From a virus, in the IMG/VR virus record IMGVR_UViG_3300046777_001331, positions 1 through 33,738 of that record: 33,738 nt of DNA; one strand, 5' to 3'. The notes under the pieces are model-generated. The model saw only the letters and a program-made list of their open reading frames with translations, did not search any database and had not been told where the DNA came from. Below are positions 1 to 33,738 of the stretch, piece by piece. The stretch's first letter is position 1, and the number at the start of each line of letters is the position of its first letter. Position numbers and translations under genes: made by a program.

Positions 1-15
1 CCACTACACACAAAG

Positions 16-87
16 GCGTACCCTCAGCTGAATAGCTTATGGCAATGCGGTAATGGTGGGATTTAAAATATTTTTCATAGGGTACGC
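16..87 (-). promoter_or_regulatory. Structured leader of the replication operon (inverted repeats)
   Basis: Perfect 9-base inverted repeat: GCGTACCCT (16-24) against AGGGTACGC (79-87). A second 7-base pair of arms, TGGTGGG (54-60) against CCCACCA (33608-33614, across the joint), is interleaved with the first. In RNA the two stems would form a pseudoknot or exclude each other. The last arm ends 11 nt before the replisome organizer start codon. Confidence 0.55.
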
Positions 88-91
88 GTTG

Positions 92-99
92 CAAATATA
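92..99 (-). promoter_or_regulatory. -7 box of a candidate promoter for the replication operon
   Basis: TATATTTG on the minus strand, exact to TAnnTTTG. No TTG lies at 19 bp; the nearest is at 14 bp, so a helper protein may be needed. Transcription would begin near 84-87 and cross the circular joint to the ATG at 33596, about 100 nt away. The same sequence is present at 33703-33710. Confidence 0.45.
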
Positions 100-118
100 G
101 TCAAACTATTTTACAATC

Positions 119-469
119 CTAATTTTCGTATTCATAATATGTGACACTTTGCACATCTATTACAACACCATCTTTCTTCAGATACCAATTACATAGTGTT
201 TGAGGTTCCCAATTATTACCTGCATAGGCAGTAACTTGAACATACTTGCTGAAGTCTACATTGGTTACTTCTAAACCTTCAGGATTGTTTACGAATTTCT
301 CATCACCATTAACATCTGTATATCTGAATGAAGTTGTTCGATACGATGCAAGTGGATTAAAGTCTGTATATAGCTTGAGTGTACATGGTGTAGGTTCATT
401 ACCGTCAAGCTCTTCAGGTTGGCAGGATATAAGGCTAACTGCCATAGCCATCAATAGTAACTTTTTCAT
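119..469 (-). CDS. Small phage lipoprotein (signal peptidase II type)
   Basis: A 116-residue protein beginning MKKLLLMAMAVSLISCQ. It has a basic n-region, a hydrophobic core and a lipobox LISC with the acylated Cys at residue 16, then an acidic linker and a beta-rich domain with two more Cys residues. The ATG at 467-469 is preferred over an upstream TTG at 494-496 because it puts the signal peptide at the N-terminus and clears the upstream gene, which stops at 487. It is the last gene of the left part of the minus block, before the leader of the replication operon. Lipoproteins in this position in phages are often superinfection-exclusion or receptor-masking proteins; nothing in the sequence proves that here. 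The secretion signal is clear, the function unknown. Confidence 0.8.
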   Translation of the reverse strand: MKKLLLMAMAVSLISCQPEELDGNEPTPCTLKLYTDFNPLASYRTTSFRYTDVNGDEKFVNNPEGLEVTNVDFSKYVQVTAYAGNNWEPQTLCNWYLKKDGVVIDVQSVTYYEYEN

Positions 470-486
470 GTTGAATAATTTTAATT

Positions 487-909
487 TTATTTCCAAATAA
501 TTGTAGCGATCATAAAGCCTACGATAGCACCAACAGCCAGTATTAAAAACACTTTACTGTTACTGTTGTCGTATTCTGCTTCTTTCACGATAGGTTCGGG
601 AGTTGATACCGGGGCTTTGCGTATAGGTGTAATAGTCATTTGTTTTTGACCAACACGTACGTGCGCTTTCTCAATTCTCGATTCTTTTTTAGCTTGCTTT
701 ACCAATGTATTAGCAAGGGTCAAGGTAGGTACATCTCCTATCCATCGTGTAACATTGCCTTCTTTCTTGATATAGTTTGCCTCCTTTAGCAATCGCATTA
801 ATCTTGAACTAACTGCATACTGCGCTCGCAAAGCTGATGCATTAAACTCTTTTTCGTTGTAAAGTGTTACCATGAAATTGTAATACTTTGATGCTGTGTT
901 TCTACTCAT
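487..909 (-). CDS. Membrane-anchored winged-helix-like protein
   Basis: 140 residues. The N-terminal ~60 residues read like a small helical DNA-binding fold (ASALRAQYAVSSRLMRLLKE, then IKKEGNVTRW as a possible wing). A charged middle and a Pro-rich stretch follow, and the C-terminus is one hydrophobic helix (about residues 119-139) ending in IIWK. The protein would be tail-anchored with its N-terminal domain in the cytoplasm. Its start overlaps the stop of the VRR-NUC gene (ATGA), so the two are translationally coupled. I do not recognise the family. The DNA-binding reading is inference from pattern; the transmembrane helix is plain. Confidence 0.75.
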   Translation of the reverse strand: MSRNTASKYYNFMVTLYNEKEFNASALRAQYAVSSRLMRLLKEANYIKKEGNVTRWIGDVPTLTLANTLVKQAKKESRIEKAHVRVGQKQMTITPIRKAPVSTPEPIVKEAEYDNSNSKVFLILAVGAIVGFMIATIIWK

Positions 910-1268
910 TTCTCTAAATATGTTTTAATTGTTTGTGTAAATTCTTCAAATGACCTGCACACCTTAACGCAGTACCCTGCATTGATAAGCTGTGCGTGAA
1001 CGATTTTTTGCGTGTCAGAAAGTTTACCCTTTTCGGTTTTCATTTCGATGTACAGCGCATGATACGGACCTGATGGCATGCATATCATGAGGTCGGGCAT
1101 GCCAGGCATGGCACCTTCTGCTTTCAATATGTTCCAACGTTTGGCCCGTTGCACAGGCGTACCTCCGATAAACACCCCGTTAGGGAATGAAGCAATCAAT
1201 GTTTTGGGGAATGAGTAGCGAAACCATTCCACACATCGCTGCTGTATCTTGCTTTCTTCGTGCTTCAT
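906..1268 (-). CDS. VRR-NUC domain nuclease
   Basis: 120 residues, essentially one VRR-NUC domain of the PD-(D/E)xK superfamily. The N-terminal helix holds E4/E5 and Q9. The catalytic core has P58-D59 (GMPDL), then E75-M-K77 (YIEMK), and a downstream Gln (TQKIV, Q87). The motif W45-N-I-L-K-A before it is usual for the family. Stand-alone VRR-NUC proteins of about 100-130 residues are common in phages and are thought to cut branched or structured DNA during replication, recombination or packaging. ATGA overlaps on both sides place it in a tightly coupled run with 1265-1840 and 487-909. Family assignment is firm; the DNA substrate is inferred. Confidence 0.93.
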   Translation of the reverse strand: MKHEESKIQQRCVEWFRYSFPKTLIASFPNGVFIGGTPVQRAKRWNILKAEGAMPGMPDLMICMPSGPYHALYIEMKTEKGKLSDTQKIVHAQLINAGYCVKVCRSFEEFTQTIKTYLEK

Positions 1269-1840
1269 GCAGTAGCTTGTTGTAACATGTTACTCATAGC
1301 TAACCAAAACGTGCCTACGTAGTGATCATCTGCTTCGATGTCTATCACATGCAAATGATTTTGAAGCTGCAAGAATTCCCATTGCCCTACTGGATGTACC
1401 TCGTAATCACATCCAACGGTTACAGGGCAAAACTCAACCGTGTGCTTCTGTACAGGTATGTCAAAGCGCACTAAGTAATTAAACGAGTGGTTTAATGTTA
1501 CGATATAGCATTGTCTACTCTCATTGACTACTTTCTTTTTGATGGTGTAGAAAGTCTTGCCGCCTACATTACGTACTGAATGAATATCATATTCACTTGC
1601 CATCGAATCCTCAAAGCTTTCGTGCATCTCCATACGGTTTAAATTATCTTCAATAGCCTTCCAACGCTTTTCGCGTTCGGTATTATCAAAGATTAGCTTA
1701 GTCCATTTGATAAGCTTCTTGCTAGTCACATTCAGGTGCAACCGTATGTCATGGAATCGGAGCTTATTCCAATTCTTAACTATGAAAAGAATATCACTAC
1801 GTGTAGGTAGTTCGACTGTGCGTGTTTTTGGTTTACTCAT
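1265..1840 (-). CDS. Hypothetical protein with N-terminal helix-turn-helix-like segment
   Basis: 191 residues, not recognised. Residues about 28-50 (RFHDIRLHLNVTSKKLIKWT) resemble a helix-turn-helix, followed by a charged helical segment. The C-terminal half is rich in beta-strand pattern with two Cys residues near 139-145. It starts 8 bases inside the end of the XRE-like gene and ends in an ATGA overlap with the VRR-NUC gene, so it is expressed with both. A regulatory or DNA-binding role would fit the neighbourhood but is not demonstrated. Confidence 0.7.
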   Translation of the reverse strand: MSKPKTRTVELPTRSDILFIVKNWNKLRFHDIRLHLNVTSKKLIKWTKLIFDNTEREKRWKAIEDNLNRMEMHESFEDSMASEYDIHSVRNVGGKTFYTIKKKVVNESRQCYIVTLNHSFNYLVRFDIPVQKHTVEFCPVTVGCDYEVHPVGQWEFLQLQNHLHVIDIEADDHYVGTFWLAMSNMLQQATA

Positions 1841-2069
1841 CGCCTTCGTTTTTAATAGTTATTACATTAATGATTTCGCATAGTGGCAGCTGCATTACTT
1901 GGCTAAGGTTCATTAGCTGTCGTAACTTAATGCTGCCCGGATCTGCACACCAGTTGTGCAAAGTCTTCTTGACAATAGGTGTGTTGCTTCTTTGCATCGC
2001 ACGTAGGAGAGCCGCTTTGCTCCCCACCGTGCGTGCAATCAACCCGTTTAGTTGATTATTCTTTCTCAT
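1833..2069 (-). CDS. Small XRE/Cro-like DNA-binding protein
   Basis: 78 residues built around one helical domain (about residues 15-68): SKAALLRAMQRSN, a turn, then TLHNWCADPGSIKLRQLMNL and a final helix MQLPLCEIINVI. The pattern with W40 in the recognition region and a regular second helix is that of Cro/C1-type folds. It overlaps the preceding gene's stop (2066-2069) and the next gene's start. As the only Cro-like protein in the genome, it is the best candidate for binding the dyads at the divergent promoter (2681-2696) or downstream of terL. That link is inference. Confidence 0.7.
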   Translation of the reverse strand: MRKNNQLNGLIARTVGSKAALLRAMQRSNTPIVKKTLHNWCADPGSIKLRQLMNLSQVMQLPLCEIINVITIKNEGDE

Positions 2070-2401
2070 TGTATCGGTCTAAGATTGTGGTTTAACTTAT
2101 AGAACAGTTCACGATGTGCTGCGCTGAAGTGATGGTGAAATACTGCCTCATCAATGGGCGTGTATAGCTTTTCGCGCATGTCCTTTTCTAATCTACCCGC
2201 TACCTCTTCACTATCTTCATACTGGATAGTGTCCATGTTGATGTAAATATCATTGTAGCGTACGGTGATCAGCGTGAAGCTTTCAGTAATACAACAGTAG
2301 TTCTTGTTGTATGTACCGCAGATGTAAAAGAAAGGGAGTGTTACCTCCGTTGTGTTGATTACGGCAGGTGCCGTGTGTTGGATTTTAACTGTGTTTGTCA
2401 T
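2066..2401 (-). CDS. Hypothetical protein, early left operon
   Basis: 111 residues, no family recognised. The N-terminal half is beta-rich with a cluster of Cys residues (YICGTYNKNYCCIT, residues about 27-40). The C-terminal half is helical and acidic (EDSEEVAGRLEKDMREKLYT), followed by a His pair (FHHHF). The ATGA-type overlap with the XRE-like gene supports real coding. Second gene of the leftward transcript from the promoter at 2686-2715. Confidence 0.65.
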   Translation of the reverse strand: MTNTVKIQHTAPAVINTTEVTLPFFYICGTYNKNYCCITESFTLITVRYNDIYINMDTIQYEDSEEVAGRLEKDMREKLYTPIDEAVFHHHFSAAHRELFYKLNHNLRPIQ

Positions 2402-2418
2402 TGTATTGATTTATTAAA

Positions 2419-2649
2419 TTAATTTTCGTTGTGACATGATCTGCATACGCCATACTCACTTGTAAGTTCATCAAGACGCGGTTGGTAAAATGTGTCTTCA
2501 TCAATCTCTGCTTCAGGATTAACATCTAGTATTGCTAATACTTGTTGTCTTGCATATTCCCATGCTTCGTTTTTGATTGCTTCGCTATCGCAATAGATGC
2601 AATAACCGTTGTCTGAGTGTGGGTGTGTTAGTCCGTAAATGATTTGCAT
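2419..2649 (-). CDS. Small zinc-ribbon protein, first gene of the leftward operon
   Basis: 76 residues with two CxxC knuckles: C17-I-Y-C20 near the N-terminus and C69-R-S-C72 near the C-terminus, flanking an acidic helical middle. This spacing is typical of a zinc ribbon. The ATG (2647-2649) lies about 30 nt after the predicted start of the leftward transcript, behind an A-rich leader of Bacteroidota style. First expressed proteins of phage left operons are often host-takeover or transcription-modulating factors; that is only suggested by position. Confidence 0.72.
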   Translation of the reverse strand: MQIIYGLTHPHSDNGYCIYCDSEAIKNEAWEYARQQVLAILDVNPEAEIDEDTFYQPRLDELTSEYGVCRSCHNEN

Positions 2650-2678
2650 TGTTTTTTGTTTTTAATTGATTACCTTTG
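2649..2678 (+). promoter_or_regulatory. Rightward Bacteroidota-type promoter (PR), overlapping PL
   Basis: Plus strand: -33 TTG at 2649-2651, 19 bp spacer, -7 TACCTTTG at 2671-2678 (TAnnTTTG). Transcription would begin near 2684 and run into the sigma-like gene. The polymerase footprint overlaps that of PL, and the two promoters point toward each other, so both cannot be occupied at once. Confidence 0.6.
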
Positions 2679-2680
2679 AC

Positions 2681-2696
2681 GTGTACAAATATACAC
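2681..2696. promoter_or_regulatory. Palindromic operator candidate between the two promoters
   Basis: GTGTA-N6-TACAC, a perfect 5+6+5 dyad covering the PL -7 box and lying at the PR start site. CTTTG (2674-2678) and CAAAG (2697-2701) extend it imperfectly. A protein bound here would affect both promoters. Further TACAC (2721-2725) and GTGTA (2757-2761) half-sites lie nearby, as do direct repeats of TTTAACAAA (2732-2740, 2742-2750). Confidence 0.5.
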
Positions 2697-2715
2697 CAAA
2701 GTTTTAAACGTGCAA
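2686..2715 (-). promoter_or_regulatory. Leftward Bacteroidota-type promoter (PL)
   Basis: Read on the minus strand: -33 element TTG (2715-2713), 19 bp spacer, then -7 element TATATTTG (2693-2686), an exact TAnnTTTG match. The start of transcription should fall near 2680, giving a leader of about 30 nt before the ATG at 2649. It drives the block from 2649 leftward and through the circular joint. Confidence 0.75.
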
Positions 2716-2854
2716 CTATTTACACCGTAATTTTAACAAACTTTAACAAATCGACTGTGTAAGTATCCATATCGGGAAACATTATAACGCATGGCTAAGT
2801 AAGGCCACAGGGCTAACTCACGATAAAACAAAGGCAAGTGATCTATTACACGAG

Positions 2855-3304
2855 GTGCTTGCCCGGCTAATGGATAGACCAGAGCAGGACGTGAAAGATA
2901 TCGTGTGTGGTGGTAAGGTAGAAGCATATGTAAACCGTGCGTTGTGGCTATCATACCACAGTAACCGCAGCGATTACGCGGTGAAGTATCGCAAGTACTA
3001 CGAGCTGCACGTAGAAAAGCAGTTTGAGGACAATAAACAAGATGAAACGTGGATAGGTGCATTCATAGACGGTGAATATTTATACAGCGCAATAGGCCGC
3101 TTAAACGAATACGATAGCATTTTGCTGCGTCTATATAGCAAACCTGATTTTGACTACAAAGAATTGAGCAGAGAAACGGGTATACCCTACAACTACCTGC
3201 GCACATCCATACATAGAGCATTAAAACGAATACGAGAATATGTTAAACTTCAACGTGCCCTTGCACATTCAACGAGAGAGATTGAGCATTTGCCAAAAAT
3301 GTAA
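2855..3304 (+). CDS. Sigma-70 region 4-like regulator (N-terminus probably extends upstream)
   Basis: 149 residues from the GTG at 2855. The C-terminal part (residues about 82-130) is a sigma region 4-like helix-turn-helix: RLNEYDSILLRLY, then DYKELSRETGIPYNYLRTSI and a final HRALKRIREY. Proteins like this open the late operon of many Bacteroidota phages and are presumed transcription regulators. The frame stays open upstream to a stop at 2744-2746, and residues encoded at about 2762-2854 (IGKHYNAWLSKATG, then DKTSDLLHEV) look like the family's normal first helix. That stretch has no ATG, GTG or TTG; ATC codons at 2750, 2765 or 2771 are the only initiator-like candidates. First gene after PR; its end overlaps the next gene by 65 bp. 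Confidence 0.8.
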   Translation: MLARLMDRPEQDVKDIVCGGKVEAYVNRALWLSYHSNRSDYAVKYRKYYELHVEKQFEDNKQDETWIGAFIDGEYLYSAIGRLNEYDSILLRLYSKPDFDYKELSRETGIPYNYLRTSIHRALKRIREYVKLQRALAHSTREIEHLPKM

Positions 3305-3683
3305 GTTCTTCAAGGCGTCAACTGCCTCATGCGGCACACTTATCATAGGGCAAACTGTAGATCTCGAAGAAAATAACGTTACGCACTACAAAGAAAAAAT
3401 AAAACTTTGCGGGTGCGTCATGCCTGTAAAGACTAAGTTTCGTTTTGCATCATGCCCGGCACGTAAGTGGTTTGCCCTTGACTGGAAGCAAGAAGAGATT
3501 GCCGCACTTGATGAGTTTATTCACCGCATCCATAAGGCGAATAAGATTGAATCAGAAGACTTGAAGCTTTTGTACTATTGGTTCAGCAAAGTAACAGGCA
3601 AGCATCAACAGGCATCGGGCTGCGCATCGTGCATACGTGACCTTATCACAGAGTTCAGACGACAATTAGGTAAAATACAATAA
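3240..3683 (+). CDS. Cys-rich small zinc-binding phage protein
   Basis: 147 residues. The N-terminal half carries C18-Q-K-C21, C31, C57-G-C59 and C72 in an arrangement suited to one or two zinc sites (motifs ICQKCKFF, LCGCVMP, FASCPARKW). A second CxxC (C128-A-S-C131) sits near the C-terminus. I know this N-terminal pattern, beginning with a short Phe-Asn-Val-Pro motif, from Bacteroidota phages, always without assigned function. The start lies inside the sigma-like gene, and the stop overlaps the methyltransferase start (TAATG). It is probably co-translated with both. Confidence 0.8.
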   Translation: MLNFNVPLHIQRERLSICQKCKFFKASTASCGTLIIGQTVDLEENNVTHYKEKIKLCGCVMPVKTKFRFASCPARKWFALDWKQEEIAALDEFIHRIHKANKIESEDLKLLYYWFSKVTGKHQQASGCASCIRDLITEFRRQLGKIQ

Positions 3684-4312
3684 TGGAAAACAATACAATA
3701 AGCCAAGTCACTAACGAGGACTGTATGGAACTAATGAGCCGTTACCCCGACAAATATTTTGATTTGGCAATAGTTGATCCTCCATACGGAATACAAGCAA
3801 GTAAAATGACAATGGGAAGTGGTAAACATAAATTTAAAAAAAATAAAAATTGGGATTCGACAATACCAGATGAAAAATACTGGAATGAATTGTTTAGAGT
3901 ATCACAAAACCAAATTATATGGGGAGGTAATTATTTTAGCGAATACTTACATCCTACACCACACTGGCTTGTATGGGATAAAAACAATCCCAATTTATCT
4001 TTTGCAGAAGGGGAACTTGCATGGGTTCGAAATGGTAAAAACCTACGTATTTTCAAACATTATGCTGCAATGGTCGAAAATGGAGGTAAGGTACATCCAA
4101 CCCAAAAGCCCGTTAAACTTTACGAATGGATTTTAAAAAACTACGCAAATGAAGGCGATAAAATTCTCGACACTCATTTAGGAAGCGGCTCGTCGCGTAT
4201 CGCCGCCGATAAAATGGGCTTCGATTTTTACGCGTGCGAACTAGACCGCGATTATTTCGAAGCGCAAGAGAAAAGGTTTAAAGAATACAAAAGTCAATTA
4301 GTAATGTTTTAA
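3683..4312 (+). CDS. Orphan DNA methyltransferase (beta class, N6-adenine or N4-cytosine)
   Basis: 209 residues. Catalytic motif IV D32-P-P-Y35 comes first, then HPTQKP (138-143). The SAM-binding motif I region D163-THLGSGS-170 and ACELD (184-188) lie at the C-terminal end, which is the beta-class order. The length is short, with little room for a separate target-recognition domain. No restriction enzyme is encoded nearby, so it is an orphan enzyme, likely protecting phage DNA from host restriction or marking it. The middle of the gene (about 3800-4140) is visibly more AT-rich, with long A runs, than its 3' end (about 4185-4260), suggesting mosaic origin. The start overlaps the upstream stop. 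Confidence 0.93.
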   Translation: MENNTISQVTNEDCMELMSRYPDKYFDLAIVDPPYGIQASKMTMGSGKHKFKKNKNWDSTIPDEKYWNELFRVSQNQIIWGGNYFSEYLHPTPHWLVWDKNNPNLSFAEGELAWVRNGKNLRIFKHYAAMVENGGKVHPTQKPVKLYEWILKNYANEGDKILDTHLGSGSSRIAADKMGFDFYACELDRDYFEAQEKRFKEYKSQLVMF

Positions 4313-4322
4313 AAATAAGAAT

Positions 4323-4463
4323 ATGCCCCTACCAACACCAACACCCGAAGAACCGAAGAGCGAATTCATAGCACGCTGCATGAGCGATGCAAAAGTACAA
4401 AGTGAATTCCCCGATTCGCAACAGCGCATAGCCGTGTGCATTGCGCAGTATGAAGCTAAATAA
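4323..4463 (+). CDS. 46-residue conserved phage micro-protein (RCMSD/QQR motif)
   Basis: Reads MPLPTPTPEEPKSEF, then IARCMSDAKVQSEF, PDSQQRIAVCIAQYEAK and a stop. The pattern Pro-rich start, RCMSD, EFPDxxQRxAVC is a well-known short motif next to head or packaging genes of many phages, either as a free small protein or as the N-terminus of portal, protease or head proteins. The two Cys residues (C19, C39) are part of the conserved motif. It lies between the methyltransferase and the small-terminase candidate. The motif is convincing; the function is unknown. Confidence 0.75.
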   Translation: MPLPTPTPEEPKSEFIARCMSDAKVQSEFPDSQQRIAVCIAQYEAK

Positions 4464-4482
4464 CAATATCTTATCGAAGAAT

Positions 4483-4767
4483 ATGGAAAAAACACGAAAC
4501 GAAAAAGGCCACTTGCTACCTGGTCACGGTGGTTTAAAACCGAAAGGAGCAGTAAGCGAAAAGACCAAAATGTGGAATGAGTTAGGCGAATGGTTCACCC
4601 AGCAAGGTGCAGCCAAGTGCATGCGCATTATGAATGAAATGGAGGATGAAGAGTACATCAAACACTACACCGCCCTACTCGAATACTTCAAACCAAAACA
4701 AGCACGTGTCACGCATGCAGGTGATGAGAAAGCACCCGTAGTTATTCAGGTGCATTCGGACTTGTAA
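4483..4767 (+). CDS. Putative small terminase subunit / DUF5681-like protein
   Basis: 94 residues from the ATG at 4483, chosen because the upstream GTG at 4441 would lie inside the preceding micro-gene. The N-terminus LLPGHGGLKPKGAVSEKT is the Gly/Pro/Lys-rich lead seen in DUF5681-type and small-terminase-like proteins. A helical segment follows (MWNELGEWFTQQGAAKCMRI, then YIKHYTALLEYFKPK). In Bacteroidota phages proteins of this design usually sit before the large terminase. Here the large terminase is 25 kb away on the other strand, so a small-terminase role is plausible but unproved. Confidence 0.62.
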   Translation: MEKTRNEKGHLLPGHGGLKPKGAVSEKTKMWNELGEWFTQQGAAKCMRIMNEMEDEEYIKHYTALLEYFKPKQARVTHAGDEKAPVVIQVHSDL

Positions 4768-4801
4768 CAAAAAGGAAACAAAAACTACAATACAATAGAG
4801 C

Positions 4802-5383
4802 ATGAAATTAAAGTTCAGCATAGCAGCGAACGCACAGGGTGTAACACTTGGCAAGTACATCGACTACCAGAACGCAGTCGATAAGGTTGAACAGGTGCGC
4901 ATCATTACGGGCAAAAGTAGCGAAAGCATAAAGCTACTTCAACTGCCTGTGATGGACGAAATCATTATGCGCTTTGAAGCTGCGATTAAGATAGGCAGTA
5001 ATGACTTTCAGCGTAAGGTGCGTATAGGTGCCATTGAGTTAGGCTTTATTCCTAACCTGCAAGAGATGACCTTTGGTGAATACGTGGACTTGGATAGCGC
5101 ATGTGCTAACCTGTACAAGGATGGTATCGTGAACGGTGAAGCAGCACACAAAATGATGTGTATTCTTTACCGTCCTGTGAAAGCTAAGTTCGGTAACTAC
5201 TATGACATTGAGCCATACAAGACTGATGGCAAGCGTAAGTACGCGGATGCTATTAAGGACTTGACCTTAGACCATGTACTAAACGTACTGCTTTTTTTTT
5301 CGAGTTTAGAAATCGAGCTGTACAACAGTTCCCTCGAATATTTGGCAAAAGAGATAACGGAGATAGTGAAGGAGATGAAGTAA
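4802..5383 (+). CDS. Tail assembly chaperone-like protein (zero-frame product, gpG analogue)
   Basis: 193 residues. The diagnostic stretch is residues 74-140: IELGFIPNLQEMTFGEYVDL, then the helix to MMCILYRPV and the IEPY motif, followed by a long helix with LLFF. I recognise this from tail-chaperone-like proteins of Bacteroidota phages. Codons 164-166 are read from a run of nine T (5292-5300) holding a perfect zero-frame T-TTT-TTT slippery heptamer (5293-5299). The zero frame continues for 27 residues after it with family-like sequence and stops at 5381-5383. A coding domain follows in the -1 frame. In siphoviruses the tail chaperone is classically made as two products by a -1 frameshift. 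Confidence 0.8.
   Translation: MKLKFSIAANAQGVTLGKYIDYQNAVDKVEQVRIITGKSSESIKLLQLPVMDEIIMRFEAAIKIGSNDFQRKVRIGAIELGFIPNLQEMTFGEYVDLDSACANLYKDGIVNGEAAHKMMCILYRPVKAKFGNYYDIEPYKTDGKRKYADAIKDLTLDHVLNVLLFFSSLEIELYNSSLEYLAKEITEIVKEMK
5293..5299 (+). promoter_or_regulatory. Candidate -1 programmed frameshift (or transcriptional slippage) site
   Basis: T-TTT-TTT in zero-frame register inside a T9 run at 5292-5300. Slipping back one base after codon 166 continues as TTC GAG TTT and so on, into the open frame that ends at 5563-5565. The same run could act by RNA polymerase slippage, or could be a homopolymer sequencing problem. Confidence 0.6.
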
Positions 5384-5565
5384 CAACACCTGAAGGCTTA
5401 GCGGTCTACGGATGGTTTCACATCATAGAAAGCTTAGCCGATAGGGACATAACAAAGTTTGACGCTGTGACAGAGCGTAACGTATTTGAAGTGTTTACAC
5501 ACCTAACCTACTTAGCAGATTACGTGTACACACAAAAAGTTGAAATGAGAAAACGCAACAGATAA
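5299..5565 (+). CDS. -1 frame extension of the tail chaperone (gpT analogue)
   Basis: 88 residues in the -1 frame relative to 4802-5383. After a ~30-residue linker comes a compact helical domain, GLAVYGWFHIIESLADRD, then ITKFDAVTERNVFEVFTHLT, ending KRNR. The frame is open from 5257 but has no ATG, GTG or TTG before this domain, so it is unlikely to be translated alone. The fused product would be about 254 residues. The YGW, Asp-Ile-Thr-Lys and Asn-Val-x-Glu pattern matches C-terminal domains I associate with the second tail-chaperone frame in Bacteroidota phages. The stop overlaps the next start (TAATG). The coding character is well supported; the mechanism is inferred. Confidence 0.7.
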   Translation, partial: FEFRNRAVQQFPRIFGKRDNGDSEGDEVTTPEGLAVYGWFHIIESLADRDITKFDAVTERNVFEVFTHLTYLADYVYTQKVEMRKRNR

Positions 5566-8069
5566 TGAGTAGCAGTTATAATTATAGTTACAACGTTTTG
5601 ATTAACCGCTTCGAAGCATTCGCAGCCGGGCATCTACTTATCAAACGTTTTACGCATGGACAGATTGACCTTAGTGATCAGTTGAATGATGACCAATATC
5701 CTTTCATGCACGTAACACCTGATACGATTGAACCTGTAAAGGGTGCAATGCAGTTTGGCTTTCACGTTATGTTTGCTGATATACCCCGTGACAAAGAAAC
5801 GAAAGCGGAATACCAGCGCGAAGTCATCAGCGATTGTGTGCGTTTAGGTCAAGACCTTATAGCTGAAATACAAAACGGTTTAGAATTGTTTGGCTTTAAT
5901 GTACAACTCGTGAACAACGTAGTGTTTGAGCCATTCATGGAGGAGCAAAAGAACACCGTAACGGGTGTGGCTTTTACCGTAAAGCTTGAAGTGCCGTGGG
6001 ACTGGAGTGCATGCGACATCCCTGCGGTGTGGGCAGTAGGTGGTAACAGTACAGGTGGCAGCGGTTCGCCTATTGGTTTGCTTTTGCAAGTCAATGGAGT
6101 GAACAACGTAGTGCAAAGCGAACTCGACCTTGTTGCAGGTACGAACGTAACGCTTACCGATAACGGTGATGGTAGCGTAACTATTGATGCAACAGGTGGG
6201 GGTGGTGGTGGTAGTGGAACAGTTACAAGTGTTGCGCTAACTGCGCCCGCTGCATTCAATGTGAGCGGTTCGCCTGTTACTACTTCAGGAACATTAGCAC
6301 TATCTGCCGCGGGTAATGCATCGCAGTATATCACAGGTGCAGGTACTTTGCAAACCTTCCCGGCTATACCTGCTGCACAGGTGAATTCAGATTGGAATGC
6401 AGTAAGTGGTGTAGCGCAGATACTAAATAAACCAACACTTGCAGCGGTTGCAACAAGTGGTGATTACAATGATCTAAGCAACCTACCATTTATACCTGAA
6501 AATCTCAAAGACTTACAGGACGTAAGCGCAACGCTACCAACCAACGGGCAAGTGCTTACATTCAACTCAACAAGTGGTGAGTGGGAACCTGCAAACAATG
6601 GCACGGGTACGGTAACAAGCGTGGATATTTCTGTGCCAAATGCTTTCAATGTATCAGGAAACCCCATTACGTCATCGGGTACAATTGCTATAACTGCTGC
6701 GGGTACATCAACACAGTATATTACAGGCGATGGTCAACTAGCGAACTTCCCTACTATACCCGCTGCTCAAATACAATCCGATTGGACGCAAACTAACAAT
6801 GCAGCAGTTGACTTTATAAAAAATAAACCGAGCGTTGGTAGTGGTATTGCACACGGCACAGCAGCGGGAACAGATACATACACCGTAAGTATTACAGGTG
6901 TTGCTTCATATGCCGATGGTGATGCGTATTTAATTCGCTTTACAAATGGCAATACCACTACTTGCACGCTTAATATTAATAGCCTTGGAGCGGTTACTCT
7001 TTACCGTAACAATGACGGGGCGTTAATAGGTGGTGATATTTGGGAAGGTGCTGAAATGCTTTGTATCTACAACTCCACCTTAAACGTATTTCAATGCATA
7101 GGCACTTCATCAAATAGCCTCTTTGCCTATGTGACGAATGCAGAACCTAGCACCACAATTACTAAAGGACAACCGGTATACGCATTTGGTGGAACAGGTG
7201 ACCGCTTGACTGTGAAGCTTGCATATAACACAAGCGATGCAACAAGTGCGCAAACGGTGGGCATGGTAGTAAGCACCTCAATAGCCCCAAATCAGAAAGG
7301 TATTATCATTGTTGCTGGTCAACTTGACAACTTAAGCACGTTGCCTACACCTACTTTTGCCGATGGTGATGCAATCTATCTTGGAGCAACAGCGGGTTCG
7401 ATAACTAATGTCAAGCCATCTGCACCTAATCACTTGGTGTATTTGGGTATTGTTACAACTGCAAGTGCTGGTAATGCAGGCCGCATGTATGTACGTGTGC
7501 AGAACGGTTACGAGTTGAAAGAACTGCACGATGTAGACTTAATTAGTACACCACCTGCCAATAATGATGTACTCGTATTTGACACAAGTACTACGCCTGA
7601 TTTATGGAAGGCTAAAAGCATACAATCTATTTTAGGCTATACACCTGCGCAACGAGATACGTTTACTATTCGTATGGGGGTTGGCCCAGCAGCACCCGCA
7701 GATAGTACTACTTATTACTTCGGTGAAGCTGCATTAAACCTTAGCACAGTAGCTACCTTGTGGGATAATAAGATAGCGTTTGCCTGCAAGTTAGTAGGTG
7801 CGCAAATCATGGCTAACAATAGTACGGGTACTGCAACAAGTGAGGCATCCACCATATCAGTACGTATTAACAACACTACCGATGTATTGCTTTCAAACGC
7901 AGTTGTATTTACAGGTGTACCTGCTACTTCTACTTCATATACGGTAACAGGATTAACTCAAAACATTGCAGCTAACGACGAATTGACTATTAAGTGGGTA
8001 ACACCAGCGTGGGCAACAAATCCAACAGGCGCACAGCTAGTAGTAACATTATATTTTGAAAGAACATGA
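5565..8069 (+). CDS. Tail-completion-like domain fused to a repeat-bearing tail fiber/adhesin
   Basis: 834 residues. Residues 1-155 form a compact domain (NRFEAFAAGHLLIKRFTHGQ, IPRDKETKAEYQREVISDC, LEVPWDWSACDIPA) that occurs on its own in Bacteroidota phages, next to the tail chaperone, and is probably a tail terminator or completion protein. After a Gly/Ser linker (residues 155-170 and 211-217) come two copies of a 60-residue fiber unit starting GTVTSV (218-277 and 348-407). Between them is a fiber spacer (ILNKP, GDYNDLSNLP). Then follow a long beta-rich shaft and a C-terminal beta domain (about 690-834) likely to contact the receptor. The start overlaps the frameshift product's stop, so all three are coupled. 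Confidence 0.8.
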   Translation: MSSSYNYSYNVLINRFEAFAAGHLLIKRFTHGQIDLSDQLNDDQYPFMHVTPDTIEPVKGAMQFGFHVMFADIPRDKETKAEYQREVISDCVRLGQDLIAEIQNGLELFGFNVQLVNNVVFEPFMEEQKNTVTGVAFTVKLEVPWDWSACDIPAVWAVGGNSTGGSGSPIGLLLQVNGVNNVVQSELDLVAGTNVTLTDNGDGSVTIDATGGGGGGSGTVTSVALTAPAAFNVSGSPVTTSGTLALSAAGNASQYITGAGTLQTFPAIPAAQVNSDWNAVSGVAQILNKPTLAAVATSGDYNDLSNLPFIPENLKDLQDVSATLPTNGQVLTFNSTSGEWEPANNGTGTVTSVDISVPNAFNVSGNPITSSGTIAITAAGTSTQYITGDGQLANFPTIPAAQIQSDWTQTNNAAVDFIKNKPSVGSGIAHGTAAGTDTYTVSITGVASYADGDAYLIRFTNGNTTTCTLNINSLGAVTLYRNNDGALIGGDIWEGAEMLCIYNSTLNVFQCIGTSSNSLFAYVTNAEPSTTITKGQPVYAFGGTGDRLTVKLAYNTSDATSAQTVGMVVSTSIAPNQKGIIIVAGQLDNLSTLPTPTFADGDAIYLGATAGSITNVKPSAPNHLVYLGIVTTASAGNAGRMYVRVQNGYELKELHDVDLISTPPANNDVLVFDTSTTPDLWKAKSIQSILGYTPAQRDTFTIRMGVGPAAPADSTTYYFGEAALNLSTVATLWDNKIAFACKLVGAQIMANNSTGTATSEASTISVRINNTTDVLLSNAVVFTGVPATSTSYTVTGLTQNIAANDELTIKWVTPAWATNPTGAQLVVTLYFERT
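6216..6395 (+). repeat. Fiber repeat unit, copy 1 (60 codons)
   Basis: Encodes residues 218-277 of the fiber: GTVTSV, then FNVSGSPVTTSGT, SQYITG, FP.IPAAQ and SDW at the end. Divergent at DNA level from copy 2 but clearly duplicated in protein. The unit start is 390 bp before that of copy 2. Confidence 0.85.
6606..6785 (+). repeat. Fiber repeat unit, copy 2 (60 codons)
   Basis: Encodes residues 348-407: GTVTSV, FNVSGNPITSSGT, TQYITG, FPTIPAAQ, SDW. Same length as copy 1 with no gaps. Such units can be gained or lost by recombination and change fiber length. Confidence 0.85.
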
Positions 8070-8269
8070 GAAAGGAATACGAATACAAGTTACAGGGTGA
8101 TGGTACAGATTCATGGACTGTAAGTGAGTTTGATGAGAATGATGTGTTGATCAGTAAGTACATTGTGCTTGAAGACCCCACAGTTGAAGTAGGCACAGCA
8201 TTGAAGGCTGTATTATCAGCTACACCAAGTGAATTAGAACAAATCAAAAAATTGTTAGGCATTGTCTGA
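8066..8269 (+). CDS. Small conserved-looking protein, tail region
   Basis: 67 residues, acidic, beta then helical (YEYKLQGDGTDSWTVSEFDE, then LKAVLSATPSELEQIKKLLG). It begins in an ATGA overlap with the fiber gene, and its last 8 bases overlap the next gene. No family recognised; perhaps a fiber chaperone or accessory by position, which is inference only. Confidence 0.65.
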   Translation: MRKEYEYKLQGDGTDSWTVSEFDENDVLISKYIVLEDPTVEVGTALKAVLSATPSELEQIKKLLGIV

Positions 8270-8792
8270 TGAGTTTGAAGACATATTAAACGAGTATGCT
8301 GTTGCTGTTATAGAGCGGGCTCAATCCAACTTGCGTATTAAACGCAAAGTGCGAGGTAAGATTGTGAATCGTTTTTCATCAGGTTTATTATCGAAATCGC
8401 TTTACTATAATCTTACCTTTCGTTACAACAAGCCAACACTTGACTTTACCGTAAGTAACGACCAAGCGGGTAAATATGCAGATGTCATTGAGTTTGGACG
8501 CAAGCCTTATCCCGGACAACCTAACAAACGCCCACCCGTAAAAGCGATTGAAGAATGGATAAAGTTGAAGCCATTAAAGCTTCGCAATAATCAGGGGCAA
8601 TTCATAAAGTCAACCGATGACACTATTAAAGCAGCGGCACTACGAATTGCAATTAGTATTGGTGAAAGAGGTATTGAAGGTATTAACTATTATCAGGATG
8701 CAATCAATGATACATGGGATGAATACAAGGATAAGTTGATGGAAGGTTATATAAAAGGAATTGAACAAAGATTACTCTTAAACAAACGATAG
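8262..8792 (+). CDS. HK97 gp10-like head-tail/tail completion protein
   Basis: 176 residues. The core segment ADVIEFGRKPYPGQPNKRPP followed by VKAIEEWIK matches the HK97 gp10-like family: a conserved aromatic-Gly-Arg segment near residue 75, then a Pro-rich loop and a helix. The N-terminal helix EYAVAVIERAQSNL is also typical. The gene uses a TTG start at 8262, since no ATG or GTG occurs in frame nearby, and overlaps the preceding stop. Proteins of this family join the tail to the head connector. Confidence 0.75.
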   Translation: MSDEFEDILNEYAVAVIERAQSNLRIKRKVRGKIVNRFSSGLLSKSLYYNLTFRYNKPTLDFTVSNDQAGKYADVIEFGRKPYPGQPNKRPPVKAIEEWIKLKPLKLRNNQGQFIKSTDDTIKAAALRIAISIGERGIEGINYYQDAINDTWDEYKDKLMEGYIKGIEQRLLLNKR

Positions 8793-10070
8793 ATGATAAC
8801 AATAATAGACCAACCGTATGCATGGGCAGTACGTGGGCAGAAGCTCATGATAGTAGCAAGCAGTACAGAAACTGCACAGGTTGGATTTCGTTATGGTGTA
8901 GAAATAGATATTGATGGCACGCTGTATAACTTTTATGTAGCAGCTGCGCCCGATGGTAACCTATACTTTGATGTGCAGTCATTACTCAATGACATGCGTA
9001 ACTATGAGCCTGTAAACTTTCACCTGTCAACTGATGACACCGTAGATGATCTAAGCAAAAAGGTTTTGAACTTTACGCTTACGGAATGGTGGATAGTAGG
9101 TGGTATCCTAACAGAGGCAGAAGGTAGCGCAGAAGTAGGCACAGAGTGTTTGATAGTTAACGCATACTACCAAGTAAAGGACGGTTACAAACCATCACCT
9201 GAAAGCGGTAATTCAGCTGTCAAGTATTCCTTGACAAATGCCACATCGTACGCTATGAGTGACCGTATCATAGGCACTCACAATTGGCCGCTTGCTGCTT
9301 CATTTGGTGTATCAAATAACAACGTAGTAATACCATCTTTTGAAACTGACTACGGTGTATTATCCATACCGGGCAATGCTACTTACTTAAGCAATAACGG
9401 TGCAGATAAAATGGTAATTACTATTTATTCAAGCGCAGGCGCACCAACATCACAAACAATTTTTTTAAATGGATATGATATAGAAGCTTTGCCTGTATAT
9501 CCTGCAAACCTAAATGATTGGACAGCATTAACAGTAAAGCCTTCGTTATTTCCGAACTGGAGATACTACCAAGTAGTAATACAGAATAGTTCAAGTAACG
9601 CAGTATCTGAAACGTACATCTTCTACAACGCAAAGGTTTACGGTCAATCCGATTGTTGGTGGGATAAGATTCGTTTAGGTTGGGTAAACAGTCGTGGCGG
9701 TTGGGATTACTTTAACTTCACAAAGAAGTCAGAAACGAGTGATGAAATCCAACGCAAGCCATACCGACAAGTGTTGTTCAATGGTACAACTACCATCTTC
9801 AGTACTAATGATCGCGGCAAAACAGATAGACGTAACCTTGTTGAACAGGTCATAACTGCGACAAGTGACTACATTAGTGAAGAAGAATTTACACTATTGC
9901 GTTCGCTAATGGTAAGTAATCAGGTAACATGGCTAAGCACAGACCAAGGCAAGCCGATTGAAATACCTGTGAACATGGATGACACTAGCTATCTTGAAAA
10001 GAAGATACGTGATGGCAAGCTATACAACGTGACGGTGAAATTTAGAATCGCAAACGAATACTGGACATAA
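8793..10070 (+). CDS. Minor tail / distal tail protein
   Basis: 425 residues, beta-rich throughout. The C-terminal third holds the pattern WWDKIRLGWVNSRGGWDYFN, then FTKKSETSDEIQRKPY and a LVEQVITATSDYISEEEF segment. I associate this arrangement with distal-tail or baseplate hub proteins of Bacteroidota siphoviruses. It directly follows the gp10-like gene and precedes the large tail-tip protein, with which it would form the tail tip. The ATG follows the previous stop without a gap. Confidence 0.72.
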   Translation: MITIIDQPYAWAVRGQKLMIVASSTETAQVGFRYGVEIDIDGTLYNFYVAAAPDGNLYFDVQSLLNDMRNYEPVNFHLSTDDTVDDLSKKVLNFTLTEWWIVGGILTEAEGSAEVGTECLIVNAYYQVKDGYKPSPESGNSAVKYSLTNATSYAMSDRIIGTHNWPLAASFGVSNNNVVIPSFETDYGVLSIPGNATYLSNNGADKMVITIYSSAGAPTSQTIFLNGYDIEALPVYPANLNDWTALTVKPSLFPNWRYYQVVIQNSSSNAVSETYIFYNAKVYGQSDCWWDKIRLGWVNSRGGWDYFNFTKKSETSDEIQRKPYRQVLFNGTTTIFSTNDRGKTDRRNLVEQVITATSDYISEEEFTLLRSLMVSNQVTWLSTDQGKPIEIPVNMDDTSYLEKKIRDGKLYNVTVKFRIANEYWT

Positions 10071-10073
10071 CGC

Positions 10074-13000
10074 ATGAACGGAGAAGTACAATTAATAGTA
10101 AGGCCAACTAAGACACTAACGCTAACAAGCCAAAGCAACACAGCCATCTATGGTAGTGTAGGGTCATGGCGTTTGATTATAGAAAGCTTTCCTGAAGACC
10201 TTGAGTTGGATGGCAAAACGCTAACGCTTATCAATGCCAATGGTGATACGCAAGCGTGCACGGTTGCATCGATTGTACAAAATTCTCCTAGTCCCGGCTT
10301 TACTCGTTTAAACTTTGACAATAGTAATCCTTTCAACTTTGATTTCACATTAGCAGCGGGCGGTTACTTTCTTTATGATCTAAGTAAAGAGTACTATCTT
10401 GACTTGTTTGTCAATGAGAGCATCTCGCAGAACTGGAAGTTTCAAGACCTTAACAACTTTACTTCACAAGGTGCGTTCAGCCGTGAGTTCAGAGTACCGT
10501 TTAGCGACACAAACCAACTTGCACTTGGCGCATTATTCGATGTGAACGTAAGCGCAGGTGACACTAACTTTTTTCACTACAAGTTACCCGCTGAAATACG
10601 TGTTGACACTTTGCCTATCTCATTCGGTTATGTGCGAGTGCGTAAAGTGTACAAGCAGAACAACCGTATTAATGAAGTTGAGTTAGCGTTCTATGCTGAA
10701 ACACCTGACTTGGTGCGTAACATCGGGGAAAAAAAACTAAAGGATATTACCGACCTGCCTAACCTAAATCAAAACATGACCTATGCTAATATCTCTACTC
10801 CTACCATACCCGGTATATGGACGGTATTAGAGCGAGGTCAGTTATGGAGTGCAGGCAATGAACAAGGCACACGCCCGATAGATGAAAGTACAAGTCCTAT
10901 TTACGCGGCAGATTTTACACCTGCACTTGGATGGAGTTATTTGTTTGAGCAAATTATTTCCGATGCGGGTTTTGAGTTAGAAGCGGGTACGTTGCTAGGT
11001 ATATTGTCAGAGTATCATATGCCATGGCTCAATAGTCAAAGACCAGTAGCAAGTGATTCGTTTAATGACTTGCTTTTTCAAGCATCTACCACGGTATCAC
11101 AAATATTATTAACGGGCGCACCATCAATTTTAGTAGCTGATACTGAGATTTATGATAATGGTGGTGATTACAATGCCGCTACATATACCTATACCACACC
11201 ATCGGAAGGGTATTATACTTTTCAAGTAATATTGCAATTGACCAGCGTAAGTACTAATGGGGCTGAATGCGGAATCGGAGCAGGATTAATTGTAGATGGC
11301 GTTAGCATACCAAATCTTGATACCGTTACGGCTATACAAGATTTTCCAAGTACTGTAGAACGTATATTAACATTCCGCATTGGTATTGATGCAGCAAGCA
11401 ATGTTCAATTGATTCTTACCAATAGCAGCCCAAGTCAGTTAGATTTTTGGACTATTACAGGCACATGGTCATTAATAGACATAGAACTAAAATACGGCCA
11501 AACATTTTACTTTGACCTTAACGCGCCCGATATTAAGCAGATTGACTTTGTAACCGATGTACTCAAGATGCACAACTGTGCAATCGTATCTGATAGGACA
11601 CTACCTAACAAAGTACAGATAGTACCGCAAAACAGTTACCTAGGTAGTGGCAATGTGCTTGACTGGACATCGAAACTTGACACGTCAAAGGACATTACCA
11701 TTAGCAGCACGGTTGACCTGCAAAAAGCTAAGTTTCAATTTACCTATACGGCAGGTGAAGATACAATAAGCAAAAAATATAAAAATGTCAACCGCGTTTA
11801 TGGTGACTATGAAGTGGTAGGTTATACGGTTAATCCCGATATTGAACCGAGCGACTTTGCTATTGGTGATCAGTCGATAAAACTTGTAACGCAATCTACT
11901 CCATGCGCACCTGTTAACGGCACAGACATAGTAATGCCTATGTTTATTGATGACAGTTTAAAGTTTATCAATCCCGGCATGAGATGCTTGTACTATGCAG
12001 GCACGTTTGAAGGTTTTATTTACGATGATGGTGCAGCTGCAGTAGTGCAGGGTAATATTCGTTTGCTAAATCATTACAGCGCAATCAATCCTGATATAAG
12101 TGACTTTGATTTAAACTGGGCACCTGAAGTACCACCGTACACTATCAATACAAATCCATACAACAACCTGTTTAATCTTTATTGGCGCACTTATATGAAT
12201 GCCTTGTACTCGCCTGATGCGCGTATCATGGAGGCTTCCTTTGCGCTTGACTTGAAGGACATACTAACGTTTCAATTCAGCGACAAGATTTGGATAGAGA
12301 ATGCGTATTGGCGCATACTTGAGATTAATGACTACAAGGTGGGCATGCAAGAAAGCACATCTGTAAAGTTGATTAAGTTTCTTGAAGATGTTGAAGATTG
12401 CAGCGCAACACCCAGTACTGTTTCAATCAACGGTGAGGTAAACTTTGTAGATGGCAATGGTGACCCTGTATCGGCTACTCAAGATTGCTGCACACGATAC
12501 GGTTATAACTGGGATGAAAGCACGGCAATCTGTTGGGCAACCATTCCGAGTGGGGGTAGACCAAACACAAACGTAGGAGGTACGACTACAAACCCAGCAC
12601 CACGTGTTACCAAAACTGCACAGCAAACACGTTCGATAACCAATAGTGTAATCAATGGTGATAGCATTGAACTTGAGATAGGCAACCGTGACATGTTAGC
12701 GGTTGGTAATACGCTTGAACTATACAAGAACGTACAGGGTAGTAACCTACTTGGCAAAAACGTTTACACGAACCTACCTGGTATGCACCTAGGTGGTGGA
12801 TTTCGTGATGGTACAAGCTATGTCGAAAAAGGATGGGCGCAATCAGGCACAGTTATACTGCACAGAAAGGACGCATATCCTGCTGCGGGTAATGCCTTTT
12901 ATTACATAGAGGGTATTACTAATGAACACATAGAGCTACCTAATGATACATTGTGGTCATGTTTATTGAATGTGACTATTTGGGATACTAACGCAGGTAC

Positions 13001-13235
13001 TTATGCAACAGGGCAGTATTCATTTGCCATGACTAAGGTAGCAGGTGTTGCAGCGGTAAGCGCAATAACCGCACTTAACACGGTCAACACAACTGCATTC
13101 ACGTTTACGGTAGGTGTGAACGTGGCGGTACCTGCAAACCACAGGCTGTTTTTGAATGTAGGTGGTGGTGGTACATTCCCTGTCAACATCATAACAACGG
13201 CTTCGCTTCAATATCAACAAAGTAAAATATCATAA
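10074..13235 (+). CDS. Large tail-tip / central hub protein
   Basis: 1053 residues, the largest protein. Residues about 100-165 contain DLSKEYYLDLFVNESISQNW, then DLNNFTSQGAFSREFRVPFS. That is a conserved block of big tail-tip proteins in Bacteroidota phages and resembles the start of hub proteins that fold onto the tail tube. Beta-rich domains follow. Near residues 780-830 is a Cys-containing insert with low-complexity Gly/Thr/Pro sequence (GRPNTNVGGTTTNPAPRVT), and the last ~200 residues form a separate beta domain. It lies upstream of the tape measure, whereas lambda-type hubs lie downstream. Confidence 0.72.
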   Translation: MNGEVQLIVRPTKTLTLTSQSNTAIYGSVGSWRLIIESFPEDLELDGKTLTLINANGDTQACTVASIVQNSPSPGFTRLNFDNSNPFNFDFTLAAGGYFLYDLSKEYYLDLFVNESISQNWKFQDLNNFTSQGAFSREFRVPFSDTNQLALGALFDVNVSAGDTNFFHYKLPAEIRVDTLPISFGYVRVRKVYKQNNRINEVELAFYAETPDLVRNIGEKKLKDITDLPNLNQNMTYANISTPTIPGIWTVLERGQLWSAGNEQGTRPIDESTSPIYAADFTPALGWSYLFEQIISDAGFELEAGTLLGILSEYHMPWLNSQRPVASDSFNDLLFQASTTVSQILLTGAPSILVADTEIYDNGGDYNAATYTYTTPSEGYYTFQVILQLTSVSTNGAECGIGAGLIVDGVSIPNLDTVTAIQDFPSTVERILTFRIGIDAASNVQLILTNSSPSQLDFWTITGTWSLIDIELKYGQTFYFDLNAPDIKQIDFVTDVLKMHNCAIVSDRTLPNKVQIVPQNSYLGSGNVLDWTSKLDTSKDITISSTVDLQKAKFQFTYTAGEDTISKKYKNVNRVYGDYEVVGYTVNPDIEPSDFAIGDQSIKLVTQSTPCAPVNGTDIVMPMFIDDSLKFINPGMRCLYYAGTFEGFIYDDGAAAVVQGNIRLLNHYSAINPDISDFDLNWAPEVPPYTINTNPYNNLFNLYWRTYMNALYSPDARIMEASFALDLKDILTFQFSDKIWIENAYWRILEINDYKVGMQESTSVKLIKFLEDVEDCSATPSTVSINGEVNFVDGNGDPVSATQDCCTRYGYNWDESTAICWATIPSGGRPNTNVGGTTTNPAPRVTKTAQQTRSITNSVINGDSIELEIGNRDMLAVGNTLELYKNVQGSNLLGKNVYTNLPGMHLGGGFRDGTSYVEKGWAQSGTVILHRKDAYPAAGNAFYYIEGITNEHIELPNDTLWSCLLNVTIWDTNAGTYATGQYSFAMTKVAGVAAVSAITALNTVNTTAFTFTVGVNVAVPANHRLFLNVGGGGTFPVNIITTASLQYQQSKIS

Positions 13236-13236
13236 A

Positions 13237-13410
13237 ATGGAATCAATCAAAAACTCAATGCGCTATTTGCAGCTAGGCATCGCACCAAGTAGTAAGTATA
13301 ACTTTCAACTTCGAAAGTGGCAACGTGTGATGTGGTATATCACGCTGTATATATGGCGCACTATCTTGTTTTTCGGACTTATCTATTTACTATCTAAACT
13401 TATATACTAA
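13237..13410 (+). CDS. 57-residue membrane micro-protein before the tape measure
   Basis: Begins MESIKNSMRYLQLGIA and ends with a hydrophobic helix (residues about 34-56: WYITLYIW, then ILFFGLIYLLSKLIY). The ATG lies one base after the hub gene, and its TAA overlaps the tape measure ATG (TAATG), so it is a coupled real gene. A small membrane protein inside a tail operon is unexpected. No family recognised. Confidence 0.72.
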   Translation: MESIKNSMRYLQLGIAPSSKYNFQLRKWQRVMWYITLYIWRTILFFGLIYLLSKLIY

Positions 13411-15506
13411 TGGCAGAGCCTATTGTTCGGAGTTTCGTAATTGACACAACTGAGAGTGAACAAAACCTCAAAGATTTAAATGTTCAACTCAACGCAACGG
13501 GCGCAGCAGCCGATAATGCTGCTAATGGATTAGAGGAGTTGCCGGATGCTGAACAAAAAATAGTTCAATCTACTAAGTCACTTAGAAGTCAACTTAAAGA
13601 CTTACAAGCAGAATTAGCAAATACGGAACCTGATAGTGATAAATACCGTGAACTTGCAGCGGCAGCAGGTGAACTTAAAGACAGGATGCAGGATGCTGCA
13701 CAGGCAGTAGGTACTCAAGCAGGTGGTGCATTCGAAAAAGTTAGTGGATCACTTGGACTTGTTACATCCCGTATTACCAGCCTTGACTTCACAGGTGCAG
13801 CGGAAGGAGCGAAACAGTTAGCCGCAAACATTGGCGGTATCAAGCCGGGTGATATTACCAAAGGCATACAGGGTATAGGTACTGCCTTTGCGTCTATTGG
13901 TAGGGCGTTACTTACTAACCCTATTTTTTTGATAGGTGCAGCGATTGCCGCTGCTATCGTGTATGCAGATGAGTTATTGACGTTGGTAGATGGTGTAACC
14001 GATGCTGAACTTGAGCAACTTGAAATTCAAAAGCAACGTGCCGCACAGTCAAAGCAGCAATTAGATGCAATAAGTGACCAAGAAAACATCTTGCGTTTGC
14101 AGGGCAAGACTGAAAAGGAAATCTTGCAGCTTAAATTTAATCAGGCACAGGCTGCACTCAATGAGCAGAAGATAGTAATTGAAACTACTAAGGCACAACG
14201 TAAGGCGCAGTTAGAAGCAGCCGAACGTAATGCAAGCATCTTGACTGGTATAATCACTTTCTTGACTGCACCACTTCAATTGATACTTGCGCAGCTTGAT
14301 TTGGTCACGCAAACCGCTAAAGATTTTGGTTTACTAAGTGATGAAACATTTGCAAAGGTTGGTAACTTACGTAACCGATTCAATGAATCAATCACAAGTT
14401 TGGTATTTGACCCGAAGCAGGTAAAGGCCGATGGTGATAAGGCGATAGAAGAACAAGAAAAGATTTACAAAAACTTAGAGAATCAACAGGCGGGCTTTCA
14501 ATTATCTATTAATCAGATAAACCAAAAGGAAATCGATGATAAAAAAGCGGCAGATGAAAAGGCCGCAGCGGATAGAAAAACGGCAAATCAAAAGGCAGCA
14601 GAAGAAAGAAAGCAAGCAGCAAAGGATGCAGCGGATGCACAGCTAAAAGCCGAACAAGAAGTAAGTGATATTCTCAATCAGCTATACGAAGAGAACGTAA
14701 AGGAGTTTGAAGAAGCGGAAAAGAAAAAAACCGCAGCTGCTGAAGCCGAAGCAGCCAAACGCAAGAAAGCAGAAGAGGAATACGACGCAGCCATAACCGC
14801 ACTACGTGCTGAACAGGATGCTAAAAACCTTACTGCTGATCAACAGGAAATTTTAGCAATTGACCAGAAGTATTTAGACCTGCGTGAAAAGGCAATACAG
14901 GCAGGTGAAAGTACAGTTGAAGTTGATGCAGCCTATCAACAGGCATTAGATGACCAAGAGAAAGCATCTGCACAAAGACGTATACAGAATGAAGAAGCCG
15001 TACAAGATGCAAAGCTTGCATTGACTAGCGAGGCATTAGGTTCGGTAAATGCGCTTGTTGGTGCTTTTGCTAAGAAAGATGAGGCAAGTCAAAGGCGTGC
15101 ATTCAAAATACAGAAAGCAATCAGCATAGCACAGGCCACAGTTGATACGTATAAAGGTGCTAACGCCATCTTTGCCAGTGCAGCAGCTAACCCTGCAACG
15201 GTGCTTTTCCCTGCACAGCCATTCATTGCTGCGGGTTCTGCTATCGCTGCGGGTATTGCGAACGTAGCAACCATTGCTAAGCAAGAATTTCAAGGAAGTA
15301 CACCACCTGCAACAAATGAAAATCCACCTCCTTCATTAGATGGTGGGGGTGGTGGTGCGCAACCTGCACAGTTCAACCCGCTTGCATCTGCATTCTTGCA
15401 AGATAGACCTGAACAAGTAACACCGCGTGCGTATGTACTTGCGGGTGATGTGGCAAGTCAACAAGAAGTGCGTACTAAAGTTGAAGACCTCTCGCGTATA
15501 GGATAA
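13410..15506 (+). CDS. Tail tape measure protein
   Basis: 698 residues, mostly coiled coil, with long Ala/Lys/Glu/Gln helices (residues about 20-100, 210-275, 355-530). There are two hydrophobic segments (about 165-192, LLTNPIFLIGAAIAAAIVYA; and 272-296) of the kind that lets tape measures enter the host membrane on DNA ejection. A Gly/Pro-rich tail is followed by a short conserved C-terminus (YVLAGDVASQQEVRTKVE). Tape measures set tail length; by the usual relation of about 0.15 nm per residue this suggests a tail near 100 nm. It sits between the tail-tip genes and the prohead protease. Its stop is followed by a weak hairpin. Confidence 0.92.
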   Translation: MAEPIVRSFVIDTTESEQNLKDLNVQLNATGAAADNAANGLEELPDAEQKIVQSTKSLRSQLKDLQAELANTEPDSDKYRELAAAAGELKDRMQDAAQAVGTQAGGAFEKVSGSLGLVTSRITSLDFTGAAEGAKQLAANIGGIKPGDITKGIQGIGTAFASIGRALLTNPIFLIGAAIAAAIVYADELLTLVDGVTDAELEQLEIQKQRAAQSKQQLDAISDQENILRLQGKTEKEILQLKFNQAQAALNEQKIVIETTKAQRKAQLEAAERNASILTGIITFLTAPLQLILAQLDLVTQTAKDFGLLSDETFAKVGNLRNRFNESITSLVFDPKQVKADGDKAIEEQEKIYKNLENQQAGFQLSINQINQKEIDDKKAADEKAAADRKTANQKAAEERKQAAKDAADAQLKAEQEVSDILNQLYEENVKEFEEAEKKKTAAAEAEAAKRKKAEEEYDAAITALRAEQDAKNLTADQQEILAIDQKYLDLREKAIQAGESTVEVDAAYQQALDDQEKASAQRRIQNEEAVQDAKLALTSEALGSVNALVGAFAKKDEASQRRAFKIQKAISIAQATVDTYKGANAIFASAAANPATVLFPAQPFIAAGSAIAAGIANVATIAKQEFQGSTPPATNENPPPSLDGGGGGAQPAQFNPLASAFLQDRPEQVTPRAYVLAGDVASQQEVRTKVEDLSRIG

Positions 15507-15512
15507 AAAAAA

Positions 15513-15530
15513 CCGCCCACGTTTGGACGG
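15513..15530 (+). terminator. Weak hairpin after the tape measure gene
   Basis: CCGCCCA (15513-15519), loop CGTT, TGGACGG (15524-15530): 7 bp with one C-A mismatch. It is not followed by a T run in the plus direction. On the minus strand the hairpin is followed by the complement of an A8 run (15505-15512), so termination would be better for leftward transcripts. Partial termination at best for the plus operon. Confidence 0.35.
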
Positions 15531-15593
15531 CCTTTGTGCTAACTTCGAGAATGAACCGAATAGAAACCGAGCAAATATAAATAACTTTGTAAA

Positions 15594-16187
15594 ATGGAAA
15601 AAAGAAAAGTAGTTAAGTGTGTTATTGATGAAGAAGGCCGTTTGGGTATTACCGCAATGGGCCTTGTAGATAGCCCCGCAATCGAAGAAAATTGGATTGC
15701 ACTAAGCAAGATGCAACTTGCCAAAGTGGATGAAGAGCGTAGGATGCTATACGGCCCTGCACTCATTCCGGATAAGGAGATACTTCGCTATGATGACAAA
15801 GGCGAACCGTACTATGTGTACTTTGAAAAAAAGACTGTGCAACAATTAGCGCATCAGTTCTTCAAAAAGAATCTGCAACACACTACCAACTTGCAGCATG
15901 AGATACCAGTAACGGGCGTGACCGTTGTTGAATCATGGCTGAAAGAAGGCAAGCAGGATAAGAGCCTACAACTAGGATTGCCTGAACTACCCGATGGCAC
16001 ATGGTTTATTGGTACGCATGTAGATGAAGATGCAGTATGGGAAGATGTTAAGATGGGTAAGGTAAAAGGTTACAGCATAGAAGGATTCTTTAACGAGGTA
16101 GGTGTAGCCATGAGTGGCGTGAAAAACTATGAAGCAGAATTGATGTTGGAGCTTGATGATATTCTAAGCAAAGCAACCAATAAATAA
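15594..16187 (+). CDS. Prohead serine protease, XkdF-like
   Basis: 197 residues. It shows the XkdF pattern in order: LVDSPAIEENWIAL, GPALIPDKEILR, a tyrosine-rich strand (YYVYFEKKTV), the His motif NLQHEIPV (H102), VVESWL, GTWFIG, and the Ser motif KGYSIEGFF (S161). H102 and S161 are the expected catalytic residues. It would cleave scaffold and capsid precursor inside the prohead. Full length for the family. It follows the tape measure and precedes an unknown protein, the scaffold and the capsid gene. A TAnnTTTG match at 15582-15589 lacks a -33 partner and would place the start at the ATG itself. Confidence 0.9.
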   Translation: MEKRKVVKCVIDEEGRLGITAMGLVDSPAIEENWIALSKMQLAKVDEERRMLYGPALIPDKEILRYDDKGEPYYVYFEKKTVQQLAHQFFKKNLQHTTNLQHEIPVTGVTVVESWLKEGKQDKSLQLGLPELPDGTWFIGTHVDEDAVWEDVKMGKVKGYSIEGFFNEVGVAMSGVKNYEAELMLELDDILSKATNK

Positions 16188-16192
16188 TTTAC

Positions 16193-17257
16193 ATGATAAA
16201 CATCGACAAGGCACTTGAGGTACTTGGTTTACCTCCCGATTTTGAGGCGTATAACGGGCAGATTCAGCAGCGAATCAATCGTGGATATACCGTGTATGAA
16301 AACAATGATTTTTCAAGCGGTAAAAACGTGATTACTTACACGGTTGAACAACGTCAAAGCACAGAACTGTTTGGATTGTACCCGCTGAACTATGCGGCTA
16401 TGATGCTTTATACTGGAGGCTTCACACTTGAGGGCATGACCGATAAAGGTTACCACTTGTTGCAAGCACGTAAGGCAGTACTGCACGAACCTCCAAGCAG
16501 TCGTGCCGGGCAAGTAGTTCACTATGTAGAAAGCAATATCTATTTCAATACTGATCGCGTAGAGTTTACGTATGAGCCATACGAAACGGTGGTAAATGGT
16601 ATTGCCGATGACATGACTAATCCAATTGTGCGAGTGCAGTACAAGTCACGATTGTTAGGTAAGGACGCAACAGGCAAGACGGTTGTTAAGTGGACAAGTC
16701 GCGGCACGATTACGCCAAAGAAAAGATTCAGACGTGATGAGTTCTTGCAGCTTGCGGGTATAACCGAAGAACAATTGGTATGGAATTGCCGTATCACCTA
16801 CCCGATTGTACCCGTTAAAGGTGAAACGCACATCACATCGGTAGCAATGGACATCGAACAACCAACGACTACAAGCGTAAAGAGTACGGTGTACATCAAT
16901 GGTATTGATGCGAACACGTTTGACTACAAGAAACTCATCAACTCGTTTGGTCAAACCTATGGAGGGTATATGCAACAGTACAGATTGTACAACGGCCCAC
17001 GATCAATTGAAACCAGCATTAATGTTTACGGCAGCACGCTTGACATAGGGCAGAATCCGACGCAAGATTCTACATTGAATCTGCAAGCAGGCGGGTCAAA
17101 CACGTACAACGCTACGAATCGCACGTTAACTTACAACCCAAGTTTAGAAGATGATGCGAAGCTACTAGCGTATATGGAGTTCTTACCTGCTAATGGTAAG
17201 AATGAATGTGCAGGAAAATGGCTAAGCCTTGAAACAGGAATAGAAAATTTGTATTAA
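16193..17257 (+). CDS. Unknown head-region protein
   Basis: 354 residues, not recognised. The N-terminal ~30 residues are helical (NIDKALEVLGLPPDFEAYNG). The rest is beta-rich, with repeated aromatic strands and few charges in runs. One Cys falls near residue 198 and another near the end (NECAGKWLSLETG). There is no signal peptide or membrane helix. It lies between protease and scaffold with 5 bp spacing after the protease, and its stop is followed by the strongest terminator in the window. It is probably a virion or assembly protein (decoration, or an unusual internal head protein), but this is inferred from position alone. Confidence 0.7.
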   Translation: MINIDKALEVLGLPPDFEAYNGQIQQRINRGYTVYENNDFSSGKNVITYTVEQRQSTELFGLYPLNYAAMMLYTGGFTLEGMTDKGYHLLQARKAVLHEPPSSRAGQVVHYVESNIYFNTDRVEFTYEPYETVVNGIADDMTNPIVRVQYKSRLLGKDATGKTVVKWTSRGTITPKKRFRRDEFLQLAGITEEQLVWNCRITYPIVPVKGETHITSVAMDIEQPTTTSVKSTVYINGIDANTFDYKKLINSFGQTYGGYMQQYRLYNGPRSIETSINVYGSTLDIGQNPTQDSTLNLQAGGSNTYNATNRTLTYNPSLEDDAKLLAYMEFLPANGKNECAGKWLSLETGIENLY

Positions 17258-17309
17258 ATTCGTCCCGGTTAAAAAGCATTAGTGTTTAAGGTATAACTGA
17301 TTAAAAAGA

Positions 17310-17337
17310 AAGGCCCTAACGAGGGCCTTCTTTTTTT
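17310..17337 (+). terminator. Strong intrinsic terminator
   Basis: AAGGCCCT (17310-17317), loop AACG, AGGGCCTT (17322-17329): a perfect 8 bp stem. C and seven T residues follow (17330-17337). It closes the tail/protease transcript before the antisense regulator gene and the scaffold-capsid pair. On the minus strand it is followed by TTTTTAAT, so it could also stop the leftward transcript of the RHH gene. Confidence 0.88.
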
Positions 17338-17352
17338 AACCATTAACTACTA

Positions 17353-17484
17353 TCAAAGGATACAAGCACGTATGTATTCTGCAACCGACATCTTGGATGC
17401 TTTCGCGTTTTTAGTCACTAGCTTCATTTGCTTTTCAGTTAATCGTGCGCTAACTTTTTTTGAGAGTGTTTCTGTTGCTTTCAT
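17353..17484 (-). CDS. 43-residue ribbon-helix-helix-like DNA-binding protein, antisense insertion
   Basis: Reads MKATETLSKKVSARLTEKQM, then KLVTKNAKASKMSVAEYIRACIL. The pattern (a short strand KKVSARL, helix TEKQMKLVTKNAKA, a turn, helix SVAEYIRACIL) is the ribbon-helix-helix fold of CopG/MobC-type proteins at minimal size. It is transcribed against the surrounding late genes, between a strong terminator and the scaffold gene, and has a plausible promoter (17509-17539) overlapped by a dyad. Autoregulation and control of the neighbouring scaffold/capsid transcript are reasonable guesses. The fold call is from pattern only, and the size is at the lower limit for a dimeric RHH. Confidence 0.75.
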   Translation of the reverse strand: MKATETLSKKVSARLTEKQMKLVTKNAKASKMSVAEYIRACIL

Positions 17485-17508
17485 AAATGTGAGTATTTAA
17501 TTACACGG

Positions 17509-17539
17509 CTAAGATAAGTCACGGGCATGGATGTAACAA
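17509..17539 (-). promoter_or_regulatory. Candidate promoter of the RHH gene
   Basis: Minus strand: TTG (17539-17537), 20 bp spacer, TATCTTAG (17516-17509), one mismatch from TAnnTTTG. It gives a leader of about 20 nt before the ATG at 17484. The spacing is one base longer than optimal. Confidence 0.45.
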
Positions 17540-17550
17540 AACAATGTTTT
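17538..17550. promoter_or_regulatory. Dyad operator candidate at the RHH promoter
   Basis: AAAACA-A-TGTTTT, a perfect 13-base palindrome overlapping the -33 element of the RHH promoter and lying 26 bp before the scaffold start codon. It is a natural site for autoregulation. Confidence 0.4.
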
Positions 17551-17575
17551 TGCTACTATACCCAAATACTAATCG

Positions 17576-18181
17576 ATGTCAAACATTAAAGAACAAATCA
17601 AATCCGTATTCTCGAAATACGGTATTGACCCTTCAACTGTTGGTATCAAGTTCGAAGAAGAAACCGCTACTGAAGCAGCTGCCACAGAGGTAAAGTTTGC
17701 AGTAGAAGGTACTTTGAATGACGGTACTAAAATCTACTCAACTGCTGATGAGTGGGTAGTAGGTGTGGATATCTACACTCAAGATGCTGAAGGTAACCCA
17801 GTACCTGTACCTGCGGGTGAATACCTGCTTGAGGACGGTGTGACCAAAGTCGTAGTAGGCGAGGATGGTCTTATTGCCGAAATCGAGCGTGAAGAACAGT
17901 CAACTGAAATGAGCAGCGAAGACCTCGTTGCCGTTATCGGTTCATTGTCTGAGCGTATCGCTGCACTTGAAACTGAAAAAACTGAACTTGCTGCTGCAGT
18001 TGAATCTGCAAAGAATGAAGTAGCAACAGTTAAGGCTGAACTTGCATCTGTAAAGAAAGCACCTGCCGTTCCTTCAGTTAAATCACAAGAGTTTAAGAAA
18101 AACGCACAGCCTGTTGTTGCTTCGAATGGATCATCATTCAGCGACTTCATGGAGCAAATCCGTGCTAAAAAAGTAAATTAA
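17576..18181 (+). CDS. Capsid scaffold-like protein
   Basis: 201 residues, acidic. The N-terminal helix is KEQIKSVFSKYGIDPSTVG. A beta domain (residues about 38-105: GTKIYSTADEWVVGVDIYTQ, then PAGEYLLEDG and VVGEDGLIAEI) is typical of a small domain seen before capsid genes in Bacteroidota phages. A predicted coiled coil spans 118-160, and a basic C-terminal end (FSDFMEQIRAKKVN) is suited to capsid contact. It directly precedes the major capsid gene (25 bp). Codon use is regular and similar to the capsid gene, as for highly expressed proteins. A scaffold role is inferred from position and build. Confidence 0.75.
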   Translation: MSNIKEQIKSVFSKYGIDPSTVGIKFEEETATEAAATEVKFAVEGTLNDGTKIYSTADEWVVGVDIYTQDAEGNPVPVPAGEYLLEDGVTKVVVGEDGLIAEIEREEQSTEMSSEDLVAVIGSLSERIAALETEKTELAAAVESAKNEVATVKAELASVKKAPAVPSVKSQEFKKNAQPVVASNGSSFSDFMEQIRAKKVN

Positions 18182-18206
18182 TTCACCTCATAAATTATTA
18201 TTTAAA

Positions 18207-19103
18207 ATGCCAACAACAACTTCACTCACCACCACCTATGCAGGTGAATTAGCTGGTGAAATCGTAGCTAAAGCTTTGTTGTCAAACGTATCTGCACAGT
18301 ACGTGACTATGAAGCCAAACGTACCTTACAAATCAGTAGTACGTAAAATTGATGACACCGTATCATTTGCTGCCGGTACATGTGACTTTACCCCAACAGG
18401 TACAATCACTTTGACTGAGCGCATCTTGACTTTGGAAGAATTCCAAGTGCAGCGTCAAATCTGTAAGAAAGATTTCTTCACAGACTGGACTACTGCTGAT
18501 GTAATGAGTGGCCGTGTGAACACCCAAATTCAAGACGCTATCATTGAGCGTTTGACAGGTGGTATCGCTGCTGCTAACGAATCTATCATGTGGAATGGCG
18601 TTAACGCTACCGCAGGTCAATATGATGGTTTCTTGACTTTGATTAAGGCGGGTGGTTCAGGTGCTGTATCTGCGGGTTCAGGTGCTTTGGATTCAACTAA
18701 CATTATCGCTACCATTTGGGACATCATCAACACAGCTCCTGCTGCTGTTAAAGGTGCTGCTGAAAAGCCTGCACTTTACATGGGTCAAGCTGCTTGGGAA
18801 GCTTACATGCAAGCACAGATTGCTGATGGTAACGGTTGGTACTTGACAGGTGGCCCTGAAGTATCTAAGCGTTTCGTTGGTATGTACGAAATCTACGTAT
18901 GTCCGGGTATGGCTGCTGACAACATCGTGTTCTCACAGAAGTCAAACCTGATGCTTGGAACATGGCAAGAAAACCAAATGAACGAAGTTTTCATCTTGGA
19001 TATGCAAAACCTTGACGGTTCACAGAACGTACGTTACGGTGCGCGTTTCTACCTCGGAGCGCAGATTGCAGTAGCTGAAGACATCACCTACTGGGGAGCA
19101 TAA
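18207..19103 (+). CDS. Major capsid protein (HK97-fold type)
   Basis: 298 residues, no Cys-rich or membrane segments. The pattern fits small HK97-fold capsid proteins of Bacteroidota phages: a helical N-arm (TYAGELAGEIVAKALL), a strand block with DDTVSFAAGTCDF, a long spine helix (VNTQIQDAIIERLTGGIAAA), a P-domain strand set around PALYMGQAAWEAYM, and C-terminal strands GARFYLGAQIAVAEDI. Codon use is strikingly uniform, as expected of the most expressed gene. It follows the scaffold, and a terminator follows it. No close family name can be given without a search. Confidence 0.85.
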   Translation: MPTTTSLTTTYAGELAGEIVAKALLSNVSAQYVTMKPNVPYKSVVRKIDDTVSFAAGTCDFTPTGTITLTERILTLEEFQVQRQICKKDFFTDWTTADVMSGRVNTQIQDAIIERLTGGIAAANESIMWNGVNATAGQYDGFLTLIKAGGSGAVSAGSGALDSTNIIATIWDIINTAPAAVKGAAEKPALYMGQAAWEAYMQAQIADGNGWYLTGGPEVSKRFVGMYEIYVCPGMAADNIVFSQKSNLMLGTWQENQMNEVFILDMQNLDGSQNVRYGARFYLGAQIAVAEDITYWGA

Positions 19104-19112
19104 TTAATAACT

Positions 19113-19136
19113 AAGGGGGTGTAACAGCCCCCTTTT
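19113..19136 (+). terminator. Terminator after the capsid gene
   Basis: AAGGGGG (19113-19119) pairs with CCCCCTT (19128-19134) around an 8-base loop region, followed by only TT then AAAA. The stem is strong and the T run short, so partial termination is likely. That would give capsid mRNA in excess over the tail tube mRNA. Confidence 0.7.
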
Positions 19137-19151
19137 AAAACTATATAAAAC

Positions 19152-19694
19152 ATGGCTTGTGAATTAACCACAGGATTTACCCTCGGATGCCTTGAAGGTA
19201 TCGGTGGTGTTAAAGAAGTACTGATTGCTAACTACGATGACTTTACATCGGGTATTACCTTTGGTGGCCCTGATGGGGAAGTAGACGGATTGCCAACTGC
19301 TACAATCTACCGTTACGTTCCGTTTCGCAATAGCGGTTCTTACATTGAAACAGTAAACAAAAACCTTGAAACAGGTACTCTTTACTTTTCACAGGAAGTA
19401 GGATGGACTTTCGGTAAGTTGAATCAGGAAATGCGTAATGAGTTCTTGAATGTAGCTAAAGCTAAGATGATTGTTTTTGTTCGTACGAATGATGATCAAA
19501 TCTTGCTAATAGGTTCAGGTGAAGGTTCGCAGCTTACTGCTGGAACTGTTCAATCAGGCGCACAGAAAGCAGATTTGATGGGTTACCAAGTGACTACAAT
19601 TGCAGAAGAACTTTCTCCTGCTGTACACCTTGAGCCATTTACAAGTGTGCCTTTCGATAATTTCCCAGGCATTACTGTAAGCCCTGCTTACTAA
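19152..19694 (+). CDS. Major tail (tube) protein
   Basis: 180 residues. The N-terminus CELTTGFTLGCLEGIGGVKE is the signature start of tail tube proteins in Bacteroidota siphoviruses. Strands follow: FRNSGSYIETVNKNLETGT, then YFSQEVGWTFGKLNQEMRN, and a Gly-rich C-terminal sheet (SQLTAGTVQSGAQKADLMGY, ELSPAVHLEPF). Length and order fit the family. It lies immediately after the major capsid gene and is followed by a terminator, as expected for an abundant virion protein. Confidence 0.88.
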   Translation: MACELTTGFTLGCLEGIGGVKEVLIANYDDFTSGITFGGPDGEVDGLPTATIYRYVPFRNSGSYIETVNKNLETGTLYFSQEVGWTFGKLNQEMRNEFLNVAKAKMIVFVRTNDDQILLIGSGEGSQLTAGTVQSGAQKADLMGYQVTTIAEELSPAVHLEPFTSVPFDNFPGITVSPAY

Positions 19695-19719
19695 GAATTG
19701 TTTTCCGTTTGTGTTCTTG

Positions 19720-19749
19720 TTGTATTGAGAAAAGGGCAGGTTATATTTG
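19720..19749 (+). promoter_or_regulatory. Bacteroidota-type promoter embedded in the terminator
   Basis: -33 TTG at 19720-19722, 19 bp spacer, -7 TATATTTG at 19742-19749, exact to consensus. Start of transcription is expected near 19755-19757, inside the 3' arm of the terminator. New transcripts therefore lack the 5' arm and are not terminated. It would drive 19778 onward (portal and lysis genes). Confidence 0.65.
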
Positions 19750-19763
19750 ACTTGCCCTTTTTT
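19730..19763 (+). terminator. Intrinsic terminator after the tail tube gene
   Basis: An 11 bp stem, 19730-19740 pairing with 19751-19761 (AAAAGGGCAGG against CTTGCCCTTTT, one G-U pair), with a 10-base loop and a T run at 19758-19763. The loop is TTATATTTGA, which is also a -7 promoter box; see the promoter entry at 19720-19749. Confidence 0.85.
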
Positions 19764-19777
19764 AATTAAAGAGGCCC

Positions 19778-20167
19778 ATGATATATCTAACTACAAATAC
19801 AGCGAATCAACAAGTGTATCTATCACTTGACGAAGCGAGGCAGTACTACAGCACAGCATTCACAAACTATCTTCTTATTCTCACACACGAAGAGAATAGC
19901 ACTACCGGGAATGACCTTGCACAGGTTGCTACCATTGTTAGCGAATCGGTAAGAATTACACACCTAACTATTACAACAGTTGGGTTAACTTTGGCGGGTA
20001 GATACCGCTATGAAGTATACGGCCAAAACTCTCCAAGTAATACTAATCCGACAAACGCTGCTGTTGTTGGTATTGTGGAGCGTGGGTATGCTGTTTTAAA
20101 TGACAATACAAGTTGGTTTGACGTACCTGTCAACACCATACCAAATGATATAATATATGAACCATAA
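19778..20167 (+). CDS. Conserved virion-associated protein of unknown function
   Basis: 129 residues. Segments such as LSLDEARQYYSTAFTNYLLI, GRYRYEVYGQNSPSN and PTNAAVVGIVERGYAVL form a pattern I know from proteins near the portal of Bacteroidota phages (a beta-sandwich-like domain). The function is not established. It is the first gene after the promoter within the tail tube terminator. The portal start lies 11 bases inside its 3' end. Confidence 0.72.
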   Translation: MIYLTTNTANQQVYLSLDEARQYYSTAFTNYLLILTHEENSTTGNDLAQVATIVSESVRITHLTITTVGLTLAGRYRYEVYGQNSPSNTNPTNAAVVGIVERGYAVLNDNTSWFDVPVNTIPNDIIYEP

Positions 20168-22097
20168 CGAATCAAACATAGTATCGCTAAAGCTTAGTGA
20201 ATACGTAGCTAAGAGTGATGCGGAAAAAGTAGACCGTAAAGGGTGGGTAAACTACGGTGATCAAAATGATTTCCCGCAGTACCTACGTGACCTATCACAC
20301 GAATCACCTGTACACGGTTCTCTCGTTGTGGCTATTGGTGATATGATAGCGGGTAAGGGTATCCAGTCTGAACAATACCAAGCTGAACTAGACGCACTAA
20401 ATATAGACACTTTAACCTATGCCTGTGCAAAGGACTTGAAGTTGTTTGGCGGTTTTTTCATTGAAGTGATTTGGAGCAATGACCGCACGGTGATTAGCAA
20501 GCTAAATGCTATACCATTTGAAGAATGCCGCATTGCAGTCAATCAAGAAGACGAAAGCGAGATAGGTATTTACCACAGTTACGATTGGTCAAACATTCGT
20601 AAGAAAAAGAACACGCCCGAATTCATTCCGAAGTATAATTACCTCACACGCAATGAAGAGCCACGTCAAATCTATTGGTGCTTTACGTACACAGGTAGTG
20701 ATTCTTATCCGCGTCCCGATTACTGGAGTGCGATTAATTACATTGAGTTAGATAAGCAGATATCTATATTCCATATCAACCAAATTTCAAACGGTCTTTT
20801 CCCTTCTACTATCATCAACTTCTATAACGGGCAAGCAACGCCTGAGCAGAAGCAGCAGATGATGTTGGACTGGGAAAACAAAATGAGTGGCGCACGTAAT
20901 GCAGGTAAGGTGGTAATGTTCTTTAACGAGCGTGACCAACCTAAGACTGAGATTACACCATTCCCTGTAAACGATGCGGATAAGCAGTATCAATTGATGA
21001 ATGATACAGCACAGCAAAAGATTATCACAGCGCATCGTGTGACTACACCACTTCTATTTGGTATACGCGAAACATCAGGATTTGGTAGCAACAAAGATGA
21101 AATGGCTACAGGTCTTGAGATATTCAACAAACAAGTCATTGAGCCATATCAGGCAATGATCAATAGCAGTATCGAAGAACTGTTGAGCAATCAATTGCCG
21201 GGTGTTTCATTTGAGATTGTACCAAACACACCACTTGTAGCAGAACAAACATCTGTTGTAACCGATGCGAATGCAACAGGTACTACGGCAGATGTTGCTG
21301 CTACTGCTTTGAACGGTGCGCAGATTAGTTCACTTGTTGACATCGTAATGCAAAGTGCTGCGGGTGCTGTGCCTGTTACAAGTGCTAAAGCAATTGTTCA
21401 AGCTGCATTCCCAACGTTACCACCTGCAACAATCGATGCAATCTTTGCCGATGTGTTACCCGGTACGCTGCAACCAACTGAAGTGATTCAATCGAGTGTT
21501 GAGTTAAAAAAAAAAGTAGATGATAGCACAGTAGGTGATGCGTTAATTGCATTAGGTGAAGACCAAAAAGAAGAATGGATTTTGATTGATGCGTATAACG
21601 CTGATGAAGAAATTGAGCATGAGTTTGCGGTGCGCACAGGTGCGGCAAGACCAGCGGCAAAGAGTGAACAGGATGCCGTTATTGATGGCAAATACTTTAT
21701 TACTCGTTACGTTTACGCAGGTAGCTTTACTCACGATAATATGCGCCCATTCTGCAAGAAGATGGTTGAAGCGGGTAAGCTATACCGCAAAGAAGATATA
21801 GTTTCAATGGAGAATGTCGCAGTCAATCCCGGATGGGGACCTGAAGGCGCAGATACTTATGACATTTGGTTCTACAAAGGCGGTGGTAATTGCCGCCACT
21901 TTTGGGAGAAGCGTGTATATGTAGATGCAAGTGGTGCGAAGATTAATCCTAATGATCCTGATGCGCAGCGTATCGCTGTTTCACTTGCTGAACGTATGGG
22001 CTATAAGGTGCGTAATAACGCACTTGTAGCAAAGCTACCTGAAGACATGCCTTACAACGGCTTCTTACCAACCAATCCTATTTACGGCAATCAATAA
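20157..22097 (+). CDS. Portal protein with MuF-like C-terminal domain
   Basis: 646 residues. Residues about 1-345 are a portal: KGWVNYGDQNDFPQYLRDLS at the N-terminus, LKLFGGFFIEVIWSNDR, then TAHRVTTPLLFGIRETSGFG and the helix DEMATGLEIFNKQV typical of portals in this host group. An Ala/Thr/Val-rich linker (350-450) leads to K451-K453, encoded by an A10 run (21506-21515). The C-terminal domain (about 470-646) has F532-C533, YRKEDI, GGGNC579-R-H581-FW and PYNGFLPTN. The FC, Gly-Gly, CRH-W series recalls the end of MuF/SPP1 gp7-type minor head proteins. Portal and MuF-like functions thus appear in one chain. No separate MuF gene was found. Confidence 0.88.
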   Translation: MNHNESNIVSLKLSEYVAKSDAEKVDRKGWVNYGDQNDFPQYLRDLSHESPVHGSLVVAIGDMIAGKGIQSEQYQAELDALNIDTLTYACAKDLKLFGGFFIEVIWSNDRTVISKLNAIPFEECRIAVNQEDESEIGIYHSYDWSNIRKKKNTPEFIPKYNYLTRNEEPRQIYWCFTYTGSDSYPRPDYWSAINYIELDKQISIFHINQISNGLFPSTIINFYNGQATPEQKQQMMLDWENKMSGARNAGKVVMFFNERDQPKTEITPFPVNDADKQYQLMNDTAQQKIITAHRVTTPLLFGIRETSGFGSNKDEMATGLEIFNKQVIEPYQAMINSSIEELLSNQLPGVSFEIVPNTPLVAEQTSVVTDANATGTTADVAATALNGAQISSLVDIVMQSAAGAVPVTSAKAIVQAAFPTLPPATIDAIFADVLPGTLQPTEVIQSSVELKKKVDDSTVGDALIALGEDQKEEWILIDAYNADEEIEHEFAVRTGAARPAAKSEQDAVIDGKYFITRYVYAGSFTHDNMRPFCKKMVEAGKLYRKEDIVSMENVAVNPGWGPEGADTYDIWFYKGGGNCRHFWEKRVYVDASGAKINPNDPDAQRIAVSLAERMGYKVRNNALVAKLPEDMPYNGFLPTNPIYGNQ

Positions 22098-22105
22098 TTA
22101 CAACT

Positions 22106-22675
22106 ATGGCAGAAGTACTTTTAATATCAGAGAACTACATAAAGAAATACACCACCGTCAATGGTAGTGTTGACCCGAACATACTGTACCCATCGGTATA
22201 TCTTGCACAGGATAAGTGGCTACTTCCCTTTTTGGGAACTGACTTGCTTAACAAGATTAAAACCGATGTAGCTAATAACACCATTGCAGGTAACTATCAA
22301 ACGCTGCTTGAAGATTACATTCAAAAGATGTTGCTTTGGTGGGTAATGGTAGATGTAACACCTAACCTGTGCTACCGTATGGACAACGGCACGCTGGTGC
22401 AGCGTCAATCTGAAGATACCGTACCTGTATCGGACTTAGTCATGAAGGATATGATAGACCGTGCAAGGCAGAATGCAGAGCATTACACCACTTTGCTTGT
22501 TGACTATCTATGCGCTAACTCAAGTTTATTCCCGGAATACTCAACTGCAACATGGCCTGACCGTTCACCGCGTACAGATGTGACTAATACGCTGAACTAT
22601 CAATTCAGTTCGGGTAATACTGCCACTTCATTTCGTCCTACCTACTCGCGTAATATCATCAACCGCATACCATGA
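22106..22675 (+). CDS. Head-tail connector, DUF6712-like
   Basis: 189 residues, mostly helical. The N-terminal part ISENYIKKYTTVNGSVDPNI with LYPSVYLAQDKWLLPFLG is the family signature, followed by a helix pair LEDYIQKMLLWWVMVDVTPN and MIDRARQNAEHYTTLL. The C-terminus NSSLFPEY and a low-complexity tail also fit. It sits directly after the portal, where connector (gp6/gp15-like) proteins occur. An ATGA overlap couples it to the following micro-gene. The DUF name is from memory of the pattern; the connector role is by analogy. Confidence 0.78.
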   Translation: MAEVLLISENYIKKYTTVNGSVDPNILYPSVYLAQDKWLLPFLGTDLLNKIKTDVANNTIAGNYQTLLEDYIQKMLLWWVMVDVTPNLCYRMDNGTLVQRQSEDTVPVSDLVMKDMIDRARQNAEHYTTLLVDYLCANSSLFPEYSTATWPDRSPRTDVTNTLNYQFSSGNTATSFRPTYSRNIINRIP

Positions 22676-22794
22676 GTGAAAAGAAGACACTAAAACAAGA
22701 CTACACAGAACGCTTGCGTAAATACGAGCGTGAATTGCAACTAAAACTTAGAGCAAATGGCAAACAAGAAGCAGCAACCCGTGACAAAAAGTAA
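22672..22794 (+). CDS. 40-residue charged helical micro-protein
   Basis: Reads MSEKKTLKQDYTERLRKYER, then ELQLKLRANGKQEAATRDKK. Almost entirely charged helix, probably coiled coil. Its ATGA overlaps the connector stop, and the holin-like ATG (22757) lies inside it, so it is sandwiched in a coupled run. No family recognised. Confidence 0.6.
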   Translation: MSEKKTLKQDYTERLRKYERELQLKLRANGKQEAATRDKK

Positions 22795-23167
22795 CGCTTT
22801 GAAAAAGCTATTGTATAACGCGAAGCTATTCGATGGCATTTGGTCTATTCCGCTTGCCTTCGCTTTGTTTACCGTAGCAGGTGCGATAAGTTACAGCTAC
22901 TTCGGTGATGCTTTGATTAGCACAGAGTACATCCAGTACATTGTACTTGCAGGTTTCATCATGGTCTTTGCAAACTTCGTGACCTTCTTAGGCATACGCT
23001 TTAACTTTAGTGCATTGCAAAAGGCGGTCTATGATAAAGAAATAAAGTACGAACTAAATACATATCTAACGACATGGCAAAAGGTTGTCTTATACCTGCT
23101 CTTATATGCGTTTTACTTTGCAGCTTTTCTATTCGTATTGCGAACGCTAATGACGGTTATTGTGTAA
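22757..23167 (+). CDS. Holin-like three-helix membrane protein
   Basis: 136 residues with a basic N-terminus and three hydrophobic helices: about 28-50 (IWSIPLAFALFTVAGAISYS), 58-82 (YIQYIVLAGFIMVFANFVTF) and 109-132 (VVLYLLLYAFYFAAFLFVLR). A charged loop lies between the second and third. The next gene, overlapping its 3' end by 94 bp, encodes a CHAP-like endolysin, so a class I holin function is the natural reading. The topology would put the N-terminus in and the C-terminus out, or the reverse; it cannot be settled from the sequence. Confidence 0.72.
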   Translation: MANKKQQPVTKSNALKKLLYNAKLFDGIWSIPLAFALFTVAGAISYSYFGDALISTEYIQYIVLAGFIMVFANFVTFLGIRFNFSALQKAVYDKEIKYELNTYLTTWQKVVLYLLLYAFYFAAFLFVLRTLMTVIV

Positions 23168-23649
23168 GGTTCACGGCCTTATCATTCGTAGGCGTAAAGG
23201 AGAAGGGCGGTAACAACATAGCGTTTACTGACCAATACTTGCAGTACATCATGAGCTTGCAAGGGTGGAAACCTACCTACCATTGGTGCAGTTTCTTTGT
23301 TGCAGCTATGCTGGATGAGTGTGGAATACCTCACAAGATTAGCGGGTGGTCGCCAACTGCATACAACAAGAATGATGTGATCTATACAGATGGTAAATTC
23401 TACCAATCGTACAACCCGAATGACGTACTGGTCATGACTTTATCATACAACCATTTTAGAAACAGTAACAGGTACAAGGCCATCGGGCATACGGGTATAG
23501 TTGACCGTATTAATCCGTATTCAGTACGCACCATTGAGGGCAATACAAATGATTCAGGTTCACGTGACGGGCGCAGTAGTGGTGGTGTATATGTCAAGAT
23601 AAGACCATTGAACAAGAGCATACATATAACAAGATGGAAAAAGGCATGA
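23074..23649 (+). CDS. CHAP-like endolysin with N-terminal signal
   Basis: 191 residues. Residues 1-25 are a signal sequence (basic start, hydrophobic core PALICVLLCSFSI, AxA-like end IANA). The peptidase domain has its Cys in the helix YHWCSFFVAAML (C72), His in IGHTGIVDRI (H139), and a polar third residue in RTIEGNTND (E155/N157). The order Cys-helix, His-strand, Glu/Asn-strand is that of CHAP/NlpC-type amidases and endopeptidases. It would cut peptidoglycan after export or release. The gene starts inside the holin-like gene in another frame and ends in an ATGA overlap with the next. Confidence 0.85.
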   Translation: MAKGCLIPALICVLLCSFSIRIANANDGYCVRFTALSFVGVKEKGGNNIAFTDQYLQYIMSLQGWKPTYHWCSFFVAAMLDECGIPHKISGWSPTAYNKNDVIYTDGKFYQSYNPNDVLVMTLSYNHFRNSNRYKAIGHTGIVDRINPYSVRTIEGNTNDSGSRDGRSSGGVYVKIRPLNKSIHITRWKKA

Positions 23650-24047
23650 AGCGCATAGCACTTTATATAGGCATTATAGTCGTAGTTGGTAGTGGTATAA
23701 TCCTAACCTTTCGCGGCTGCAACAAGAAAGAAAATCCGGCTGTTGATAGACTTAATACTATCAATGATTCATTGTATCAAATCATTCAGCTGAATAATGA
23801 TAAGACCGATTCACTCTTTGCCAAGATTGACTCACTTGCCATGCGCACGGATACCATCATAGAACGCCACCAAATTACCAATGAATACTATCAAAATGAA
23901 ACGTTTAATATTCTTAACTCTACTCCTGCTAATGCAGATAGTAAGTTTCGGGCAACGCTCAGAAAGTCGGACTCGTTACTCAAGGCGGGATTTTACACCC
24001 GAACTTACAACCTACGATCAGCAGCTTTTCAATCTGAACTACAATAG
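23646..24047 (+). CDS. Inner-membrane coiled-coil protein, i-spanin-like
   Basis: 133 residues from the ATG at 23646, chosen because it overlaps the endolysin stop (ATGA); an ATG at 23634 would add four residues. One N-terminal transmembrane helix (about 4-23, ALYIGIIVVVGSGIILTF) is followed by a periplasmic helical region rich in Asn/Asp/Ile heptads. This is the build of Rz-type inner-membrane spanins. Its 3' 152 bp overlap the next gene in another frame, as Rz and Rz1 often do. The family cannot be fixed by sequence alone. Confidence 0.65.
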   Translation: MKRIALYIGIIVVVGSGIILTFRGCNKKENPAVDRLNTINDSLYQIIQLNNDKTDSLFAKIDSLAMRTDTIIERHQITNEYYQNETFNILNSTPANADSKFRATLRKSDSLLKAGFYTRTYNLRSAAFQSELQ

Positions 24048-24336
24048 CATGATGTACTGGTACAACACCACCAAAGAATTGGATAGTTTGTATCAGATGG
24101 AGAAGCTAAAGACGCACTATTATGCTAAGATAACAGGCATACAAGCAGCGAGTTATGAAACATTAGCGACTATCTACGAGAACAAGCAAAGCATCGAAAG
24201 TGCCGTCAATGCTGAGAAGGATAATCAAATAAAGGATTTGAAGAAAAGAAACAGGCGGTTAATAATTTCCAACACAATGCTCACAGTTGGTATCACAGCG
24301 GTAGCTTTTTCTACTATATATTTTACAATACTATAG
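23896..24336 (+). CDS. Exported coiled-coil protein with C-terminal membrane helix, spanin-like
   Basis: 146 residues from the ATG at 23896, which starts a clean signal peptide (MKRLIFLTLLLLMQIVSFGQ); an ATG at 23881 gives five extra residues. No lipobox Cys is present. The middle is helical (STTKELDS-type heptads, then SAVNAEKDNQIKDLKKRNRR). The last ~22 residues form a membrane helix (SNTMLTVGITAVAFSTIYF). An exported N-terminus with a C-terminal inner-membrane anchor recalls unimolecular spanins, but these need a lipidated N-terminus. It begins within the i-spanin-like gene (152 bp overlap). Confidence 0.62.
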   Translation: MKRLIFLTLLLLMQIVSFGQRSESRTRYSRRDFTPELTTYDQQLFNLNYNSMMYWYNTTKELDSLYQMEKLKTHYYAKITGIQAASYETLATIYENKQSIESAVNAEKDNQIKDLKKRNRRLIISNTMLTVGITAVAFSTIYFTIL

Positions 24337-24338
24337 AT

Positions 24339-24662
24339 ATGGATTTTCAGCCGAGAGATTTAGTAACAATTATAGGTGGTGCTGTATCGCTTACCGGGTT
24401 ATACTATGCTTTGAAGCGTGACGTTGTGAAGGTTAGCGCATCACTTAAGACTGTTGAATCATACCATAAACGAGAGGTTACCATGCTTGCTGAATCTATA
24501 AAGGATACTAAAGAAGAATTCAATAATAAACTCACGGCTATGAAGGATGAACAGAACAAGGCTATTGATAAGCTTGAAAGCAAGATAGACACCATAGCTA
24601 CGCAGAATATTTTGATATCAAACAACCTTGCGGAATTGACAGGATACTTGCGAGGTAAATAA
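24339..24662 (+). CDS. Membrane-anchored coiled-coil protein of the lysis cassette
   Basis: 107 residues: a short N-terminus, one membrane helix (about 8-26, LVTIIGGAVSLTGLYYAL), then about 75 residues of charged coiled coil (SYHKREVTMLAESIKDTKEE and onward) ending at GYLRGK. A protein of this plan follows the lysis genes in many Bacteroidota phages. It may be a further spanin-like or lysis-regulating factor. It starts 2 bp after the previous stop. Confidence 0.68.
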   Translation: MDFQPRDLVTIIGGAVSLTGLYYALKRDVVKVSASLKTVESYHKREVTMLAESIKDTKEEFNNKLTAMKDEQNKAIDKLESKIDTIATQNILISNNLAELTGYLRGK

Positions 24663-24670
24663 AACATACT

Positions 24671-25699
24671 ATGCATACAATAGACCGCGAAAAATTACAT
24701 CGTGAATTGCACGATGGAAATGGCCCTATTATCCCTAGAGTTCGCGAATTAATAAAGAAGTATGCGCTTGACATTACCGTCAATTCATTAGACAAAAGCT
24801 ATCGCAGGTGGGTAGATAAGCTTACAGTTGAATCGGTAAAGCCAGCACCACAACTTGCAAACTTGGATAATCATATAGGTGATTTTACCAATATGATAAA
24901 TGAGTTGATACCACAGGAAGCGAACCCGCTTGACTTGCCACCATCACAGGAATCAAACTATAAACCGTTTAAGTTACCCGTGAATCATAACAACATCTTG
25001 TTGCTATCGGATATTCACGTTCCATACCATAACATACAGGCGTTGACGCTTGCACTTAAGTACGGTTTGGAGAATGAGGTTAACACTATCCTATTGAACG
25101 GTGATATAATAGACTTCTACGCAATTAGTCGCTTTGAAAAAGACCCTAGAAAAAGAAACTTTGGGCATGAAGTGCTAATGACCAGGCAGTTCTTGCAAAC
25201 GTTACGCAAGCTTTTCCCCAATGCTGCTATCTATTACAAGTGTGGTAACCACGATGTGCGCTATGATCACTACATCATGCGCAATGCACCTGATTTATTA
25301 GGCATGAATGAGTTTAGTTTTGAAAGTTTGATGAAGCTTGACGAACTGAACATAACGTTCATACCGGATAAACAGATAATCCATGCAGGTAAGTTGACAA
25401 TATTGCACGGGCATGAACTGGGTGCATCTGTATTTAGTCCTGTAAACATTGCACGTGGTCTGTTTTTACGTGCTAAGGATAGCGCATTGTGCGGTCATCA
25501 CCACCAAGCAAGTGAACATACAGAGCCTAACATTAATGGCAAGCTAACAACGTGTTGGAGTGTGGCTTGTTTGTGCGAATTACATCCTGATTACATGCCG
25601 ATCAACAAGCACCATCACGGGTTTGCACACGTGCGTATCATGGATACGGGAGATTTTGAAGTGAACAATTATCGCATTGTTAATGGTAAGATTCGATAA
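24671..25699 (+). CDS. Calcineurin-like metallophosphoesterase
   Basis: 342 residues. All five metal motifs are present in order: D114-I-H116 (LLSDIHVPYH), G144-D145-xx-D148 (LLNGDIIDFY), G192-N-H-D195 (KCGNHDVRYDH), H246-G-H248 (ILHGHELG) and G275-H-H-H (CGHHHQASEH). The first ~60 residues form a small helix-turn-helix-like lead (IDREKLHRELHDG, SLDKSYRRWVDKL). Enzymes of this type in Bacteroidota phages follow the lysis cassette. Substrates could be DNA ends, nucleotides or RNA, and none can be chosen here. A strong bidirectional terminator follows the stop. Confidence 0.93.
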   Translation: MHTIDREKLHRELHDGNGPIIPRVRELIKKYALDITVNSLDKSYRRWVDKLTVESVKPAPQLANLDNHIGDFTNMINELIPQEANPLDLPPSQESNYKPFKLPVNHNNILLLSDIHVPYHNIQALTLALKYGLENEVNTILLNGDIIDFYAISRFEKDPRKRNFGHEVLMTRQFLQTLRKLFPNAAIYYKCGNHDVRYDHYIMRNAPDLLGMNEFSFESLMKLDELNITFIPDKQIIHAGKLTILHGHELGASVFSPVNIARGLFLRAKDSALCGHHHQASEHTEPNINGKLTTCWSVACLCELHPDYMPINKHHHGFAHVRIMDTGDFEVNNYRIVNGKIR

Positions 25700-25703
25700 A
25701 TGA

Positions 25704-25731
25704 AAAAGCCCCCACCGTTGCAGGGGCTTTT
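25704..25731. terminator. Bidirectional intrinsic terminator
   Basis: AAAAGCCCC (25704-25712) pairs perfectly with GGGGCTTTT (25723-25731) around a 10-base loop. T residues follow in both directions (CTTTTAT to the right, GCTTTTTCAT to the left). It ends the rightward late transcript and would also stop leftward transcripts that pass the antisense zincin gene. Confidence 0.88.
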
Positions 25732-25795
25732 ATCAATCAAATAACAAAAACAATGAAAAGTGTTATGAACACAAAACCGTTGTAAATATAGCACA

Positions 25796-26041
25796 ATGAA
25801 ACGCAAGCCACATCCAAAAGTTATTCATCGCAAACTCGGAAGGGAGAAGGCTGATGGGTTGTACTGCGACAACGTTATTGAGATAGACCCTACATTGCCA
25901 CCTATGCGCTATCTAATTGTGCTTATCCATGAGTATCTTCATCACATTCAACCTGAGTGGAGTGAGGAAAAGGTGGATGCTGAAGGTGAGGCACTGGGTA
26001 GGTTTCTGTGGAAACATGGCTATCGCAAGGTGCAGCAATGA
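25796..26041 (+). CDS. Minimal zincin metallopeptidase
   Basis: 81 residues. The centre is IVLIHEYLHHIQPEW: H45-E46-x-x-H49 is the zincin HExxH motif. D61-A-E-G-E after it may supply the third ligand, as in gluzincins. The N-terminal half has a strand pair with GLYCDNVIEID. At 81 residues it is at the lower limit for a zincin, so it may be a minimal wss/SprT/M78-like protease or an inactive relative. It is the last plus-strand gene, beyond the terminator. Its own promoter was not found (25732-25795 has no good TAnnTTTG). Confidence 0.75.
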   Translation: MKRKPHPKVIHRKLGREKADGLYCDNVIEIDPTLPPMRYLIVLIHEYLHHIQPEWSEEKVDAEGEALGRFLWKHGYRKVQQ

Positions 26042-26067
26042 TGCGCCCGCTGCTAAGGATTAAAAAT

Positions 26068-26280
26068 CTATTCATCAAACAATCCTTCCGTTATTTCTAT
26101 AAACCTATCGTAAAGTTCGGCTATCTTTCCTTCTACCTCCTCACTATTTTCACCGTACTTAAATTCTCTTCGCATCAAATCCATGATGTCTTTTAGTGCA
26201 TCCTTATACCGGGCAGCGTTAAGAGTATAGTTGTATTCTATTTCTTCTTCTGGTAGATCAAAGGTTAGTGTTGCTTTCAT
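26068..26280 (-). CDS. Small acidic conserved phage protein
   Basis: 70 residues beginning MKATLTFDLPEEEIEYNYTL. The MKATLTF-LPEE start followed by a helix with DLMRREFKYG is a pattern I know from small proteins at the end of Bacteroidota phage early operons. Function unknown. Last gene of the minus block, converging with the zincin gene (26 bp gap, no terminator seen there). Confidence 0.75.
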   Translation of the reverse strand: MKATLTFDLPEEEIEYNYTLNAARYKDALKDIMDLMRREFKYGENSEEVEGKIAELYDRFIEITEGLFDE

Positions 26281-26365
26281 CTTGCTTTTTAATTTGGTTA
26301 TTTAAATCACGTAGTGCTAGGGCTATTAGCCATATTGGTATTGATATTATTAGTGCTGCTATCAT
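26258..26365 (-). CDS. 35-residue membrane micro-protein
   Basis: MIAALIISIPIWLIALALRD, then a charged tail NNQIKKQDESNTN. One hydrophobic helix. The start has an A/G-rich leader (AAAAAGAA before ATG). It overlaps the end of the upstream HTH gene and the start of the downstream gene in different frames, as several neighbours do. Supported only by its composition and coupling. Confidence 0.5.
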   Translation of the reverse strand: MIAALIISIPIWLIALALRDLNNQIKKQDESNTNL

Positions 26366-26579
26366 TTCTTTTTGCTTTTCTTTTTTTGATTGTTGTTGGT
26401 TGGATGGTGTATGCACCATATATGTTTTGGTCTACTTGTATTCCGATGTCTTTAAACAATCGCAAGTACCTGTAAGCCGTGCGTTCAGTCACCATTAGTT
26501 CTTTGGCTATCACATGCACTGGCATATCACGTTGCTGCATCTGTACCATAAGGGTTAGCACACGTTTAATCTTGTCCAT
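26307..26579 (-). CDS. Small helix-turn-helix protein (DeoR/HTH_11-like)
   Basis: 90 residues from the ATG at 26579 (an upstream in-frame start at 26618 would add 13 residues inside the previous gene). Residues about 5-58 form a winged helix: KRVLTLMVQMQQRDMPVHVI, AKELMVTERTAYRYLRLFKD as the HTH, and a wing IQVDQNIYGAYTI. The C-terminal tail is basic and low in complexity (KKRKAKRNDSSTNN). It resembles DNA-binding heads of DeoR/WYL regulators without an effector domain. It may be a late-acting or operon-end regulator. Confidence 0.72.
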   Translation of the reverse strand: MDKIKRVLTLMVQMQQRDMPVHVIAKELMVTERTAYRYLRLFKDIGIQVDQNIYGAYTIQPTTIKKRKAKRNDSSTNNINTNMANSPSTT

Positions 26580-26790
26580 GTTCAATCTGTGTGCGGTTAG
26601 GTAATCCACTTTCACCATCTATATACCCGTCGTTATAGGCATTGTAAATGTGGTTCATTTCAATCGTTTGTACCGCGTTCAATAGTGCTTCCATTTCCGC
26701 CCATGTCATGCGTATGGCTTGACCTTTGAACTTGCGTTTTAAGGTTAGATGCAATCTGCGTATTGCTGTTTCTTTTTTCTCCTGTGTCAT
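26566..26790 (-). CDS. Small helical protein, distant member of the KKETAxxxL family
   Basis: 74 residues. EKKETAIRRL at the start and LLNAVQTIEMNHIYNAYNDG in the second half parallel the proteins at 27750-27986 and 31812-32051 (KKxTAxEx...AKxMExxQIxxAxxxG). It lacks their C-terminal YYNETY motif. Coupled by ATGA to the gene before it. Function unknown. Confidence 0.65.
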   Translation of the reverse strand: MTQEKKETAIRRLHLTLKRKFKGQAIRMTWAEMEALLNAVQTIEMNHIYNAYNDGYIDGESGLPNRTQIEHGQD

Positions 26791-26957
26791 AAATACTTTG
26801 TGTCTTTGGTTATGGTAAATAAGTCTTTGTTGACTGCTTTGATTCGTCTATGCAAGTTGTTCTTTACGTACGATGTTTTGGAATTGACAAACATCTGTAG
26901 TAATGCTAGACGTTCTTGTTGTAGATCCTCAAGGGGTAGTAACTTTCTTTTGTACAT
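26787..26957 (-). CDS. 56-residue helical micro-protein
   Basis: MYKRKLLPLEDLQQERLALL, then QMFVNSKTSYVKNNLHRRIK and a Lys-rich end DTKYL. Basic and helical. Its stop overlaps the next start (ATGA), and its own start lies inside the end of the upstream gene, as is usual in this operon. It fills what would otherwise be a gap between 26790 and 26929. Function unknown. Confidence 0.68.
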   Translation of the reverse strand: MYKRKLLPLEDLQQERLALLQMFVNSKTSYVKNNLHRRIKAVNKDLFTITKDTKYL

Positions 26958-27198
26958 TGAGTTTAAGTAATTCGTTTTTTACGTGGTGGTAGTAAGCTTT
27001 CACGGAGTAGAATTCACCGGTGCTTTCGAAATCGTTAAGGATGTCATTAGGTGCGTTGCTGATTGCTTCGTCTACGCAAAGTATTGCGCAGTTAAGTGCT
27101 TTGATATGCACATCAACCAGGTTGCCTTCTTGCTTTTCGCCCTCGACTAAATCAAAATAGTTCGAGTACAGTTGCCATGCTTTGTCTTTTGCTTTCAT
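26929..27198 (-). CDS. Small conserved helical phage protein
   Basis: 89 residues: MKAKDKAWQLYSNYFDLVEG, then a helix with IKALNCAILCVDEAISNAPN and a final YYHHVKNELLKLN. The plan MKAK-KA, a CA-x-x-CVDE helix and YxxVKxE occurs widely in small proteins of Bacteroidota phages. No function is known. Overlapped at both ends by micro-genes. Confidence 0.72.
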   Translation of the reverse strand: MKAKDKAWQLYSNYFDLVEGEKQEGNLVDVHIKALNCAILCVDEAISNAPNDILNDFESTGEFYSVKAYYHHVKNELLKLNVQKKVTTP

Positions 27199-27301
27199 TG
27201 TTTAGCTTGTTTAATAATTCTATTACTTGCTCCTTGTTATAGTAGTGCTGCATCGAATTGCGCACATGGTCTTTGAGTTGATCAATGGTCATTGCTTTCA
27301 T
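27152..27301 (-). CDS. 49-residue micro-protein
   Basis: MKAMTIDQLKDHVRNSMQHY, then YNKEQVIELLNKLNNESKRQ and a short tail. Two helices. The ATG overlaps the stop of the hydrolase-like gene (TAATG). The C-terminal 47 bp overlap the next gene in another frame. Real coding is supported by the coupling; function unknown. Confidence 0.62.
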   Translation of the reverse strand: MKAMTIDQLKDHVRNSMQHYYNKEQVIELLNKLNNESKRQSMATVLELF

Positions 27302-27753
27302 TAGTAGTCGCCTTTAAAGTGATTAAAAAAGTATGCGGGTATTTCGCTGTGCTTTAGCTTCATGCTTACTGCCTTACCACCTGTTGCATTGATTTGATTA
27401 GCTACATCATCCATGCTCTTGTTGATATCTCCCCAATTCGATTGATTGTAGAACATGTAGGTGTTAGTGGTGTATGCAGTTTTTGCATAATCCATCCGGG
27501 TAGACGGGTCAAGCAGTACCACCATTGCGTAATCTTGCGAGTAGTTACGCAGCACATCCAAACCACCTGCACTAAATCCGATAAGTGCGGTTGTCTTCGG
27601 GTCTACGTTTGCAATACTGGATAGCTTCGTACCATATGGTGCTATGTGTATTTCATAGCGTGACCACATCCAATCGGGTATCTGTTTCTCCATCCATGCG
27701 GGGGTAGCATAGTGCATGCCCCCCCATATGATTAATGTGCAAAGTGCGTTCAT
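27301..27753 (-). CDS. Miniature alpha/beta-hydrolase-like protein
   Basis: 150 residues. Strand TLIIWGG (6-12) is followed by helix and strand, then the nucleophile elbow ALIGFSAGGLDVL with S61 in GxSxG. The next strand VVLLDPST carries D82, and H135 lies in MKLKHSEIPAYFF near the C-terminus. Order and spacing suit a Ser-Asp-His hydrolase reduced to its core, about half the usual size. The N-terminus may be a short exported or membrane-near segment (MNALCTLIIWGG). The gene lies among replication-block small genes, coupled to both neighbours. A substrate cannot be told; lipid, ester or peptide bonds are possible. Confidence 0.7.
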   Translation of the reverse strand: MNALCTLIIWGGMHYATPAWMEKQIPDWMWSRYEIHIAPYGTKLSSIANVDPKTTALIGFSAGGLDVLRNYSQDYAMVVLLDPSTRMDYAKTAYTTNTYMFYNQSNWGDINKSMDDVANQINATGGKAVSMKLKHSEIPAYFFNHFKGDY

Positions 27754-27986
27754 TTGTATGTTTCGTTGTAGTATTTTATTGCATTAACCCATTCAAATAT
27801 CAATGTAGAATCTTTTTGATTTAGCATTTCGTCGCATGCAGTTTTGTAAGCTTCAATTATTTGGTCACGCTCCATTACCTTAGCTTCTATCTTCAACTCA
27901 CTTAGGGTTATTGCATTCAATGTGCCATCCGCTATGCGGTTTCTAATGGCATCAATAAGATATTCCACTGCTGTTTCTTTTTTCAT
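27750..27986 (-). CDS. KKxTAxEx / YYNETY family small protein, paralogue A
   Basis: 78 residues: MKKETAVEYLIDAIRNRI, then EAKVMERDQIIEAYKTACDE and the C-terminal YYNETYK. The same plan and nearly the same length occur at 31812-32051, and both share 22 identical bases near the 3' end (27756-27777 and 31827-31848). The family is common in Bacteroidota phages, often in several copies; function unknown. ATGA overlaps on both sides. Confidence 0.75.
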   Translation of the reverse strand: MKKETAVEYLIDAIRNRIADGTLNAITLSELKIEAKVMERDQIIEAYKTACDEMLNQKDSTLIFEWVNAIKYYNETYK

Positions 27987-28183
27987 TTGTCTTCTTCGTT
28001 ATAAAAAACCATTAAATGAATAATTAATCCCACATTTAATATACCCCATATCATGAGCAAACTTAATCTACCGCTGTTAGACCATTTTGTAACATCGGTT
28101 TCTAACGTAATGAATAAAGCGCATAGATATGCAAGTACTGCGGATGCTATTAAGTAAATCAGTATTTTAATTTCCTTACTCAT
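27983..28183 (-). CDS. Two-helix small membrane protein
   Basis: 66 residues with two membrane helices (about 6-26, KILIYLIASAVLAYLCALFI; 42-62, LLMIWGILNVGLIIHLMVF) joined by a short polar loop, and an acidic end NEEDK. Coupled by ATGA to the exonuclease gene upstream and to the paralogue A gene downstream. Could be a holin-like or antiholin-like early membrane protein; no proof. Confidence 0.68.
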   Translation of the reverse strand: MSKEIKILIYLIASAVLAYLCALFITLETDVTKWSNSGRLSLLMIWGILNVGLIIHLMVFYNEEDK

Positions 28184-28944
28184 AGTGCTAAAGTATTAAG
28201 GTATTCACGCCACATCGGTACACGCTCCTGAAGCTTTGCGATAGCTGCTTCATCAAACTCCACAACCTTTTCGTGGATGCGCTCCTGTACTGGTATATCA
28301 TACGTCCATTCGCTAAGGTCTGTTTCAAGGTTAGCACTTGGATTTTCATTCAAGTAAGTAGGCATGTCATAAATCATATTCTTTTCTATGCGCTGCGCCT
28401 TTTTAATGAATTCAGGGTTGCTCTGTGGATCAATAAGATTCATGCGTAATGATAAGCGGTACTTTTCAGTATCTATCATTTGACTAGGAGCATTAACAAG
28501 CACAAAGCAAAACGTAGCCTTTGGCGCACCTGTTAGCCAGCAATATGCTTGACCTTGCCAATAGTAGTCTTTGCTAATCTCGTTAAGCTTTGCATCCATG
28601 AAGGTGTGTATATCCCAACTGCTTTTGATATCCGGCACGTTCACTACTACGCCACCATCTTTAATAAGCAAATCGGGTGTACCTGTAATGTACTCATTCT
28701 TGAAATTGATTTCGTTTTTGAATACAATTGCGCCACGTTCCCTGCGCCACATGTCTATCGCATCATTCTCAACCGCTACACCTTTCTCAATATACTTGTT
28801 ACTTATCTCTTTGTAACGGTTGTACTTCTGTTGGATGTAGATTTCGAGTAGTGCGCTCTTACAGGTTTCTGATAGTCCTGTCTTAGTACGTGCATCGGTC
28901 ATTAGCTTACCTAGCTGCGATGCTCTAAATAAAGTTTGTTCCAT
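28180..28944 (-). CDS. Lambda-exonuclease/YqaJ-like recombination nuclease
   Basis: 254 residues. PD-(D/E)xK nuclease with E60 in the helix KGVAVENDAIDMW, D91 in YITGTPDLLI, D105-I-K107 in VPDIKSSWD and a Q-x-x-x-Y helix YWQGQAYCWL (Q130-Y134). This is the set found in YqaJ-type viral recombinases and lambda exonuclease. It would resect double-strand ends to leave 3' tails for the annealing protein encoded just upstream (28974-29651). The two form a Red-like pair. Confidence 0.9.
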   Translation of the reverse strand: MEQTLFRASQLGKLMTDARTKTGLSETCKSALLEIYIQQKYNRYKEISNKYIEKGVAVENDAIDMWRRERGAIVFKNEINFKNEYITGTPDLLIKDGGVVVNVPDIKSSWDIHTFMDAKLNEISKDYYWQGQAYCWLTGAPKATFCFVLVNAPSQMIDTEKYRLSLRMNLIDPQSNPEFIKKAQRIEKNMIYDMPTYLNENPSANLETDLSEWTYDIPVQERIHEKVVEFDEAAIAKLQERVPMWREYLNTLAL

Positions 28945-28973
28945 TGTGTTTTGTTATTGATGCTGCTAAGATA

Positions 28974-29651
28974 TTACAACAATCCGCTAAGTTCTTGCTT
29001 TTTAACATTTACTAACGGTTCAATCTGTGCGTAGAATTCTTGCGGGCAGGCTTGCAAGATGATGTCACAATCATCTAAGCTTTGCGCTTTCTCGATTAAC
29101 TCAAGCATGTACTGTACATCTTTATTGGATGCGTTAAGGCTACCCTTTAACTTGAATGGCTTGTACACATCCACGTTGTTACGGTTAAGGTCACGGCCTA
29201 ACAACTTGCCAAATGACAACGCAGCGTTTTTAAGGCACTCTGTTTTGAGTTTAGGGAATGCAAGGTCTAAGGCGTTGGGCTTTTTATTATCTGCGTTTAA
29301 TGCCCATCTATTGCGCTGAATCGGGTCGGCTGCTAATGCACTGGGTACTTTGTCAACCATGATGACAATAGATGCTGCACCTGTTCTACGCAACTCATAC
29401 CCGGTTATCGGATGGATCACTACAAGGTCAAGGCTACCTACAACCTCGTTAGCCATACGCTCCCACTTAAAATTTTCAGTGCGCCAATGGCCGAAGAACA
29501 TTTCATCTAAGGTGGTTTCTACGTGTGATACTACGAGGGTCTTTGCCTTACCATCGGGGGTCTTTTCAATTCCGAGTTCATCGGGTTTGGCGTTAAGCAT
29601 TTGCTGAAACTTCTGCAATGCTTCAAGATTGTCTTTGTGGAATGAGTTCAT
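28974..29651 (-). CDS. Rad52-superfamily single-strand annealing protein (Sak/ERF-like)
   Basis: 225 residues from the ATG at 29651, preferred over a start 36 bases upstream because the N-terminus MNSFHKDNLEALQKFQQML reads as the first helix. The core shows the strand-helix pattern FKWERMANEVVGSLDLVVIH, the hairpin YELRRTGAASIVIMV, and the C-terminal helix ECLKNAALSFGKLLGRDLNR. The Lys-Asn-Ala-Ala-x-Ser-x-Gly and Gly-Arg-Asp-Leu-Asn patterns mark Rad52-like phage annealing proteins. The gene precedes the exonuclease and follows the operator-rich gap. An SSB-like gene (31240-31473) is in the same block. Confidence 0.78.
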   Translation of the reverse strand: MNSFHKDNLEALQKFQQMLNAKPDELGIEKTPDGKAKTLVVSHVETTLDEMFFGHWRTENFKWERMANEVVGSLDLVVIHPITGYELRRTGAASIVIMVDKVPSALAADPIQRNRWALNADNKKPNALDLAFPKLKTECLKNAALSFGKLLGRDLNRNNVDVYKPFKLKGSLNASNKDVQYMLELIEKAQSLDDCDIILQACPQEFYAQIEPLVNVKKQELSGLL

Positions 29652-29668
29652 GTTATTTGATTTTGATT

Positions 29669-29773
29669 TTAATACTTGGCTAAACAATCATTTAGTTCTT
29701 GGCAGTAGCTAAGGATTGCAAAGATTACGATAATGGCTACAACGTAGCGGAGAATGGTAGATGCTGTTTTCAT
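29669..29773 (-). CDS. 34-residue membrane micro-protein, first gene after the operator region
   Basis: MKTASTILRYVVAIIVIFAI, then LSYCQELNDCLAKY: one membrane helix and two Cys in the short tail. First open frame after the dyad-rich gap 29774-29941, 17 bp before the annealing protein gene. Small size limits certainty. Confidence 0.6.
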   Translation of the reverse strand: MKTASTILRYVVAIIVIFAILSYCQELNDCLAKY

Positions 29774-29857
29774 ATTGTAAGAATTATTGTTATTGATAGC
29801 GCGAAGATAGTGCAATTACTTACACTTACCCTGTTAAAAATTGTTAAAATTGCAATT

Positions 29858-29874
29858 GGTTACAGATTGTAACC
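29858..29874. promoter_or_regulatory. Palindrome GGTTACA-N3-TGTAACC
   Basis: Perfect 7+3+7 dyad, different in sequence from the TATACC pair, centred 26 bp from copy 1. A second DNA-binding protein, or a small RNA hairpin if transcribed. Confidence 0.6.
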
Positions 29875-29882
29875 ACCTTGAT

Positions 29883-29900
29883 TATACCTATAAGGGTATA
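29883..29900. promoter_or_regulatory. Palindrome TATACC-N6-GGTATA, copy 1
   Basis: TATACC, six bases TATAAG, GGTATA. One further pair (T29882, A29901) extends it to 20 bases. Identical arms and spacer length to copy 2, with centres 41 bp (about four helix turns) apart. Typical of a dimeric repressor site. Confidence 0.7.
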
Positions 29901-29923
29901 AATGCAACACAATTACCCTCGTT

Positions 29924-29941
29924 TATACCTTCAAGGGTATA
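29924..29941. promoter_or_regulatory. Palindrome TATACC-N6-GGTATA, copy 2
   Basis: TATACC, six bases TTCAAG, GGTATA. It abuts the terL stop codon (29942-29944). The spacer differs from copy 1 only at its second and third bases, keeping TxxAAG. Confidence 0.7.
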
Positions 29942-31240
29942 CTACGCCCACGAATAGCTACCGTAGTTCGGGAATAGTTCGAAATACATACGCATCATAA
30001 TAGCATCTGCGTAGTCAGGTGACTTGCCGTGCATGCGGGCTATTTCCTCTTTGCTTATCACGGCTAATTTGCCATCGGCTTCAGGTTGCCTACGGCGTAT
30101 CATATCCAGTTCTTGAATGATTACATCCCGGAACTGATTCACTTTAAAGATTACTTTGTTCTGCTCGATTAATTCTGCAAGCTTAAAGTAGCACTCAGCC
30201 TTTTGATTCGTGTATCTATCTGCTTGCTTAGCACGCCCACCATTCAAGAAGCCTCTGCACTTTAAGCTATCCACTACACCCCCTCCTACTCCATCTTCAT
30301 CACAGATCACATTGCTTAGTTTGATGCTGTGCCTATCGCATAGTTGGCGAATGGTGCTAACTACTGTGGTGATAGGTTGCTTACGCAGCTCGTGTATCTC
30401 CATCAAATGCAAGCCATGCCATACGCATATCACGCTGCGGTCTTTTCCTAGTCGTGCGATATCTGCACTTATATACTTTTCACCTTTGCTTTCTTCATCC
30501 CGGAAGCAGCGCACTAAGTCATCGTATTGGTAAAGGTTATCTACGGACTCATCATACTCCCAATCTCCATCCAATAAACGTCTTCTGTCCACTTCAGGCA
30601 GCATGCGCAGCGTTTCAATGTACGATTCGGGTAGATGCGGATTGTCATTTGGCAATGATTGTATGAACGCAAGATGTTGCGGTAGGCTTTGCGTCTTAAA
30701 CGGGGAATAGAACTCGTTGTACAACCATCCTTTTGAAGGGTTGCATGTAAGCAACATCTTTGGTTTGAGGTCATATTGATTAAGTTTGAATCGAATTCGC
30801 GACTGAAGTATGTCTATTGCTCGTTTGCTAACCTGTGCCGCCTCGTCTACGTAGGCATCTGTTAATTCTAACCCGCCTAAACTATGAAACTCCGCATCTG
30901 ATGGATAGGCAAACAAGTCTTTCAGTATTATCTCGCTGCCATTGTTAAACGTGATGACGTGCGTTTGATTGTTAATCGTGTAGTGTTCGTTAGGTGATAA
31001 TCCAAACATCTGCGCTACCTCAAAGAATGTTTTTAACGTGGTCTTTTTTAGCGTATCTAATTTGCTACGGCCTATCAACCCACGTGTACCTGGATACTTG
31101 AACCTTCGGCTTATTTGCCATGCACATCCGATAAATGATTTGCTTCCGCCTGCTGCACCACCGAAAAGCACCACACGTGCCGGGTGTGAATTACCCAGCA
31201 CACGCAATGCTTCTTTTTGTTTCGGTAGGTACTCAATCAT
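29942..31240 (-). CDS. terL: Terminase large subunit
   Basis: 432 residues. ATPase half: Walker A GGAAGGSKS (27-35), Walker B TDAYVDEAA with D132-E133, and coupling motif LLTCNPSKG (163-171). Nuclease half: D260 in ISADIARLG, D314/D316 in ICDEDGVGGG, and D409/D412 in SPDYADAIMM. It is a complete DNA-packaging motor with an RNase H-like nuclease. It is on the minus strand between the SSB-like gene (TAATG overlap at 31240) and the recombination genes, 11 kb from the portal and 25 kb from the small-terminase candidate on the other strand. Confidence 0.96.
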   Translation of the reverse strand: MIEYLPKQKEALRVLGNSHPARVVLFGGAAGGSKSFIGCAWQISRRFKYPGTRGLIGRSKLDTLKKTTLKTFFEVAQMFGLSPNEHYTINNQTHVITFNNGSEIILKDLFAYPSDAEFHSLGGLELTDAYVDEAAQVSKRAIDILQSRIRFKLNQYDLKPKMLLTCNPSKGWLYNEFYSPFKTQSLPQHLAFIQSLPNDNPHLPESYIETLRMLPEVDRRRLLDGDWEYDESVDNLYQYDDLVRCFRDEESKGEKYISADIARLGKDRSVICVWHGLHLMEIHELRKQPITTVVSTIRQLCDRHSIKLSNVICDEDGVGGGVVDSLKCRGFLNGGRAKQADRYTNQKAECYFKLAELIEQNKVIFKVNQFRDVIIQELDMIRRRQPEADGKLAVISKEEIARMHGKSPDYADAIMMRMYFELFPNYGSYSWA

Positions 31241-31473
31241 TAGAATGGCAAATCGCCTGTGCCTTGTGAATGGTCTACTTCTTCACGCTTGACGAGTGGC
31301 TCACTCATCTTACCTGAAAAGAACTTTCCGTTCTTGCCTTCTTTAACCCACGCAGCCAAGCGCATCTTCTTTCCATTGACCATAATTTCACCTGTGTATT
31401 CAGGTGCATTGTTTGTTGTCTTGTTGTTCTTGAATAGGGTGAACTGCCCTTCTTGCATTTGATAGTTACTCAT
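31240..31473 (-). CDS. Small SSB-like protein with acidic DLPF tail
   Basis: 77 residues. The body (GQFTLFKNN, EYTGEIMVNGKKMRLAAWVK, GKFFSGKMSEP) follows the strand pattern of tiny OB-fold/DUF736-like proteins. The C-terminal GTGDLPF copies the acidic-hydrophobic tip of bacterial SSB (DDDIPF), which docks partner proteins. Together with the annealing protein and exonuclease in the same block it would make a recombination module. Coupled to terL by a TAATG overlap. Confidence 0.7.
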   Translation of the reverse strand: MSNYQMQEGQFTLFKNNKTTNNAPEYTGEIMVNGKKMRLAAWVKEGKNGKFFSGKMSEPLVKREEVDHSQGTGDLPF

Positions 31474-31477
31474 TGTA

Positions 31478-31660
31478 TTAATTGTTTATGATTCCGATGT
31501 CTTCAATCATTAGGCTGATTGTGGTCTTGCCGTTAAAGTCTGTTGTTTCAATCACTTCAAAAGGTTCGTGGTCGATGCTATGCCCATTGATAAAACCAAT
31601 GTACACTTCCACATCATCCGGGTACTGCGCAAGCTTATCCCACAATTCACCTATTGTCAT
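31478..31660 (-). CDS. Small conserved phage protein (MTIGELWDKL type)
   Basis: 60 residues: MTIGELWDKLAQYPDDVEVY, then a strand pair with DFNGKTTISLMIED. The plan MTxxELxxxLxxxPxDxxV is frequent in small phage proteins of unknown function. ATGA overlap with the gene upstream. Confidence 0.68.
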   Translation of the reverse strand: MTIGELWDKLAQYPDDVEVYIGFINGHSIDHEPFEVIETTDFNGKTTISLMIEDIGIINN

Positions 31661-31815
31661 AGCTTATATTCATCTTTGTCCGTGAGCAAATGTAACTCTT
31701 CAAAGATAAGGCGCATTGCTGTATTATCATGCATCGATGGTCGCATGCTGCGCTTAGCTGTTAGCAAGAACAACTTGCGTAACAACTCCACTTCTTTTTG
31801 TTGATCGTACTTCAT
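31657..31815 (-). CDS. 52-residue helical micro-protein
   Basis: MKYDQQKEVELLRKLFLLTA, then KRSMRPSMHDNTAMRLIFEE and a short tail. Helical, coupled by ATGA to the genes on both sides (31660 and 31812). Function unknown. Confidence 0.65.
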   Translation of the reverse strand: MKYDQQKEVELLRKLFLLTAKRSMRPSMHDNTAMRLIFEELHLLTDKDEYKL

Positions 31816-32051
31816 TTGTCACCTCCGTATGTTTCGTTGTAGTATTTTTCTGGTGTTCTTCGGTATTTTTCGTTATAATAATATGACGCCATACCTTCAT
31901 TAGAACTAAAGCCGTTGCGCCACGCTTGCACCATCTGCTCCTTTTCCATTGCTTTGGCGTTAAGATATGCAGTCCACAAAATCTCAGGTGTCTGATTTTT
32001 TTTATCAATGAGTTGATTAAAAAACCACTCTAAGGCTGTTTGCTTTTTCAT
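31812..32051 (-). CDS. KKxTAxEx / YYNETY family small protein, paralogue B
   Basis: 79 residues from the ATG at 32051, chosen because it aligns end to end with paralogue A (27750-27986); an ATG at 32063 lies inside the upstream gene. MKKQTALEWFFNQLIDKK, then NAKAMEKEQMVQAWRNGF. A doubled C-terminal motif (YYNEKYRRTP, then KYYNETYGG) suggests an internal duplication. Function unknown. Confidence 0.72.
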   Translation of the reverse strand: MKKQTALEWFFNQLIDKKNQTPEILWTAYLNAKAMEKEQMVQAWRNGFSSNEGMASYYYNEKYRRTPEKYYNETYGGDK

Positions 32052-32052
32052 C

Positions 32053-32331
32053 TCAGTATTCATTTTGGTTTTCGATGATGTTTTGTTGCCTTCTGTAATA
32101 ATACTGTTTTGCTTCCTCAATCCATTCTTCCTCTGTCCAATGCCTACTGTAATATCCACCTCCCGGTGTATCAGGCCAAGCATTCTGCCTTACTTGTAGT
32201 CTATCTACTCCATTAACCAAACAAGTATAGTACTTTGTTGTTTTGCGTTCGCCATCGTCAGTTATAGTTTCTGATGTGTTCGGACTTATATAAACTTCTG
32301 TAATTATTGGTTCTTTCATATTAGTATTCAT
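32053..32331 (-). CDS. Hypothetical protein ending ENQNEY
   Basis: 92 residues: MNTNMKEPIITEVY, a strand-rich middle with TKYYTCLVNGVDRLQ, a PGGGYYSRHW loop, and a C-terminal helix EEAKQYYYRRQQ. The stop overlaps the next start in the same way as the gene before it (see the junction repeat finding). Not recognised beyond small phage proteins. Confidence 0.65.
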   Translation of the reverse strand: MNTNMKEPIITEVYISPNTSETITDDGERKTTKYYTCLVNGVDRLQVRQNAWPDTPGGGYYSRHWTEEEWIEEAKQYYYRRQQNIIENQNEY

Positions 32332-33007
32332 TTTGATTCTCTATTAGTTCCCTGTAACGTTCCTTCCTGTACTCAGTAAATTGATAAGGCTTGTTCTTGT
32401 ACACGCGAAAGCGCACATCATTATCCCATTGCGGCAAGTCATCGTATTCACGCATCAATGCTATTTCAATCTGTGGTGGATTGCTGCGCTTTGCCTCTTG
32501 CTTAGGTGCTTCTTCAATGCGTAACTTATCCGCTGCCTGTTGGATAGCATCCACAACCTGCGGGTGTTGGAACATTTCGTAGATGTTGTTGTTGCTCTGT
32601 TGATCCTTAACCATGCGATTGGTCACAGCATCACGTTTGCTAAAGTATTTGCGTATCCATTCAAAGAATACCTGCCCATCGATGCGGTTATATACTGGGC
32701 CATATTCGCCCTTCATTGCCATGCGAAAGCAGATGCGGAATTCTTCAACACGCAGGTAGTAATATTCCTCCATAATCAATTCAGCTGTAAGCATTAGCTG
32801 CTGCGGGTTCATAGGCTGCTGAAGGTTGAAGTACTGTTGGCATTCATCCATCAATGCAACCAACACACCCAGTGCTACCTGTTCTCCTTTTTGCTTTTTG
32901 ATTTCACTCAGTGCCGGGGATGTCTTCGATGCCAAGACTTGATGCAAGGCTGCTTCTGTACTGCTTGCGGAATTGTTCAAGTTCGCTATTTCTTTTCTCT
33001 CGTTCAT
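32321..33007 (-). CDS. Putative replication accessory protein (DUF6633-like)
   Basis: 228 residues from the ATG at 33007 (an upstream start at 33031 adds eight). The middle, TAELIMEEYYYLRVEEFRIC, then FRMAMKGEYGPVYNRIDGQV and FFEWIRKYFSKR, is a helical block I associate with DUF6633-type proteins of Bacteroidota phages. These stand next to replication initiators and may act as helicase loaders or primosome parts. It overlaps the replisome organizer gene by about 100 bp and ends in a basic tail (YRKERYRELIENQNEY). The role is by position and analogy. Confidence 0.7.
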   Translation of the reverse strand: MNERKEIANLNNSASSTEAALHQVLASKTSPALSEIKKQKGEQVALGVLVALMDECQQYFNLQQPMNPQQLMLTAELIMEEYYYLRVEEFRICFRMAMKGEYGPVYNRIDGQVFFEWIRKYFSKRDAVTNRMVKDQQSNNNIYEMFQHPQVVDAIQQAADKLRIEEAPKQEAKRSNPPQIEIALMREYDDLPQWDNDVRFRVYKNKPYQFTEYRKERYRELIENQNEY

Positions 33008-33596
33008 TGTGATTTGGTTTATTATTTTCAAATTTAGAATTATTATTCATCCAATTTCGGACGGCTGCTTCCCAATTTTTCATTTTGTTTTTGCCAACCA
33101 TCCAACCGTTGCTTTCGTAATGATTAAAAAACGCCTTTGATTCAGTTACTACTTTGGCATCATTCCACACGTTCCCGGCTAATGAATTTTTTTCTTTCAT
33201 AAAATTTAAAATTTCATCATACGCAGGAGCACGAAAGTGCGACCTAGAAACCTTAGCATTTACATTTTCATTATCATTCACATTAACATTCTCATTTACA
33301 TTATCATTTACATTTACATTAGCTTGCACCTTGCTTACATCTTGCTTCGGTTTTGCTTCTTGTTTGCTTATGACTTGCTTTACTTTTGGTTTGTTCCCGT
33401 TTTCAAATCGCTTCTGATTTGCATCAAGTTGCGGCTTGATTAACGTGAACACAGTCTTAGCCACTCCTTTCAATTCAACCTCGTTAAAATTCAATGCGTA
33501 TTCGAAGATGGCAGAATATACCTCCGACTGAAGTTCTGCATCCAGTTCCTTAATCGCTTCATAGAACGAGCGATAAAATACAGTCGATTCTCTCAT
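32904..33596 (-). CDS. Replisome organizer-like protein (DUF6291 N-domain)
   Basis: 230 residues. The N-terminal domain (1-67) has VFYRSFYEAIKELDAELQSE and VAKTVFTLIKPQLDANQKRF, the DUF6291 pattern. A low-complexity Asn-Val-Asn-Asp/Glu linker (92-114) follows. The C-terminal domain (about 125-183) has FFNHYESNGWMVGKNKMKNW followed by AAVRNWM, a helix block found at the end of phage replication initiators. The linker is encoded by a 6-base tandem repeat (33257-33320) that could be the origin, as with initiator genes that carry their own iterons. First gene after the structured leader. Confidence 0.8.
   Translation of the reverse strand: MRESTVFYRSFYEAIKELDAELQSEVYSAIFEYALNFNEVELKGVAKTVFTLIKPQLDANQKRFENGNKPKVKQVISKQEAKPKQDVSKVQANVNVNDNVNENVNVNDNENVNAKVSRSHFRAPAYDEILNFMKEKNSLAGNVWNDAKVVTESKAFFNHYESNGWMVGKNKMKNWEAAVRNWMNNNSKFENNKPNHNEREKRNSELEQFRKQYRSSLASSLGIEDIPGTE
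33257..33320 (-). repeat. Hexamer tandem repeat (11 units) inside the replisome organizer gene; origin candidate
   Basis: Eleven CATT tetranucleotides (plus strand) spaced exactly 6 bp from 33257 to 33320, with two variable bases between, so the minus strand reads (AATGxx)n and encodes alternating Asn with Val, Asp or Glu. AT-rich and iteron-like within an initiator gene. Confidence 0.8.
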
Positions 33597-33611
33597 GGTA
33601 AAAAATACCCA

Positions 33612-33738
33612 CCACTACACACAAAGGCGTACCCTCAGCTGAATAGCTTATGGCAATGCGGTAATGGTGGGATTTAAAATATTTTTCATAGGGTACGCGT
33701 TGCAAATATAGTCAAACTATTTTACAATCCTAATTTTC
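33612..33738. repeat. Terminal direct repeat, right copy
   Basis: Exact second copy of bases 1-127. Joining the ends gives a 33,611 bp circle in which the minus-strand genes at 32.9-33.6 kb continue into those at 0.1-2.6 kb. Numbering across the joint is base 1 = base 33612. Confidence 0.95.

Follow-up and report, generated by a model that had tools for sequence, protein, structure and literature searches.

The short and long tail proteins of phage lambda, gpG and gpGT, differ by a -1 slip at the heptamer G_GGA_AAG. Frameshifts in tail-chaperone genes are textbook cases of ribosomal recoding; the ribosomal mechanism is established for lambda-type tail genes (PMC5009743), P2 uses T_TTT_TTG in the same way, and all the tail-chaperone frameshifts that we found described in the literature are ribosomal. 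Bacterial RNA polymerase slips efficiently at nine A or T (PMC5009743, PMC1088944), and nine is the run length at which counter-selection becomes visible in many bacterial genomes (PMC1088944). The literature searched contained no report of RNA polymerase slippage in a tail-chaperone gene.

The window considered here, meaning the whole stretch of DNA that was analyzed, is a 33.7-kb IMG/VR virus record with a single plus-strand run of nine T, at positions 5292-5300. This run lies in a 193-aa open reading frame (4802-5383, plus strand) encoding a putative tail assembly chaperone, and its zero-frame codons across the run are CTT TTT TTT TCG. The original prediction placed the heptamer T_TTT_TTT at 5293-5299 in the zero frame, with the -1 frame open from 5257 to a stop at 5563-5565. 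The sequence bears out both: the heptamer, which is the slip site if the slip is ribosomal, is in phase, and the -1 frame is bounded by TAA at 5254-5256 upstream and TAA at 5563-5565 at its end. The -1-frame extension (FFFEFRNR...YGWFHIIESLADRDITKFDAVTER...) occupies 5293-5565 on the plus strand, its TAA stop included, and the third (+1) frame is closed by a TAG at 5307-5309 (plus strand), three codons past the T run. The next gene (5565-8069, plus strand) begins with an ATG that overlaps the -1 stop as TAATG. We propose that the gene at 4802-5383 would yield two proteins of 193 and 254 aa with a common 166 N-terminal residues, and that the last 88 residues of the longer form would be read from the -1 frame after a frame switch at the T9 run. 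The computed length of the slip product (166 + 88 = 254 aa) agrees with the approximately 254 residues foreseen, and from the comparative evidence below this fusion is very probably made.

Relatives were gathered by scans of viral contigs and genome contigs, to which phage P12024S was added. The T run is spanned by 421 loci, 302 of them distinct over 300 nt, while 4 further loci end before the site; identity to the window gene falls as low as ~25%. The run was never shorter than nine T in the 302 distinct contexts (300 with T9 and two with T10). Elsewhere in the related loci (1.47 Mb) there were 10 runs of at least nine T, compared with 225 of 225 at the site, and by these counts T9 at the slip site exceeds chance. 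Every relative spanning the site has T_TTT_TTT in zero-frame phase, both frames continue past the T run wherever the contig is long enough, and the -1 ORF is open and conserved in each locus that spans it. A single continuous frame was sought across the 421 spanning loci and none was found; a T8 or T10 form fusing the two frames, a case that the original prediction had raised against itself, was absent from all relatives, and the few T10 forms keep the frames apart. The downstream ATG overlaps the -1 stop (at offsets -1, +2 or -5) in 265 of 313 relatives (~85%), which points to that stop as the real end of translation. Beyond the slip, the zero-frame tail runs for 18-86 codons across the family.

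Codon-phase variability upholds the earlier suggestion that both products are selected. For the 69 distinct sequences of the window's clade, pairwise variability upstream of the run was 0.176/0.113/0.467 at zero-frame codon positions one to three; after the zero-frame stop, read in the -1 frame, it was 0.113/0.096/0.441. The peak thus moves from position 3 of the zero frame to position 3 of the -1 frame, indicating a clean switch of frame across the T run. Between the two, where both frames overlap (5301-5383, plus strand), the values were 0.136/0.036/0.102, against 0.44-0.47 at free third positions, and such low variability at every position implies that both frames are constrained there. A clade with an overlap of 81-86 codons gave 0.048/0.011/0.063, against 0.244 at its own upstream third positions, and in a third, more diverged clade the zero-frame constraint lay mostly in the first half of the overlap. 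The openness of the zero-frame tail was rejected as a sign of selection in the window, being uninformative: synonymous recoding of the -1 frame leaves the zero frame open, so the phase test was used instead. Judged from these substitution patterns, the two-frame arrangement at T9 is real and strongly selected. The patterns support the view that a -1 slip at T9 would yield a second product with a different C-terminus and that both products are under selection.

We lean slightly toward RNA polymerase slippage as the cause of the frame switch at T9. The host polymerase would slip on the nine Ts, and a transcript with one extra U would send ordinary ribosomes into the -1 frame, while transcripts with other U counts would presumably restore the zero frame or meet the nearby third-frame stop. 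The chief rival is a ribosomal -1 frameshift at T_TTT_TTT, in which two tRNA-Phe slip back by one base and give the 254-aa form as a minority product; we regard it as a serious possibility, though a somewhat improbable one. Both mechanisms predict an identical 254-aa protein, with LFFFEFR across its junction. The presence of the canonical heptamer in the zero frame of every relative favors the ribosome, as do the precedents given above. However, a heptamer requires only seven T, yet at least nine are kept in three codon registers. The register NTT TTT TTT TNN, with two extra T before the Phe codons and one after, was found in 274 distinct contexts; NNT TTT TTT TTR, with one before and two after, in 22; and TTT TTT TTT CNN, which has three Phe codons and no extra T, in four, besides the two T10 forms. 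Where the 5' T of the run has been lost, the 3' side has gained one. In the NTT register FF is preceded only by V, L or I, whereas the NNT register leaves that residue free, with N, G, S, T and A all found there. A tree built from the upstream region assigns approximately one origin to the NNT register and one to the TTT-register sequences with T9. A T10 form adjoins the latter, a position that would follow if the run changes by way of 10 rather than 8. The register changes therefore seem to number about two independent events on the tree, rather than hundreds. Two marks of a transcriptional slippage site, at least nine A/T and a length kept across codon registers, are thus seen here, in three registers with few origins.

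The maintenance of T9 in all three codon registers is new and favors RNA polymerase slippage. In 194 contexts a change to C at the eighth position would alter neither protein and would keep the canonical heptamer, yet none of them has C there, although TTC accounts for 30% of the Phe codons of these genes. The RNA downstream of the site was folded in 30 relatives over 60 and 100 nt, and no stem-loop of the kind that had been anticipated was detectable (mean z -0.03 and 0.20); such a stimulatory structure is a common though not universal feature of ribosomal sites. No heptamer other than a T-based one occurred among relatives down to ~25% identity, unlike the swaps seen among P2-like phages, and E. 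coli ribosomes shift much less readily at U_UUU_UUU, a weak site, than at A_AAA_AAG (PMC5009743). Taken together, at least nine T in three registers, the lack of a stem-loop and the lack of alternative heptamers favor polymerase slippage over ribosomal slippage. Against this, double coding fixes several of the nine T positions, which weakens the argument from run conservation. A +1-frame stop lies within five codons of the run in 92% of relatives, versus 52% in the control; we rejected this as proof of RNA polymerase slippage, given that double coding partly forces such stops. Of the lambda-like mechanism first proposed, the slip at T9 is supported, while its ribosomal nature is made doubtful by the registers, the folding result and the constancy of the heptamer.

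It is very unlikely that the -1 region forms an independent gene with a start codon of its own, so that no fusion is made. P12024S gp39 is annotated as such a gene, beginning at an ATG within the -1 frame, and 40 of 313 relatives have some ATG, GTG or TTG in the first 34 codons of the -1 frame. However, no start is conserved among them, and conservation of the -1 frame reaches the T run itself. In the window, ATG, GTG and TTG were looked for in the -1 frame and none occurs before 5467, which is already inside the domain, and the few in-frame GTGs within the domain are unconserved; the extension is start-less, as originally described. A second domain with its own start, the other case that had been held against the proposal, is not borne out by these scattered codons. 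Phage P12024S itself has the pair annotated as gp38 and gp39, and its -1 frame has no stop between gp39 and the T9 run, so that, from its reading frames, gp39 (L081:12528-12695) is the -1 extension of gp38 rather than a separate gene. Chance overlap, a decayed gene or a homopolymer sequencing error is a negligible prospect, for although homopolymers are error-prone and the frames read singly resemble a broken gene, the arrangement recurs in 302 distinct contexts from independent assemblies and purifying selection acts on both frames.

The shared/zero-frame part and the -1 extension of the 254-aa protein were folded separately with AlphaFold2. The zero-frame product was predicted with a mean pLDDT of 89, its last helix (residues 156-192) passing through the slip site. 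The extension was predicted to be helical at -1 residues 34-89 (mean pLDDT 75), after a disordered linker; these residues correspond to 5392-5559, in line with the helical domain that had been placed at about 5392-5560. The zero-frame gene had no Pfam match, and its sole PHROG match (32199) is of unknown function. Searches of solved structures (PDB) by sequence and by fold gave no significant match; the HK97 gp13 chaperone (2ob9_B) was matched by structure only at E=8.1 (TM 0.17/0.29). Structure searches matched uncharacterized phage proteins, including P12024S gp38. Flavobacterium phage 6H gp10 (L226:10352-10927, minus strand) is a weak structural relative that has no T9; its record shows no clean reading frames around the corresponding site, and it was rejected as a relative with the same site.

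Two traits of tail-chaperone genes could be checked by position. A canonical X_XXY_YYZ heptamer is present at the junction (T_TTT_TTT, 5293-5299), and the gene is not immediately upstream of a tape measure: it lies in the late region, and the candidate tape-measure gene (13410-15506, plus strand; PHROG 1506 E=1.9e-6, PHROG 28 E=3.5e-4) starts 7.8 kb downstream of the -1 stop, close to the 8 kb noted originally. With this architecture and no significant fold or profile match, tail chaperone is therefore the best guess, and the gene at 4802-5383 is probably a tail assembly chaperone. The -1 slip and second product of the lambda-like gpG/gpGT reading are thus supported, whereas the chaperone identity found no backing in Pfam or in the HK97 structure (E = 8). 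By analogy with gpG/gpGT, the short form might serve as a coat on the tape-measure protein, to which the long form might recruit tail-tube subunits; the putative tail-tube protein of the window is encoded at 19152-19694.

Gene order varies within the family. In one clade (L148) the chaperone-like gene stands between the terminase large subunit gene, which is upstream of it, and small genes of unknown function, and gene spacing in further clades resembles this. In the window, by contrast, the terminase large subunit gene (29942-31240) is far away and runs on the minus strand, opposite to the chaperone-like gene. The gene at 5565-8069 encodes a protein of 834 aa. Its first ~155 residues take the place of a gene of ~150 aa that stands alone in other clades, and part of the remainder matches a tail-fiber PHROG; a small tail protein may have become fused to a fiber here. 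Separate genes at 15594-16187 and 17576-18181 match different halves of PHROG 24921 (positions 2-180 and 222-329), so that its parts (a protease and perhaps a scaffold), which form one protein elsewhere, appear to be split here with a gene between them. The window also has an A10 run (21506-21515) within its portal-protein gene (20157-22097), which was rejected as a slip site as the other frames stop at once.

Whether this large family of tailed phages, which is mostly uncultured and includes at least some phages of Bacteroidota, sets the ratio of its chaperone-like proteins by RNA polymerase slippage on T9 is in our view an evenly balanced question. If so, the same regulatory outcome would come from a different machine, and the lambda G/GT architecture would have been reached by that machine as well, as with the two dnaX mechanisms. 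The analysis also offers a likely role for a previously unannotated gene pair that hundreds of environmental phages carry, and it corrects how gp38/gp39 are annotated in P12024S, a cultured phage whose host is Persicivirga sp. IMCC12024.

Lambda gpG/gpGT resembles the window in having a short gene and a start-less helical -1 extension in the late region, with a minority long product, which would presumably hold here also. It differs in its mixed heptamer, where the window has T9, and in its proximity to the tape measure, from which the window gene is 7.8 kb away; moreover, the zero-frame tail extends 18-86 codons past the slip in the present family and is selected in the window's clade, and no sequence or fold kinship with lambda is detectable. 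P2 E/E+E' shares a T-based -1 slip (T_TTT_TTG) that joins two overlapping tail ORFs. The P2 control comprised P2, in which the site is annotated as translational, and nine P2-like annotated phages, chosen because the P2-like viral contigs collected were too alike. These ten have T6-7 or a different heptamer, with 8-19 zero-frame codons left and heptamers that vary between relatives, in contrast to the invariant run of at least nine T described here. The dnaX gene of Thermus thermophilus, with nine A, likewise has a nine-base A/T slip run and an early stop in the non-productive frame, but dnaX belongs to cells and its slipped frames soon reach a stop, whereas the present gene is from tailed phages and gains a conserved domain from its -1 frame. 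In Nonlabens phages P12024S/L, gp38-gp39 are homologous to the window's pair (26% identity) and share its T9 and -1 extension; unlike in the window, their pair directly follows the terminase large subunit gene, and the zero-frame tail is 27 codons long.
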